NCBI GenBank assembly: GCA_947625865.1
Contig: CANQQD010000003.1
Span: 21,613 to 85,612 of the forward strand
Direction of reading: 5' to 3'
DNA: 64,000 nucleotides
DNA from: an uncultured Clostridia bacterium
GTDB lineage: Bacteria > Bacillota > Clostridia > Christensenellales > Borkfalkiaceae
Part shown: positions 1 through 64,000 of the stretch, one piece after another
Position numbering within the stretch: position 1 is the stretch's first letter
Layout: the number at the start of each line of letters is the position of its first letter
Position numbers and translations under genes: made by a program
The notes under the pieces: model-generated
The model's input: only the letters and a program-made list of their open reading frames with translations
What the model was told of the DNA's origin: nothing
Database searches by the model: none

Positions 1-1016
1 TGCTTCTGGCGATATGATTTATTCAATAGGTAAAGACGCGTCGGCCGGTGTAGGCAACTCTAGCAAAGCGGTAACCGCGCAATTGCTTGACGGTAGCAGC
101 AAGACGTTCTTGCAGGGCTTAAAGCAAAAGGATGCGACAACGCCTAATGCAAGTGAAACTGTAGAAACAGGAGCATCTGTAACAATAACGGCAAAGGCGA
201 ACGTAACATTACGTGTTTACGTAGGTTTAGCAAACGATGGCTTCAACTCAGACAGAGCGGGAAGCATAAAATACACAGTAACCGGTGGGGAGGCGCAAAC
301 CTCAGCGATAGCAAAGCGTGAAAAGATAGCGACGATAGAAGTTACCTTAACCGAAGGGCAGACGCTTACATTGGTAGGTGTGCTTAACGCTAATACTGAC
401 GACAGCAAATCCGGTAAACTTTGGCTCTTTGGCGTTGAAGCTCAAGGTGAAAGCGGCTCGGCTCCCGCAGGCGCAAGTGAATCATTCCTTGTGCCCGATA
501 CAGCGGTGCCCGAGGCAGAAGCTACTATAACGGCTGGGACGAACATTGAAGATAATTCGTTGTTCACGGTAACCGCTTCTGGCGATATGATTTATTCAAT
601 AGGTAAAGACACGTCGGCCGGTGTAGGCAACTCTAGCAAAGCGGTAACCGCGCAGTTGCTTGACGGTAGCAGCAAGACGTTCTTGCAGGGCTTAAAGCAA
701 AAGGATGCGACAACGCCTAATGCAAGTGAAACTGTAGAAACAGGAGCATCTGTAACAATAACGGCAAAGGCGAACGTAACATTACGTGTTTACGTAGGTT
801 TAGCAAACGATGGCTTCAACTCAGACAGAGCGGGAAGCATAAAATACACAGTAACCGGTGGGGAGGCGCAAACCTCAGCGATAGCAAAGCGTGAAAAGAT
901 AGCGACGATAGAAGTTACCTTAACCGAAGGGCAGACGCTTACATTGGTAGGTGTGCTTAACGCTAATACTGACGACAGCAAATCCGGTAAACTTTGGCTC
1001 TTTGGCGTTGAGGCTA
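1..1016 (+). repeat. Tandem direct repeat, period 573 bp (1..443 and 574..1016) with a 130-bp linker
   Basis: Copies differ at only about 4 positions by eye (e.g. gacgcgtcg/gacacgtcg, caattg/cagttg, gttgaagct/gttgaggct). Confidence 0.93.
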
Positions 1017-1027
1017 AAACTAATTAA
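2..1027 (+). CDS. C-terminal part of a repeat-containing secreted/surface protein (carbohydrate-binding-like beta domains); 5' end lies outside the window
   Basis: Frame is open to the window edge (ASGDMIYSIG precedes the first Met and matches the second copy). Two ~148-aa near-identical beta-rich domains, 191-aa period. Confidence 0.7.
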   Translation, partial: ASGDMIYSIGKDASAGVGNSSKAVTAQLLDGSSKTFLQGLKQKDATTPNASETVETGASVTITAKANVTLRVYVGLANDGFNSDRAGSIKYTVTGGEAQTSAIAKREKIATIEVTLTEGQTLTLVGVLNANTDDSKSGKLWLFGVEAQGESGSAPAGASESFLVPDTAVPEAEATITAGTNIEDNSLFTVTASGDMIYSIGKDTSAGVGNSSKAVTAQLLDGSSKTFLQGLKQKDATTPNASETVETGASVTITAKANVTLRVYVGLANDGFNSDRAGSIKYTVTGGEAQTSAIAKREKIATIEVTLTEGQTLTLVGVLNANTDDSKSGKLWLFGVEAKTN

Positions 1028-1048
1028 GCGAGGAGGTAAAAGAATTTT

Positions 1049-4000
1049 ATGAAATCTAATGTTAAAAAGAAAGTATTTTCGGGAATTGCCGTACTCGCTG
1101 TGGCGGCTTCGGCTGTAGCCGGAACCTTGGCGTTAGTAAATGTTAATAAAAATGGCAATTCATATATCCAGGCGGAAACCGATCTCGGGCACAATGTTAT
1201 TGCAACGGCTTGGGGCGGCGCACAACAGCAGCAGGGCGGCGGCAAAACATACTATGTTTCGCCCGATGGTTCCGGTGATGAATATTCTGCAACCCACCCC
1301 GGCAGTATAGGCACATTGCTCTATGACGAATACGAGGAATCGCCCAAGTCTCCTGTCGGTCCCGGCGACACCGTCATTGTAAAAGGCGGCACCTATGAGC
1401 TTGGAAATAGTGATACCACCAACTCAACCCCAACCGGGGACGACAATTTAAGTCCGACCGCCGGTTTGGTGTTCAGGAAAAGCGGTACTTACAATAACTA
1501 TATAAAGATTATAGCTGAAGAAGGCACAACACCTGTGCTTACATTCTATTCCCAGACGTTTGGACCTCGTGGCGTACAGATTTACGGAAACTACGTATAT
1601 TGGTCCGGCATCAATATCGAGGGAGCGGGCGATAACGGCATGTTTATAGCCGGTAGCTATAACACTATAGAAAATTGCGAGTTTTCTTTCTGCCGCGACA
1701 CAGGCTTGCAACTTGGCAGATCGGCTGAAATTTTAACTTCGATCCGCCAGTGGCCTAACTACAACCTCATTAAAAACTGCACTTCACACAACAATTACGA
1801 CAACGAATCCGCAGGCGAAAACGCCGACGGTTTCGCGGCGAAGCTCACGGTAGGTTACGGCAACGTATTCGACGGCTGTATAGCATACCGTAACTCCGAC
1901 GACGGCTGGGATCTCTATGCAAAGAACGATTCGGGCAATATAGGTACGGTTATTCTTTATAACTGCGTTGCCTTTGAAAACGGCTTTATAGAGTCTACGC
2001 AAGATGTATATAATGCCAAATTCCCCAACGCGCATGAAGACAAACTTGAGGATAAAGCTGTTTATGCAGACAAATATGTCACGGCAAATGGCGACGGCAA
2101 CGGCTTCAAACTCGGCGGCGAAAACATGGAGGCAGACGTTTATATCTATAACTGCCTTGCCTTCCATAACAGGCTGCACGGCTTCACCGATAACTCCAAC
2201 CCCGGCGTTATAACCATCAAAAACTGCACCAGCTACGACAACAGCCGTTTGGTAAGTGACGAAACCGGCGAGGTTATAAACAAGTCCAACGGTGAAGAAT
2301 CTTCCGACTGGTCGTCCAATATAGACCTGTCGCGCCACGAGAACAGCTATAATATCATTGAAAACACGCTGTCTGTTAAGGGTGTACTTCCCGATGAGAT
2401 AGAGAGCGACGAATACCGCGGAACAGTACGCAACAGTATTCTCACCCGCGGCAATACAGCAGCTACCAGGAAGTATTATAAAATAGAAGGAGCGCTCGAC
2501 GCGGATGCCAAGAACGGTATAACCGGCAAGGAGACTACGGCTCTTGTTGCTTCTGATGTGTTTGAACAGCTTCCCGTGGTTAAAGACGGCGAAACTTTAA
2601 CGTATAACATTACAGGTAAAGATTCCTATAAATCGGCGACCCCCATACACAAGCAACTCCGCAATTCCGACGGCTCCGTAAATATGGGCTCTATACTTAA
2701 AATAAAGAATAGGGGCGCATATATAAACGGTGTTGATCTCGGTGCCGATCTCAGCAAAACGAGCCAGAGCGGTTACGAATACTTCGAAGCGGAAAATCCG
2801 TATGCAGATGCTAAAAACGAAAACTCTGCCATAGTTGAAAGGGCAAAGAACGCGCTTGTTATACCCGTTGATTTGGGCGCCGTATATCAGGATTTTGAAG
2901 TTCCCACCCAGATGGCTGGCACAAGTGGTATAGTTACTATAACCTGGTCGACAGATAACACGGATGTGCTTACTATAGATACCGAAGCCATTAAAGAATC
3001 CGTGTCTATGGTAAGGACAATTGCTGTCATTGTAAACCGTGACGCTACAGAAAATAAGGATGTTACGCTCACAGCAACTCTTACCTATGGTACGGGAGAT
3101 GCGCAAGTTACGGCAACAAAGGAATTTGAACTTACCGTAGTTAAGAACGAATATAAACTGGGCAAACTTATTGCAACCGACGCCGACGGTAAAGTGCTCG
3201 CGGACGGTTCCAGCATAATTCTCGATAGCTACACTATCTACAGGGAGCCCACTATCACTGTTGAAAACGGATACGATTACAACGGCAAGCTCCTTCCCGA
3301 AGATAAGTATGAGATTTCCGCAAAGTATGAATGGCAGGAGAACGGCAACACGCCTAAGATAGAAGTAAAGGGCTATACCCCTTCGCACGCAGGCGTATTT
3401 ACCATAACCTACACCGCAAAAATGGGTGAAGAAAAGAGCTCATTGACCATTCATATCTACAATGCAAGCCCTGATGCGCAGGTTGACTTCAATACCCCCG
3501 AGGATGCTGTGGCTCCCGTATCCGAAGTTGTGGTTTATCGCGATGGCTTCTCCATTGCAGGCGCAGTCAACAGCCCGAAGGGCAAGATATACACCGTTGT
3601 ATCTTCCACGCCTCTTAACGATGTGACCAAGGAAAGCATTAAAGACTACACCGACGTTCAGATCGAATCATTTGAGGGCGTAAGCATTAAGTTCGAGTAT
3701 GAAAACGCCAACACAGCCGGGTACTATATCTACTACGCACTCGGCAACAACAACGGCGACATAACCTCTTCCGCAGTATATACCGCAGAAGTAAATGTTG
3801 TTGACATCAGCACCAAGGCCGATTTTATAAAGATCGCAGGCGGCGCAAAGATTGGCAGCGAGAATCCTTCTACGACCATCTATAAGCTGACGTGCGACCT
3901 CGATTTCGAGGGTGATACTTGGGCACAGTGGACTAAATCCGCTAAGCCTTTCACGGGTCTTTTCAACGGCGCGGGCCACACCATTAAGAACATCACCGCT

Positions 4001-4927
4001 AAGGCCGGCACAAGTTCTTCGGCAGGCTCCAACACGTCCAACGTATTCTATCAGGTCAAGGGCGGCACGATAATGAACGTTAAGTTTGAGAATATCGACC
4101 TTGAGGGTTATCGTGTTGTAGCTGTAGTAGGTACATGCTACGGCGGCTACTTCTACAATATCGCAATGAAGAATATCAACGCCAGCGGTGACCAGCGTGT
4201 AGCTGCTCTTATAGGTACGGTAGGCGAAACGGAGTCCGTTCCCGTATATATCGACCAGGTATCTCTTACCAACGACGTTTCCGCAGAGACCACTTGCTTG
4301 ATAAAGGCAACCTACAACGACTCGCGTTCGGGCGGTCTTATCGGACTTGTACAGTGCGAGAAAGACGACAATATAGGTTCGCAGATCTATATCAGCAACT
4401 GCGCCGTTGTGACCAATTGCAATGTATATTCCGACTTCGGCGGCATGGTAGGCTGCTACGAGGATCAAACCGCAAGCTATGCTCTTGAAATAACCAATTG
4501 CATGTACTATGGCAACATCCTTGCTACAGACGGCGTGCGCTGCAGCGGTATCTACGGATATCACAAGGGCGGCTATTCCGACGTTAAGATCACGGGCTGC
4601 CTTGTTGCAATCCCCAGTTTCTCGGCGAAAGGCATAAACGTTAACGAGATCCCTCAGAAGAATGCGTCTGCACTGTGGGGACAATGGGCTGGTGACCATA
4701 CCTATGCAACAAACTGTGCTACAATAGATATTGGCATATATGATAAAGGTGCAAACTTCAGCAACGTCAACGCATATTCTTCACGTGAGCAGGTTTCTAT
4801 AAAAGCTGCTACTAATGTCTGCAGATTTGATTTGAAAGAGAGGTGGACTGCAGTTACCGTAGACGGTGACGACCAGCACATTCAGGCTCCTTATCTCACG
4901 CTGAATTTCCTCGGTGACTGGGACTGA
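1049..4927 (+). CDS. Secreted right-handed beta-helix protein, pectate lyase-like (PL9-type), with Ig-like and GLUG-like C-terminal regions
   Basis: Signal peptide MKSNVKKKVFSGIAVLAVAASAVAG; YYVSPDGSGD...PGDTVIVKGGTYEL...N-terminal beta-helix repeats (IENCEFSFCRDTGLQLG, NCTSHNNYDNESAGENADGFAAKL); GLFNGAGHTIKNITAK. RBS gaggaggt upstream. Confidence 0.8.
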   Translation: MKSNVKKKVFSGIAVLAVAASAVAGTLALVNVNKNGNSYIQAETDLGHNVIATAWGGAQQQQGGGKTYYVSPDGSGDEYSATHPGSIGTLLYDEYEESPKSPVGPGDTVIVKGGTYELGNSDTTNSTPTGDDNLSPTAGLVFRKSGTYNNYIKIIAEEGTTPVLTFYSQTFGPRGVQIYGNYVYWSGINIEGAGDNGMFIAGSYNTIENCEFSFCRDTGLQLGRSAEILTSIRQWPNYNLIKNCTSHNNYDNESAGENADGFAAKLTVGYGNVFDGCIAYRNSDDGWDLYAKNDSGNIGTVILYNCVAFENGFIESTQDVYNAKFPNAHEDKLEDKAVYADKYVTANGDGNGFKLGGENMEADVYIYNCLAFHNRLHGFTDNSNPGVITIKNCTSYDNSRLVSDETGEVINKSNGEESSDWSSNIDLSRHENSYNIIENTLSVKGVLPDEIESDEYRGTVRNSILTRGNTAATRKYYKIEGALDADAKNGITGKETTALVASDVFEQLPVVKDGETLTYNITGKDSYKSATPIHKQLRNSDGSVNMGSILKIKNRGAYINGVDLGADLSKTSQSGYEYFEAENPYADAKNENSAIVERAKNALVIPVDLGAVYQDFEVPTQMAGTSGIVTITWSTDNTDVLTIDTEAIKESVSMVRTIAVIVNRDATENKDVTLTATLTYGTGDAQVTATKEFELTVVKNEYKLGKLIATDADGKVLADGSSIILDSYTIYREPTITVENGYDYNGKLLPEDKYEISAKYEWQENGNTPKIEVKGYTPSHAGVFTITYTAKMGEEKSSLTIHIYNASPDAQVDFNTPEDAVAPVSEVVVYRDGFSIAGAVNSPKGKIYTVVSSTPLNDVTKESIKDYTDVQIESFEGVSIKFEYENANTAGYYIYYALGNNNGDITSSAVYTAEVNVVDISTKADFIKIAGGAKIGSENPSTTIYKLTCDLDFEGDTWAQWTKSAKPFTGLFNGAGHTIKNITAKAGTSSSAGSNTSNVFYQVKGGTIMNVKFENIDLEGYRVVAVVGTCYGGYFYNIAMKNINASGDQRVAALIGTVGETESVPVYIDQVSLTNDVSAETTCLIKATYNDSRSGGLIGLVQCEKDDNIGSQIYISNCAVVTNCNVYSDFGGMVGCYEDQTASYALEITNCMYYGNILATDGVRCSGIYGYHKGGYSDVKITGCLVAIPSFSAKGINVNEIPQKNASALWGQWAGDHTYATNCATIDIGIYDKGANFSNVNAYSSREQVSIKAATNVCRFDLKERWTAVTVDGDDQHIQAPYLTLNFLGDWD

Positions 4928-4961
4928 TAAGATAACCGTTCTCAACGGTTTAGCATGAACG

Positions 4962-4996
4962 CGGGCGCGGCTTTAAAAGCCGCGCCCGTAGTTTTT
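4962..4996 (+). terminator. Rho-independent terminator
   Basis: cgggcgcggctttaaaagccgcgcccg followed by a T-rich tail. Confidence 0.8.
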
Positions 4997-5064
4997 ATAA
5001 ATCACTTTACATTTTCGGTTTGCGGTGATAAAATATATCCGAAAACATAGTGCAGGAGATATAT

Positions 5065-6237
5065 ATGAATTACAGACAAGAATCGCTCAAAAGGCACGCC
5101 GAATGGCAGGGTAAAATAGAGACGAAGGTGCGTGTTCCCGTATCGAGCAGGGAGGAGCTTTCCCTTGCATATACGCCGGGCGTTGCCGAGCCCTGTATGG
5201 CAATTCACGAGGATATAGAAAAATCATTCACGCTCACCCGCCGCTGGAACACCGTTCCCGTAATAACGGACGGAACTGCGGTGCTCGGCTTGGGCGATAT
5301 CGGTCCCGAAGCCGGCATGCCCGTAATGGAGGGCAAATGCGCGCTTTTCAAGGAGTTCGGCGGAGTCGATGCGTTTCCTCTCTGTATCCGCTCAAAGGAC
5401 ACCGAGGAAATAATCCGTACTATCGAATTGCTTGCGGGTTCGTTCGGGGGTATAAATTTGGAGGATATATCCGCCCCGCGCTGCTTTGAAATCGAAACAA
5501 GGCTTAAGGCTGAGCTTGATATTCCCGTATTCCACGACGACCAGCACGGCACGGCGATCGTGACGGCTGCGGCTCTTTTAAACGCTCTTAAAATCGTTAA
5601 AAAGGAGCTTACGTCCCTTAAAATCGTGATCAACGGAGCCGGCGCCGCGGGTATAGCCATTGCCAAATTCCTTTTGAATATGGGCGTTAAAGATATAACC
5701 ATGTGCGCAAGCCGCGGCATAATCTGCGAGGGCGATACATCCGTCAACCCTGCCCAGCAGGAGATCGCAAAGGTGACCAACCGTAAAAAGCTTAAGGGCA
5801 AGCTTGCCGACGCCATGGCGGGTGCGGACGTCTTTATCGGCGTGTCCGTCGCAAACTGCGTCACCCGCGAAATGGTGGCTTCAATGGCAAAGGACGCAAT
5901 AGTGTTCACCTGCGCTAACCCAGTGCCCGAAATTGCCCGCGACGAAGCTCTTGCCGCCGGCGCAAAGGTAGTGGGGACCGGCTCTTCCGAGTATCCGAAC
6001 CAAATCAACAACGTGCTTGTGTTTCCGGGGCTCTTCCGCGGCGCTCTCGACGTCCGCGCCACTACTATAAATTCAGAAATGATGATTGCCGCAGCGCGTG
6101 GCATTGCAAGCTGCGTTCCCGACGACAAACTTTCAGTTGACTTTATTTTGCCCTATGCGTACGATAAGACCGCACACCAGAAGGTTGCCGAGGCTGTTTC
6201 GGCGGCAGCCCGCAGAACGGGAGTGGCAAAGCTTTAA
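5065..6237 (+). CDS. NAD(P)-dependent malic enzyme (malate dehydrogenase, oxaloacetate-decarboxylating)
   Basis: YTPGVAEPCMAI, TDGTAVLGLGDIGPEAGMPVMEGK, DDQHGTAIV; RBS caggag before ATG 5065. Confidence 0.95.
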   Translation: MNYRQESLKRHAEWQGKIETKVRVPVSSREELSLAYTPGVAEPCMAIHEDIEKSFTLTRRWNTVPVITDGTAVLGLGDIGPEAGMPVMEGKCALFKEFGGVDAFPLCIRSKDTEEIIRTIELLAGSFGGINLEDISAPRCFEIETRLKAELDIPVFHDDQHGTAIVTAAALLNALKIVKKELTSLKIVINGAGAAGIAIAKFLLNMGVKDITMCASRGIICEGDTSVNPAQQEIAKVTNRKKLKGKLADAMAGADVFIGVSVANCVTREMVASMAKDAIVFTCANPVPEIARDEALAAGAKVVGTGSSEYPNQINNVLVFPGLFRGALDVRATTINSEMMIAAARGIASCVPDDKLSVDFILPYAYDKTAHQKVAEAVSAAARRTGVAKL

Positions 6238-6288
6238 ATATAAATAAAAATCTCCTCGCAACAGGGCGGGAGAATACCGAATTTCAAA

Positions 6289-6318
6289 GCGGCGGCGCGA
6301 AATATTTCGCGCCGCCGC
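6289..6318. terminator. Bidirectional terminator between convergent genes
   Basis: Perfect 15+15 palindrome GCGGCGGCGCGAAATATTTCGCGCCGCCGC. Confidence 0.75.
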
Positions 6319-6327
6319 AAATTTTAT

Positions 6328-6642
6328 TTATTGCTTTGACCGTGCACTTAAAATAGTTATAACCGCGTCTTGCACCTCAGGCTCCGCACTGAATGTCAAT
6401 TTCAGAATTTCGCGCTGCCTGTCCGATAAATAATTTTTATTCAGCTCAAGATTGTTGGAATTGCCTATAAGATAGTCCACCGAAACATCAAAAAACCTGG
6501 CAAGCGCAATAAGCTGTTCTATTGAGGGCTGGGTATTGGAATTTTCCCAATTGTTATAAGTCCCTTGGCTAACATTCATAATTTTTGCAATGCTCCGCTG
6601 GGAAAGCTCCTTTTCGGTTCTCAACTCAAATAATCTGATCAT
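6328..6642 (-). CDS. XRE-family HTH transcriptional regulator
   Basis: LFELRTEKELSQRSIAKIMNVSQGTYNNWENSNTQPSIEQLIALARFFDVSVDYLIG. Confidence 0.93.
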   Translation of the reverse strand: MIRLFELRTEKELSQRSIAKIMNVSQGTYNNWENSNTQPSIEQLIALARFFDVSVDYLIGNSNNLELNKNYLSDRQREILKLTFSAEPEVQDAVITILSARSKQ

Positions 6643-6724
6643 TTAATCTCTCCAATCAATTTATTCCTCTCAATCAGTATTGCCTCACATGACTAAATTA
6701 TATTAAATATTTTAATCAAAGGGC

Positions 6725-6780
6725 TTGACTTATTAGATTATTTAGTTATATAATAGCTATGTGATTAAATTAATTAATCA
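6725..6780 (+). promoter_or_regulatory. Predicted promoter plus inverted-repeat operator upstream of the 884-aa membrane protein gene
   Basis: TTGACT (6725-6730), 18 nt, TATAAT (6749-6754); TGATTAA-N5-TTAATCA at 6762-6780. Confidence 0.6.
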
Positions 6781-6808
6781 TTGACTATTTCTACTCGGGG
6801 GAAAAATA

Positions 6809-9463
6809 ATGGATAATGATAACGCAAGGCTGTGCCTGGAAAAATTTGAGCGGGATATTTCGCCGCAGCAGGCAAAAGAAATCAAAGAACAGCTCAAATC
6901 GGTTCCTGACGAACGCGCTCAAAACATAAGAGGTATAAAGACCAAAAGCGCAGAAAAGACAGTTATGCTTTCCTCAATTTTTGGGCTTTTCGGCGGCGGC
7001 AGCTTTTATCTCGGACAGCTTAAAAGAGGTCTCTGCAAGGTTCTCTTCAATGTAATTGTTCCGTTCGCCGTGGCAATGATTTTTTTATTCTGGCTTGCCC
7101 CGACAAACAGAATGTATGCCGAGCAGGGTTCCTTGTACAGCAGTTTTTCCACAAGCAAAACGGCAGGTTTATCTAATTTTGAATATCATTACAGTTTAAT
7201 GGCGGAACAAGAGCAGGATGATACCGATGGGTCAAACAGCAATTCCGATCTTTATGATCGCGGTTTTACCGACAACATTAACACAGCATCAACTCTTTAC
7301 AGTCAGGCGCTTGAAAAACTTCGCAATAGCTTTAACGATATTCCAAATAATTTTTCTCAATTAGAGGCGCTTTATAAAGATCCGAGTATGCCGGATAAAT
7401 ATATGCTGTCGGAAAGATATCAAGCAATAAACGAACAATTCGCCGAGTTTAATGAAAAGTATAATGGCGCTGAAAATGCGCCTGCCAAATACAGCTTTGC
7501 AAATTATTCCGGCACTTTAAAAAATGTTTATAATACTTTGACTGCAATATTTCCCAATATGTCAAAGCAGGAACAAGAACCCGGATTCGAGCAGGGAAAA
7601 GAACAATCGTTGACCGAAAAGCTTGAGACTGTATTAACAGAAGATCCTGTAAAGGAAAATAAGGAACTCGTTGATGATATAAGTTCTCTTATAAACGATA
7701 TAACCGTTTTGTCGTCCACAGATTTGGAGTCATATATCAACTTACTCGATTTGATAGACTTACAAAATCTTTTGGATACTGCTGTGCCCGCCGACAACCG
7801 CGTAGCATTTGAAGCGGTAGACGGAGTAATGACGAAACTTGAAAGATATTATGAATCCGGCGAGGATAATCTTGATACGCTTGCAGAGTTCATCTTGTCT
7901 TTAAATAATGGAATAAGCAGTGTCGATATTGTAAAAATAGATCAAAGCATTAAGAATGTGCAGGAGCCTATTGACCAGATAGTTGCCACGAATATCTACA
8001 ACACAATCGAACCAATGAATGGCATTATTCACCCAGCAAACAGCAGTAGCGATGTGATCGAGATCGAAGGCGATAGTTTAAGCGTAACTTTTGGAGGCAA
8101 GGGTACACTTACTGTAAGTTTCGCGTCCACGGGCAGCAATTTTAAATCGCATTTCGGCATAAAAGACGCCGAAGGTAATTATATCGAAGCGAGCAGCGAA
8201 TCCACAGCTTCAAAAGTTGAGGAGGGATTAGATGCAGGAGCGTACGCCGTAACGGGAGTCGGCTATAAGACGGTAAAATATAGCATAGATACAGCGGGGA
8301 CATATATTCTTTGTAGTCCTAAGGACGTAACGGGCAGAGGCTGCTATATCGGCTCTATAGCTATGAAAGACATAGTAGATGGCGAAAACGGACAGGAAAC
8401 GCACGATGATGCCCTTGATATTGCAAAGTTGAAAGAGGCAATCAAGGCTGATTTGGGCGTTGTGGGCGTTGATACTATTGCAGATAAATCGGTGCTTAAA
8501 GAAGAGTATTTTAAAAAAGACGCAGACGGTAAAAACAGCAACGCTTTCTTAAGTTTGATTGCGGCAGAAAGCCAAAATGTTAAGTACATAACAATCAATA
8601 AAGGTTTTGAAGAATTGCTTTCAAATGTGGTCGTCGCGCTTAATAAATTATCTGCAGATGCAGGAGAAGATTCGCTGATTCCTGAAATGTATGAAGAGTT
8701 GCAAACTATTTCATCAAAGTATACTTCATTGGATCTGGCAAAAAAATTTGCAGACCTTTATGAATATAAAGTAGACGAAGATAATAAAAAAGCCGAAACG
8801 GTAAACTTTGTTGAAGAGTATGAAACTGCTTTTAAAAAGTTTGTTACTGAAAATTATAAAAAGAACGACAACTCGAACCTTTTGACCTTATCTCAACTTG
8901 TTGAACCCTTCAATAATGCTGCAGACACAATAGCTGAAGATGCAAGCAATATAAATGCTATACGTAGCAGTTCGGTATTTGATAAGACAATATATCTTGT
9001 AAGTTCACATACGGCAGAAACACTGTTACAGTATTACACCGATAGTCCCGTAAGTTTCTTCAATGAGTCGGGGGAAGGATTGCTTATCTATTATTTGTGT
9101 GCTGCGCCCCGAACCGAGGCAGATATCAAGCTTGGTATAACAGATACATTGAGAGATTATTATTACACCTCTCAGATAATAGTAATGAAAGCTCAAACGA
9201 TTTATAAGCTAACCACGCTTGAAGCTATTGAACAGGATTTGATGGGCATGTCTTCGGAAATAAACGCCTTGAATTCGCTTACATCCGACAAGGTTTACGG
9301 TTGGAGACTTACATCCGAACTGCTCACTGCTTTGTTTGCAACATATCTTGCCATAGATTTGATAGTTATTGTTGCGTACTGGGTATTCGAGGTGTTCAGA
9401 GACAGAGAAAAGTGCTACAATATGAATTATGAACTCATATGTAAAGCTCTATCAATAAAATAA
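6809..9463 (+). CDS. Uncharacterised 884-aa membrane protein with N-terminal TM2-like hairpin, large external region and C-terminal TM
   Basis: LFGGGSFYLGQLKRGLCKVLFNVIVPFAVAMIFLFW near N-terminus; TSELLTALFATYLAIDLIVIVAYWVFEVF at C-terminus. Confidence 0.75.
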   Translation: MDNDNARLCLEKFERDISPQQAKEIKEQLKSVPDERAQNIRGIKTKSAEKTVMLSSIFGLFGGGSFYLGQLKRGLCKVLFNVIVPFAVAMIFLFWLAPTNRMYAEQGSLYSSFSTSKTAGLSNFEYHYSLMAEQEQDDTDGSNSNSDLYDRGFTDNINTASTLYSQALEKLRNSFNDIPNNFSQLEALYKDPSMPDKYMLSERYQAINEQFAEFNEKYNGAENAPAKYSFANYSGTLKNVYNTLTAIFPNMSKQEQEPGFEQGKEQSLTEKLETVLTEDPVKENKELVDDISSLINDITVLSSTDLESYINLLDLIDLQNLLDTAVPADNRVAFEAVDGVMTKLERYYESGEDNLDTLAEFILSLNNGISSVDIVKIDQSIKNVQEPIDQIVATNIYNTIEPMNGIIHPANSSSDVIEIEGDSLSVTFGGKGTLTVSFASTGSNFKSHFGIKDAEGNYIEASSESTASKVEEGLDAGAYAVTGVGYKTVKYSIDTAGTYILCSPKDVTGRGCYIGSIAMKDIVDGENGQETHDDALDIAKLKEAIKADLGVVGVDTIADKSVLKEEYFKKDADGKNSNAFLSLIAAESQNVKYITINKGFEELLSNVVVALNKLSADAGEDSLIPEMYEELQTISSKYTSLDLAKKFADLYEYKVDEDNKKAETVNFVEEYETAFKKFVTENYKKNDNSNLLTLSQLVEPFNNAADTIAEDASNINAIRSSSVFDKTIYLVSSHTAETLLQYYTDSPVSFFNESGEGLLIYYLCAAPRTEADIKLGITDTLRDYYYTSQIIVMKAQTIYKLTTLEAIEQDLMGMSSEINALNSLTSDKVYGWRLTSELLTALFATYLAIDLIVIVAYWVFEVFRDREKCYNMNYELICKALSIK

Positions 9464-9489
9464 TCTTTTAAATAGACTTATATGTTCTG

Positions 9490-9528
9490 TGCTGCGGAGC
9501 GAATAAATTCGCTCCGCAGCATTTTTTT
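9490..9528 (+). terminator. Rho-independent terminator
   Basis: tgctgcggagcgaataaattcgctccgcagca + T7. Confidence 0.9.
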
Positions 9529-9540
9529 GCCTTAAAATAC

Positions 9541-9598
9541 TTGACAAAAATGATGCTTTAATGTACAATAACAATTGTTATTAATAACATATGTTATT
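9541..9598 (+). promoter_or_regulatory. Promoter with two abutting 16-bp palindromic operators
   Basis: TTGACA (9541-9546), 17 nt, TACAAT (9564-9569); AATAACAATTGTTATT (9567-9582) and AATAACATATGTTATT (9583-9598). Confidence 0.8.
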
Positions 9599-9613
9599 TA
9601 TCGAAGTATAGTT

Positions 9614-10168
9614 ATGCCTGCAAAAAAAATGATCTCTAAGGGGAACATAGTCGAAGCAGCCCTCGGCATTGTCCGCAGGGAGGGAATGGAAGGGTTGAAT
9701 ATGCGTTCGCTTGCAAAGGAGTGCAATTGTTCAACACAGCCTATTTATCTGTCCTTTACGGGGATAGATGAGCTTAAATCGGCAGTTGCCGGGAGAATTG
9801 TGGAAATATATAAAGGGTATTTAAACAGCGAAATTGCCTCGGGTAAATATCCGCCCTATAAAGCCACGGGTATGGGCTATATACGGTTTGCCAAGGAGGA
9901 GCCAAAGCTTTTCAAATATCTGTTTATGAGCAGTAACGGTGCGTCCACGGTAGACGAACGCTCTGACTTTAACGAGGAGGTCTTTAATATCATGGGTCAG
10001 ATGGGCATACCGCAGGACAAGGCAAACGGGCTTCACGCCCACATGTGGGTATGGGTGCACGGCATAGCTACGATGTATGCAACAGGCTATCTCAATTGGG
10101 ATTGGGATACGGTCGCTAAAATGCTTACCGACGCTTTCCTCGGCATCAAGGCACGCCTCGGCATTTAA
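9614..10168 (+). CDS. TetR/AcrR-family transcriptional regulator
   Basis: MISKGNIVEAALGIVRREGMEGLNMRSLAKECNCSTQPIYLSFTGIDELKSAV; WHG-like C-terminal part. Confidence 0.92.
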   Translation: MPAKKMISKGNIVEAALGIVRREGMEGLNMRSLAKECNCSTQPIYLSFTGIDELKSAVAGRIVEIYKGYLNSEIASGKYPPYKATGMGYIRFAKEEPKLFKYLFMSSNGASTVDERSDFNEEVFNIMGQMGIPQDKANGLHAHMWVWVHGIATMYATGYLNWDWDTVAKMLTDAFLGIKARLGI

Positions 10169-10197
10169 AAGAATTTAAAATGGCAATGGGAGAGAAT

Positions 10198-11106
10198 ATG
10201 ATAATTGAAATAAATCACCTCATTAAATCTTTCAAGGATCTGAAAGCGGTGGACGACCTGTCTTTTTCCGTGCGCGAGGGAGAGCTTTTTGCCTTCCTCG
10301 GTGAAAACGGCGCGGGCAAATCCACTACGATAAACATTATAAGCGGTATATTGAAGCGTGACGGCGGCGACGTAAAGGTCTGCGGCGAGGATATCGACGG
10401 CAACGCCGCGCTTATAAAGCAAAAAATAGGTATAGTTTTCCAGAACTCCGTTTTGGATAAACGCCTCACTGCAGGCGACAATATTAAAAGCCGCGCCGCA
10501 ATGTACGGCATATTCGGCGAGCGCTTTAAATCGAAGCTTAACGAACTTGACGCACTTTTTGATTTAAAGGAAATACTGAACCGTCCGCTTGTAAAGCTTT
10601 CCGGCGGGCAGAAGCGCCGCATAGATATAGCCCGCGCTCTTGTCAACGACCCCGAGCTTCTCATTTTAGACGAGCCGACCACAGGGCTTGACCCAAAGAC
10701 CCGCCAAACGGTGTGGAACGTCATAGAAAAATATCGCAGGGAGAGGGGACTGACTGTTCTTTTGACTACTCATTATATGGAAGAAGCGGCAGTTGCCGAC
10801 TATGTTGTAATAATCGACGGCGGCAAAAAGGCAGCCGAGGGCACGCCCCACGACTTGAAGAATAAATACGCCGCCGATTTTATCCGTTTTTACAAGCGTT
10901 TAAACGAAGCCGGCGAGCTGTTTGAACGGTTGGGATATCCGGTAAAGCGTGAGCGCGATTTTTTAGAGGTCGAGATAAAGGGTACGGACAGGATAGCCGG
11001 ATATATACGCAACTATCCGCCGCTTTTTGAAGATTTCGAGGTGCTCAAGGGCAACATGGACAACGTGTTTTTAAAGGTCACAGGCAAGGATATAAGGGAG
11101 GCATAG
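10198..11106 (+). CDS. ABC transporter ATP-binding protein
   Basis: GENGAGKST Walker A, LSGGQKRR signature, LLILDEPTTGLD Walker B. Confidence 0.96.
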   Translation: MIIEINHLIKSFKDLKAVDDLSFSVREGELFAFLGENGAGKSTTINIISGILKRDGGDVKVCGEDIDGNAALIKQKIGIVFQNSVLDKRLTAGDNIKSRAAMYGIFGERFKSKLNELDALFDLKEILNRPLVKLSGGQKRRIDIARALVNDPELLILDEPTTGLDPKTRQTVWNVIEKYRRERGLTVLLTTHYMEEAAVADYVVIIDGGKKAAEGTPHDLKNKYAADFIRFYKRLNEAGELFERLGYPVKRERDFLEVEIKGTDRIAGYIRNYPPLFEDFEVLKGNMDNVFLKVTGKDIREA

Positions 11107-11107
11107 T

Positions 11108-12049
11108 ATGACGGAATTTAAAAAATTAAGCGCGCTCGTCAGCCGCAACATAAAGTGTTATTTCAAGGACAAATTTTTATTTTTTGTTTCGCTCATCACT
11201 CCTATGATTTTGCTTGTTCTCTTCATAACCTTCCTTCGCGGCGTCTATCTGAACAGCTTTAAGCAGATATTTGCGGCTTTTGGCTTCGAGCTTACCGAAC
11301 CGCGGGTTTTGGAGGGGCTTGCGGGAAGTTGGCTGCTCTCGTCCATTCTTGCTGTGAGCGCGGTGACTGTTGCCGTATGCTCGAACGCGGTCATGGTAAA
11401 CGATAAAATTGAAAACAGTCTGAATGATTTTTTAATTACGCCCGTAAAACGCACCACGCTTTCGGTAAGCTATTTTATAGCCAATTTTATAGTTACGCTT
11501 ATAGTGGAGCTTGCAGTGCTGCTTGTCGGCTTTATATATCTTGCCGCCGTCGGTTGGTATCTGGCGTTTACGGACGTGTTGCTTATTGTGGCGGATATTT
11601 TATGCTGCGTGCTGTTCGGCTCCTTGCTTGCGGGCGTCGTGGAGAGCTTTATATCCTCGCAGGGCGGGCTTTCGGCCGTCTCCTCGCTGGTTTCGGGCAT
11701 GTACGGCTTTATCTGCGGCGCATATATGCCTCTTTCGCAATTTGCCGACGGCATGCGCAGCGCTATCTGCTGTTTGCCGGGCACCTACAGCGTAGGCATT
11801 TTGAGAAATCATTTTATGTCCGGCTATGTAAATAAGCTTGCAGAGCTCGGTTTGCCCGAGGTCGGAGCGGAAGCGCTCAAGGACGGCTTCGATTGCAATT
11901 TGACCTTCGGCGGCGCGTTCAACAAAATCGCCTATGAAGGGGGCACGCAAATACCTCTTTGGGCAATGTACGTAATACTTCTCGGTGCCTGCGCGGTTCT
12001 GCTTGCCGCGTATATCGCCATTGTGATACTTAAAAACCGTAAAAGGTAA
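11108..12049 (+). CDS. ABC-2 type transporter permease
   Basis: Multiple hydrophobic helices; 1-nt gap after the ATPase gene; FVSLITPMILLVLFITFLRG. Confidence 0.9.
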   Translation: MTEFKKLSALVSRNIKCYFKDKFLFFVSLITPMILLVLFITFLRGVYLNSFKQIFAAFGFELTEPRVLEGLAGSWLLSSILAVSAVTVAVCSNAVMVNDKIENSLNDFLITPVKRTTLSVSYFIANFIVTLIVELAVLLVGFIYLAAVGWYLAFTDVLLIVADILCCVLFGSLLAGVVESFISSQGGLSAVSSLVSGMYGFICGAYMPLSQFADGMRSAICCLPGTYSVGILRNHFMSGYVNKLAELGLPEVGAEALKDGFDCNLTFGGAFNKIAYEGGTQIPLWAMYVILLGACAVLLAAYIAIVILKNRKR

Positions 12050-12146
12050 CGCGCTTTTTGAATTTATTCAAAAATTTTGCATAAATCGGCTTAAAGCGGC
12101 CCGAATGTGTTTACAAATAATATGGAATAATATAGAAGGTGATTTT

Positions 12147-13370
12147 ATGCAGAAAGAAAGATTACAAAAATATGCCGAGTTGCTTGTTAAATCGGGCATC
12201 AACGTTCAGGAAGGGCAGGAGGTAATAATACAAGCCGGGCTCGACCAGCCGGAGTTTGTAATGACAGTTGTGGAGGAGTGCTATAAGCGTGGGGCTTCGC
12301 GCGTAAAGGTTGAGTGGACGCACATGCCTCTCGCAAAGCTCAACTATACCTACAGGACGCTCGAATCGCTCTCTGAGGTAACAGACGTCGAAAAGGCGCA
12401 GTGGCAGCACAAGGTCGATAAGCTCCCCTGCATGCTCTGGATAGATTCCGACGATCCCGACGGCTTGACGGGCGTTGATAACGAAAAGATATCCCGTTCC
12501 AATATCAACCGTTTCCCCATAATAAAGCCCTACCGCGAGGCTCTCGAAAACAGATATCAATGGTGCATAGCCGCTGTCCCGGGCAAGGAGTGGGCGCATA
12601 AAATCTTCCCCGGGTTGCCTACTGAAGAGGCTATGGAAAAGCTGTGGGAGGCAATACTTTTGACCGCGCGCGTGGACGACGATCCCGTAGCCGCATGGGA
12701 AAAGCATAACGCAGAGCTTGCAAAGCACTGCGAGCTTCTGAACAGCTTTAAGCTTGCAAGTCTCGAGTATAAGAGCTCCAACGGCACCGACTTCAAGGTA
12801 TGGCTGAATCCCAAGGGCAAATTTGTAGGCGGCAGCGAGAAGACGCTCGGTAAAAACGTATTTAATCCCAACATTCCAAGCGAGGAGGTCTTTACCTCAC
12901 CTATGAAGGGTCGCGCTGAGGGAAAGGTAGTTTCCACAAAGCCGCTTTCATATCAGGGTAAGCTCATCGAAAACTTCTGGATGCGCTTTGAAAACGGCAG
13001 GGTGACGGAGGTTCACGCCGAAAAGAATCAGGACGTGCTCGAAAAAATGGTAGCCATGGATGAGGGAGCGTCAATGCTCGGCGAAGTGGCTTTAATTGCC
13101 TACGACAGCCCCATAAACAACACGGGCATACTTTTCTATAACACGCTGTTCGACGAGAACGCAAGCTGTCATTTGGCGGTCGGCAGGGGCTTTAACGAAA
13201 CCCTGCAGGGCTTTGAAACAATGACGGGCGACGAATGTAAAGCGGCGGGAATAAGCGATTCCATGATCCATGTCGACTTTATGATAGGCAGCAAAGATAT
13301 GTCCATTGTAGGCGAAACCGAGAGCGGGGAGCGCATACAGATTTTCAAAGACGGCAACTGGGCAATATAA
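12147..13370 (+). CDS. Aminopeptidase, M29 family
   Basis: MQKERLQKYAELLVKSGINVQEGQEVIIQA; NTGILFYNTLFDENASCHLAVGRGF; HVDFMIGS. Confidence 0.93.
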   Translation: MQKERLQKYAELLVKSGINVQEGQEVIIQAGLDQPEFVMTVVEECYKRGASRVKVEWTHMPLAKLNYTYRTLESLSEVTDVEKAQWQHKVDKLPCMLWIDSDDPDGLTGVDNEKISRSNINRFPIIKPYREALENRYQWCIAAVPGKEWAHKIFPGLPTEEAMEKLWEAILLTARVDDDPVAAWEKHNAELAKHCELLNSFKLASLEYKSSNGTDFKVWLNPKGKFVGGSEKTLGKNVFNPNIPSEEVFTSPMKGRAEGKVVSTKPLSYQGKLIENFWMRFENGRVTEVHAEKNQDVLEKMVAMDEGASMLGEVALIAYDSPINNTGILFYNTLFDENASCHLAVGRGFNETLQGFETMTGDECKAAGISDSMIHVDFMIGSKDMSIVGETESGERIQIFKDGNWAI

Positions 13371-13398
13371 TGCATTAAAGCAAATTGAATAAAAAACA

Positions 13399-13440
13399 GG
13401 CGCGGCTACCCGAAATGGGCAGCCGCGCCGTCGCTTTTTT
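13399..13440. terminator. Terminator between convergent genes
   Basis: ggcgcggctacccgaaatgggcagccgcgcc + T tract. Confidence 0.8.
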
Positions 13441-13447
13441 GGGTTAT

Positions 13448-16105
13448 TTAATTTGTTGTTTTCTGCGCTTTAGGCTGTGGCGTTTTACTTGCCGAAGGCA
13501 TTATAAGCTGCATCAGCTTTGATATCCAGCCGGAAATGGGGAACGCAGCCTCTATCACAACTACTACGATCAAAATAAACGCATAGTCCCATTCCAAACC
13601 GATCCAGCCCGTATAGAACAGCTTATTGGTTATGACGGGTATCGAGAATCCCGTTATGCATACCGCAAGCACTGCAACGCACAGCACAGCCCTGAAGGCG
13701 TTCAACGGCTGGCACGTTCTGTAAACCATCACAAAGCCCGAGAACGTGAGCGCAAGCATGCACATCGGTCTGTAGAAATCGTCGAACATGGTCTGATTGA
13801 ACATTTCATGGCTGATATAGTAGGTGAGATATATCGACATGACGCAAATAATCATTGTCAGCGCGCCTGTGACGGCTCCGCTCATGACATGCGTAATAAA
13901 CTTTCCCTGTACTCTGTCCTTGTTCGGTTGCAATGAGAGGAAGAAGGAGGGAACGGCTATAATGGCTGTCTCCAAAAGCAGCATGTTCTGCGGCATAAAG
14001 AGGTACGGCTGCCCTATTGCAATACATATGATTGCAAGTATAGCCGTAAACAGCGTTTTCATCAAATAGAGCGAGGAGGAGTTTTTAATATTGTTTATAA
14101 CTCTCCGTCCCTCCGCAACGACCTTCGGCATTGAATTGAAGTTGTTGTCCATAAGCACGAGGTGGCTTACGTTCCGTGCCGCTTCACTGCCCGAGGCAAC
14201 CGACACGGCGCAATCCGCCTCCTTTAAGGCAAGTATATCGTTTACGCCGTCGCCCGTCATTGCAACCGTATTGCCCGCGGCTTTTATGGAGCGTACGAGT
14301 ATGGCTTTTTGCTCGGGTGAAACGCGTCCGAACACGGTATATTTGTTGGCGACGTTTTCCACCTCTTTATCGTTGAGCCCTTCAAGCGAAATGAATTTTT
14401 CGGCGCCTTCTATCCCTGCTCGCTTTGCGACCTCCGCGACGGTTACGGGATTGTCGCCCGAAATAACTTTTACGTTTACATCGTTTTCCTTAAACCATTT
14501 TATGGTGTTCACCGCGTCCTCGCGGATATTGTCGGCAATTGAAATTATTGCTATGGGTTTCAGCACTGCCGGCAGCTTATCCGACACGATGGGGGCGGAG
14601 GAGTGTGCCAGAACAATAACGCGGAGTCCCATCTGCGCATATTGCTTTACTATCCTCTCTACCTTGGCGGGATACGGCTTCAAAACGAATTCCGGCGCGC
14701 CCATAACAAACGTTCCGATGTCGTCGAATGTCACCGCGGAAAGCTTGCGCTTTGAGGAGAAAGGAATTTTTGTAACGGGAGTCAGTTTGTCGCTGTATCC
14801 GTAGTGATTGTAAAGCGCGATTGCCGTCTGGTTATTGTCCTGCAGACTTGCAAGCATGCTACCCATTATATCGTTTAAAGACAGATCGCCTACGGTGTTT
14901 AAAATAACGCTGTCGTTTACCCTCATTCTGCCGTCCGTTATCGTGCCTGTTTTATCGAGGCAGAGCACATTTACGCGGGCAAGCATTTCAAGGGAATACA
15001 TGTCCTGCACGAGGGTGCGGCTTTTGGCAAGCCTTACGATGCCCATAGCAAGCGCCACGGAGGTCAGAAGCAACATTCCCGAAGGGATCATACCTATGAC
15101 GACGGTACAGGTGCGTTTGAGCGCCGAATTGACTTCGGCGGGGAACAGCCAGTCGGCGTCGGGCACGGGATTGTGGAGCGCTATCAAAAAGCTACCTATA
15201 GCAATAGGGATAATGAGCACCGTTATGCACTTGATTATGAGCTTTGTGGAATTCATCAGCTCGGAGTTGGGGCGCTTGTACTTTTTTGCCTTTGCCGTCA
15301 GCTTTTCAAGGTATGTGTCCTTACCAACCTTATCGACTCTGAATTTTCCGCTGCCGCTCGAAATAAAGCTTCCCGCGTATAAAATATCGCCCACGGATTT
15401 CTTTATGGCAATACTTTCGCCTGTCAGGAGGCTTTCGTTCACTTCAACCGTGCCTTCGGCAAGGATACAATCCGCAGGCACCTGGTTGCCGGTTTCGAGA
15501 ATTATTATGTCGTCTAAAACTATCTCCTTCGAGGGTATATCCATTATCTCGCCGTCGCGGACGACCTTTACGGTGTTCGAGGCAAGTATCGCCAGCTTAT
15601 CTATGGAACGCTTCGAACGGATCTCCTGTATAATGCCTATTAAAATATTGGCCGTGGTTATCACGAGCACAAGGTAGTTGGAAATGCTCTCGGTGTGCGC
15701 AAGTATCAGGGCTATTCCCGCAAGCAGGCAGAGGAGATTGAAGAACGTGCAGATATTCCCGATAAAAATGCTCGCATAGGAGCGGGAGTACTGCTTGTTG
15801 GTCGTGTTGAACAGGAACTGGCTGAACCTCGTTTCTACCTGCGCGGCTGTGAGACCCATATTCAGCTTCGGCGAAAATCTCTCGACCTTTGAATTGATTT
15901 CCTTTTTGGGGTGCCGTTTGAAGTATTTTATAATCTTTTGCTTGTCAACGGCTTCGGTCGCGGGGGCAGAGGCATCGGAACTGCTGAATTCCTCCGACGG
16001 GAAAATAGTTGTCTGTACGCTGTCGGTTGCCGCAACTTCTTCGGTCGCGGGGTCGGTATTTTTACCGGGTTTTTTATCCGGACTTTTGAAAAATATTCTA
16101 CTCAT
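13448..16105 (-). CDS. Cation-transporting P-type ATPase (HAD-IC)
   Basis: LCLDKTGTITDG phosphorylation motif; LLTGES; MTGDGVNDILALKEADCAV; multiple TM helices. Confidence 0.95.
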   Translation of the reverse strand: MSRIFFKSPDKKPGKNTDPATEEVAATDSVQTTIFPSEEFSSSDASAPATEAVDKQKIIKYFKRHPKKEINSKVERFSPKLNMGLTAAQVETRFSQFLFNTTNKQYSRSYASIFIGNICTFFNLLCLLAGIALILAHTESISNYLVLVITTANILIGIIQEIRSKRSIDKLAILASNTVKVVRDGEIMDIPSKEIVLDDIIILETGNQVPADCILAEGTVEVNESLLTGESIAIKKSVGDILYAGSFISSGSGKFRVDKVGKDTYLEKLTAKAKKYKRPNSELMNSTKLIIKCITVLIIPIAIGSFLIALHNPVPDADWLFPAEVNSALKRTCTVVIGMIPSGMLLLTSVALAMGIVRLAKSRTLVQDMYSLEMLARVNVLCLDKTGTITDGRMRVNDSVILNTVGDLSLNDIMGSMLASLQDNNQTAIALYNHYGYSDKLTPVTKIPFSSKRKLSAVTFDDIGTFVMGAPEFVLKPYPAKVERIVKQYAQMGLRVIVLAHSSAPIVSDKLPAVLKPIAIISIADNIREDAVNTIKWFKENDVNVKVISGDNPVTVAEVAKRAGIEGAEKFISLEGLNDKEVENVANKYTVFGRVSPEQKAILVRSIKAAGNTVAMTGDGVNDILALKEADCAVSVASGSEAARNVSHLVLMDNNFNSMPKVVAEGRRVINNIKNSSSLYLMKTLFTAILAIICIAIGQPYLFMPQNMLLLETAIIAVPSFFLSLQPNKDRVQGKFITHVMSGAVTGALTMIICVMSIYLTYYISHEMFNQTMFDDFYRPMCMLALTFSGFVMVYRTCQPLNAFRAVLCVAVLAVCITGFSIPVITNKLFYTGWIGLEWDYAFILIVVVVIEAAFPISGWISKLMQLIMPSASKTPQPKAQKTTN

Positions 16106-16202
16106 AGACTGTAAGACACATTATATCACAAAAAATAGCGTTTTTCAAGATATTGAGAATAAATTAATTGCAATTGGAAAAATTTTGAATTATAATTAAA
16201 GT

Positions 16203-17495
16203 ATGTTAGACATTAATTTTATACGCGAAAATCCCGACATGGTTCGGGAGAATATCAAAAAGAAGTTTCAGCTTCACAAACTCGGGCTTGTAGACGAGGT
16301 TTTGGAGCTTGACAAAAGGCGCAGAGAACTCCAGCAGGAGGGTGACCGCCGCCGCGCCGACCGCAACAAACTTGCCAAATCCATAGGTGCGCTTATGCGC
16401 GAGGGCAAAAGGGATGAGGCTGAAGCGGCAAAGGAAGCCTCGCGGGCAAATAACGACCGCGTCGCGGAAATAGAGAAGGAGAGCGCAGAGATCGAGATCG
16501 CGCTCAAAAAAGCGCTTTGCTCCATTCCCAACATGATAGCCGACGACGTCCCCATAGGTAAGGATGACAGCGAAAACGTTCAGGGAGAGGTGTTTTTAAA
16601 AGCCGTGCCCAAGCCTTTTGAGGTTCCATATCATTTGGATATTCTCGAAAGCCTGAACGGCATAGATCTGGATAGCGCAAGGCGCACCAGCGGCAACGGC
16701 TTCTATTATCTCACGGGCGATATAGCCCGCCTTCATTCGGCTGTTTTGACCTATGCCCGCGATTTTATGATAGACAAGGGCTTTACTTACTGCATCCCGC
16801 CCTTTATGATAAGGAGCGATGTGGTTTCGGGCGTCATGTCCTTTGAAGAAATGGACGGCATGATGTATAAGATCGAGGGCGAAGACCTGTACCTTATAGG
16901 CACCTCCGAGCACTCCATGATTGGCAGATTTATGGGACAGACCATTCCCGAAAACTCATTGCCCTTGACGCTTACGTCCTATTCGCCCTGCTTCAGAAAG
17001 GAAAAGGGAGCGCACGGGCTGGAGGAGCGCGGCATATACCGTATCCACCAGTTCGAAAAGCAGGAGATGATAGTGATTTGCAAACCCGAGCAAAGCGACG
17101 AGTGGTACGAAAAAATGTGGCGATATACCGTAGAGCTTTTCGTATCCCTGGAAATTCCCGTCCGCCAGCTTATCTGTTGTTCGGGCGACTTAGCCGATCT
17201 TAAATATAAGAGCTGCGACGTAGAGGCGTGGAGCCCCCGTCAGGGCAAATACTTTGAGGTTGGCAGCTGCTCCAATTTGACCGACGCTCAGGCGCGCCGC
17301 CTCGGCATCCGTTTCAAGAACGAGAAGACCGGCAGAAACGAGTATGCCCACACGCTCAACAACACGGTGGTCGCGCCTCCGAGAATGTTGATCGCATTCC
17401 TTGAAAACCACCTTCAAGCTGACGGCAGCATATATATTCCCGAACCCTTGCGTAAATACATGGGAGGGAAGGACAGGATAACCGTCAAACAATAA
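16203..17495 (+). CDS. serS: Serine--tRNA ligase
   Basis: MLDINFIRENPDMVRENIKKK; class II motifs (GTSEHSM; FRKEKGAHGLEERGIYRIHQFEKQEM; NNTVVAPPRMLIAFLEN). Confidence 0.98.
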   Translation: MLDINFIRENPDMVRENIKKKFQLHKLGLVDEVLELDKRRRELQQEGDRRRADRNKLAKSIGALMREGKRDEAEAAKEASRANNDRVAEIEKESAEIEIALKKALCSIPNMIADDVPIGKDDSENVQGEVFLKAVPKPFEVPYHLDILESLNGIDLDSARRTSGNGFYYLTGDIARLHSAVLTYARDFMIDKGFTYCIPPFMIRSDVVSGVMSFEEMDGMMYKIEGEDLYLIGTSEHSMIGRFMGQTIPENSLPLTLTSYSPCFRKEKGAHGLEERGIYRIHQFEKQEMIVICKPEQSDEWYEKMWRYTVELFVSLEIPVRQLICCSGDLADLKYKSCDVEAWSPRQGKYFEVGSCSNLTDAQARRLGIRFKNEKTGRNEYAHTLNNTVVAPPRMLIAFLENHLQADGSIYIPEPLRKYMGGKDRITVKQ

Positions 17496-17512
17496 AAGTT
17501 AAAAAACATCAC

Positions 17513-17540
17513 AAAAACCGCGGCAACTGCCGCGGTTTTT
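17513..17540 (+). terminator. Rho-independent terminator
   Basis: AAAAACCGCGGCAACTGCCGCGGTTTTT. Confidence 0.9.
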
Positions 17541-17607
17541 ACTCATTTTATGGCGTTTATGTAGTACTATGTCACGCATAAATGCCTATTTTTCTAATAA
17601 TTTTGCG

Positions 17608-18771
17608 TCAAACAACGTTTAAAACGTAAAATTTCAAATAGCTTGTTTCTTCCGCCCCGAGAGCGGCGGGGTGGTCGGGAGCCTGAGATTTTATCTCTGC
17701 GCAGCGCACCATGCGTCCGCTTTCCCGTGCGGCTTCCTGCAGCATTTTTTCAAACAGGTTGGCTGTCATATAATGCGAGCAGGAGCAGGTAATCAAAAAG
17801 CCCCCGCTTTTAACTATCTTCATTGCGGTAACGTTTATGTCCTTATAGCCGCGGTAAGCGTCGCGGACCTCGTCTGCGGTTTTGCAGAAAGCGGGAGGAT
17901 CCAAAATCACGGTATCGAACTGTCTTTTGTCCCTTTTGAATACGCGAAGCGTTTCAAACACGTCTCCGCAAAGCGTTTCGATATTTTCAAATCCGTTCAA
18001 CTCGGCATTGTCGCGGACGTTTTTTAAGGCAAGTTCTGAAATGTCGCAGGCAATTACTTTATCGGCGGTCAGAGCGGCGTTGAGGGAAAACCCGCCGCTG
18101 TTGCAGAAGCAGTCCAGAACCTCGCCCTTTGCATACCGTCTTGCGGCAAGCCTGTTTTCCTTTTGGTCTAAAAAATACCCTGTTTTCTGCCCGTTCTTTA
18201 TGTCGACGAGCATTTTTATTCCGTTCTCGCAAATTTCGCAGTAATCGGGCGCTTCGCCGTATAAAAGTCCCTTGACCTCGGCAAGTCCCTCTTTTTTTCT
18301 TACCGCAACGTCGCTCCGCTCGTAGATCCCCTTAGGATGGAAGAGGTCGGCAAGACACTCGCAAATCAGCTTTTTGCGGAGGTCTATCCCGAGTGAGAGA
18401 CACTGAATCACAAGGTAATCGCCGTACTTATCCACGATCAATGCCGGCAGTCCGTCCGCCTCTGCGAACACCACCCTGTAGCAGTTTGAATAGCCTAATT
18501 TAAGGCGGTATTCGTTGGCTTCCTTAATTTTTTCGAGATAAAATTCCTTATCGTCCACGCCGTTTCCGCGGATAAATATTCTTACGAGTATCTTCGACGC
18601 GTGGTTGATATATCCCTTGCCGATATATCTCCCGTCAGACGAGTAAACCGCGGCAAGGCTTCCGTTTTTGTCCTTGCCCTCGATTTTTGCTACTTCGTTG
18701 GCGTAAACCCAGCTATGACCGGCTAAAATGCGTTTTTCCTCGTTCTTTTTCAAAAAAATCGAATATCCCAT
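17608..18771 (-). CDS. Class I SAM-dependent rRNA (cytosine-C5) methyltransferase, RlmI-like
   Basis: PUA-like N-terminus (KKNEEKRILAGHSWVYANEV), VLDCFCNSGGFSLNAAL, VILDPPAFCK, CSCSHYM. Confidence 0.93.
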   Translation of the reverse strand: MGYSIFLKKNEEKRILAGHSWVYANEVAKIEGKDKNGSLAAVYSSDGRYIGKGYINHASKILVRIFIRGNGVDDKEFYLEKIKEANEYRLKLGYSNCYRVVFAEADGLPALIVDKYGDYLVIQCLSLGIDLRKKLICECLADLFHPKGIYERSDVAVRKKEGLAEVKGLLYGEAPDYCEICENGIKMLVDIKNGQKTGYFLDQKENRLAARRYAKGEVLDCFCNSGGFSLNAALTADKVIACDISELALKNVRDNAELNGFENIETLCGDVFETLRVFKRDKRQFDTVILDPPAFCKTADEVRDAYRGYKDINVTAMKIVKSGGFLITCSCSHYMTANLFEKMLQEAARESGRMVRCAEIKSQAPDHPAALGAEETSYLKFYVLNVV

Positions 18772-18859
18772 ATCCGAATTTTACCAAATTATAATTATAA
18801 TTGCAAACACATTTATAATAATTTGCTTTTTTGTGCGGCAAATGTTATAATTTCTGCAT

Positions 18860-20581
18860 ATGGGCAAGCTCTTGAAATATTTAAAAAATTATAAAGCCCA
18901 ATCGGTGCTTGCGCCGCTTTTCAAACTGCTCGAGGCGTGCTTCGAGCTGTTCGTCCCCATAATTGTGGCGGCGATCATTGATACGGGCGTAAAGGCGGGA
19001 GCGGGGGTAAGCTATATAGTTTACGCCTGTCTTATTTTGCTTGCTCTCGGAGTTATAGGCCTTGTTGCGGCGGTCGCCGCCCAATATTTTGCCGCCCGCG
19101 CCGCCGTAGGTTTTTCAAAAGAGCTCCGTCACGACCTGTTCTCAAAGCTACAGTCGCTTTCCTATAGCCAGATAGATTCTTTGGGCACGCCTCGCATGAT
19201 AACCCGCATGACAAGCGACGTGAATCAGATCCAATCGGGCGTAAATCTTGTTTTGAGATTGTTTATGCGCTCGCCCTTTATAGTTTTCGGGGCTATGATA
19301 ATGGCGTTTATCATAGACGTTTATGCAGGCGGCATATTTGCCGTATCGATAGCCGTTCTGTGCGTTGTGGTATTCACCATTATGCTTGTCAGCATACCGC
19401 TCTATAAAAAGTCTCAGAGCAAGCTCGACGCCGTTACGACGGCTACCCGCGAAAATCTTACGGGCGCCCGCGTTCTCCGCGCTTTCTGCAAGGAGGATGA
19501 CGAAATAGAGGAATTTAACGCCCGCAATACGGAGTTGAAGCGCTCGCAGCTCTTCGTAGGCAGGATCTCGGCTTTAATGAATCCTCTGACCTACGCGATA
19601 ATCAATGCGGCGATAATCGTTCTGTTATATGTCGGCGCAATTCGCGTTGAGGACGGAATTTTGACGCAGGGAAGGATAATAGCGCTCTACAACTATATGT
19701 CCCAGATTTTGGTTGAGCTCATAAAGCTTGCCAATCTCATAATTACGGTGACAAAATCGTTTGCAAGCGCGGGCAGGATAGCCGAGATTCTCGAAATGCA
19801 GCCCTCACTGTCAAAGGGGGAACCCGGGGAGCGTGAAGAGGGAGCCTATATACGATTTGAAAATGTATGTGCAAACTACGGCAACGCGCCCGTAAACGCT
19901 CTCGACAACATCAGTTTCACCGCCGAACGCGGACAGACGATAGGGATAATAGGGGGCACCGGCGCGGGAAAATCGACGCTTGTAAACCTGATCCCCCATT
20001 TTTACGACGCGTCGTCAGGGCAGATACTGATTGACGGCGTAAACGTGAACGCCATAGGCGACGAAGAGCTCCGCGAACGCTGCGGGGTCGTTCCGCAGCG
20101 CGCCGTGCTGTTCGGGGGTACGATCCGTGAAAATATGCGCTGGGGCAAGAACGACGCAACCGACGAAGAGATACGCTCCGCCATAAGCGCGGCGCAAGCC
20201 GAGGACGTGCTTGCGTCTAAGGACGGCGGGCTCGACGGGCTTGTTGAGCAAGGCGGCAAAAACTTTTCCGGCGGACAGCGGCAGAGGCTGACGATAGCCC
20301 GCGCTCTTGTAAAAAAGCCGGAAATTCTCATTCTCGACGACAGCGCCTCCGCGCTCGACTATGCCACCGACGCAAAGCTTCGTGCGGCATTAAAATCTCT
20401 CGGCTACGATCCCACGGTATTCATCGTCTCACAACGGGCGTCGTCGATCCGTCATGCGGATAAGATCATAGTGCTCGACGGCGGCAAAATGGCGGGCGTA
20501 GGCACGCACGAGGAACTGTTGAGTTCGTGCGGACTTTACAGGGAAATATATTATTCGCAGTACGCAAAGGATGGTGCATAA
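18860..20581 (+). CDS. ABC exporter, ATP-binding/permease (subunit with degenerate catalytic site)
   Basis: TM domain + GGTGAGKST, FSGGQRQR, ILILDDSASALD. Confidence 0.95.
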   Translation: MGKLLKYLKNYKAQSVLAPLFKLLEACFELFVPIIVAAIIDTGVKAGAGVSYIVYACLILLALGVIGLVAAVAAQYFAARAAVGFSKELRHDLFSKLQSLSYSQIDSLGTPRMITRMTSDVNQIQSGVNLVLRLFMRSPFIVFGAMIMAFIIDVYAGGIFAVSIAVLCVVVFTIMLVSIPLYKKSQSKLDAVTTATRENLTGARVLRAFCKEDDEIEEFNARNTELKRSQLFVGRISALMNPLTYAIINAAIIVLLYVGAIRVEDGILTQGRIIALYNYMSQILVELIKLANLIITVTKSFASAGRIAEILEMQPSLSKGEPGEREEGAYIRFENVCANYGNAPVNALDNISFTAERGQTIGIIGGTGAGKSTLVNLIPHFYDASSGQILIDGVNVNAIGDEELRERCGVVPQRAVLFGGTIRENMRWGKNDATDEEIRSAISAAQAEDVLASKDGGLDGLVEQGGKNFSGGQRQRLTIARALVKKPEILILDDSASALDYATDAKLRAALKSLGYDPTVFIVSQRASSIRHADKIIVLDGGKMAGVGTHEELLSSCGLYREIYYSQYAKDGA

Positions 20582-22336
20582 ATGGCAGTTTCCCGTAAAA
20601 GCGTATTGAAACGCATTTTAAAGCAGCTGAAAAATTATAAGCTTTGTCTTGCGGCTACGATCTTTTTCGCGCTCGTTACGGTTGCGGGCACGCTCTCCGT
20701 ACCCGTTTTGTTCGGGCAGGTGGTGGACCTCATAGTCAAAGGCAAAACGGATTTTAACGCGATTTGCACTAAGTTTATTATAATAGCCGCGATAATAGGC
20801 GTCACCTGCCTTGCGCAGTGGCTCATGAGTGAAATCAACAACAGGATAACCTATAACGTCATAAAAGATATACGTGAGGAGGCGTTCCGTCATATCCAGC
20901 GGCTGCCGCTCGCTTTTATCGACGCGCATCCGTACGGAGATATCGTCGGCAGGGCAATTGCAGACGTAGATCAGTTTGCCGACGGGCTTTTGATGGGCTT
21001 CACCCAGCTTTTTACGGGTATTTTGACCATATTGGGCACTCTCGTGATAATGCTTGTTATAAATTGGGTAATAGCTCTTGTGGTGGTCATAATAACTCCC
21101 CTGTCGCTGTTTGTGGCAAAATTTATAGCTTCGCGCACATACAACATGTTCAAAAAAACCTCCGAGGTCCGCGGCGAGCAGACCGCGTTTATCGACGAAA
21201 TGATAGGCAACCTTAAAATTGTGCAGGCATTTTCGCACGAGGACGAAAATCTCGAAAGGTTCGACGAGGTCAACGAACGCCTCACAAAAACTTCTTTGAG
21301 ATCCATATTCTTCTCGTCGCTCGTAAATCCCGCAACGCGTTTTATAAATTCGATAGTCTATGCCGCGGTTGCGCTGGCGGGCGCGTTGATGCTCGTTCTG
21401 CAAACTCCGCTGCCACTTGCCTTTTCCGTCGGTGTGCTCACAAGTCTTCTGGCATACGCCAATCAGTACACTAAACCCTTCAACGAGATATCGGGCGTCA
21501 TCACAGAGCTACAGAACGCCATTGCGTGCGCAGGCAGAATTTACGAGGTTATAGACGAGCCCGCCGAAGTTCCCGACAGTCCCTCGGCGCTTACAATGGA
21601 TAAAGCCGATGGCTCGGTGGATTTCCGTCATGTATATTTTTCTTACTCCGCCGACAAAAAGCTCATAGAGGATTTTAACCTTAATGTAAAAGCCGGTCAA
21701 AGAATAGCCATAGTCGGACCTACCGGCTGCGGCAAAACAACTCTTATAAACCTTTTAATGCGTTTTTACGATCCCGTTTCGGGCAATATTTCGGTGGACG
21801 GAAACAATATAACCGATGTTACGCGCAGATCTCTCCGTTCCAACTACGGAATGGTGCTGCAGGATACATGGCTCAAAAACGGCACCGTCCGCGAAAATAT
21901 ACTTTTGGGCAAACCAAACGCCACCGAGGAGGAGATGGTCGAAGCTGCACGCGCTTCGCACTCGCATAACTTTATAATGCAGCTTTCCGAAGGCTATGAT
22001 ACTGTGATCGCCGAAGACGGCGGAAACCTTTCGCAGGGTCAGAAACAGCTTCTGTGTATAACAAGAATAATGCTTTCGCTTCCGCCCATGCTCATTCTGG
22101 ACGAGGCTACCTCGTCGATAGATACCCGCACCGAACGGCGCATACAGGACGCGTTTGCCAAGCTGATGTCCGGCAGGACGAGCTTTATAGTCGCTCACAG
22201 GCTATCCACCATACAGGAAGCCGATTTGATTTTGGTCATGAAGGACGGCTCCGTAATAGAGCAGGGAACGCATGCCGAGCTGCTTGAAAAGGGCGGTTTT
22301 TACTATACTTTATATAACAGTCAATTTGCCATTTAG
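20582..22336 (+). CDS. ABC exporter, ATP-binding/permease (partner subunit)
   Basis: GPTGCGKTT, LSQGQKQL, LILDEATSSID; start abuts the preceding stop. Confidence 0.96.
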   Translation: MAVSRKSVLKRILKQLKNYKLCLAATIFFALVTVAGTLSVPVLFGQVVDLIVKGKTDFNAICTKFIIIAAIIGVTCLAQWLMSEINNRITYNVIKDIREEAFRHIQRLPLAFIDAHPYGDIVGRAIADVDQFADGLLMGFTQLFTGILTILGTLVIMLVINWVIALVVVIITPLSLFVAKFIASRTYNMFKKTSEVRGEQTAFIDEMIGNLKIVQAFSHEDENLERFDEVNERLTKTSLRSIFFSSLVNPATRFINSIVYAAVALAGALMLVLQTPLPLAFSVGVLTSLLAYANQYTKPFNEISGVITELQNAIACAGRIYEVIDEPAEVPDSPSALTMDKADGSVDFRHVYFSYSADKKLIEDFNLNVKAGQRIAIVGPTGCGKTTLINLLMRFYDPVSGNISVDGNNITDVTRRSLRSNYGMVLQDTWLKNGTVRENILLGKPNATEEEMVEAARASHSHNFIMQLSEGYDTVIAEDGGNLSQGQKQLLCITRIMLSLPPMLILDEATSSIDTRTERRIQDAFAKLMSGRTSFIVAHRLSTIQEADLILVMKDGSVIEQGTHAELLEKGGFYYTLYNSQFAI

Positions 22337-22365
22337 CGCACAAAAAATAAATTTAAGGAGTATCT

Positions 22366-23940
22366 ATGCTTCAGGTCAACAACGTATCGCTCCAATACGG
22401 CAGCAAAAAGCTTTTCGAGGACGTCAACCTCAAATTCACCAAGGGCAATTGCTATGGGATAATCGGTGCAAACGGCGCCGGCAAGTCCACATTTTTAAAG
22501 GTGTTGAGCGGTGAGATCGAACCCAACAAGGGCGACGTTACAATGGATAAAACGGAGAGAATGTCCGTATTACAGCAAAACCAGAACGCTTTCGACAACG
22601 TGCCCGTGCTCCGCGCGGTAATGCTCGGTCATAAGCGTCTCGTGGATATAATGGACGAAAAGGACGCACTATACGCCAAAGCCGACTTTTCGGAAGAGGA
22701 CGGCGTCCGCGCGAGCGAGCTCGAGAGCGAGTTCGCGGAGCTCGGAGGCTGGGATGCGGAATATGAGGCGCAGACCCTTTTAAACGCCCTCGACATAACA
22801 GAAGAATACCACAATATATATATGCGCGACCTCGACGCAAAGCTCAAAATCAAGGTTTTGCTTGCGCAGGCTCTCTTTGGCAACCCCGATATTTTGCTCC
22901 TTGACGAGCCCACGAACAATCTCGACATCAAAACCACCCGCTGGCTTGAAAATTATCTTCTGGACTTTGAAAATACTATAATTATCGTGTCGCACAACCG
23001 GCACTTCCTGAATAAAGTGTGCACCTACATCTGCGACGTCGACTACGGCAAAATAAATATGATGCTCGGCAACTATGATTTCTGGTATGAGACCAGCCAG
23101 CTTCTTGCCCGCCAGCAGCGCGACCAGAACAAGAAGAACGAACAGCGCGCAAAAGAGCTGCAGGAGTTCATTGCAAGGTTTGCGGCAAACGCTTCAAAAT
23201 CACGGCAGGCGACCTCCCGCAAAAAGGAGCTTGAAAAGCTGACCATTGCCGACTTCAAGCCTTCGTTGCGTAAATATCCCTATATCGATTTCAAATTCGA
23301 AAAGGAAATAGGCAACGACATTCTGATGGTGGAGGGGCTCACAAAGAAGGGATACTTTGAAAATGTATCCTTCACCGTTCAAAAGGACGAAAAGATAGGC
23401 ATTGTGTCGGACAAGAGCACAACGGTTTCCATGCTCTACGATATTCTCACCGGCAAGGCCGAACCCGATTCGGGCACAATAAAGTGGGGTAAAACCATCT
23501 CGCTTTCCTACTTCCCCGAAAACAACAACGAATATTTTCAGGGCTGCGAATTGACGCTTGTCGACTGGCTTTCGCAGTTTTCCTCCGACCATTACGAGGA
23601 GTATCTCCGCGGCTGGCTCGGCAGAATGTTATTCTCCGGCGAAGAGGCGCTAAAGCGGGCAAAGGTGCTTTCGGGCGGCGAAAAAGTCCGCTGTATGCTC
23701 GCAAAAATGATGCTTGAGGGCGGCAACTTCCTTATTTTCGACGAGCCCACCAACCACCTCGATCTCGAATCCATAACCGCTCTCAACAACGGCATGAAAA
23801 ACTTCCGCGGCTGTATGCTGTTTACCTCGCACGATCAGGAGCTTATGAATACCGTTGCAAACAGGATAATAGAGATCAACGGCACCAAGGTTTTCGACAA
23901 GACCGTCACCTACGACGAATATCTCGACTTGACCACCTGA
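22366..23940 (+). CDS. ABC-F family ATP-binding cassette protein
   Basis: Two ABC domains, no TM; GANGAGKST; LLLDEPTNNLDI; FLIFDEPTNHLDLESI; linker region. Confidence 0.96.
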   Translation: MLQVNNVSLQYGSKKLFEDVNLKFTKGNCYGIIGANGAGKSTFLKVLSGEIEPNKGDVTMDKTERMSVLQQNQNAFDNVPVLRAVMLGHKRLVDIMDEKDALYAKADFSEEDGVRASELESEFAELGGWDAEYEAQTLLNALDITEEYHNIYMRDLDAKLKIKVLLAQALFGNPDILLLDEPTNNLDIKTTRWLENYLLDFENTIIIVSHNRHFLNKVCTYICDVDYGKINMMLGNYDFWYETSQLLARQQRDQNKKNEQRAKELQEFIARFAANASKSRQATSRKKELEKLTIADFKPSLRKYPYIDFKFEKEIGNDILMVEGLTKKGYFENVSFTVQKDEKIGIVSDKSTTVSMLYDILTGKAEPDSGTIKWGKTISLSYFPENNNEYFQGCELTLVDWLSQFSSDHYEEYLRGWLGRMLFSGEEALKRAKVLSGGEKVRCMLAKMMLEGGNFLIFDEPTNHLDLESITALNNGMKNFRGCMLFTSHDQELMNTVANRIIEINGTKVFDKTVTYDEYLDLTT

Positions 23941-24088
23941 AAGCCCAATCTACATTTTTGTACAAAATAAGACAAAATAACATAAATTATTCAAAAATTA
24001 ATATTGAATATTTTACAATATTCCTTTACTTTTTCAAAAAAACATTGTATAATGCTGTTGTAAACCAAAAAAGAAGGGGTTAAAAACG

Positions 24089-24859
24089 ATGAAAACAGCG
24101 AATATAGCAATTTTTGAAAATAATGAGGAATTTCTTAACGAATTGAAAAGCTACATAGAGAGCGTGGACGGGTTTAACGTCTGTGCGGCTACATCCAACG
24201 GCAACACGGCTATCGATCTTCTTACGCATGCCAAGCCGGACGTAGCTATCGTGGATCTTGTGTTGAGCGGCAAGGACGGATTGAGCGTGCTGAAGTACAT
24301 AAAGAGCGCCAATCTTCCGTGCATACCGATTGCGATCGGCAGCTATCTCGAGGATAAAATAATAAATTCCGCCATAGAGAGCGGAGCGGTATATTATCTC
24401 GTGAAGCCTGTGGATCCAGAAACGGTTGTCGATAGGATCCGCGACCTTACCGAGGAGCGCACGGTGGATTATAAAATAAGCGCCAACGTTCGGGACAGGC
24501 GCAAAATCAATTCCTTGGATGAAAAGATAAGCAATATCTTCGTAACTATCGGCGTTCCTCCGCATATCAAGGGCTACAAGTACCTCCGCGAAGGCATAAA
24601 GATGACGGTGGAGGACCAAAGCATCATAAACAGGGTGACCAAGGAACTCTATCCAAAGATCGCCGAAAAATTTCAGACGTCCGCAAGCAAGGTGGAAAGG
24701 GCTATACGCCATGCAATAGAAGTGGCGTGGAATAAGGGCAGGACGGACGCCGTAAGTTCCATTTTCGGGGCAAAGGTCTATATAGGCAACGAGCGTCCCA
24801 CAAACAGCGAGTTTATCGCCCTTGTTGCGGACAAACTTCTTTTGGAATCGCTTGAATAA
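24089..24859 (+). CDS. spo0A: Sporulation transcription factor Spo0A (atypical receiver)
   Basis: C-terminal domain GVPPHIKGYKYLREGI...LYPKIAEKFQTSASKVERAIRHAIEVAW...PTNSEFIALVADKL; N-terminal receiver-like fold. Confidence 0.95.
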   Translation: MKTANIAIFENNEEFLNELKSYIESVDGFNVCAATSNGNTAIDLLTHAKPDVAIVDLVLSGKDGLSVLKYIKSANLPCIPIAIGSYLEDKIINSAIESGAVYYLVKPVDPETVVDRIRDLTEERTVDYKISANVRDRRKINSLDEKISNIFVTIGVPPHIKGYKYLREGIKMTVEDQSIINRVTKELYPKIAEKFQTSASKVERAIRHAIEVAWNKGRTDAVSSIFGAKVYIGNERPTNSEFIALVADKLLLESLE

Positions 24860-24863
24860 CAAC

Positions 24864-24895
24864 AAAACAGCGGAGAGAAATTCTCCGCTGTTTTT
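24864..24895 (+). terminator. Rho-independent terminator
   Basis: AAAACAGCGGAGAGAAATTCTCCGCTGTTTTT. Confidence 0.9.
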
Positions 24896-25385
24896 ACAGT
24901 GTAATCAAAGTGTAGATTATAACGCCCGCCAAAACCGCCAAAATTATCAGCCGTGAAATTATATAAGGCAAAATAACCTTTTTTGCCTCCGCACGCCTGT
25001 ATTTTGGGCGGGATAAAAACGCAAACACTACGTAGCCCGCCGTAGCCGCGCAGCTTCCTATCGCAAAATATTTATTTGCGGCAAAATAAGCTGCAAGGGT
25101 AAAGCCCACAGTAAGGGCAAGAAAGACAATTGCAATAACATAAAATGTTCTCGCCCGTTTTTCGTCGGCGAGCTTTTTGCTCTGCACGTCTTCGTCCGAA
25201 ATCAAGCTGTCAAGGCTCACCCCGAAAAGTTCGGCAATTTCCTTTAAGGTGTCTATGGCGGGCAAGCCCCTGCCAGTTTCCCATTTGGATACGGCTGTGC
25301 GCGTAACGTAGAGTTTATCTGCAAGCTGTTCCTGTGTGAGCCCGTTTTCCGTTCTCAGTTTTTTAATTTTTTCACCGAAAGTCAT
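24894..25385 (-). CDS. XRE-family HTH regulator with C-terminal membrane helices
   Basis: MTFGEKIKKLRTENGLTQEQLADKLYVTRTAVSKWETGRGLPAIDTLKEIAELFGVSLDSLIS then TM segments. Confidence 0.92.
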   Translation of the reverse strand: MTFGEKIKKLRTENGLTQEQLADKLYVTRTAVSKWETGRGLPAIDTLKEIAELFGVSLDSLISDEDVQSKKLADEKRARTFYVIAIVFLALTVGFTLAAYFAANKYFAIGSCAATAGYVVFAFLSRPKYRRAEAKKVILPYIISRLIILAVLAGVIIYTLITL

Positions 25386-25563
25386 AGCTTTTGCCTCCTT
25401 CCGATAAAAATTATAACCGCCGCACGCAGGAAAAGCAAGACACTCTCTTTCACATAGCGCAATTCTACCGAAAGTAGAAGGCTCACACATATTATCGCCG
25501 TACTTGACAGCCCGGGCTTGTTGTAAAATACATCTAAGAAAAGATATTTTGTTTTAAGTTCTT

Positions 25564-25971
25564 TTAAATATTGAAAATATCGTTTTCATTCGGGTTGTCC
25601 GGATATTGATTTTTATTCTTTTTCGATAAGACGATTTTTTTGACGGTATTTATATACCACAATATTCCCGTTATGGGGGATACGAGCAGACTCAATACAA
25701 GGATTCCGCCGCCGCTCGCAATTACACCGATGCGTGCTCCGTCCCTGAAAGCCTGCTCGGGGGATTTGCCTCCGAAATATTTTATTGCCAACTGCACGTC
25801 AAAAAGCATGGAAGGAATGATAAAAAACGCCCAGGAAACGACAATTACCATTGACGTAACTCTATATGCGTCGGGGATAAAAGTCGGGTCGAGAAGGTAT
25901 AGTAAAACGGTTAAGCCCGCAAGTGTAATGCAAATTGTCAAAACAATCAATAATTGTTTTATTTTGTTCAT
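25564..25971 (-). CDS. Hypothetical small membrane protein
   Basis: MNKIKQLLIVLTICITLAGLTVLLYLL; several TM segments. Confidence 0.65.
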   Translation of the reverse strand: MNKIKQLLIVLTICITLAGLTVLLYLLDPTFIPDAYRVTSMVIVVSWAFFIIPSMLFDVQLAIKYFGGKSPEQAFRDGARIGVIASGGGILVLSLLVSPITGILWYINTVKKIVLSKKNKNQYPDNPNENDIFNI

Positions 25972-26131
25972 TAAGTTCTCCGCCAAATTGAAATTTATTT
26001 CGCACTTCACCGTTAAATTTCTGTTTGTCGCTATAATTATACCATAAAACATTGGAAAACGCAAATTCTTCCATAAAGCAAAATAGCCCGAACTTATCTT
26101 TTTCGAAAAAGAAGTTCAAGCTATTAAAACT

Positions 26132-26214
26132 TGGTGCGGACGAAGGGACTTGAACCCCCATGGTCTCCCACAGGAACCTGAAACCTGCGCGTCTGCCAAT
26201 TTCGCCACGTCCGC
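26132..26214 (-). tRNA. tRNA-Leu (CAG), CCA encoded
   Basis: GCGGACGTGGCGAAATTGGCAGACGC...TTCAGGT loop...GGTTCAAGTCCCTTCGTCCGCACCA; acceptor stem pairs. Confidence 0.95.
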
Positions 26215-26379
26215 AAAATCAAGTGAATTATAATAGATTTCCGCGCCTTTGTCAAGTAATAACAGGATCAAAGGTGCAATTTTTATTATTAAACGAACGC
26301 ACCGCTTTTTTAAAACGCAAAAAAACTGTTTTATAAATTCTTGCAATTATGTATATATATTGATATAATATTTTTAATT

Positions 26380-26646
26380 ATGGTAGATATGTATTATTTC
26401 GCGGCGGTAGAGTTCGTTGACGATCCCAACGTCGTCGGCTTAACCTATTGGTATCTCTGCGACTTTGAAGAGGTGGCGGTAGGCGATATTGTTACCGCGC
26501 CATTGGGCAGACATAATCATCTTCAGGACGGCGTTGTCCGAAAAACGCTGCATGCCACAGAATTTGACGCGCCCTTTCCGTTCTACCTGATAAAACGTGT
26601 TAAAGGCTATAAAAAGGTTTTGGATAATGTACAAAATAATAACTAA
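26380..26646 (+). CDS. Small hypothetical protein, weakly similar to the PriA 3'-DNA-binding domain
   Basis: MVDMYYFAAVEFVDDPNVVGLTYWYLCDFEEVAVGDIVTAPLGRHNHLQDGVV. Confidence 0.6.
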   Translation: MVDMYYFAAVEFVDDPNVVGLTYWYLCDFEEVAVGDIVTAPLGRHNHLQDGVVRKTLHATEFDAPFPFYLIKRVKGYKKVLDNVQNNN

Positions 26647-27469
26647 GAGAGAGCTGAATCCTACCGTCACGATGATGGATATTTATGCACCGCTCGTCGC
26701 AAAAAAGGCGCAGGCGGGACAGTTTATCATACTCCGCGTCGATTCCGACGGGGAAAGGATACCCCTTACCGTTGCGGGCTACGACCGCGAAAAGGGAACG
26801 GTTGAAATTATTTTCCAGATAGTCGGCGGGACCACAATGCGCCTCAACCAAAAGAATGAGGGCGAATTTATCGCCGATTTTGTGGGACCCCTCGGCTGCG
26901 CAACAAAAACCGAAGGACTTAAAAAGGTCTGCATAGTTGGCGGCGGCGTGGGCTGTGCGATAGCGCTTCCCGTAGCGCGCAAGCTTCATGAGCAGGGCGC
27001 CGAGGTACACTCCATAATAGGCTTCAGAAACAAGGATCTGCTGATTTTGGAGGAGGAATTTAAGGCTGCTTCAAATAAACTCACCGTAATGACCGACGAC
27101 GGCAGCTACGGAAGGCAGGGCGTTGTGACCGTGCCGTTGAAGGAGGCTATAGAGAGCGGCGAGCATTACGACGAGGTGATAGCAATAGGGCCGCTTATCA
27201 TGATGAAGTGCGTAGTTGCAACCACAAAACCGTATAATATCCCCACAACCGTTTCCATGAACCCCATAATGATAGACGGCACCGGCATGTGCGGCGGTTG
27301 CCGCCTGACGGTGGGAGGAAAGACCAGATTTGCCTGCGTCGACGGTCCCGATTTCAACGGTTTCGAAGTCGATTTCGACGAGGCAATGGCTCGATCCTCA
27401 ATGTATGCCGACTTTGAAAAACGCGAAAGAGAGGGGCTTTGCAATCTGTTTAAAAAGGAGGCTGACTGA
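26627..27469 (+). CDS. nfnA: NAD-dependent ferredoxin:NADP+ oxidoreductase subunit alpha (NfnA) / sulfide dehydrogenase-type FAD/NAD-binding protein
   Basis: MYKIITKRELNPTVTMMDIYAPLVAKKAQAGQFIILR; MCGGCRLTVGGKTRFACVDGPDF. Confidence 0.9.
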   Translation: MYKIITKRELNPTVTMMDIYAPLVAKKAQAGQFIILRVDSDGERIPLTVAGYDREKGTVEIIFQIVGGTTMRLNQKNEGEFIADFVGPLGCATKTEGLKKVCIVGGGVGCAIALPVARKLHEQGAEVHSIIGFRNKDLLILEEEFKAASNKLTVMTDDGSYGRQGVVTVPLKEAIESGEHYDEVIAIGPLIMMKCVVATTKPYNIPTTVSMNPIMIDGTGMCGGCRLTVGGKTRFACVDGPDFNGFEVDFDEAMARSSMYADFEKREREGLCNLFKKEAD

Positions 27470-28881
27470 TGGCGCTTCAACCTGAAAAACACCGGATGCC
27501 CGTACAGAGCCCCGAGCTGCGCGCACACAATTTCAAGGAAGTCGCTCTCGGCTACGACGAGGAAACAGCCGTATCCGAAGCCCTGCGTTGCTTAAACTGC
27601 AAAAACCGTCCCTGTGTAGAGGGCTGTCCCGTAAATATTTCCATTCTGGAATTTATATCAAAAATCAGGAGCAGGGACTTCGAGGGCGCATACAAGGTAA
27701 TTTCCGACAGCTCGTCGCTCCCCGCGGTGTGCGGCAGAGTTTGTCCGCAGGAGACGCAATGCGAGAGCAAATGTACGCTCGGAATCAAGTTCGAGCCCGT
27801 CGGAATAGGCAGGCTCGAGCGCTTTGTCGCCGACTATCATAACGCAAATTACAGCGGCGGGATAGAATTGCCTGTTCCCAACGGTCATAGAGTGGCGGTT
27901 GTCGGTTCGGGGCCTTCGGGGCTGACCTGCGCCGGAGACCTTGCAAAGAAGGGATATAAGGTTACCGTTTTCGAAGCCCTGCATCTTGCCGGCGGAGTGC
28001 TCGTATATGGAATACCCGAGTTCCGTTTGCCGAAAGAAATAGTAAAAAAAGAGGTTGAGATCCTCACAAAATACGGCGTGGACGTCCAGACGAACGTTGT
28101 AATAGGCAAAACGCTTACCGTCGACGAGTTGTTCGACGACGGTTTCGAGGCAGTATTCATAGGCAGCGGCGCGGGCTTGCCGAGATTTATGGGCATACCC
28201 GGCGAATCGCTGAAGGGCGTATATTCCGCAAATGAATTTTTAACGCGCTCCAATCTCATGAAAGCCTATCTGGACGGCGCGCATACGCCGATAATGCATG
28301 CAAAAAAAGTGGCGGTAGTCGGCGGCGGAAACGTCGCAATGGACGCTGCCCGCACGGCTTTAAGGTTGGGCGCCGAGGTTTACATAGTCTACCGCCGCTC
28401 GATGGATGAACTGCCCGCCAGGAAAGAGGAGGTCGGGCATGCCGAAGAGGAGGGGATCAAATTCGAGCTTTTGAGAAATCCCGTTGAAATTCTCGGCTTT
28501 GACGATCCGCAGGACCGCCGTAATCCCAAGAACGGCTTTGTAACGGGCTTGAAGGTCATAAAGTGCGAACTCGGCGAACCCGACGAAAAGGGCCGCCGCC
28601 GTCCCGTGGAAATTCCCGGCAGCGAGTATGTTATACCTGTAGATTGCGTAATTATGGCAATAGGTACAAGCCCCAACCCGCTCATAAAAAACACCACTGC
28701 GGGACTTGAGGTCAACCGCCACGGCGGGATCGTGGTTGAGGAGAGCACGGGCAAGACCTCCAAAGAGGGGGTATATGCGGGCGGCGACGCCGTTACGGGC
28801 GCGGCTACCGTTATTCTTGCCATGGGTGCGGGTAAAGCCGCCGCAAGGGCAATTGACGAATATCTTTCCTCCAAGACATAA
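27469..28881 (+). CDS. nfnB: NADPH-dependent glutamate synthase-like oxidoreductase (NfnB / GltA family)
   Basis: CLNCKNRPCVEGCPVNI; VVGSGPSGLTCAGDLAKKGYKVTVFEA; VVGGGNVAMDAART; overlaps the nfnA stop. Confidence 0.93.
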   Translation: MALQPEKHRMPVQSPELRAHNFKEVALGYDEETAVSEALRCLNCKNRPCVEGCPVNISILEFISKIRSRDFEGAYKVISDSSSLPAVCGRVCPQETQCESKCTLGIKFEPVGIGRLERFVADYHNANYSGGIELPVPNGHRVAVVGSGPSGLTCAGDLAKKGYKVTVFEALHLAGGVLVYGIPEFRLPKEIVKKEVEILTKYGVDVQTNVVIGKTLTVDELFDDGFEAVFIGSGAGLPRFMGIPGESLKGVYSANEFLTRSNLMKAYLDGAHTPIMHAKKVAVVGGGNVAMDAARTALRLGAEVYIVYRRSMDELPARKEEVGHAEEEGIKFELLRNPVEILGFDDPQDRRNPKNGFVTGLKVIKCELGEPDEKGRRRPVEIPGSEYVIPVDCVIMAIGTSPNPLIKNTTAGLEVNRHGGIVVEESTGKTSKEGVYAGGDAVTGAATVILAMGAGKAAARAIDEYLSSKT

Positions 28882-28910
28882 AAATCACAAACTGTAAAAA
28901 AATAGTATAT

Positions 28911-29315
28911 ATGGAAATGAATGTGCAGCAAATTTTCGACGAAGTCAAGGAGATAGAAATATACAATGACGGCTCAACCGTAAGGCTTTTCCCCACTCAA
29001 ATGGGGTTTAAGCTCGTTGTAAACGGGTTTATGAGCATGCTCGACGGGGCAAGGCAGATGCCCGCCTTCGGCGTGAGCCTCGACAACGAGACCCGCGCGG
29101 AAATGAACAGAGGCTTGTGGGTCGAATTTGATTTCGGGCAAAAGCTATACTACAGCGGCATGCCATTCGAAAAGCTCCTTGTAAGGGTAGTGGCGGAGCA
29201 TACGGGCTTCAATATCGTCCGCTATAATTCCGAAAACGGCTATGCCGGCAGATGCTATTATTTTGATATGAACGGCAACATGGGGGCGTTTTATAATATT
29301 TTAACAAGCGTGTAA
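28911..29315 (+). CDS. Hypothetical protein (134 aa)
   Basis: Intact ORF between nfnB and a terminator; no recognised motif. Confidence 0.6.
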   Translation: MEMNVQQIFDEVKEIEIYNDGSTVRLFPTQMGFKLVVNGFMSMLDGARQMPAFGVSLDNETRAEMNRGLWVEFDFGQKLYYSGMPFEKLLVRVVAEHTGFNIVRYNSENGYAGRCYYFDMNGNMGAFYNILTSV

Positions 29316-29323
29316 AATGCTTC

Positions 29324-29352
29324 GGGCGGGCGGAGTCGATCTCCGCCCGCCC
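29324..29352. terminator. Predicted terminator hairpin
   Basis: GGGCGGGCGGAG-TCGAT-CTCCGCCCGCCC. Confidence 0.65.
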
Positions 29353-29374
29353 ATATAAATCAAATGTGGTGGCA

Positions 29375-29400
29375 AAAAGCGGGCAAATTGCCCGCTTTTC
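29375..29400. terminator. Predicted terminator hairpin (TSCPD gene side)
   Basis: AAAAGCGGGCAAATTGCCCGCTTTT. Confidence 0.75.
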
Positions 29401-29417
29401 TCAATACGTGTTGAGTT

Positions 29418-29672
29418 TTACTTGTTTTCCTGCGACTTTTTATATGCGGCTATCGCCTTTGAGAGCTGGTCGGGACACGATGTGCCGTTGCGGCATTTTA
29501 TGCCTGAAAGCAGCTTTTCGACCTCGTCCAGATCTCTGCCCTCAACGAGTTTTGCAACGCCCTGCAGGTTGCCGCTGCATCCGCTTATGAATTTAACGTT
29601 ATAAAGTTTGTTGTCCTTTACGTCGAATATTATCTGTCTCGAACACGTTCCTGAAGTGGAATACGTAAACAT
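29418..29672 (-). CDS. TSCPD domain-containing protein (TIGR03905-like)
   Basis: TSGTCSRQIIFDVKDNKLYNVKFISGCSGNLQGVAKLVEG...CRNGTSCPDQL. Confidence 0.93.
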   Translation of the reverse strand: MFTYSTSGTCSRQIIFDVKDNKLYNVKFISGCSGNLQGVAKLVEGRDLDEVEKLLSGIKCRNGTSCPDQLSKAIAAYKKSQENK

Positions 29673-29681
29673 TTTATCCTC

Positions 29682-30206
29682 CTAATCGCACAGATTCTCG
29701 TATATAACCGAGTATAAATCCGCGGCTTTTTCCTCCCACTTTTTATAAATAGTTTTAGCCGTCTTTTTATCCGGCACAACAAATTTCAGATCGAGAAGAG
29801 GCTGGACGGGCGCTAAAATTTTCAGCGCGACGGTGTATGTGCCGTCCATATTCTGGTAGTAGTCGCTGTGGCATTCCTGACGGTTTCTGTACCTCGCGCT
29901 GTTCTTTTTGACGAACTGCGAAATTTCCTCGCGTACGCTTTTTGGTATGTTTATGTAGAAGTTGGCAAGCGTCTCTCTGCCGTCGGGGGTAATGGTGTAG
30001 AGCGTGTCTTCGCCCTCGTTTACGGCGTAAATAAAGTTGTCGTCTATCAGCTTATGGATAACGTTCACGCAGTCCATATATCCCATCCATGAGTTGGAGG
30101 AGGAACACATATCGACTATCGTCCGCTCTGAAAGAGCGCTCTCCATCTTGTCGAAAACGAACAAAATTATTAACTTGTTTACCGAGGTTTCGCCAGTATT
30201 CAACAT
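29682..30206 (-). CDS. DUF4364 family protein
   Basis: NKLIILFVFDKMESALSERTIVDMCSSSNSWMGYMDCVNVIHKLIDDNFI...ITPDGRETLANFYINIPKSVREEI. Confidence 0.88.
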   Translation of the reverse strand: MLNTGETSVNKLIILFVFDKMESALSERTIVDMCSSSNSWMGYMDCVNVIHKLIDDNFIYAVNEGEDTLYTITPDGRETLANFYINIPKSVREEISQFVKKNSARYRNRQECHSDYYQNMDGTYTVALKILAPVQPLLDLKFVVPDKKTAKTIYKKWEEKAADLYSVIYENLCD

Positions 30207-30353
30207 AATAATTCATTTAGTATCAAAAAATATAAAGGTAAAAACATTATACATAATATTTTTTCGAAAATCAAGATATTTGTTTTAAAAAATAATTCAA
30301 ATTTGACCAAATGTATGTTATAATAAAAAAAATTATAAAAATAAGGAAAAACT

Positions 30354-31097
30354 ATGAATACAAAAGAACAGGTTTTATCTTTTTTTGAAAAGTGCGAGGA
30401 GCTTAAAAGCTGTAAATTTATAATGGCCACGGCGAAAATCAAGGATCTTCTGAAGTGTATAGTAAATTGCCCCGACCTATACAGCCTGTTCGGCGAGGTG
30501 ACCAAAAACTTCAATTATCTTGCAACGCGCGAGCATTGTCTTGTGACCGAAACAGACGGCGTTTACAAGCGCAGCTATTGTGTTTTGCCGGATCCCATCG
30601 ACCAGAGGCTTGCCTTTTGCTTCTGCCTTCTCGTGGAGTTTGATAAAGATACTTTGAATTTCAACGAATTTCTGAGGATATATTTCCCCGAGGACGGCAG
30701 TTATTTCGCAAGCTATCACGCCTTTTGCGATGTTGTAATAAAGGGTATGCAGGACGCCATTGCCGAGGTATTTTCGGAGGAGCTCCGCAATTTTTCGCCT
30801 GTGACGCCAAACGGGATAACTGTTAATTCCGCCAAGGCGGGGCTTATATCCGCGCTTGAACTTATGATATCCGAAGAAAAGCAATATATATCCACACTCC
30901 GCAGCATTCCCGAAGAAGAAAAGGAGGGAGGCATGGCAATGCTCACGCAGCTATACGAAGCCATTAAATCGGAAAATGCCCCGCTCATAAACGCGCTTAT
31001 CTGCGGATACAATTATTTTGTACTCTATAACAAATGCGTCAGCGACACCGTTGCTGCGATCATTAATGAAATTACGTCCTTCGAGCAACTTTTATGA
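30354..31097 (+). CDS. Hypothetical protein (247 aa)
   Basis: Intact ORF, 4-nt overlap with downstream NUDIX gene. Confidence 0.65.
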   Translation: MNTKEQVLSFFEKCEELKSCKFIMATAKIKDLLKCIVNCPDLYSLFGEVTKNFNYLATREHCLVTETDGVYKRSYCVLPDPIDQRLAFCFCLLVEFDKDTLNFNEFLRIYFPEDGSYFASYHAFCDVVIKGMQDAIAEVFSEELRNFSPVTPNGITVNSAKAGLISALELMISEEKQYISTLRSIPEEEKEGGMAMLTQLYEAIKSENAPLINALICGYNYFVLYNKCVSDTVAAIINEITSFEQLL

Positions 31098-31624
31098 ATT
31101 TGAAAGAAGAGAAAACAGGCGGTAAAACGATCTATAGCGGCAGGATACTCGACCTTGTTTTAGACGACGTGCGTCTTCCAGACGGCGCCGCCGCAAAAAG
31201 AGAGATCGTCCGCCACGCCGCAGGCGCGGCAGTGCTTTTTGTTGAGGACGGAAAAATTTTGCTCGTTAAGCAATTCCGCTATGCCTGCGGCAGGGTGATA
31301 TACGAAATTCCCGCCGGCATGGTAAACGACGGGGAGGAGCCTGTTTGCGCGGCAGCCCGCGAGCTCGAAGAGGAAACGGGATACCGCGCCGAAATGGAAC
31401 CGCTCGGTGCCATATATCCATCCCCCGGCTATACCGACGAAATCATTTATATCTTTTCGGCAAAAAATGCAAAATACACCTCGCCGAAGCCCGATGCGGG
31501 AGAATTTTTGGACTGCGTGTTTATGCCGTTTGAGGAAGCGTTTCAAATGGTGTTATCCGGCGAGATAGCCGATTCGAAAACGGTTGTGGCGATCTGCCGT
31601 TTCCTGCTGAAAAATAAAAGTTAA
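31094..31624 (+). CDS. NUDIX hydrolase, ADP-ribose pyrophosphatase-like
   Basis: NUDIX-box-like segment GMVNDGEEPVCAAARELEEETGYRAE. Confidence 0.93.
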   Translation: MNLKEEKTGGKTIYSGRILDLVLDDVRLPDGAAAKREIVRHAAGAAVLFVEDGKILLVKQFRYACGRVIYEIPAGMVNDGEEPVCAAARELEEETGYRAEMEPLGAIYPSPGYTDEIIYIFSAKNAKYTSPKPDAGEFLDCVFMPFEEAFQMVLSGEIADSKTVVAICRFLLKNKS

Positions 31625-31672
31625 AGGGGTGCCCGGGGGCGCCCCTTTTCAAATGGATCTGCCGTGTAAAGC

Positions 31673-31891
31673 TCAGCCGTTGCATCCGCAACCGCAGCTG
31701 TTGTTGCTTCCGTAGAGCAAATTTGCGAGCGTGCCGTTCCTCCACATGCTGTACACGAGCGCGATAAGTATGGGCGTACAGCTTCCCGCAAGAACGCTCT
31801 CTATTCCGTTACCGCTGCTTGCCGCGAGAAGTAAAAGGATCAAAATCCAAAGGCAGCCGTTGTTGCCGCAAAACTGCGAAAAAATGTTCAT
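31673..31891 (-). CDS. Small membrane protein with C-terminal CGCGCNG motif
   Basis: MNIFSQFCGNNGCLWILILLLLAASSGNG...NNSCGCGCNG; preceded by aaaggaggaatt RBS. Confidence 0.75.
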   Translation of the reverse strand: MNIFSQFCGNNGCLWILILLLLAASSGNGIESVLAGSCTPILIALVYSMWRNGTLANLLYGSNNSCGCGCNG

Positions 31892-32141
31892 AATTCCTCC
31901 TTTGATAAAGCTGCACGGCGTATGTAATATTGTATGGAGTGCGTGCAGTATAGTTTATATTAAATAATATTTATTTTTTCGTTAAAATGTTACAATGCGC
32001 TCAATCGCTTGCCAAACTATTTTTCGAATGTTATAATAAATCATATTTTAAGATGCTTTCGGCGGATATTTTTTAATTCGACCGTGTATGAGCATAATAT
32101 TTTTTGCTGCGGGTATCCAAAGGAACCCGACGGAGGTTTTT

Positions 32142-32810
32142 ATGAAAAAGGACAAGGCGCATTTTATCGCGTTTGTCGGTGTAATGGCTGCACTCATTTT
32201 CGTGCTTTTTATTCTTGAGAGCACGTTGTTGGCGGGAGTGGGAGTGACGGCTTGCATTTTATCGCTTCCCGTTTCTATAGCCTTGAGTATTTACGACGAT
32301 TGGCGCAAGAGCTTTCTCGGCGGCACATTGCTTGGGTTTGCAAGTTGCCTGTTTTGCTTGATATTACCCTCGTTCGTATTTTATGCAAATCCGCTGATCA
32401 GCGTTTTGCCCCGTATGTTTATCGGTGTGACCGCCTATTGGACATACTTCGGGCTTTCGCGGCTTTTCGGGAAATGTAAAAATAAATTCATAAAGGAAAA
32501 ATTGCCCGCGGCAATTGCAGGTGTGGTCGGCTCCGTAACGAATACTGTCTTATATATTTCTGCCGTGAATATTTGGACCGGCAACGCATTGGGTATTTTC
32601 AGCCAGCTTTTCGAGGTAGCTATAGCCATCTATTTCCCTATTGAGTTGGCGGCTTGCTTTATTCTTGTACCCATATATGTAATGGTTTTACAGAAAATAG
32701 GCAAAAAGATAGCCCCCAAGAAAGCGGCAAACAGCACGGCTCAAAATGATTTTGTGGCGGAAGCCCCGCTGAATACGGCGCATAGCGCGGACTCCGAAGG
32801 TGTTAAATGA
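32142..32810 (+). CDS. ECF transporter S component-like membrane protein (possible pantothenate uptake)
   Basis: MKKDKAHFIAFVGVMAALIFVLFILES; ~6 TM; ATGA overlap with coaX; RBS cggagg. Confidence 0.7.
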   Translation: MKKDKAHFIAFVGVMAALIFVLFILESTLLAGVGVTACILSLPVSIALSIYDDWRKSFLGGTLLGFASCLFCLILPSFVFYANPLISVLPRMFIGVTAYWTYFGLSRLFGKCKNKFIKEKLPAAIAGVVGSVTNTVLYISAVNIWTGNALGIFSQLFEVAIAIYFPIELAACFILVPIYVMVLQKIGKKIAPKKAANSTAQNDFVAEAPLNTAHSADSEGVK

Positions 32811-33589
32811 TACTTTGTCTTGACGTAGGCAATACCAATATAAAATATGCCGTATTTGACGGGCAAACGCTTAAACTCAGCTTCCGCATAGCTACCGAGC
32901 ACAAGCGCACCTCCGACGAATACGGCGGTCAGCTTATATCCATTCTGAATAACAACGGGATCGAGCCCGCCGATATTACCGGCGGGATAATATCGTCCGT
33001 AGTGCCGCCGCTGGATTATACTTTGGACAGGATGTGCCGGACATATTTGAAATTCAAACCCCTTATGCTCGGACCGGGACTTAAAACAGGGCTCAATTTA
33101 AAGGTTGACGACGCAAAGGAAGTGGGCGCCGACAGGGTCGTAAACAACGTGGCAGCCGTAAGAGAATACGGATATCCGCTCATCATAATCGACTTCGGTA
33201 CCGCAACTACTTTCAACGTTATAGACGAAAAAGGTCAATTTATCGGCGGCGTGATAGCCCCCGGAATAAAGGGCTCTTTGGATAGTCTTGTGAACGGCAC
33301 GGCAAAATTGCCGAGAGTAGAGATAGAGCGTCCCGAAAAGGTAATAGGCAAGAACACCGTAACAAACATGCAGTCGGGTATCTTTTTCGGCTTTGCGGGT
33401 CTTGTGGAGTATTTGGTAAAGAGGATAAAGCGTGAGATGAAGTGCGACAACGTGAAGGTTATCGCCACGGGCGGTTTCTCCGAGGTAATAGCCAATGAGA
33501 TTTCATGCATAGACAAAGTGGATAAGTTGCTCACGCTGAACGGTTTAAATTATCTTTATAATCTCAATTGCACGGAGGCAAAAAAATGA
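32807..33589 (+). CDS. coaX: Type III pantothenate kinase
   Basis: MILCLDVGNTNIKYAVFDG; GADRVVNNVAA; IIIDFGTATTFNVID; GGVIAPGI. Confidence 0.97.
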   Translation: MILCLDVGNTNIKYAVFDGQTLKLSFRIATEHKRTSDEYGGQLISILNNNGIEPADITGGIISSVVPPLDYTLDRMCRTYLKFKPLMLGPGLKTGLNLKVDDAKEVGADRVVNNVAAVREYGYPLIIIDFGTATTFNVIDEKGQFIGGVIAPGIKGSLDSLVNGTAKLPRVEIERPEKVIGKNTVTNMQSGIFFGFAGLVEYLVKRIKREMKCDNVKVIATGGFSEVIANEISCIDKVDKLLTLNGLNYLYNLNCTEAKK

Positions 33590-34875
33590 AAAAGGTCGGC
33601 GTAGCCATTTTGGGGCTCGGCGTCGTAGGCGGCGGAACATATAAAATTCTCACCGGACACAGACAAAAATATATCCAAACGCACGGCGTGGATATATCTG
33701 TCGAGGCGGTTCTGGAATTGCAGAAGAGCCGTATCTCTGCCCTCGGGATAGACGGCAGTAAAGTTGCCTCCAACATTTCGGAGGTGTGCTCCAACCCGGA
33801 AGTCGATATCGTTATTGAGGTCATGGGCGGCGTGGAGCCCGCCAAGTCCTATGTGCTCGCGGCTCTGAATGCCGGCAAGTCCGTTGTGACCTCGAACAAG
33901 GAGCTGTACTGCAAGTACGGCTATGAGCTGGAAAAGGTTGCAAAGCACAATCACGTCGGATTATTTTACGAGGCTACCTGTGTAGGCGGCGTGCCGGTCA
34001 TCCGTGCCATTTTGGATAATCTGCAGGGAAACAGGATCACTTCGATCATAGGTATAATCAATGGCACTACAAATTATATTCTCACGAGAATGACCAACGA
34101 CGGCACTTCATACGGCGAGGTCTTAAAGGAAGCGCAGGCGCTCGGATATGCCGAAGCCGATCCCACGTCCGACGTGGAGGGCTACGACGCGACATATAAG
34201 CTCTCCATACTTTCGAGTATTTGCTTCAATAAAAAAATACCCTACACCGAAATTTACCGTGAGGGAATTACCGATATTTCTCCCGTAGATATTGCTTACG
34301 GCAAAAAGCTCGGGTATGTAATAAAATTACTTGCTATCGGCAAGGATTCCGAAAAGGGAGTGGAGGTCCGCGTGCATCCCTCGTTTGTCCGCGCCGGTCA
34401 CCCGCTTGCGAGCGTAAACGACAGCTATAACGCCGTTTATATTACGGGCGACAGCGTTGGCGACGTTATGCTGTACGGCAGGGGCGCGGGGGCTTTGCCT
34501 ACCGGCAGCGCCATTGTCGGCGACGTTATTTACTGCGCAACCCACCCCCAGCACAGATATTCGACCTTTGAAAACACCGAAAAGGCTGCGCCCGACACAA
34601 GGTTCGTAACCAACTTCGAAAGCGCATACTACCTCAGATTTCTCGCCGCGGACAAGGCGGGCGAACTTTCGAAGGTAACTTCTGTTCTCGGTAAATACGG
34701 CATCAGTGTTGCACAGGTGGTACAGGATATCGACGGAAACGACAAGGCGGGGGAGGTCAACCTGATTTTGGTCACTCACTCAACCCGCGAATCAAATATA
34801 AAAAAGGCAGTTGCCTCAATAGGCAAGGATTTGACCGAAACGCGCGTGGCAGCGGTCATAAGAGTGGTTTCTTAA
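33586..34875 (+). CDS. hom: Homoserine dehydrogenase
   Basis: VAILGLGVVGGGTYKIL; EATCVGGVPVIRAI; GIINGTTNYILT; YAEADPTSDVEGYD; C-terminal ACT domain. Confidence 0.97.
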   Translation: MKKVGVAILGLGVVGGGTYKILTGHRQKYIQTHGVDISVEAVLELQKSRISALGIDGSKVASNISEVCSNPEVDIVIEVMGGVEPAKSYVLAALNAGKSVVTSNKELYCKYGYELEKVAKHNHVGLFYEATCVGGVPVIRAILDNLQGNRITSIIGIINGTTNYILTRMTNDGTSYGEVLKEAQALGYAEADPTSDVEGYDATYKLSILSSICFNKKIPYTEIYREGITDISPVDIAYGKKLGYVIKLLAIGKDSEKGVEVRVHPSFVRAGHPLASVNDSYNAVYITGDSVGDVMLYGRGAGALPTGSAIVGDVIYCATHPQHRYSTFENTEKAAPDTRFVTNFESAYYLRFLAADKAGELSKVTSVLGKYGISVAQVVQDIDGNDKAGEVNLILVTHSTRESNIKKAVASIGKDLTETRVAAVIRVVS

Positions 34876-34890
34876 GCTTGCAAAACAAAT

Positions 34891-34915
34891 AGCCTCCGGT
34901 TTTCCGGAGGCTTTT
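34891..34915 (+). terminator. Rho-independent terminator
   Basis: agcctccggttttccggaggctttt. Confidence 0.85.
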
Positions 34916-34924
34916 ATAATGTGT

Positions 34925-35437
34925 TCAAATATCGATATCCGTCACGCCGTCGTCGATCATATAGCACATCTCTTCGTGCGTCACTACGCCCTTTTGTATC
35001 TTTTGCGGGTCGAGCTTTATGTACTTGATTATGCCGTTGGCAAGCACCTGACCGTCACGGTCGAGTATTCGCGTCTCTGCGGTCAGAAAATTGCCCGTAT
35101 CTTTGACGATTTTTCCCTGCCCCAAAAGCTCTACCCCGTAGGGTACGGGCTTTCTGTACTTGGTTTCAAGCGACATTGTGACCCCGAAGGTCTTTTCGTC
35201 AAGCTCCGTGGCCCAAAGCGCTCTCAAACCCATTTCGTCCAACATCGCCGTTATAAGTCCGCCGTGGACTCTGCCGGGGTAGCTCTGGTGCTGTTCGCGG
35301 TATGAAAACAGAGTAACAACGCTTCCGTCCTCCATGGAGTAGAAGGGCGCGCGGACGCCGTACTCGTTGTCCAGCCCGCACATAATACACATTTTACTGT
35401 TTCTTTGTTTTTTTAAAACTTTCATAACTTTGGTCAT
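34925..35437 (-). CDS. PaaI-like hotdog-fold thioesterase
   Basis: SYPGRVHGGLITAMLDEMGLRALW...GVTMSLETKYRKPVPYG; start codon choice uncertain. Confidence 0.85.
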   Translation of the reverse strand: MTKVMKVLKKQRNSKMCIMCGLDNEYGVRAPFYSMEDGSVVTLFSYREQHQSYPGRVHGGLITAMLDEMGLRALWATELDEKTFGVTMSLETKYRKPVPYGVELLGQGKIVKDTGNFLTAETRILDRDGQVLANGIIKYIKLDPQKIQKGVVTHEEMCYMIDDGVTDIDI

Positions 35438-35538
35438 TATATCATAAAAAAATTTTGCTGTCAACGCAAAAATATTTTCAATTATGACACTATATGTCAT
35501 ATTAAAGCCATAAAATATAATCAAAAGAGGGCAAAACT

Positions 35539-35928
35539 ATGACATGCAAAAGAATTACAGGTTTTGATAAGCGTATGCAGCAATTTACCGAAATATCATT
35601 TTCCACTCAAAAATATTTCCGCTCGGTAAATATCGTAGTGAAGGCGGACGGCGGCAAAATAGCATATTACAAAAAGCGCGTAACGGGTGAGATGATGCCC
35701 TTTTTCGACTATGGCAAAAAAAGTGAATTTCTTGCAGCTTTCAGCGGACTGCATATAAATAAGTGGAAAAAGAGATATGCGATAAGGGAAAGGTCCTTAA
35801 GCGACCGGATCTGGGAGCTTACTATCAAATTTGCGGACGGCAAGGTAATAAAGTACCGTGGTGAAAACGCATATCCCGAAAACTTTCATGCGCTCGATAA
35901 GCTTCTCCGCACGGACTATGCCATTTGA
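35539..35928 (+). CDS. Hypothetical protein (129 aa)
   Basis: Intact ORF with ATG; no recognised family. Confidence 0.6.
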   Translation: MTCKRITGFDKRMQQFTEISFSTQKYFRSVNIVVKADGGKIAYYKKRVTGEMMPFFDYGKKSEFLAAFSGLHINKWKKRYAIRERSLSDRIWELTIKFADGKVIKYRGENAYPENFHALDKLLRTDYAI

Positions 35929-35995
35929 CCATAGTAGCGTAAGCGGGTGTGCGCTCTATGCTTGTTGCGATAAATATTAACTGTGGTTAAAATAT

Positions 35996-36024
35996 TTGAC
36001 AAAAATCGGTCTCGGATATATAAT
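35996..36024 (+). promoter_or_regulatory. Sigma-A-type promoter upstream of HMA-domain gene
   Basis: TTGACA (35996-36001), 17 nt, TATAAT (36019-36024). Confidence 0.8.
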
Positions 36025-36076
36025 AACCTTGCAATTGTTTCGGGGCGCACGAGAGCGCACTGAAAGGGAGGCAGCC

Positions 36077-36325
36077 ATGCAGGAAATCAAAATCAGGGTC
36101 GAGGGAATGCACTGCGGAATGTGCGAGAGCCATGTCAATGACGTGGTGCGCAATGTTAAGGGCGTCAAAAAGGTCAAATCGTCCCATTCAAAGGGACAGA
36201 CGGTCGTAATTGCCGAGGATGACGTGGATATTCAGGCTATCGCGGGAGCAATTTCCGCACAGGGCTACGGCGTAGGCGGAACAGAGAGCAAACGTTACGA
36301 AAAGCACGGTCTGTGGAGAAAATAA
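36077..36325 (+). CDS. Heavy-metal-associated (HMA) domain protein, CopZ-like
   Basis: IKIRVEGMHCGMCESHVNDVVRNVKGVKKVKS. Confidence 0.9.
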   Translation: MQEIKIRVEGMHCGMCESHVNDVVRNVKGVKKVKSSHSKGQTVVIAEDDVDIQAIAGAISAQGYGVGGTESKRYEKHGLWRK

Positions 36326-36343
36326 TTACGGAGAGAAAACACT

Positions 36344-36757
36344 ATGGATAAAAACTGATAATTTCAATTTATATCCGGGCAGAAAACGGCTTTTATTGCA
36401 TCTGTAATCGAGCAGGGCTATCCTGTTATAAGAGCAATGCTTGCACCTCGTAAGATAGATGGAAATGAAATTTATTTCACTACAAACACATCGTCCAATA
36501 AAGTCAAACAGTATTTGGCAAATAACAAGGCATGTATCTATTTTTACAAACGCGGAAAATTTAAGTATCAGGGCGTTTCGGTTATAGGTGAAATGCAGGT
36601 CTGCACCGACCAAGCGACGAAAGAGGAGATTTGGCGTTTCGGCGATAAGATGTTTTATAAACAAGGCGTAACCGACCCGGATTATTGCGTTTTGAAATTC
36701 AGGGGCATTACAGCCGAATATTATTGCGATTTTAAGACCGAAACGATAGAGTTATAG
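36344..36757 (+). pseudogene. Pyridoxamine 5'-phosphate oxidase-family protein, disrupted at N-terminus
   Basis: ATG 36344 reads MDKN then TGA TAA in frame; the same frame continues FQFISGQKTAFIASVIEQGYPVIRAMLAPRKIDGNEIYFTTNTSSNKVKQYL...GVTDPDYCVLKF. Confidence 0.65.
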
Positions 36758-36768
36758 AGGTAGGAATT

Positions 36769-37086
36769 ATGCCGTCGAGCACAGAATATTTGAATTTCAT
36801 TTTGGAGCAATTGTCGGACTTAAATGATATAACCTACAAGTCTATGATGGGTGAATTTTTAATTTATTATCGCGGAAAACTTGCCGGCGGTATCTATGAC
36901 GATAGACTGCTCGTAAAACCCGTTAAATCTGCGATTTCTTACATGCCCCAAGCAGAGTATTCCTTGCCGTATGCAGGCGCAAAGGAAATGTTGCTTGTAG
37001 ACAATGTGGACGATAAAATCTATTTATCGGGCTTGTTTGAGGCAATGTATGATGACTTGCCTATGCCAAAAACTAAAAAACATTAA
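36769..37086 (+). CDS. TfoX N-terminal domain family protein
   Basis: NFILEQLSDLNDITYKSMMGEFLIYYRGKLAGGIYDDRLLVKPVKSA. Confidence 0.9.
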   Translation: MPSSTEYLNFILEQLSDLNDITYKSMMGEFLIYYRGKLAGGIYDDRLLVKPVKSAISYMPQAEYSLPYAGAKEMLLVDNVDDKIYLSGLFEAMYDDLPMPKTKKH

Positions 37087-37187
37087 ATTTCAATTTAACT
37101 GAATACAAAAAGACGAGGGCGTTTGACCTCGTCTTTTCCATAAAAAAGAAACGCAAGTTTGCTCAACCTACACCTTAATTTTTAGGT

Positions 37188-37233
37188 TTTAATTGCTTGT
37201 TTTGATAAAACTTTAATTGCTTGTTTTGATAAA
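37188..37233. repeat. Short tandem direct repeat (22-bp units, 24-bp period)
   Basis: tttaattgcttgttttgataaa at 37188-37209 and 37212-37233. Confidence 0.95.
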
Positions 37234-37238
37234 TATAA

Positions 37239-37931
37239 TTACCAAGATATTTCTTCTATACGAAATTTTATAAAAGACGGTAAATTATTATCTAAAATGT
37301 AGTCCGATAAATTACTGCGAGATAAATTCTTTTTATCTTGCTCATAATCAATCCCCCATTTCCGTAATTGAAATATTTTCTTTTCATAGAGCTTTTTTGT
37401 CTCATCAAAAATTATACGGTATCGCTTTTTTGCTTGTTTTTCTTCCATTGGAAGCTTGATTTTATTACACTTGCGCCAACTTTTATAAAGATAATATATA
37501 TAACGTATCTGAAAACTATGGTAAAAGTACTTAGTTATTTCCGTATCAGATGAAATATCGCCCCCAAATAATATCACTTTATATGGATGATAAATATCCT
37601 GTATCAATTCTTCACTAAACAGCCTATTTACAATTGCTTTTATTTGATTTTTTATTAAGCAACAAATTTCTTTATCATTAATGCCACTACGTTTTGAAGA
37701 ATAATATATTTCACCGTTTACGCCTAAATGATGCAACAAATGTATATCGCTAATATAATATATCTTTATTTTATGATACTCATTAAACCCAGCACAAAAA
37801 GATGTTTGAGGTATCAAGATATTTTTTAATTCTAAATCCTCTATTGACGTATTAAACTGTAGCAGTGTCAAATCGTTCATACTCATATTAATTTTTTCTT
37901 TTAGTATATCATATTGTTTTATTGGTTTCAA
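37239..37931 (-). CDS. Metallophosphoesterase-like protein, apparently truncated
   Basis: IYYISDIHLLHHLG (DxH) and VILFGGDIS (GD) motifs; no GNHE or GHxH motifs follow; AT-rich. Confidence 0.55.
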   Translation of the reverse strand: MKPIKQYDILKEKINMSMNDLTLLQFNTSIEDLELKNILIPQTSFCAGFNEYHKIKIYYISDIHLLHHLGVNGEIYYSSKRSGINDKEICCLIKNQIKAIVNRLFSEELIQDIYHPYKVILFGGDISSDTEITKYFYHSFQIRYIYYLYKSWRKCNKIKLPMEEKQAKKRYRIIFDETKKLYEKKIFQLRKWGIDYEQDKKNLSRSNLSDYILDNNLPSFIKFRIEEISW

Positions 37932-38020
37932 GTATTGGGCTCAATAAGTCGTGACCGGCACGGTGTTTTTTGGCGCAAATCGTCACCGCGCCGCACGAAC
38001 CGCGGGGGTTTCATTTTACT

Positions 38021-38081
38021 CTCTTCTCTGCGCCACGAAAAAAGGACACCTTTGGTGTCCCCGTCGTGGCGCAGAGAAGAG
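38021..38081. repeat. 18-bp perfect inverted repeat mirroring the tRNA-Ser 3' end, enclosing a terminator hairpin
   Basis: CTCTTCTCTGCGCCACGA (38021-38038) / TCGTGGCGCAGAGAAGAG (38064-38081); inner GGACACC-TTT-GGTGTCC (38044-38060). Confidence 0.95.
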
Positions 38082-38157
38082 GATTTGAACCTCCGGACGG
38101 GTATCAGCCGTCACACGATTTCCAATCGTGCGCCTTAAACCACTCAGCCATCTCTGC
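38067..38157 (-). tRNA. tRNA-Ser (GGA), CCA encoded
   Basis: GCAGAGATGGCTGAGTGGTTTAAGGCGCACGATTGGAAATCGTGTGACGG...GGTTCAAATCCTCTTCTCTGCGCCA; long variable arm. Confidence 0.97.
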
Positions 38158-38343
38158 ATCGTCGCCCGGCATTTCCTGCCCGGCAATTTAATGATATAAA
38201 ATTTATTTGAAAAAATCAAGTATTTTTAACCCGTTAAAAAAATTTTCGGTCAATTCTCCCGCCCTGTGACAATACATCATTATATATAAGTTACGCTTAT
38301 ATGCTATATAAGTTATCGAAATATCTTCGGCATATGCTAATGT

Positions 38344-39758
<1,415 letters not shown>

Positions 39759-39823
39759 AATTGTGTCTGCAAACAGGTTGACAACATATAATGTTTGTGG
39801 TATATTAATTACCGCAAACATAT

Positions 39824-39898
39824 GCAGGTGTCGCCTAGCGGTATGGCGTCAGCTTCCCAAGCTGATTCCGGCGGGTCCGACTCCCGTCACCTGCTCCA
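39824..39898 (+). tRNA. tRNA-Gly (CCC), CCA encoded
   Basis: GCAGGTGTCGCCTAGCGGTATGGCGTCAGCTTCCCAAGCTGATTCCGGCGGGTCCGACTCCCGTCACCTGCTCCA. Confidence 0.97.
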
Positions 39899-39901
39899 TA
39901 G

Positions 39902-39931
39902 GAAAGCTCCCGTTTAAGCGGGAGCTTTTTG
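39902..39931 (+). terminator. Rho-independent terminator
   Basis: gaaagctcccgtttaagcgggagcttttt. Confidence 0.88.
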
Positions 39932-40037
39932 CTTAATTGTAAAAATGTTACAGCTATTTTTTTGTTTAATATTTGCAATGTAATATATTATGTGGTAATA
40001 TATATCTGCATAAATCTTTACGGGGAGGTGGAACTGC

Positions 40038-43000
40038 GTGAAAGGATTGATATTTTCTTCCGCCATATGCCTTATGTCGGGCATTGCCGCGTTTGCAAAT
40101 ACCGGCGCCAACGCTTCGGCCGGGGCGTATGCCGGTCTTGATTTTTCACGCAAAGGGTATGATTATTCCTCCGTTTCCCCGGTGGGATTTTTAACGCAAA
40201 ATTTAAATTCGGAGCTTTTTGAAGGGGAGGCGGAATATCTCGAAGCCTTTCCCGACTTCACAATAAAATACAGCGACAAAATTGCCGGCAGATATGTGAG
40301 CGCGGCTGAGGAGAACGGCGAGCTTAATGTCGCTGCCGAAGAGTATGCATATACCGCGGCGAACGGCAGCAGCGTCGTCTGGACGCCGATATCGGCTGAG
40401 GGCGTACAGTCTCAAGACGGATCGTGGAACTTCCCTCTCTCGGGGTTGGCGAATGACTATGTGAGCGTAACCTACGGCACGACGATAGATATAGACAAAT
40501 CTTATATAAACGATTTGCTCAACAGCTACTACCGCGCCGCGCAGGCGGCGGCAAGCAAAATACAGTCTGAAAACGACAGGTACGACAGCGCATATGCCGA
40601 ATATCAGGCAAACTGCTCGGAATATGAAAATTATTTGGCAGAGTGTGAGCTATATAAGCAAAGATCGGAGGAATATGCAGCATATCTCGAACGCTATGCC
40701 GAATGGAAGCGCAAGGACGATCCTTATCAGGCGTATCTTAAAGAGTACAATAAATATCTTGACGAGCTTGAGGAATACAATAGCTACAACAGCGAAGCGG
40801 CGCAGGCGCAGTACAACCGCGATATGCAGCGTTATCTTGAATATCAGGCGGCGTGCGAAAATTACGAGAAGCTCTATGACGAATATCTCAAAAGCATAGA
40901 CACTCCCGAAATGGCTCAGGTAAAAGCGCAAATAGGTATTGTGGACTACATTTATAAGGTTGCGGGCGATAACCGCACCATATACGGCGCAATAACGGGC
41001 AGCACGGTAACCGATGTGCTTTCCCGCAAGGAGGATCTCAAGCTTGCCGGCGCGGACGGCAAGGCTGTAGACCGTGCGAGCGATGCGACCAAAAATCTCC
41101 GCAACCTTTTTGCAAACTATGCGGCTTTAAAAAATGAAGAAGCGAAGTATTCTTTTTATGTAACCACATATAGCAGTTTAAGCGAAAATTTCAACGTGCT
41201 GTTGCGCGTTCTCGACTATTTTTACAGAATAAACACCATCAGAACATACATAGAAAAGAGCGGGAGAAACGAAAAATTCTGTATTCTCGTCGCCCAGCTC
41301 TATGAAATAACCGACGCCCTCAGCTCCGCACCCGTGACCAACTACGAAGCAGAGTATGGGTGGAAGGATCCTTCGGCAGCCGTTTTCGACGGATCGTACA
41401 AAATTAACGGGCGGAAGCCCGCCGATATTCTCGGCTCAGCCGTGCTTGATTTTTCCGGGAGCCCCGAGCCCCTCGGGGACGGCTATCCGTTGCTGCCATC
41501 AGAACCCGAAAAGCCCGAAAAGGTGGACCCGCCCGTATTTTACGAGCGTCCCCACATGCCCGTGCCTCCTGTGGAGGTTCCCCCGCCCGGACCGGCGCCA
41601 GAAGCCGTTTCCGAGCCGGTCAAACCCGATGAAGTTCCCGAGCCCGAGGAGCTCGAGAGATATCAACCAACGCATTGGGAATCGGTTCTTTCCGCGATGG
41701 ACGGCAAAATCGGATACAGGCAGCCTGTTTCGGAAAATTATAAACTCAGCATCACTTCCGAAGTAACAAAATATTTCAGGGGCGACCATCAAAGCGTTAC
41801 CGTCTTTTTCTATCCCGACAGGGATGCGGGCGCCGAGGAGTATTCCTACTTTGAGGAGAGCGTCGACGGCTCGTACATAGAATATCCGCCCGATTTGCCC
41901 ACGCCCGAAAAAACGCGGAGAGGGTATGTCTGCACATTCGCGGGATGGGTGTATGAGGACGGCACGCCTGTCGATTTCGGCGATCTGCGGTCGGCAGAAA
42001 GCTCTGTGAACGTATATCCTTCGTTCACCGAGGTTCCCGAGTTGTACGACGTTATTTGGGTCATAGACGGAGTAGAATATCCCCAAAAGGCGGCATATGA
42101 CTCTATCCCCCGGTTTGAAGGCGAGCCCCAAAAGCCGCCGGAAGGGATGAGGCAATACAGATTCAATGGGTGGGACAGGGATATCGAATATATGTCCGAT
42201 TCCACCGTTTATTATTACGCGCAGTTTGAGGGCAGTTGTCTTATTACATGGCGAGTTGCAGGCAGCCCCGATATGGTCGTTTCCGTATGGAAGGACGAGA
42301 TACCCGTGTATCCCGAAAACGAAGGCATACCATACAGGGAGTCGGATTCCGTCTATGCCTATGTGTTCAGCGGCTGGGATATGCTGCCTGCTCCGGCAAC
42401 GAAGGACGAAGTATATACCGCTACTTTTGCGCGGAAATATCTTGTTCCCGTAAAAGACAAATGGGCTGTGGTGACCTATGCGGACGGCTACTATTCCGCC
42501 GACTGTCTCGCCGCCGGTTCGTCGCCCGTAGATATAAGCTTGCTTTTAAATACGGCAGTTATGCACGGAGCGGGCGTACGCGTGGTCTGCGGCGTCAATT
42601 ATACCGTGACCTTCACCGCCTCGGAGGTGTATGACCTCGTTGAGTGCGGCGTCGCAAGCGTCGAACCGTTTATAACCGTCATCGGCATAAACGCATACCG
42701 CGGCAGGGTAATATTTTTTGACGACACGGGCGCAGAAATCGTATATAGCGGCGCTATGTCCATGTCTTTTTCGGGCAGCTTCGATAAGAATAAATCGCGC
42801 ATGTATCGCACGGACGGTCAAAACGGCAGTGAAGAGATCAGATTTTCATTTGACGGCAACAACGTGATCTTTACGATGCGCGGCAACGGAATATACGAGA
42901 TATATCCCGTATATACCGTAAATGTCATAAATTCCGACGCAGCAATCACTGTGACGAGGGATTTTGCCAAAAGGAACGACATTGTCACTGTGTCCTTGGG

Positions 43001-43514
43001 AGAATTGCCCGAGGGCAGGCAGCTCGAAAAAATATATGTAATAGATTCCGCCGGCAATCCGGTCGCGCTTTCCGGTGATATGTCATTTATAATGCCTGCC
43101 GGCGACGTTGCCGTGAGCGCGGTCCTCGCATGGCGCAGATATGAGGTGATTTTCCGTTCGGACGGCAAGACGATAAGCCGCAGGATATATAATTACGGCG
43201 ACGATATAACGCCCCCGGCAAACCCGGTAAAAGCGCCCGACGGAACCAATTCATATAGCTTTGTCGGGTGGGATGCGGAGCTTTCCAAGGTAACAAAAGA
43301 CGTAACATATAACGCAGTTTTCCAAAGTATGCCCCTGCCGGTTTTCGCAAGCGGCAACGGAGGACTTTCCAAACTTGCAATAACGCTGATATGCGTTGCT
43401 GCGTGCGTTTTTGCGGTAATTGTCGCCGCAATAGTGCTGACCGTTGTGCTGATCGTCCGCAGGAAAAAGCGCAAAAATGCTTTAAAACCCGAATCCACTC
43501 TCAAAACTATGTGA
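40038..43514 (+). CDS. Large surface protein: signal peptide, Tyr-rich helical region, Pro-rich region, InlB-type B-repeats, C-terminal TM anchor
   Basis: GTG start with ggggaggtgg RBS; repeated FxGWD motifs typical of InlB B-repeats; C-terminal LAITLICVAACVFAVIVAAIVLTVVLIVRRKKRK. Confidence 0.85.
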   Translation: MKGLIFSSAICLMSGIAAFANTGANASAGAYAGLDFSRKGYDYSSVSPVGFLTQNLNSELFEGEAEYLEAFPDFTIKYSDKIAGRYVSAAEENGELNVAAEEYAYTAANGSSVVWTPISAEGVQSQDGSWNFPLSGLANDYVSVTYGTTIDIDKSYINDLLNSYYRAAQAAASKIQSENDRYDSAYAEYQANCSEYENYLAECELYKQRSEEYAAYLERYAEWKRKDDPYQAYLKEYNKYLDELEEYNSYNSEAAQAQYNRDMQRYLEYQAACENYEKLYDEYLKSIDTPEMAQVKAQIGIVDYIYKVAGDNRTIYGAITGSTVTDVLSRKEDLKLAGADGKAVDRASDATKNLRNLFANYAALKNEEAKYSFYVTTYSSLSENFNVLLRVLDYFYRINTIRTYIEKSGRNEKFCILVAQLYEITDALSSAPVTNYEAEYGWKDPSAAVFDGSYKINGRKPADILGSAVLDFSGSPEPLGDGYPLLPSEPEKPEKVDPPVFYERPHMPVPPVEVPPPGPAPEAVSEPVKPDEVPEPEELERYQPTHWESVLSAMDGKIGYRQPVSENYKLSITSEVTKYFRGDHQSVTVFFYPDRDAGAEEYSYFEESVDGSYIEYPPDLPTPEKTRRGYVCTFAGWVYEDGTPVDFGDLRSAESSVNVYPSFTEVPELYDVIWVIDGVEYPQKAAYDSIPRFEGEPQKPPEGMRQYRFNGWDRDIEYMSDSTVYYYAQFEGSCLITWRVAGSPDMVVSVWKDEIPVYPENEGIPYRESDSVYAYVFSGWDMLPAPATKDEVYTATFARKYLVPVKDKWAVVTYADGYYSADCLAAGSSPVDISLLLNTAVMHGAGVRVVCGVNYTVTFTASEVYDLVECGVASVEPFITVIGINAYRGRVIFFDDTGAEIVYSGAMSMSFSGSFDKNKSRMYRTDGQNGSEEIRFSFDGNNVIFTMRGNGIYEIYPVYTVNVINSDAAITVTRDFAKRNDIVTVSLGELPEGRQLEKIYVIDSAGNPVALSGDMSFIMPAGDVAVSAVLAWRRYEVIFRSDGKTISRRIYNYGDDITPPANPVKAPDGTNSYSFVGWDAELSKVTKDVTYNAVFQSMPLPVFASGNGGLSKLAITLICVAACVFAVIVAAIVLTVVLIVRRKKRKNALKPESTLKTM

Positions 43515-43541
43515 AAAGTGTCGAAAATGTTCATTATATTA

Positions 43542-43570
43542 TTGACTTTTTAAATCAAATGATTTAAGAT
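43542..43570 (+). promoter_or_regulatory. Promoter whose spacer contains an 18-bp palindrome
   Basis: TTGACT (43542-43547), 17 nt, TAAGAT (43565-43570); TTAAATCA-AA-TGATTTAA (43550-43567). Confidence 0.55.
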
Positions 43571-43668
43571 ATATATGCTCAAATAGTATAATATTCTGAT
43601 AGTATATTAGACTTATTTGCATGGCTTCATTGCCGCAGAGAAATGAAATTCAAACAGGAGTATTTGCA

Positions 43669-46600
43669 ATGAAAAGAATTTATGACAAGTTGTCCGTAAT
43701 TTTGATCATGCTTCTCTCGCTTGTTATCGTATTCAGTACGGCTTCTTTACTGATTACGAGAGCCTCTGCCGATACGGCGGGCTCAACGCAGGAACAGGTG
43801 CAGAGCGAGGACGAGGCATGGTATGAAATTACCGTAGGAAAGGACAATAAATCGCTCACCATTTTGGTCGACGGCACGTTGGGCAGTTATGCCGATTTGT
43901 CCCAAAAGGACTTGGCAGACGTCAAAAACAAGCTGCTCAGCGCGGTCAAGAGCATTGTTATCAACAGATTGTTGGAAGCTACGGATACCACGAAAACCGT
44001 AGTCGCCGATTATGCAATGCCCATAGCCGACGGTGACGGCAATGAAGGGGTGCCCACATTGCCCGATCTTAGCGGTAGCACCCTCCAGCAATACAAGGAT
44101 TATATCTATAAGCGTCTTAAGCAGGAGGGCGAGCTCGATAAATATCTGAACGGTGACTACGACGTAATGATCAAATACGCCGTGGATCAGTATCTCACTG
44201 CCGAAAAAGACAAGATAGAGGACATGAAGGACTTTACCGATAAAGTCACTCAGCATGTTCAGGGTATTGTCGATCAGGTAATCGAGGAGAAATACGAAGA
44301 GCTTGAAAAACAGATAGAAGACGACGAAACCTTGTCTCATCAACAAAAAGAAGAGCAAAAACAAGCTCTCGCAACAGAAAAGAGTCAGGCGCAGAAGAAA
44401 AATGAAACGAAGACTTCGGAAATTGTTACCGAGGTAGTCGAAAATGGCGGAGCCACCATTACTCCCGCAGATCTTCTGAACGCTACCAATTCGATTATCG
44501 TAAGCGGTGAGTCTCTATATAAGGGCGGCAAGTTCAGCCTTGCAGCGATCAAGCAGTTGATACTCGATCTTCCCAAGCCGGCAGAGATAGCAAATCTTTC
44601 GGACGACGATATGGAGCTCAACTATGATATCGCATTGGATACGACGTTCGGATATGTCGATTTCTCATTGACCCTCGGCTTGAAGAGCGGTTATCAGCAC
44701 GTGAGAGATGCGGCTAAATTTATTGCCAATCATATTGACGTTGCCAATGATAACGGTACATATAAGATCGACGTAAAGGTTCCCGACGAATTTTCCGCAG
44801 TTCTTCTCAAAGCGGCAAATACTTCTGTTATACCCGACAATATCAAGCATGCTCTGTTCGGTATGCTCGATAAACCCGCCAACGAAATAATAGATAAGGT
44901 CGGCGACTACACCTATGAACAGGTTATGGAGTATGTAAAGGGTATTCAGTTCCACAAGCTGTTTGCCAATGTGCTCAACGCCGAATATCTGAGAAACTTC
45001 CTGGCAAAATACAATGTAAATATTCAATCGTTGACAAACGACAATATTGATAAATTTTTGAACGGCGTTCTCAATTATGCCGAAAAGCTTGCAAACAAGC
45101 AGACGGTGGAAGGTCTTGAAGAATTCCTCCACAGATACGGCATACCGGGCATTCCCGCCGGAGCTGAAAATGTAGTTCAGAAATTCCTCGATCTCCTGAA
45201 TAAAATAGATTACGAGCGCTATGACGCCACCGAAATACGTAACTTCCTCACCAGCGAGGACAGAATAAATAATTTCCTCGGCAGGATAGAGGGAAGCTAT
45301 AGGGTCGAATCGCTCTACAATTCCTTTGTCGACTATGCGGAGACCTTGTTCACTAAGCTCCCCGCAAGGCTTCAGAATGGAAAAATAATCAATCTTTACG
45401 ATAATACCAATACCCTTTCGTGGGCGGGCAATGTAAATATCGACGTAAAGCAGATAGTCAGGGATTTGGTCGAAACCGCCAACAAGAACAGCTCGCACAG
45501 TGAGCTCGAGGCTGCCATAGAGTCGGCTCTGGGCAAGATAGAGGGCAATCTCAATTACAATTGGAATATTGACCTCACTATGAGTATACCCGATATCTAC
45601 AAGGTAACCTATGCGGCAGGGAGCGAGGTTCTCGGTGAAGGACTTCTTCCCGTAGGCGCTAACGTTAACTTCTTTGCCAACACCGAAGAGGTTACGGTCA
45701 ACAACGAAAAATTCGCCATAGAGGCTTGGAAGGATTCCGACGAAAATATTTATCGTGCAGGCGCCGATAACAAATTTGAAATGCCCGCTCAAGACTTGGC
45801 TCTTCAGGCTATTACCGGCTTCAATGCAGCGATATCCGTCGACGGAACATCGGTCAGCGGATCCGATTATCAATTCAATAAGAACTATAACGGCACTGCG
45901 GTTGAATTGACCGCAAACGTAAGCGGCGGAATCGGATATGATGTCCCCGAATATAAGTGGTATAAGATACCCGCGTCCGCTAGCGAAGTGTCCGAATATA
46001 TTGAGCTGGAGGAAGGACAGGAGTATAACATTACCGATGTTGCCGATAGCGGCGAATATGTCTGCATTATAAGCGAGACGCTTTACCCCGTCGGCTCCGA
46101 TGATACCATTGTCCTCGAGGCAGAAACCGCTCATATCACTGTTACCATCAGCCCTCAGGCAGTTGATGTTTCGGGTGCAAAGTGGCAGGTAACGAATTCC
46201 CTCACCGGAGAAACCACCGACTACGATCCCGCCAATAGCGAATATAAGTACACGGGTTTCGCATATGAGGTAACGCTTACAGGCTATACTCTTCCGACCG
46301 GAATAACCGTAGAATACGAAGGAACCTCTCAGGCAATCGCCGAAGGCACATATAAAGTATTTGCAATATTTAACAGTTCGGAAAATTATGTTGTCAGCGG
46401 ACTTCAGTTGGGACAGGACGAGGCTCATGCGATTACATGGTCAATTAAAAAGGAAGATATTCCTGACAAGCCCAATCCTCCCGAAGCAAATACCTTTACC
46501 ATAACGTTTGAGGAAACGGAGATCACAATAATCGACGTGAACGGCGTTGTTCCCAAAGACGCCCAAATTGCTCCTGCCAATCATTCAAGCAGCTATACGT

Positions 46601-47682
46601 TAGATAGCTTTGCAAGTCTTATAGAGCTTGAGGATGGCAAGGAAGCGGTTATAATCAATGTCCTTGACATCAAGTTCAATATAAATGTTGCAGTGGGAGA
46701 GTATCAAGTAAAACTCTCAAATCCCGCATTTGCAAGCAAGACTATGGTTATCATCCATATACACGGAAGCGATCCTGCCGAAAAGCTTGGGATAACCCAG
46801 AGCGGCAACACCGTAAGCTTTACGGTTGACGGCTTCTCCGACTTTGCTTTGGTTGGCATACAGGATAAAGTCGTTACCGCCGAAGAGGATAACGACTCCA
46901 ACTGGTGGATCTGGCTGCTGTTGGCGATAATCATAATTCTGCTTATAGTAATTATAATCCTTATAATATATCTGCTCCGCAAGCAGAACGATTCCGACGA
47001 CGATACTTGTCCCAATGTAATAATCATTAAGACGGACGAAATCTATGAAGAAACCGAGGAGCAGGTCGAGGAGACGAAGCCCGACGAAACCCCTGCACAG
47101 GAGGAAACGGCGGCTGCGGCGGCTGAAGAGCCCGACGAAGACGAAATACCTATGCCTCTGGTGACAGACGACGGCAGAAGAATAGTATATGATAAGAGCT
47201 TCGCTGCACGTTTGTCGCAGTCCGAGAGCGCTATCAAGGATTACTACACCGAATTGAAGAACGATATATTGTCCTACAAGGGCGTTAAATCGCGCGTAAG
47301 CTGGCACTTCGATTCGTTTAACAAGGGCAGAACAAAGTGTCTCAAGTTGCAGTTACGCGGCAAGTCAATGTATATGTACATCGCATTGCCTGCGGCTGAG
47401 CTTCCCGAAAAGTATCACGTAAAGGATATGTCCGGCAAGGCGCGTTACAAGGAAGTGCCCACAATGCTCAAGATAAGAAGACCTCGCTCGCTTAAATATG
47501 CTAAGCAGCTCGTGGCTATCCTTATGGAGAGATTAGGGGTAGAGCGCGGCGAAACTCCCAACGAGAAGTACAGACCCAGATACAGGTCGACCAAGTCGCT
47601 CATCGATATGGGACTCGTTAAGGTAAAGTACACCCGCAGCACATTTGCGGCGCCCAAGAGTAAGGACGACGAAAACAAGTAA
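43669..47682 (+). CDS. Large membrane-anchored surface protein with Ig-like ectodomain, single TM, acidic linker and C-terminal cytoplasmic domain
   Basis: Signal peptide MKRIYDKLSVILIMLLSLVIVFSTASLL; TM WWIWLLLAIIIILLIVIIILIIYLLRK; C-terminal domain FAARLSQSESAIKDYYTELKNDILSYKGVKSRVSWHFDSFNKGRTKCLKLQLRGKSMYMYIAL. Confidence 0.85.
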   Translation: MKRIYDKLSVILIMLLSLVIVFSTASLLITRASADTAGSTQEQVQSEDEAWYEITVGKDNKSLTILVDGTLGSYADLSQKDLADVKNKLLSAVKSIVINRLLEATDTTKTVVADYAMPIADGDGNEGVPTLPDLSGSTLQQYKDYIYKRLKQEGELDKYLNGDYDVMIKYAVDQYLTAEKDKIEDMKDFTDKVTQHVQGIVDQVIEEKYEELEKQIEDDETLSHQQKEEQKQALATEKSQAQKKNETKTSEIVTEVVENGGATITPADLLNATNSIIVSGESLYKGGKFSLAAIKQLILDLPKPAEIANLSDDDMELNYDIALDTTFGYVDFSLTLGLKSGYQHVRDAAKFIANHIDVANDNGTYKIDVKVPDEFSAVLLKAANTSVIPDNIKHALFGMLDKPANEIIDKVGDYTYEQVMEYVKGIQFHKLFANVLNAEYLRNFLAKYNVNIQSLTNDNIDKFLNGVLNYAEKLANKQTVEGLEEFLHRYGIPGIPAGAENVVQKFLDLLNKIDYERYDATEIRNFLTSEDRINNFLGRIEGSYRVESLYNSFVDYAETLFTKLPARLQNGKIINLYDNTNTLSWAGNVNIDVKQIVRDLVETANKNSSHSELEAAIESALGKIEGNLNYNWNIDLTMSIPDIYKVTYAAGSEVLGEGLLPVGANVNFFANTEEVTVNNEKFAIEAWKDSDENIYRAGADNKFEMPAQDLALQAITGFNAAISVDGTSVSGSDYQFNKNYNGTAVELTANVSGGIGYDVPEYKWYKIPASASEVSEYIELEEGQEYNITDVADSGEYVCIISETLYPVGSDDTIVLEAETAHITVTISPQAVDVSGAKWQVTNSLTGETTDYDPANSEYKYTGFAYEVTLTGYTLPTGITVEYEGTSQAIAEGTYKVFAIFNSSENYVVSGLQLGQDEAHAITWSIKKEDIPDKPNPPEANTFTITFEETEITIIDVNGVVPKDAQIAPANHSSSYTLDSFASLIELEDGKEAVIINVLDIKFNINVAVGEYQVKLSNPAFASKTMVIIHIHGSDPAEKLGITQSGNTVSFTVDGFSDFALVGIQDKVVTAEEDNDSNWWIWLLLAIIIILLIVIIILIIYLLRKQNDSDDDTCPNVIIIKTDEIYEETEEQVEETKPDETPAQEETAAAAAEEPDEDEIPMPLVTDDGRRIVYDKSFAARLSQSESAIKDYYTELKNDILSYKGVKSRVSWHFDSFNKGRTKCLKLQLRGKSMYMYIALPAAELPEKYHVKDMSGKARYKEVPTMLKIRRPRSLKYAKQLVAILMERLGVERGETPNEKYRPRYRSTKSLIDMGLVKVKYTRSTFAAPKSKDDENK

Positions 47683-47691
47683 TACAGCTAA

Positions 47692-47727
47692 AAGGCCGAC
47701 CACCTAAATCGGTGGTCGGCTTTTAAA
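47692..47727 (+). terminator. Rho-independent terminator
   Basis: aaaaggccgaccacctaaatcggtggtcggctttt. Confidence 0.88.
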
Positions 47728-47797
47728 ATGCGCAGCAGGTCCAGTCATGATCCTGCATCAAATAAAGCCGCACTGACACAAGTCCGCACGGCTTTAT

Positions 47798-47874
47798 TGG
47801 TTGAGGTGACGGGACTTGAACCCACGACCTTCTGGTCCCTAACCAGACGCGCTACCAAACTGCGCTACACCTCA
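47798..47874 (-). tRNA. tRNA-Pro (AGG), CCA encoded
   Basis: TGAGGTGTAGCGCAGTTTGGTAGCGCGTCTGGTTAGGGACCAGAAGGTCGTGGGTTCAAGTCCCGTCACCTCAACCA; anticodon stem TCTGG/CCAGA, loop TTAGGGA. Confidence 0.93.
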
Positions 47875-48088
47875 ATTCTTACAAACAAGTTAATTATACT
47901 TGTTTTGTTTAAAAAAATCAACTGCTTTTTATCTGTTTTATTAAAAAATTTAAATTCGCCTTACCGTCACAAAATTCTTTTTATCGCATATTGCAAGTAA
48001 AACATTCTGTGTGCGTGTGATTATTATAAATAAAGTTATAACATAAATTATATTTACATACCCAATATCCATATGGTATAATTATTTT

Positions 48089-48718
48089 ATGACATTTGCA
48101 ATCTTCGTTACGGTTTTCCTTGCCGGGTTATCGCTTTCCGTAGACGCGTTCGCAGTTTCCGTGAGCGACGGCATGGTTTATCGCGATCTCGATAAAAGAA
48201 AGGGTATAGTAATTCCGTTGACCTTTGGCATTTTCCAAGCTGTAATGCCGATTATAGGTTATTATATCTACAAGCTGTTCAGCGAGATCGAAGCCTTCAC
48301 CCAATTCGATCACTGGGTCGGTTTTGCTTTGCTGGTATTTATCGGCGGGAAGATGATTTTTGACGGTATTCATGAGCTTCGCTCCCCGGAAGAGGAAGTG
48401 CAGCCCAAAAAATTTTCATTCTGGGAAGTGTTTGTTCAGGGGATTGCCACAAGCATTGACGCGCTCGCCCTCGGCTTTACGTTGGGAACGGGGCTTTTGC
48501 AGAACGCAACGGGCAACATAGACGTATGGGCATGGGTGAGCGTTGCCGTAATAGGCGTAACAACGTTCATCGTTGTGTTGTGCGGCACCGTAATAGGCGT
48601 AAAAGTGGGTAAGCTGTTCACGAAGAAAGCGAGCGTTGCCACGATTATAGGCGGCGCCGTGCTACTATTGATTGCCGTCAAGATCGTTGTCGGATCGTAC
48701 GTATCACTTCCGTTTTGA
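48089..48718 (+). CDS. mntP: Manganese efflux pump MntP
   Basis: LAGLSLSVDAFAVSVSDG...GIATSIDALALGFTLG paired DA motifs. Confidence 0.94.
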   Translation: MTFAIFVTVFLAGLSLSVDAFAVSVSDGMVYRDLDKRKGIVIPLTFGIFQAVMPIIGYYIYKLFSEIEAFTQFDHWVGFALLVFIGGKMIFDGIHELRSPEEEVQPKKFSFWEVFVQGIATSIDALALGFTLGTGLLQNATGNIDVWAWVSVAVIGVTTFIVVLCGTVIGVKVGKLFTKKASVATIIGGAVLLLIAVKIVVGSYVSLPF

Positions 48719-49724
48719 TTTGCTCGTTGCCGCACTTTATATGCGACGCTGCAAGCGCGGTTTTGATTTGATTGTCTTTAAGCAGACATGCGATTTTTTC
48801 ATAAAGAAGCTGCGGCGTCATATCCTTTTCGTCCAACACGTCGCATAGTCCTTCGCTTTTAAAATATTCGGCGTTTCCGATCTGGTCTCCGCGGCTTGCC
48901 GAATTTGCAAGAGGAATAAACAGCGTCGGGATCTTTAAAGAAACAAGCTCAAAGGCGGCGTTGGAGCCGCAACGCGACACAGCGGCGTCCGCACAAGCAT
49001 AAACGCTCCCCATATCGTCGCTGAATTCAATCTGTTTATAGCCGTAGATATTTGTGTCTACGGCGTTATTTTTGCCGCAGAGGTGGAGTACGTTGTAATC
49101 CATGCAAAGCCTTTGGATAATTTGTCTGAGGTTCTCGTTTATAATTTTCGAGCCGCTTCCGCCGCCGAGCACCAAAACGGTCGGGCGCAGATCCAGCCCG
49201 AATTTTTTCATCGCATCGGCTCTTTTGCCGTTAAATATTTTTTGCCTTATGGGCGGACCGCAGTAGATGCCGTTTTTAAACTTTTTTGCCGTCTGCGGGA
49301 AGGATGTTAAAACCTTTTTGCACCGCCTTGCAACGAATTTTGTCGCAAGTCCGGGTTCTATATCGGACTCGTGCGTAATTGACGGAATACCGAGCTTTTT
49401 GGCGGCTAAAACGGCGGGAACGCAGGCATATCCGCCCTTTGAAAATACCAACGACGGTTTTGTAGTCTCCAGAATTTTGCCGGCTTCTTTAACTGCCTTG
49501 ATAAGCCTGAACGGTAGAGCTAAGTTTGCGAACACCTTACCGCGTATAAGCTTTGGTGTGTTACATTCGTAAAATTTAACAGAGTTTTGTCTGCAAATGT
49601 CTTTTTCTATTCCCGCCGTACCCATATAAATGCAATTGAATTGCGTATTTAATTCATCTATCAAAGCTATATTCGGTATGACGTGTCCGGCGCTGCCGCC
49701 GCCGCAGAATAAAATAGTTTTCAT
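48678..49724 (-). CDS. murG: UDP-N-acetylglucosamine--N-acetylmuramyl-(pentapeptide) pyrophosphoryl-undecaprenol GlcNAc transferase (MurG-like)
   Basis: MKTILFCGGGSAGHVIPNIALI; FSKGGYACVPAVLAAKKLGIPSITHESDIEPGLA; VLVLGGGSGSKIINE; SRCGSNAAFEL. Confidence 0.92.
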   Translation of the reverse strand: MKTILFCGGGSAGHVIPNIALIDELNTQFNCIYMGTAGIEKDICRQNSVKFYECNTPKLIRGKVFANLALPFRLIKAVKEAGKILETTKPSLVFSKGGYACVPAVLAAKKLGIPSITHESDIEPGLATKFVARRCKKVLTSFPQTAKKFKNGIYCGPPIRQKIFNGKRADAMKKFGLDLRPTVLVLGGGSGSKIINENLRQIIQRLCMDYNVLHLCGKNNAVDTNIYGYKQIEFSDDMGSVYACADAAVSRCGSNAAFELVSLKIPTLFIPLANSASRGDQIGNAEYFKSEGLCDVLDEKDMTPQLLYEKIACLLKDNQIKTALAASHIKCGNEQIKTEVIRTIRQRS

Positions 49725-49784
49725 AGCAATAATTATATTTATTATTGCTGTTTTTTATGAAAAATAAAAAGGGCGTCGCCGCCC

Positions 49785-50372
49785 TTATTCATTCTGAATG
49801 TTTTTTGTCAATTGGGATAGTATATGTTCGGTTATGGAACTGACCTGTTTCATCAAATCGTCCATAGGCACGCTGCCGTCGCCGAATCTTACCCATTTAA
49901 CATAGCAGTCGATGATCCCTCCGACGGCATAGGTAAGAGGATAATCTATTTGTTTCACGTCCGTTTGCGGGAACTTTTTAATAAGAGAATCCGAAGCCTT
50001 TCTGACGAGGATCTGCTTTATTTTTGCAATAACGTTTATGAAGTTCGTCGAAAAGATTATATAGCGCTTCATGGCTTCGTTTTCGTCCAGCCGGTCCGTC
50101 AGCTTTTTGAAAAACAAGTAGGTGGAGGCGTATATATCCGAAATTGTAAAATCGTCCATACACTCCGAAATGCTTTCCTCGATCTCCTTGTCTAAATCCG
50201 CCGCCACCGACGCTACGTCCGAATAGTGCAAATAGAACGTGGAGCGGTTTACCAACGCCTTAGCGGCAAGATCGGAAACGCTTATTTTGCTTATCGATTG
50301 CTTTTCCACAAGCTCCATAAAGGCTTTTTTAATGCTTGTACGTGTTTTTATTATTCTTTTATCTGTTGGCAT
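49785..50372 (-). CDS. TetR-family transcriptional regulator
   Basis: KRIIKTRTSIKKAFMELVEKQSISKISVSDLAAKALVNRSTFYLHYSDVASVA. Confidence 0.92.
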   Translation of the reverse strand: MPTDKRIIKTRTSIKKAFMELVEKQSISKISVSDLAAKALVNRSTFYLHYSDVASVAADLDKEIEESISECMDDFTISDIYASTYLFFKKLTDRLDENEAMKRYIIFSTNFINVIAKIKQILVRKASDSLIKKFPQTDVKQIDYPLTYAVGGIIDCYVKWVRFGDGSVPMDDLMKQVSSITEHILSQLTKNIQNE

Positions 50373-50478
50373 ATTTAATATTCCCGTCAAGATTTCCTTT
50401 TGTGTCAATTATAATACATTTTGACGAATAAAGCAATTTAATCTTGACATAATTTTAATGGAGTTGTAAAATATAAAT

Positions 50479-50796
50479 ATGAATCACGTGCAATTTATTG
50501 TGGTAATCATAACCGGCAGCCTGTTTGCGCTGTTGTTTTTTATAGGACTTTTCGTAATGCTCTATCAAAACAGCAAGCAAAACGAGCTTAACAGGCGTCT
50601 TACCGAGATGTATAACGACCCCGATCTTGCAAAAATGGACTATGATTTTTCCGGCTATGACGATGAAATTTCCCGTATTGTTTCGGCTTCGAGAGCCGAC
50701 GGGCAGTTGACCATTGACGACGTTCTTATAAGCGGCGCAGTAAGCCCCGCAGACGAAGGGATAGAGGAGATTACGGGTAATTATAAACCCGATTGA
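50479..50796 (+). CDS. Hypothetical protein with N-terminal TM
   Basis: FIVVIITGSLFALLFFIGLFVMLYQN; intact ORF followed directly by PAP2 gene. Confidence 0.65.
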   Translation: MNHVQFIVVIITGSLFALLFFIGLFVMLYQNSKQNELNRRLTEMYNDPDLAKMDYDFSGYDDEISRIVSASRADGQLTIDDVLISGAVSPADEGIEEITGNYKPD

Positions 50797-50798
50797 TT

Positions 50799-51353
50799 AT
50801 GGATCTGAACATTCTCAAATGGATTCATTCCACGTTTCATGGACAGACGTGGCTGAACGTTATTATGGCGGGCGTAACCTGGCTCGGCGAATTCGGGGCC
50901 GCTGCAATCGTGCTTGCCGTGGTATTGCTGATTTTCAAAAGGACAAGACGCGCCGGATTTGCCGTAGCTGCGGCTGCTGCAATAGATTTTATTGTTGTGA
51001 ACGTTATTTTAAAATCCTGCGTCAACCGCCCGCGCCCTTGGACGGAATGGAATGACATAATAGATTTCTATGCATCCGTCGGTGTTCGCCAACCAACCGA
51101 CTCGTCGTTCCCTTCCGGTCATGCCGCCGCCTGTATGGCTGCGGCTGTGGTGGTTATGTTCAGATATAGGTGGAAGGGTCTCATTGCTTTTGCCGTTGCT
51201 CTGCTTGTTGCTGTTTCGAGAATTTATCTGTGTCTGCACTACCCGTCGGACGTGCTCGGCGGGGTTTTGATAGGCGCCGCTTGCGGCGTTGCGGGACATT
51301 TCATAGTTAAAGCAATAGATAATAAAATCGATAAAAACAAAGCCAAGCCATAG
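50799..51353 (+). CDS. PAP2-family phosphatase (undecaprenyl-diphosphatase-like)
   Basis: KSCVNRPRP, SFPSGHAAACMAAA, SRIYLCLHYPSDVLGG. Confidence 0.95.
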   Translation: MDLNILKWIHSTFHGQTWLNVIMAGVTWLGEFGAAAIVLAVVLLIFKRTRRAGFAVAAAAAIDFIVVNVILKSCVNRPRPWTEWNDIIDFYASVGVRQPTDSSFPSGHAAACMAAAVVVMFRYRWKGLIAFAVALLVAVSRIYLCLHYPSDVLGGVLIGAACGVAGHFIVKAIDNKIDKNKAKP

Positions 51354-51367
51354 GGCTAAGCCGATAA

Positions 51368-51397
51368 AAAAAGAGAGAGGTGTGAACCTCTCTCTTT
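51368..51397. terminator. Terminator between convergent genes
   Basis: aaaaagagagaggtgtgaacctctctctttt. Confidence 0.8.
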
Positions 51398-51816
51398 TAT
51401 ATGACCTTGAACTTCATGTAGAGCTGTTTTGTGAAAATGGTTTTGGATATAGTGAATTCACCCTTTTTAACGGTGGCTTTTTCTCTGAATCTGTAGCCTA
51501 AAATTCCTATTTCGCCCTCTAATTCTCTTGTTGAAAGGTCAAGCGCATAGCTTCCGTCTATAATTTGCTTTTCCTCGCCCTTCTGTTTGAATACGAGCTG
51601 CATCTTTTCATTGTTTACAAGAATGATCCTTATATAGTCGTATTCCTCAAGCAGATCCTTGTCGCCTAATTTAGCTTCAACACATTCGTACTGCGCTATA
51701 TACGGCTTGGTGATATCTTTTATTGAGCCCTCCGCTTTTGCCTCGCAGGCCGGCAAGATAAAAATGGAGAGGGATAGGAAGAATAAGACGGATATTAATA
51801 AAAGTTTGCGTTTCAT
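51397..51816 (-). CDS. Putative lipoprotein, hypothetical
   Basis: MKRKLLLISVLFFLSLSIFILPACEAKAEG with lipobox LPAC. Confidence 0.72.
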   Translation of the reverse strand: MKRKLLLISVLFFLSLSIFILPACEAKAEGSIKDITKPYIAQYECVEAKLGDKDLLEEYDYIRIILVNNEKMQLVFKQKGEEKQIIDGSYALDLSTRELEGEIGILGYRFREKATVKKGEFTISKTIFTKQLYMKFKVI

Positions 51817-51849
51817 AGAGGCTATTTTGCGCAAAAAACAAAAAAATAT

Positions 51850-51883
51850 CCCCCCCTGCCGTGACTGCAGGGGGGACAAATAT
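51850..51883 (-). terminator. Rho-independent terminator of fba
   Basis: Minus strand: gtcccccctgcagtcacggcaggggggg followed by T-rich tract. Confidence 0.8.
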
Positions 51884-51887
51884 TTGA

Positions 51888-52754
51888 TTATGCTTTGCCG
51901 ATAGACCCGAAGATCTCCATTTTTTCTTTTACGGTGTCCTTGATGGCTTGTGCGCCGGGAGCGAGCAATTTTCTGGGGTCGAAGCCCTTGCCAACGAGGT
52001 CCTTGCCCTCTTCGATATACTTTCTCGTCGCTTCCTGGAAGGCAAGCTGGCACTCGGTATTTACATTTATTTTTGCAACTCCGAGCGAAATAGCTTTCTT
52101 TATCATATCTGTGGGAATACCTGTGCCGCCGTGAAGAACGAGAGGCATGTTCCCGACCTTTTCTTTTACCGCGGCAAGCGTTTCAAAGCTCAGCCCGGGC
52201 CAATCTGCGGGATATTTGCCGTGAATGTTGCCAATGCCTGCAGCAAGCATCGTGACGCCCAGATCTGCGATTTTTTTGCACTCTTCGGGGTCGGCGCACT
52301 CGCCGCGCCCTATAACGCCGTCCTCCTCGCCGCCAATGGCGCCGACTTCGGCTTCAAGGCTGAGTCCCAAATGGTTGCAAACGGAAACAAGCTCCTTTGT
52401 TTTTGCAACGTTTTCATCTATGGGGAAATGCGAACCGTCGAACATAATGGAGGAGAAGCCCGCGTCAATGCACTTATAGCAACCGTCATATGTGCCGTGG
52501 TCAAGATGAAGAGCTACGGGAACAGTTATATTGAGGCATCCGATCATTGCCTTGACCATAGCCGCAACGGTTTTGAAGCCCGTCATATATTTGCCTGCTC
52601 CCTCGGATACGCCGAGGATAACGGGGGACTTCAGCTCCTCCGCGGTCTGCAGAATGGACTTTGTCCACTCAAGATTGTTTATGTTGAACTGACCTACGGC
52701 ATACTTACCGTCTCTTGCCTTTTCCAGCATTTCTTTTGCCGAAACTAACGCCAT
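51888..52754 (-). CDS. fba: Class II fructose-bisphosphate aldolase
   Basis: MALVSAKEMLEKARDGKYAVGQFNINNLEW; HLDHG; IMFDGSHFPIDENV; LVLHGGTGIP; KINVNTECQ. Confidence 0.97.
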   Translation of the reverse strand: MALVSAKEMLEKARDGKYAVGQFNINNLEWTKSILQTAEELKSPVILGVSEGAGKYMTGFKTVAAMVKAMIGCLNITVPVALHLDHGTYDGCYKCIDAGFSSIMFDGSHFPIDENVAKTKELVSVCNHLGLSLEAEVGAIGGEEDGVIGRGECADPEECKKIADLGVTMLAAGIGNIHGKYPADWPGLSFETLAAVKEKVGNMPLVLHGGTGIPTDMIKKAISLGVAKINVNTECQLAFQEATRKYIEEGKDLVGKGFDPRKLLAPGAQAIKDTVKEKMEIFGSIGKA

Positions 52755-52957
52755 AAAAACCTCCGAATCATATATAATATTTATAGGCTGAATTTTTACC
52801 TTATTTAAGTATAATTGATATTTGAAAAATTTTCAAGCCTATTTTAAAAAATAATTTATAAATGTTGTAAAAACAGTTTCAACGGCTTAAATACGGTTTA
52901 TAATTTAGTTGATATTGGGGCAGCAATAACTTGGTCGCACAAAATATTGAAATTTTG

Positions 52958-52986
52958 TTGACTTAAATAAATTATTTTGCTATAAT
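52958..52986 (+). promoter_or_regulatory. gap promoter
   Basis: TTGACT (52958-52963), 17 nt, TATAAT (52981-52986). Confidence 0.8.
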
Positions 52987-53028
52987 CAATAGCGAATGAA
53001 ATATTAATGTTTCGGAGGAATTTATTCT

Positions 53029-54045
53029 ATGGCAAACGTAAAAGTTGCAATCAACGGATTCGGTCGTATCGGTCGCCTTGCGTTCAGGCAGATGTTTGAT
53101 GCCGAGGGCTATGAAATAGTAGCCATCAACGACCTTACAAGCCCTAAGATGCTGGCACATCTTTTGAAGTATGACTCGGCTCAGGGCAGATATAAGTATG
53201 CCGATTCCGTAATTGCAGGCGAGGACAGCATTACTGTTAACGGTCAGACAATCAAAATTTATGCGGAGAAAGATGCTGTCAATCTTCCTTGGAAGGACCT
53301 TGATGTAGACGTTGTTTTGGAGTGCACCGGTTTTTACTGCTCCAAAGAAAAGGCTTCTGCACACATTAAGGCGGGAGCTAAGAAGGTTGTTATTTCCGCA
53401 CCTGCAGGCAACGACCTGCCTACAGTTGTATTCGGCGTAAACGAAAAGGTTCTTAAGGCAAGCGACACCGTTATTTCTGCGGCAAGCTGCACCACAAACT
53501 GCCTTGCGCCTATGGCAGATACTCTCAATAAGCTATGCAAGATCAGAAAGGGCTATATGACGACCATTCACGCATACACAGGCGATCAGATGGTTCTCGA
53601 CGGTCCCCACAGAAAGGGCGATTTGAGAAGAGCAAGGGCAGCCGCTATAAATATCGTTCCCAACTCAACGGGCGCGGCAAAGGCAATAGGTCTTGTTATT
53701 CCCGAGCTCAACGGCGTTCTTGACGGCTGCGCACAGCGCGTGCCCGTGCCCACAGGCTCACTGACCCAGCTTATTGCAGTGTGCGAGGGCGAGGTTGACG
53801 CTCAGGCTGTTAACGCAGGTATGAAGGCTGCGGCATCCCAGTCCTACGGCTACACCGAGGAAGAGATAGTATCGAGCGACGTAATAGGTATGACATATGG
53901 CTCGCTGTTCGATGCAACGCAGACGAAGTGCATGCCTCTCGGCGACGGCACGACCCTTGTAAAGGTCGTTTCCTGGTACGACAACGAAAATTCCTACACA
54001 TCCCAGATGGTAAGAACGATCAAATACTTTGCCGAACTTAAGTAA
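53029..54045 (+). CDS. gap: Type I glyceraldehyde-3-phosphate dehydrogenase
   Basis: [56 protein letters not shown]. Confidence 0.98.
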
Positions 54046-54055
54046 TTGATAATCA

Positions 54056-54082
54056 AAAAGCCCGACGTTGTCGGGCTTTTTT
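54056..54082 (+). terminator. Rho-independent terminator
   Basis: aaaaagcccgacgttgtcgggctttttt. Confidence 0.9.
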
Positions 54083-54172
54083 CATGACTACTATGCTTTT
54101 TGTATTAAGCGGTTTGACGGTTGGTCAGACCGCTTTTGTATGCCTAAATTTGTCCTAATACACATTTTGTAA

Positions 54173-54427
54173 TTAATAATTAATCATTTCTTTATCGAAA
54201 AGATCGTCGATTTTTACGTTCAAAACTTTTGCGATAGCATAGAGTTCTATGTCTGTTACCGTCCGCGAACGATCCTCGATGCGCGATATAGAGCCTCTGC
54301 AAACATAAACCGCATACAGCTCAAGCATATTTGAAAGTTTTTGTTGGCTCATTTTTAATTTTTTACGAAATTTTGCCATATTTCCACCAATCAAATTCAT
54401 CTTCGCGCCGTCTATTATCCGTGCCAT
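54173..54427 (-). CDS. XRE-family HTH regulator
   Basis: MAKFRKKLKMSQQKLSNMLELYAVYVCRGSISRIEDRSRTVTDIELYAIAKVLNVKIDDLFDKE. Confidence 0.88.
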   Translation of the reverse strand: MARIIDGAKMNLIGGNMAKFRKKLKMSQQKLSNMLELYAVYVCRGSISRIEDRSRTVTDIELYAIAKVLNVKIDDLFDKEMINY

Positions 54428-54454
54428 AAATTTTCTCCTTTTAATTTTTTTGTC

Positions 54455-54517
54455 TTGACATAGGACAATTAGTATGATATACTGATAAAAAATTAAATTT
54501 GTCCTATCATAGGACAA
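54455..54517 (+). promoter_or_regulatory. Promoter with operator palindrome for adjacent XRE regulator
   Basis: TTGACA (54455-54460), 17 nt, TATACT (54478-54483); half site ATAGGACAA (54460-54468); TTGTCCTAT-C-ATAGGACAA (54499-54517). Confidence 0.8.
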
Positions 54518-54548
54518 AAGAGAAAGTAAACGACCAAATTTAAAAAAC

Positions 54549-54740
54549 TTGCTTTCGCTGTTTGAAACAAAAACTGAATTTTCATTAACAGAAACACAGT
54601 ATAAAGAAAAGACGGGAGTGGCTTTGCCGAAAGATGCAAGTTATCTTTTAAAAAATTCTGCCGTTTCAAAACTTGCCGCTGAAAAGGGTTATTCGCTTTT
54701 GGTCAATGAAAGGACAGTTTCGTTTAAAAAAAACAAATAA
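54549..54740 (+). CDS. Small hypothetical protein (TTG start or N-terminally incomplete)
   Basis: 63-aa ORF between a strong promoter and the PH/SHOCT gene; no upstream ATG in frame. Confidence 0.35.
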   Translation: MLSLFETKTEFSLTETQYKEKTGVALPKDASYLLKNSAVSKLAAEKGYSLLVNERTVSFKKNK

Positions 54741-54755
54741 AAACGGAGTATGATT

Positions 54756-55373
54756 ATGGAAAACAAAGGGATAAGTGCTGAAATTTCAAAGAAAATATCA
54801 ATAGGTGGATTGATTCTATTGTGGGTATTTATTGGAATTCAGTGCATAATATTATTATTTTGGTTTCTTGTAGGTAAGCTCGGAATGGAGTTTGTTTATA
54901 TTTTATTTAGTATTGAGATATTGACCATGGTATTATTTTTTCTATGGGTATTGGTCGGCGTACGAAGAAGAAGTTTGTCCTCTCTTACAGTCAATGAAAA
55001 GGAAATTGTTGGCTCTTATACTGCGTTTATTCCTATTGCAAAAATCACATTAAAAATGCCTATCGAAAAGATTGATAATATATCTGCAGTAAACAGTTTC
55101 TTTTTCTTGTATACTGGCAAAGCTCTGAGAATAGGCTATGCTTCAAGCGTTATCAAAATCCCTTATGTTCTCAATGCGGATGAAATAGTTGAGTTTATTT
55201 TGGCGGCAATCGAGAAAGCAAAAAACAGACCCATAAAACCTATCGCAGTGCAAGAAAATCCCCAAACCGACGCAATGGACAGTTTGAAAAAACTTGCCGA
55301 ATTACGTGATTCGGGGATTATAAATGAGGAAGAGTTCAATCAAAAGAAGAACGAATTATTGGGTAAAATTTAG
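54756..55373 (+). CDS. Membrane protein with PH-like segment and C-terminal SHOCT domain
   Basis: Two TM helices, VNEKEIVGSYTAFIPIAKITLKMPIEKI, C-terminal DSLKKLAELRDSGIINEEEFNQKKNELLGKI. Confidence 0.82.
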   Translation: MENKGISAEISKKISIGGLILLWVFIGIQCIILLFWFLVGKLGMEFVYILFSIEILTMVLFFLWVLVGVRRRSLSSLTVNEKEIVGSYTAFIPIAKITLKMPIEKIDNISAVNSFFFLYTGKALRIGYASSVIKIPYVLNADEIVEFILAAIEKAKNRPIKPIAVQENPQTDAMDSLKKLAELRDSGIINEEEFNQKKNELLGKI

Positions 55374-55426
55374 TAATAAAAATTTGTAGTTGCCTTTAGT
55401 ACAGTTGTGCAAATATAATAAAATAA

Positions 55427-55460
55427 GCCCGACGGAAAAGCGGTTTCCGTCGGGCTTTAA
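55427..55460. terminator. Terminator between convergent genes
   Basis: aagcccgacggaaaagcggtttccgtcgggcttt. Confidence 0.85.
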
Positions 55461-55465
55461 AATTT

Positions 55466-56566
55466 TTAGACGTTGAAGCGGAAGAGGACTACATCGCCGT
55501 CCTTAATGACGTAATCTTTGCCCTCCGAACGCACCTTGCCTTTTTCGCGTGCGCCCACAAGCCCTCCGCACTCCAAAAGCGTTTTATAGTCGCAAATTTC
55601 CGCACGTATAAATCCCTTTTCAAAGTCGGTGTGTATTTTTCCCGCCGCCTGAGGCGCCTTTGTGCCTTTAACTATCGTCCACGCCCGCGTTTCCTTTTCG
55701 CCTGCCGTCAGGAACGATATCAAGCCTAAAAGCGAATAACTCTTTTTAATGAGCCTGTTAAGCCCGCTTTCTTCAAGCCCGAGCTCGTTTAAGAACATTT
55801 GCGCGTCTTCGGGTTCCATCTGCGAAAGCTCTTCTTCTGTCTTTGCGCATATCACCAGGACCTCGCTGCCCTCCGCTGCGGCATACTGTTTTACGCGGAC
55901 AACAAACGGTATATCGTCCTCTAGCTTGCCCATATCGAATTCCGATATGTTAGCGGCATAAATCACCGGCTTTGCAGTGAGCAGAAACAGGTTATCGAGG
56001 AGTGGTTTTTCTTCTTCGGAGCACTCGAAAAGTCTTGCGGGCTTTTCCTCGCTCAAAAATTTTTCGAGCTTTTCCAAAAATGCGTATTCGGCTGCCGCTT
56101 CTTTGTTTGAACCGCCGCGCGCAACGTTTCGTATTCTGTCCTGCCGCTTGTTTACTGCCTCAATATCGGCTAAAATAAGCTCCAAGGTTATAGTTTTGAT
56201 ATCCTCAACGGGATCGATCACATTGTTTACGTGCGTTATATTCGGATCCTCGAAGCAACGAACCACATGCACGATGGCGTCGCACTCACGGATATGCGAG
56301 AGAAACTTGTTCCCAAGTCCTTCGCCCTGAGACGCGCCCTTGACGAGCCCCGCAATATCAACAAATTCAACAATGGCGGGGGTGACCTTCTGGCTGTTGT
56401 AGAGTTTTGCCAAAAGATCGAGCCGTTCGTCGGGCACGGCTACAACGCCGATGTTGGGCTCAATGGTGCAGAAGGGGTAGTTTGCGGCTTCCGCGCCTGC
56501 ATGGGTTATCGCGTTAAACAGAGTGGACTTGCCAACGTTGGGCAGTCCCACAACTCCTAATTTCAT
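55466..56566 (-). CDS. ychF: Redox-regulated ATPase / Obg-like GTPase YchF
   Basis: MKLGVVGLPNVGKSTLFNAITHAGAEAANYPFCTIEPNIGVVAVPDERL; C-terminal TGS domain. Confidence 0.98.
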   Translation of the reverse strand: MKLGVVGLPNVGKSTLFNAITHAGAEAANYPFCTIEPNIGVVAVPDERLDLLAKLYNSQKVTPAIVEFVDIAGLVKGASQGEGLGNKFLSHIRECDAIVHVVRCFEDPNITHVNNVIDPVEDIKTITLELILADIEAVNKRQDRIRNVARGGSNKEAAAEYAFLEKLEKFLSEEKPARLFECSEEEKPLLDNLFLLTAKPVIYAANISEFDMGKLEDDIPFVVRVKQYAAAEGSEVLVICAKTEEELSQMEPEDAQMFLNELGLEESGLNRLIKKSYSLLGLISFLTAGEKETRAWTIVKGTKAPQAAGKIHTDFEKGFIRAEICDYKTLLECGGLVGAREKGKVRSEGKDYVIKDGDVVLFRFNV

Positions 56567-56698
56567 AAATACTTGTCCTTAAAAATTGTCTTTATCAAAT
56601 TATAATATAAATTGAACGAAAAATCAAAAGGAATAGCGGTCGTTGATTGCCAAAAATTTAACATTGTGTTAAAATATTATTCAAACAGGTATTAAATT

Positions 56699-58378
56699 AT
56701 GGATTACAAACAATATATCGCACAAAAACTTAAAATCGAAGGTGTGTCCGAAGATGAGATAGCCGCCGCAATAGCGCTTCCGCCCAATTCCGAAATGGGC
56801 GACTATGCGTTGCCGTGCTTTAAATTTTCAAAGATTTTACGCAAAAGTCCCGTTATAATAGCCGAAGAGCTGAAAGCAGGGTTTATGACCGACGATATCA
56901 TAAGCGAAGTTTCGGCAGTGAACGGCTATCTTAATTTTAAGATCAACAAGTCCGGTCTTGCGGACAGCGTTCTTAACAAAATTTTAAATGACGGGGAGAA
57001 GTACGGCTCTTCGGACATGGGCGCAGGAAAAACAATTTGCATAGATTATTCTTCGGTTAATATCGCCAAGCCTTTTCATATAGGCCATCTCTCGACTACC
57101 GTTATAGGCGGCGCGCTCTACAAAATATATAAATTTTTGGGCTATAATGTCGTAGGTATCAACCATCTCGGCGACTACGGCACGCAGTTCGGGAAACTGA
57201 TTTGCGCATACAAGCATTGGGGTAACAAGGAAGATGTTCAAAAAGGCGGCATACACGCCATAAACGACCTGTACGTCCGTTTTAATAACGAAGCCGACGA
57301 ACAAATGGAGAGTGAAGCGCGCGAGTATTTCAGGCTCATAGAGAGCGGCGACAGGGAGGCGAACGAGCTTTTTGAGTGGTTTAAGGAGCTTACGCTTGAA
57401 TATGTAAAGAAAATTTACGAAAAGCTCAATATCACATTTGACAGCTATGCGGGCGAACGCTTCTACACCGATAAAATGCAGCCCATCATTGACGAACTTA
57501 ATAATAAGGGGCTTTTAAAGGAGAGCAACGGCGCCAAAATCGTCGATCTGGAGCCGTATGGCATGTCGCCTTGTCTTATTTTGCGGTCGGACGGGGCGTC
57601 GCTCTATGCAACGCGCGATCTCGCTGCGGCGGTTTATCGTAAAAACACTTATGATTTCTATAAGTGTCTATATGTTGTGGCATATCAACAAAATCTGCAT
57701 TTCAAGCAGGTATTCAAGGTGCTTGAGCTCATGGGCAAGGAGTGGGCAAAGGATCTCGTGCACGTCGCCTACGGCATGGTTTCGCTTGAAGACGGCGCGA
57801 TGTCCACAAGAAAGGGCAAGGTGGTTTGGCTTGAGGACGTAATAAATAAATGCGTTGATAAGGCGTACACGATAATCAACGAGAAAAATCCCGACCTTGA
57901 TAATAAGGAAGAAACGGCAAATCTCGTAGGTTTGGGCGCAGTTATTTTCGGCGCGCTCTACAACAATAAAATTAAGGATATAGTTTTCTCATACGATAAG
58001 GTTCTGTCGTTTGAGGGTGAGACAAGCGTCTACGTGCAATATACCTGCGCGCGTGCAAATTCGGTGCTCTCGAAATGCAACGCGGCGTTTACTGTCCCCG
58101 GCGGGTATAAGCCGAATAAAGAGGAGTCCGAGGTTATCAAGGCTCTCGGTTCCTTCCCCGAAACAGTAAAGGACGCTGCGGAGAAATATGAACCTTCATA
58201 TATAGCCCGTTATGCGGTCGACCTTGCGCAAAAGTATAATAAATTCTATATCGACTGCAAAATTCTGACGGCTGAGGGGGACGCCAGGGATTTTCGCTTG
58301 AGCCTTACAAAGGCGACCCTGCTTACTCTTAAAAACGCCCTGACATTGCTCGGCATAGGCGTGCCGGAAAAAATGTAA
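56699..58378 (+). CDS. argS: Arginine--tRNA ligase
   Basis: DYSSVNIAKPFHIGHLSTTVIGGAL; MSTRKGKVVWLEDVI; DALR C-terminus. Confidence 0.97.
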   Translation: MDYKQYIAQKLKIEGVSEDEIAAAIALPPNSEMGDYALPCFKFSKILRKSPVIIAEELKAGFMTDDIISEVSAVNGYLNFKINKSGLADSVLNKILNDGEKYGSSDMGAGKTICIDYSSVNIAKPFHIGHLSTTVIGGALYKIYKFLGYNVVGINHLGDYGTQFGKLICAYKHWGNKEDVQKGGIHAINDLYVRFNNEADEQMESEAREYFRLIESGDREANELFEWFKELTLEYVKKIYEKLNITFDSYAGERFYTDKMQPIIDELNNKGLLKESNGAKIVDLEPYGMSPCLILRSDGASLYATRDLAAAVYRKNTYDFYKCLYVVAYQQNLHFKQVFKVLELMGKEWAKDLVHVAYGMVSLEDGAMSTRKGKVVWLEDVINKCVDKAYTIINEKNPDLDNKEETANLVGLGAVIFGALYNNKIKDIVFSYDKVLSFEGETSVYVQYTCARANSVLSKCNAAFTVPGGYKPNKEESEVIKALGSFPETVKDAAEKYEPSYIARYAVDLAQKYNKFYIDCKILTAEGDARDFRLSLTKATLLTLKNALTLLGIGVPEKM

Positions 58379-58379
58379 A

Positions 58380-59030
58380 ATGGTCAAGGCAATTATATTT
58401 GATTTGGACGGGACATTGGTAAACACCTCGCGCGATATTCAGGCAACCCTGAACTGCAGCCTAAATCAATATGGACTGAGGGAACTAAGTCTCGGATCAA
58501 TAATAAAATTTGTCGGCGACGGTGCTGAAAAATTGGTGGAAAGAGCGGTAGGGGACAGAACGGATCTGGTGCAAAAGGTGTATAAAGACTTTTCGGTCCG
58601 CTATGCAAATTGCTCAAACGAGCTTTCTGCGCTCTATCCTTTTGAGGAGGAAACGCTCAACAAATTAAAGAAGAGCGGAGTAAAGTTGGCATTGCTTACG
58701 AACAAGCCGCAAGCCGCCACAAACCGTGTTTACGATAAATTTTTGGCAAAATTCGGCTTTTGCATAGTACTCGGTCAGACAGAATACTACCCTTTAAAGC
58801 CCAATCCAGCCTCAACAATGGCAATTTTGCAAAGGCTGGACGCCACTGCAGACGAATGTGTTTTTGTGGGAGACGGCGAGGCGGATATCAAATGTGCAAG
58901 GGCTGCCGGGCTGAAATGTATCTCGGCTCTCTGGGGCTTCAGAACGAGGGAAGAGTTGCTGGACGCCGGAGCTGAAATATTTGCGGAAGATTATAAAGAG
59001 CTATATAAAATTTTAAATAACTTTACATAA
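58380..59030 (+). CDS. HAD-family hydrolase, phosphoglycolate phosphatase-like
   Basis: IIFDLDGTLVNTSRDI; ALLTNKP; VFVGDGEADIKCARAAGLKCISALWGFR. Confidence 0.93.
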   Translation: MVKAIIFDLDGTLVNTSRDIQATLNCSLNQYGLRELSLGSIIKFVGDGAEKLVERAVGDRTDLVQKVYKDFSVRYANCSNELSALYPFEEETLNKLKKSGVKLALLTNKPQAATNRVYDKFLAKFGFCIVLGQTEYYPLKPNPASTMAILQRLDATADECVFVGDGEADIKCARAAGLKCISALWGFRTREELLDAGAEIFAEDYKELYKILNNFT

Positions 59031-59113
59031 TTTTACAAATTTTCTGTTGCTTATGAAAAAACATTATGATATAATTTTATCAATAAAAATTAAAATTCAG
59101 GAGTGTAATAAAA

Positions 59114-59647
59114 ATGAAAAGATGTGTTGTTTGCGGCGAAATCGTTGAAGACGACGTAGAGGTTTGCCCTGTCTGCAAGGCAAAGAAGTTTGAGCCCATA
59201 TCCGAAGAAAATAAGCCCGCCTATGCTTGCGAGCATGTCATTGGCGACGGCGTAGTCGAAGATGAGGAGATCATGGAGGGGCTGCGCGCTCATTTCAACG
59301 GAGAATGTACCGAGGTTGGCATGTACCTTGCAATGTCGAGAGCGGCTGAGCGCGAGGGATATCCCGAGGTGGCCGAGGCGTTCAAACGTTATGCCTATGA
59401 AGAGGCTGAGCATGCGGCTAAGTTTGCCGAACTGTTGGGCGAGGTGGTTACTCCTTCCACAAAGAAGAACCTTGAGCTCCGCGCTGCGGCTGAAGCCGGC
59501 GCATGCGAAGGTAAACTTGCAATTGCAAAGCGCGCAAAGCAACTCGGTTACGATGCTATCCACGACACTGTTCATGAAATGGCAAAGGACGAGGCGCGTC
59601 ACGGCGCAGGCTTTGCCGGGCTTTTAAAGAGATATTTCGGCAAGTAA
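59114..59647 (+). CDS. Rubrerythrin-family protein with N-terminal rubredoxin-like domain (reverse-rubrerythrin / NADH peroxidase type)
   Basis: [23 protein letters not shown] then ferritin-like domain with [34 protein letters not shown]. Confidence 0.93.
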
Positions 59648-59832
59648 TTCAAAGCATATCTTATTATTTCAGGGGGTCGGAACTAAGGTCCGACCCTTTA
59701 TTTATATAAATCCTCGTTAATTGATATAGCGTATGTCAAAACCGAAACTTTTCGGCAGTGCTTTTCATATTATGAAGTATAGGCAAGGGGGAAAACCTTT
59801 GCCTGACTTAAGATAAAAGGACAGATGTACAA

Positions 59833-60204
59833 ATGTGTAATAACTGTAATGGCGGCTTCCCGGGGATTTTGAATATACTCTTCGGCCGCCCGTCAAATTG
59901 CGGCTGCAATAGCTGTAACCGTTGCGGCTGTGGTTGTAACGGCGGAAACCGTAGCGGCAATAATAATGGCTGCGGTTGCTATGACGCATATTATGCCGCA
60001 CAATACGCTTTAACAAGCTCTTGCGGCTGCAACACCTGTGGTTGCGGTTGCAATTCATGCGGCAATAACAATTATGCGACAGCCAACACCTTCAACAATA
60101 ACGGTTCATACGGTTTTATTGCCGCGTCTGGCTGCTTTGGCTCCTGCGGCTGTGGCAACAGCGGCAATTCCGGCGGAAATTGCGGTTGCGGCTGCAACGG
60201 TTAA
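59833..60204 (+). CDS. Cys/Gly/Asn-rich small protein ending CGCGCNG
   Basis: MCNNCNGGFPGILNILFGRPSNCGCNSCNRCGCGCNGG...NCGCGCNG; about 22 Cys in 123 aa; terminator-like hairpin follows. Confidence 0.75.
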   Translation: MCNNCNGGFPGILNILFGRPSNCGCNSCNRCGCGCNGGNRSGNNNGCGCYDAYYAAQYALTSSCGCNTCGCGCNSCGNNNYATANTFNNNGSYGFIAASGCFGSCGCGNSGNSGGNCGCGCNG

Positions 60205-60285
60205 ATATCCCTAAATTATTAAAGGGGGCGTCACTCTTGTGGCGCCCTTTGCATATGCGGATATTAAATTGCCGAAAATAATGAT

Positions 60286-61071
60286 ATGCGCAAAGCCGTA
60301 AAAAAGATAAGAAAAATTTTCAGATACTACGCCGACAGACGTTTTTCAACCATAGCCGGCACGCTTGTTTATTTTTTTCTTATGAGCATTGCGCCCTTTA
60401 TTTTATGGCTCACCCTGCTTTTGGGCAGCGTGAATATCGAGCAGATACTCCCCGATAGTCTGTTTAACAGCATAAGTCCTTTTATATCCTATCTCGAATC
60501 GTCCGCACAAAGCGCGGCAGGCGGCGCCGGAATAATTTTATTAATAACCTCGCTCTATTCTTCGACCAACTTTTTCTATCATTTAAGAAGAAGCGGGGAA
60601 ATAGTTTACGGCAGTCCGAGAGTAAAGGAGGGGGTAAAGCTCAGGATAATTTCGGCGGTTTTAATAGTTATAACGATCATTGCGTTGTCGCTCCTGGTCC
60701 CCGTTGCAATTTCGGCAAGATTCATACTGCTGACATTTATGCCCGAAATTCTGTGCGACATTATCGCCATGATTTTTTTGACTGTTTTGGCGTTTGCGGT
60801 TGCGCTGCTTTTGAATATATTTGCCTGTCCGTACAAGCTAAAGCCGTCCCAGGCGCTCACGGGCAGCCTTTTGACGACGGTTTTATGGGTGATATTTGTG
60901 CTCGGCTTTGCGGTTTACGTTCAGTTTGCGTCACCCGGAAAGCTCTACGGCGCCATCGCCTCCGTGATAGTCTTTTTACTGTGGTGCTATTTTATGATGT
61001 GCTGTTTCGTTATCGGAATGATAAAAAATGGCTCGTATATGACCCGAAAGCGCTATAAAACTCTGTTATAA
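60286..61071 (+). CDS. YihY/virulence factor BrkB family membrane protein
   Basis: YYADRRFSTIAGTLVYFFLMSIAPFILWLTLLLG; SQALTGSLLTTVLWVIFVLGFAVYVQFA. Confidence 0.92.
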   Translation: MRKAVKKIRKIFRYYADRRFSTIAGTLVYFFLMSIAPFILWLTLLLGSVNIEQILPDSLFNSISPFISYLESSAQSAAGGAGIILLITSLYSSTNFFYHLRRSGEIVYGSPRVKEGVKLRIISAVLIVITIIALSLLVPVAISARFILLTFMPEILCDIIAMIFLTVLAFAVALLLNIFACPYKLKPSQALTGSLLTTVLWVIFVLGFAVYVQFASPGKLYGAIASVIVFLLWCYFMMCCFVIGMIKNGSYMTRKRYKTLL

Positions 61072-61128
61072 AAAATGCTGCATGAGCTTTAAAGGTTCAC
61101 GCAGCATTAATTTTTTGTAAAAAACAAA

Positions 61129-62001
61129 TCAATATTTTATCGCGCACGCAGCAGCCAGCGCACCGGGTCCTATGTGCACGGAAACGCTCAAAGAGAGGGG
61201 GTCGACAAACGTAAATTCAACCTTAGGGAAGGTGTCTTTAAGCTCTTCCTTAAATTTTATCGCCTCCTCGTAATTCTTTGTGTGGGCGATTGAGCAGGTC
61301 ATTTTCCCTTCCTCAACAATATCCTTAAAGCGCGTTTCGAAATCGTGCTTTAAAGCGTTTATCATTTCCGTCTTTGCGTCGGCGAGTTTTCTTACCTTTT
61401 TGTATTGGTCGAGCTTTTCGCCCTGGATCTGCAGAACGGGTTTTATTTTCAGAAGTGTGCCGATCATCGCCACGGCGGGAGTAAGTCTGCCGCCCTTTTT
61501 AAGATATTTGAGCGTGTCTACCATTATATAAATGGAAGACTGCATTTTGGTCTCCATCAGCCATTCGTAAATTTCCTCTGCCGACTTGCCCTCGCTTGCC
61601 ATCTTGATCGCGTCCATAACGCTTTGACGCTGCGTCACGGAAATTCTCTGGTTGTCTACCACATAAACCTTGCTCTTGAATTCTTCTTCCGATTCCGCAA
61701 GATGCTCAAGAGTGTGACAGGTTTCGGAAAGCCCGCTCGACATGGGGATATAAACTATTCCGTCATAATCCTTTAAATACTGCCGCCATACGTCGCCCAC
61801 ATCCGAAGGATTGGGCTGTGAGGTGGAGATGCTTACATCCCCGAGCAGCTTTTCGTAAAACTGCTCCTGACTCAGCGTGAGATCCTCGTAATATATCTCC
61901 TCGTCCATTAGCACGGGCATGGGAACAACGTAAATGCCAAGTTCCTTGGCTTCGCTTTGCGTGATCCCGCTGTTACTGTCGGTCATTACTGCTACTTTCA
62001 T
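61129..62001 (-). CDS. DegV family protein
   Basis: VAVMTDSNSGITQSEAKELGIYVVPMPV; SISTSQPNP; GIVYIPMSSGLSETCHT; GPGALA. Confidence 0.95.
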   Translation of the reverse strand: MKVAVMTDSNSGITQSEAKELGIYVVPMPVLMDEEIYYEDLTLSQEQFYEKLLGDVSISTSQPNPSDVGDVWRQYLKDYDGIVYIPMSSGLSETCHTLEHLAESEEEFKSKVYVVDNQRISVTQRQSVMDAIKMASEGKSAEEIYEWLMETKMQSSIYIMVDTLKYLKKGGRLTPAVAMIGTLLKIKPVLQIQGEKLDQYKKVRKLADAKTEMINALKHDFETRFKDIVEEGKMTCSIAHTKNYEEAIKFKEELKDTFPKVEFTFVDPLSLSVSVHIGPGALAAACAIKY

Positions 62002-62089
62002 TTTAGATTCTCCTGAATTTGTCTGAACACACCAATTATATAAAATTCAGTAGCGACAAGTCAACAAAAAATTGCCGATTGTCTAAAAA

Positions 62090-62461
62090 TTATATTTCGG
62101 CAATGACCTCTATTTCAACCAAAGCGCCCTTGGGAATATCCTTAACGGCTACGCAACTTCTGGCAGGCTTCGTAACGAAATACTGCTCGTAGACGGCATT
62201 GAACTCGCCGAAATCGGCAATATCCGCCAAAAAACAAGTGGTTTTAATAACCTTGTCGATCGTTGTGCCGGCTGCCTCCAGAAGCGCTTTAACATTCTTA
62301 CAGGATTGATGCGTCTGTTCCTTTACAGTTTTTCCTTCGATTTGGGAGGTGGCTGGATCAACCGGTATTTGTCCCGAGCAAAACACATAATTGCCGGAGA
62401 TCTTTGCCTGCGAATAGGGACCTATAGCCGCGGGGGCTTTGTCAGTTTGTACAGTTTTCAT
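62090..62461 (-). CDS. RidA family protein (enamine/imine deaminase)
   Basis: TDKAPAAIGPYSQAKISGNYVFCSGQIPVDP; ARSCVAVKDIPKGALVEIEVIA. Confidence 0.95.
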   Translation of the reverse strand: MKTVQTDKAPAAIGPYSQAKISGNYVFCSGQIPVDPATSQIEGKTVKEQTHQSCKNVKALLEAAGTTIDKVIKTTCFLADIADFGEFNAVYEQYFVTKPARSCVAVKDIPKGALVEIEVIAEI

Positions 62462-62462
62462 A

Positions 62463-63674
62463 TTATTCACCTTCAATAAGCTTTAATCCGTGTTCCCTGA
62501 GCATCGTCTTTATTTGGTTTATATGCTCGAAGTTCCTTGTTTCAAGGCTGACCTTTAAATAGCAGCCGTTTATATCCGTGCCCTCGTTGGTTCTTTCGTG
62601 CAGTACGCCCGTAACGTTCGCGCCGCTTTGAGCTATTATGGAAATAACCTCTTTGAGCTGTCCGGGTCTGTCTACAAGCTCAAGGGTGAGGGTGGTGCAC
62701 CTGCCCGACATAAGGAGCCCGCGGTTTATCACGCGCGAAAGAATATTAACGTCTATGTTACCGCCGGAAATCAGGCAACAAACCTTTTTGCCTTTGATAT
62801 CCGGTATTTTATTGAACATTACGGCTGCAAGAGACACCGCGCCTGCGCCCTCGGCAATCATTTTTTGCTTTTCGATGAGCGCGAGGATAGCCGCGGAGAT
62901 CTGTTCGTCCGTGACCGTAACTATATCGTCCACATATTTTGAGCAAAGTTCGTAGGTCAGGCTTCCGGGTGATTTAACGGCAATGCCGTCGGCTATGGTG
63001 GAAACAGAGGGAAGAGTCTCCAGTTTGCCGTCATGGACGGAGTTAGCCATAGAGGGCGCGCCGGTCGATTGAACGCCGTAGATCCTTATTTTCGGATTGA
63101 GTGATTTTACAGCATACGCAACGCCGGCAATCAGGCCGCCGCCACCTACGGGCACGACTATTGCGTCAACGTCGGGCAACTCGTTAATGATCTCAAGTCC
63201 TATAGTTCCCTGACCGGCAATAATGTCGTCGTCGTCAAAGGGGTGGATGAGGGTGTAGCCGTATTGCTCTTTAAGTTTTTCGGCTTCGTTGTGCGCGTCG
63301 TCGTAAACGCCGGGAACAAGAATAACCTCCGCGCCGTAGCCCTTCGTGGCTTCGATCTTGGAAATAGGCGCGCCGTCCGGCATACAGATTTTTGCGTTGA
63401 TGCCGAACTTTTTCGAGGCTATGGCAACGCCCTGCGCATGGTTGCCCGCCGAGCAGGCGATAACGCCCTTTGCTTTCTCCTCTTCGGAAAGCTGCGATAT
63501 TTTATAATACGCGCCGCGTACTTTGAATGAGCCGGTGCGCTGTAGGTTTTCGGGCTTGAGATAAATGTCGCAGCCTGTAATCAGCGATAAGACGTGCGAA
63601 TTAATGATATCCGTATGTCTTACAAACCCTTTGAGAACGTATTGGGCATGATATATTTTATCGAGAGTAAGCAT
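62463..63674 (-). CDS. ilvA: Threonine ammonia-lyase (biosynthetic/catabolic dehydratase with C-terminal ACT domain)
   Basis: KPENLQRTGSFKVRGAYYKI; ACSAGNHAQGVAIA; VPVGGGGLIAGVA; C-terminal ACT-like region. Confidence 0.93.
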   Translation of the reverse strand: MLTLDKIYHAQYVLKGFVRHTDIINSHVLSLITGCDIYLKPENLQRTGSFKVRGAYYKISQLSEEEKAKGVIACSAGNHAQGVAIASKKFGINAKICMPDGAPISKIEATKGYGAEVILVPGVYDDAHNEAEKLKEQYGYTLIHPFDDDDIIAGQGTIGLEIINELPDVDAIVVPVGGGGLIAGVAYAVKSLNPKIRIYGVQSTGAPSMANSVHDGKLETLPSVSTIADGIAVKSPGSLTYELCSKYVDDIVTVTDEQISAAILALIEKQKMIAEGAGAVSLAAVMFNKIPDIKGKKVCCLISGGNIDVNILSRVINRGLLMSGRCTTLTLELVDRPGQLKEVISIIAQSGANVTGVLHERTNEGTDINGCYLKVSLETRNFEHINQIKTMLREHGLKLIEGE

Positions 63675-63913
63675 ATTATTCCCCTTTTTCAATAATTGAA
63701 TTATATAATTTTGCGCATACAAAGTCAACATAAAACCTAAAACTTTGTTATAAAAAGAGTAAATGAAGCCTATGGGTCGGTGTGAGTTTGTTAAGGCAAA
63801 GCACGCCTAAATGCCAAATAGCTTTTTACCCGCTTGATTTTCATGTTGGTTTATGGTATAATCATAATACTGATAAACATGATAAACAGGAATTTAGCGA
63901 GAACAAGTAAGTA

Positions 63914-64000
63914 ATGGAGTATGAGAATATTTTACAAGTCGATTGCCGCAAATCATTTCGTGAATGGCTCAGCGTTTATTCAGAACAAGAGATAGAATGC
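63914..64000 (+). CDS. 5' fragment of a YdeI/OmpD-associated-like protein (runs off the window)
   Basis: MEYENILQVDCRKSFREWLSVYSEQEIEC; open frame to window end. Confidence 0.5.
   Translation, partial: MEYENILQVDCRKSFREWLSVYSEQEIEC

Follow-up and report, generated by a model that had tools for sequence, protein, structure and literature searches.

Tyr-Pro contacts pack a polyproline-II (PPII) strand against an alpha helix in the PP-fold (pancreatic polypeptide type) and in designed PPalpha miniproteins; these molecules are tens of residues long, in contrast to the long domain-bearing stalk analyzed here. The surface proteins of Gram-positive bacteria commonly contain long charged helices and Pro-rich spacers in the wall, and the period of a classic coiled coil is 3.5. 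The streptococcal antigen I/II (AgI/II) adhesins, among them SpaP/P1, SspA/B, AspA and Bsp, are built from an N-terminal domain, a Tyr-rich alpha helix, a head, a Pro-rich strand and C-terminal beta domains. In these proteins the heptad Tyr residues of the A domain interlock with the PxxP pockets of the P domain and the V domain is thereby raised (PMC7732690; PMC3707005), the N- and C-terminal parts close at the base of the stalk (PMC7732690), and the heads are beta-sandwich polymer-adhesin domains (PMC7726212).

The gene analyzed in this work is located in a window of 64,000 nucleotides (the whole stretch of DNA that was analyzed) from an uncultured Clostridia bacterium, whose draft genome comprises 71 contigs with a total of 1.76 Mb. 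A sequence-only reading of its product had proposed a stalk similar to that of AgI/II, formed by a Tyr-rich helical segment and a Pro-rich segment, with InlB-type B-repeats and a transmembrane (TM) anchor instead of LPXTG. Both segments were correctly placed by that reading (Table 1), and its description of the C-terminal part holds as well. This part ends in a hydrophobic stretch with RRKKRK, and LPXTG was found neither there nor at the C-terminal ends of the homologues. PF09479 (Flg_new) significantly matches 18 of 20 homologues in Pfam (best E 4.8e-10), the copy of the window protein lies just below the cut-off (26.1 bits against 27), and for the C-terminal part Foldseek ranks InlB B-repeats highest (E 0.016, probability 0.99). 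The C-terminal repeats are thus shared with the InlB-type surface proteins; in contrast to these, the stalk protein lacks leucine-rich repeats, and its helix-head-PPII part is unrelated to them.

Table 1. Coordinates in the window of the stalk protein gene, its predicted parts and its surroundings.
Feature	Position	Strand	Basis or remark
Stalk protein gene	40038..43514	+	ORF; 1158 aa, GTG start
Signal-peptide-like N terminus	40038..40118	+	Sequence
N-terminal domain, mostly beta, residues 30-160, likely stalk base	40125..40517	+	AlphaFold strands, pLDDT ~90
Single long Tyr-rich alpha helix, residues ~163-287, predicted ascending stalk strand	40524..40898	+	AlphaFold helices at fragment residues 134-220 and 223-258; 17-residue aromatic repeat
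Helical head domain, residues 288-483, without known fold	40899..41486	+	AlphaFold; no match in Pfam, PDB sequences or Foldseek
Pro-rich segment, residues 484-545, predicted PPII, predicted descending strand	41487..41672	+	Pro/Val at each third residue; pLDDT ~84 vs ~53
Beta region toward the C terminus, containing InlB-type B-repeats; PF09479 matches once, at 43140-43313	41685..43352	+	Foldseek and Pfam
Transmembrane helix and basic cytoplasmic tail, without LPXTG	43377..43511	+	Sequence
Glutamate dehydrogenase, upstream of the stalk gene	38424-39758		
tRNA-Gly, between glutamate dehydrogenase and the stalk gene	39824-39898		
Terminator-like hairpin, between tRNA-Gly and the stalk gene	39901-39930		
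Obligate neighbor: surface protein of 1353 aa that has a signal peptide, a TM helix and a cytosolic domain	43621..47682	+	Next gene downstream in 22/22 testable loci
Cytosolic C-terminal domain of the neighbor	47038..47640	+	In 70/101 relative genomes

Among 101 related genomes three full-length homologues are present, with 61, 40 and 36% identity. An order-wide search with the alignment, together with a scan of public genomes, identified a family of 25 distinct sequences, which are spread over four or more families within a single order, all of them free of internal stops in the reading frame used. When genome contigs were queried with the single protein no match was obtained, whereas the alignment detected seven loci. 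Outside the order, a class-wide search yielded one match, restricted to the helix, and in the viral contigs that were searched there were no relatives of the stalk protein. The named homologues belong to MAGs of uncultured Clostridia bacteria in which every isolate name includes 'Lapin', which suggests a rabbit gut origin.

In the alignment of the 25 members the Tyr/Trp columns between positions 182 and 283 are repeatedly spaced by 7, 7 and 3 residues, and the autocorrelation of the aromatic residues peaks at 17 (z 7.0). The Tyr spacing noticed by the sequence-only reading is conserved in the family; a simple heptad does not describe it, as the repeating unit has 17 residues (7+7+3). In the first and longer part of the helix, the aromatic columns fit best to a helical period of 3.40 residues per turn; since that of a coiled coil is 3.5, the Tyr face winds faster around the helix. 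For the Pro-rich segment, the 25 homologues show Pro or Val at each third residue, i.e. on one PPII face, with the consensus PxEPxxPxxVxxPxxPxRPxxPVxPxxVxxPGxAPxxVxxPxxPxxV; the Pro columns recur at lags 9, 6 and 3, and Pro alone peaks at lag 9. Both patterns can be recognized in the window protein itself when it is compared with its own shuffles (aromatic lags 7 and 10, p<0.0002; Pro/Val lag 3, p=0.007), and the stalk gene ranks first among the 37 genes of the window for helical aromatic periodicity (amplitude 14.9, the next 7.6) and for Pro 3-periodicity (7.5, the next 5.0). Using the standard rises of 1.5 Å per residue for the alpha helix and 3.1 Å for PPII, the two whole segments have matching lengths (~185 Å and ~192 Å, respectively), and nine PPII residues (~27.9 Å) correspond to 17-19 alpha residues (25.5-28.5 Å).

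An AlphaFold model of residues 30-600, calculated with an alignment of eight sequences, has a mean pLDDT of 85.7 and a pTM of 0.42. It includes one helix of 125 residues that is continuous save for a short break, and a head that is predicted with high confidence to be all-helical; the Pro-rich segment, which is neither helix nor strand, reaches a pLDDT of ~84, with 73 for its lowest block. When the N-terminal domain and the helix were removed together, the pLDDT of the Pro-rich segment decreased from ~84 to ~53 while the head remained at ~81; in the same double deletion, the pLDDT of residues 546-579 dropped from ~92 to 25-56, as would follow from a pairing of these residues with the N-terminal domain. 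From these losses, the simplest reading of the models is that the Pro-rich segment would be held by the helix, and the strand that follows it by the N-terminal domain at the base.

The same features bear on a rival explanation, in which two copies of the Tyr helix would associate as a homodimeric coiled coil, with the Pro-rich segment as a mere flexible spacer that spans the cell wall. Such helices and spacers are frequent in Gram-positive bacteria and the AlphaFold model is only of the monomer; however, the aromatic period is 3.40 in a 17-residue repeat, Tyr takes the place of aliphatic residues at a/d, and no second long helix that could partner the Tyr helix is present in the monomer model of residues 30-600. 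In addition, a 3-residue Pro/Val register maintained in the whole family is rare in spacers, the Pro-rich segment is ordered in the model only together with the N-terminal domain and the helix, and it follows the head instead of adjoining the TM helix. We consequently regard this explanation as unlikely. The AgI/II-like helix/PPII stalk proposed by the sequence-only reading agrees with each of the tests available here: the faces are conserved over the 25 homologues, the lengths match, one long helix without a helical partner is predicted in the monomer, and the order of the Pro-rich segment needs the N-terminal domain and the helix.

We therefore favor, with good though not full confidence, that the protein is a membrane-anchored fibrillar surface protein in which a helix/PPII stalk carries a helical head. 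An alpha helix of ~18 nm would ascend from the N-terminal beta domain and bear the head, and the chain would come back as a PPII strand packed along the helix, with the Tyr/Trp rings seated in PxxP/PxxV pockets. The Tyr helix very probably pairs with the Pro-rich strand, presumably by direct contact, and so supports the head. At the base, the strand after the Pro-rich segment would close on the N-terminal domain; the InlB-type repeats and the TM helix would tether the assembly to the cell. The head would be displayed as a binding tip that, more tentatively, may work with the surface protein encoded downstream in gut adhesion or sensing.

This construction has the topology of AgI/II, that is, N-terminal domain, helix, head, Pro-rich strand and C-terminal domain, and shares with it the matching lengths of helix and PPII strand and the signs of N/C closure at the base; the sequence register and the order in AlphaFold are in favor of a Pro-rich strand whose PxxP pockets would pack on the helix. 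When a profile of the helix was compared with all PDB sequences, the AgI/II-type adhesin 6tzl was ranked first (E 0.086) and GbpC 5uqz second (E 0.17), both aligned at their stalk helices; the E-values are non-significant, yet we consider this ranking of sequences telling. The PDB matches to SART3 and KIBRA were discarded as weak helix matches, and the NCBIfam matches to TrlF/SMC/Rad50 (20 bits, with cut-offs of at least 350) as artefacts of helix composition. The topology and the ranking could be taken to mean that the protein is a divergent true member of the AgI/II family, which we consider very improbable given the non-significant E-values, the lack of Pfam AgI/II matches, the helical head and the lack of LPXTG. 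The Pfam models of AgI/II do not match the family even at E 10, and Strep_SA_rep (PF06696) is absent from the 25 members up to an E of 10 and, over the cut-off, from the whole genome, with none at the stalk locus. The head is predicted all-helical, as opposed to the AgI/II-type beta-sandwich (PMC7726212), and no V or polymer-adhesin beta-sandwich was detected by Pfam or Foldseek; Foldseek searches with two models revealed no fold at E<=0.001. InlB B-repeats replace the AgI/II C-domains, a TM anchor replaces LPXTG, the stalk is ~18 nm instead of ~50 nm long, and an obligate neighbor gene is present on the side of the stalk protein. The protein would work like the AgI/II stalk; without Strep_SA_rep and LPXTG, and with a helical head, its membership of the family is not supported by the defining features. 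The earlier proposal of an independent or divergent solution stands, given that neither the sequence families nor the fold search show homology to AgI/II; of the two, an independent origin is more likely.

Two elements were not contemplated by the sequence-only reading: the compact helical head that the model predicts where AgI/II has its V domain, and the obligate pairing of the gene with the next one. In all of the 22 loci with enough downstream sequence, a homologue of the 43621-47682 gene is the next gene on the same strand, while the upstream genes vary among the loci examined; in addition, among the 101 relatives the full-length neighbor is found only in the four genomes that carry the stalk gene. 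From this linkage and co-restriction we conclude that both proteins probably constitute one functional unit. The cytosolic domain of the neighbor (47038-47640), which has no significant match in Pfam, NCBIfam or PDB, is also present, as a single copy or in repeats, in many proteins of the relatives.

Mean column identity is as high in the head as in the stalk (44-47%), in contrast to 37% in the C-terminal region. Such conservation is unusual for a host-binding tip, which counts against the explanation that we favor, and fits a conserved partner, possibly the neighbor, better than a fast-changing host ligand. It is thus conceivable, with a chance somewhat short of even, that the stalk is correctly described and the protein is a structural or signaling subunit of a complex with the downstream TM protein and not an adhesin. 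This differs from the favored explanation in function only, so that the two confidences are not exclusive. Besides a head that is conserved and not hypervariable, the linkage in 22 of 22 loci, the restriction of the full-length neighbor to genomes with the stalk gene and its cytosolic domain argue for a subunit; nevertheless, linkage is no proof of binding, and adhesins also commonly have operon partners. The role of the stalk protein as an adhesin is a putative one.

The stalk gene is patchily distributed and is carried by few members of the genus of the window. In the tree, the pair of the window joins family f19 and not the other two members of its own genus (97/98 support), and the inheritance of the family is therefore more than simply vertical. 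For the two-gene module as a whole (40038-47682), the upstream genes vary between genomes and the tree departs from the genome groups; therefore, the module may move between lineages.

A profile of the helix that excluded the Pro-rich part found seven proteins outside the stalk family. Five of them have a PxxP segment immediately adjacent to the Tyr helix, and in three of these five it is the only stretch with at least four Pro in 22 residues of the whole ~1670-aa protein; in the remaining two of the seven (L108 and L109) the Pro-rich segment beside the helix is only weak. Six of the seven are mutually homologous CBM-like surface proteins that carry the pair as an insert, PPII first. In L103 (3260-8269; also in L104, L105 and L107-L109), ~20 residues of PxxP are followed, within one domain, by a Tyr helix of ~48 residues with a period of ~3.35, which from its sequence resembles a small hairpin of PPII and helix with the order of the two reversed. 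The seventh, L106 (1539-4112, minus strand), is a surface protein unrelated to the other six that has a PxxP segment directly before a Tyr helix of ~95 aa; another long region of Pro-rich repeats (EETPxEEIPxEEPEQVVEKPVEIPAAV) lies ahead of its membrane part. An additional unrelated protein from another family, L073 (1205-3142), shows a Tyr/Ala helix of ~360 aa, a head of ~110 aa that is probably beta, and a Pro-rich segment of ~155 aa; the helix (~543 Å) and the Pro-rich segment (~484 Å) match in length, in a layout that is the same save for the head and about three times longer than that of the window protein. The contig ends inside this gene, and when relatives of the L072/L073 protein were sought, the protein itself was the only match.

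As judged from their sequences, helix and PxxP pairs thus recur in at least two unrelated proteins. Whether the Tyr-Pro interlock of helix and PPII is a general element of Clostridia surface proteins, reused with interchangeable heads and independent of AgI/II, seems to us almost evenly balanced; its range would extend from ~20 residues of PPII with a helix of ~48 residues, through the ~18-nm stalk, to a stalk of ~50 nm with a probably beta head.

The building trick of AgI/II was already known; what is new here is the unfamiliar head and the obligate neighbor. As the same construction is seen here in a family whose head, anchor and host group are unrelated, such a stalk could seemingly be invented anew or transplanted. 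The sequence rules for finding more of these stalks are 17 alpha residues to 9 PPII residues, with Tyr against PxxP/V, and the family is a natural set for protein design. It also offers a starting point for understanding the way in which these uncultured gut Clostridia present domains on their surface.
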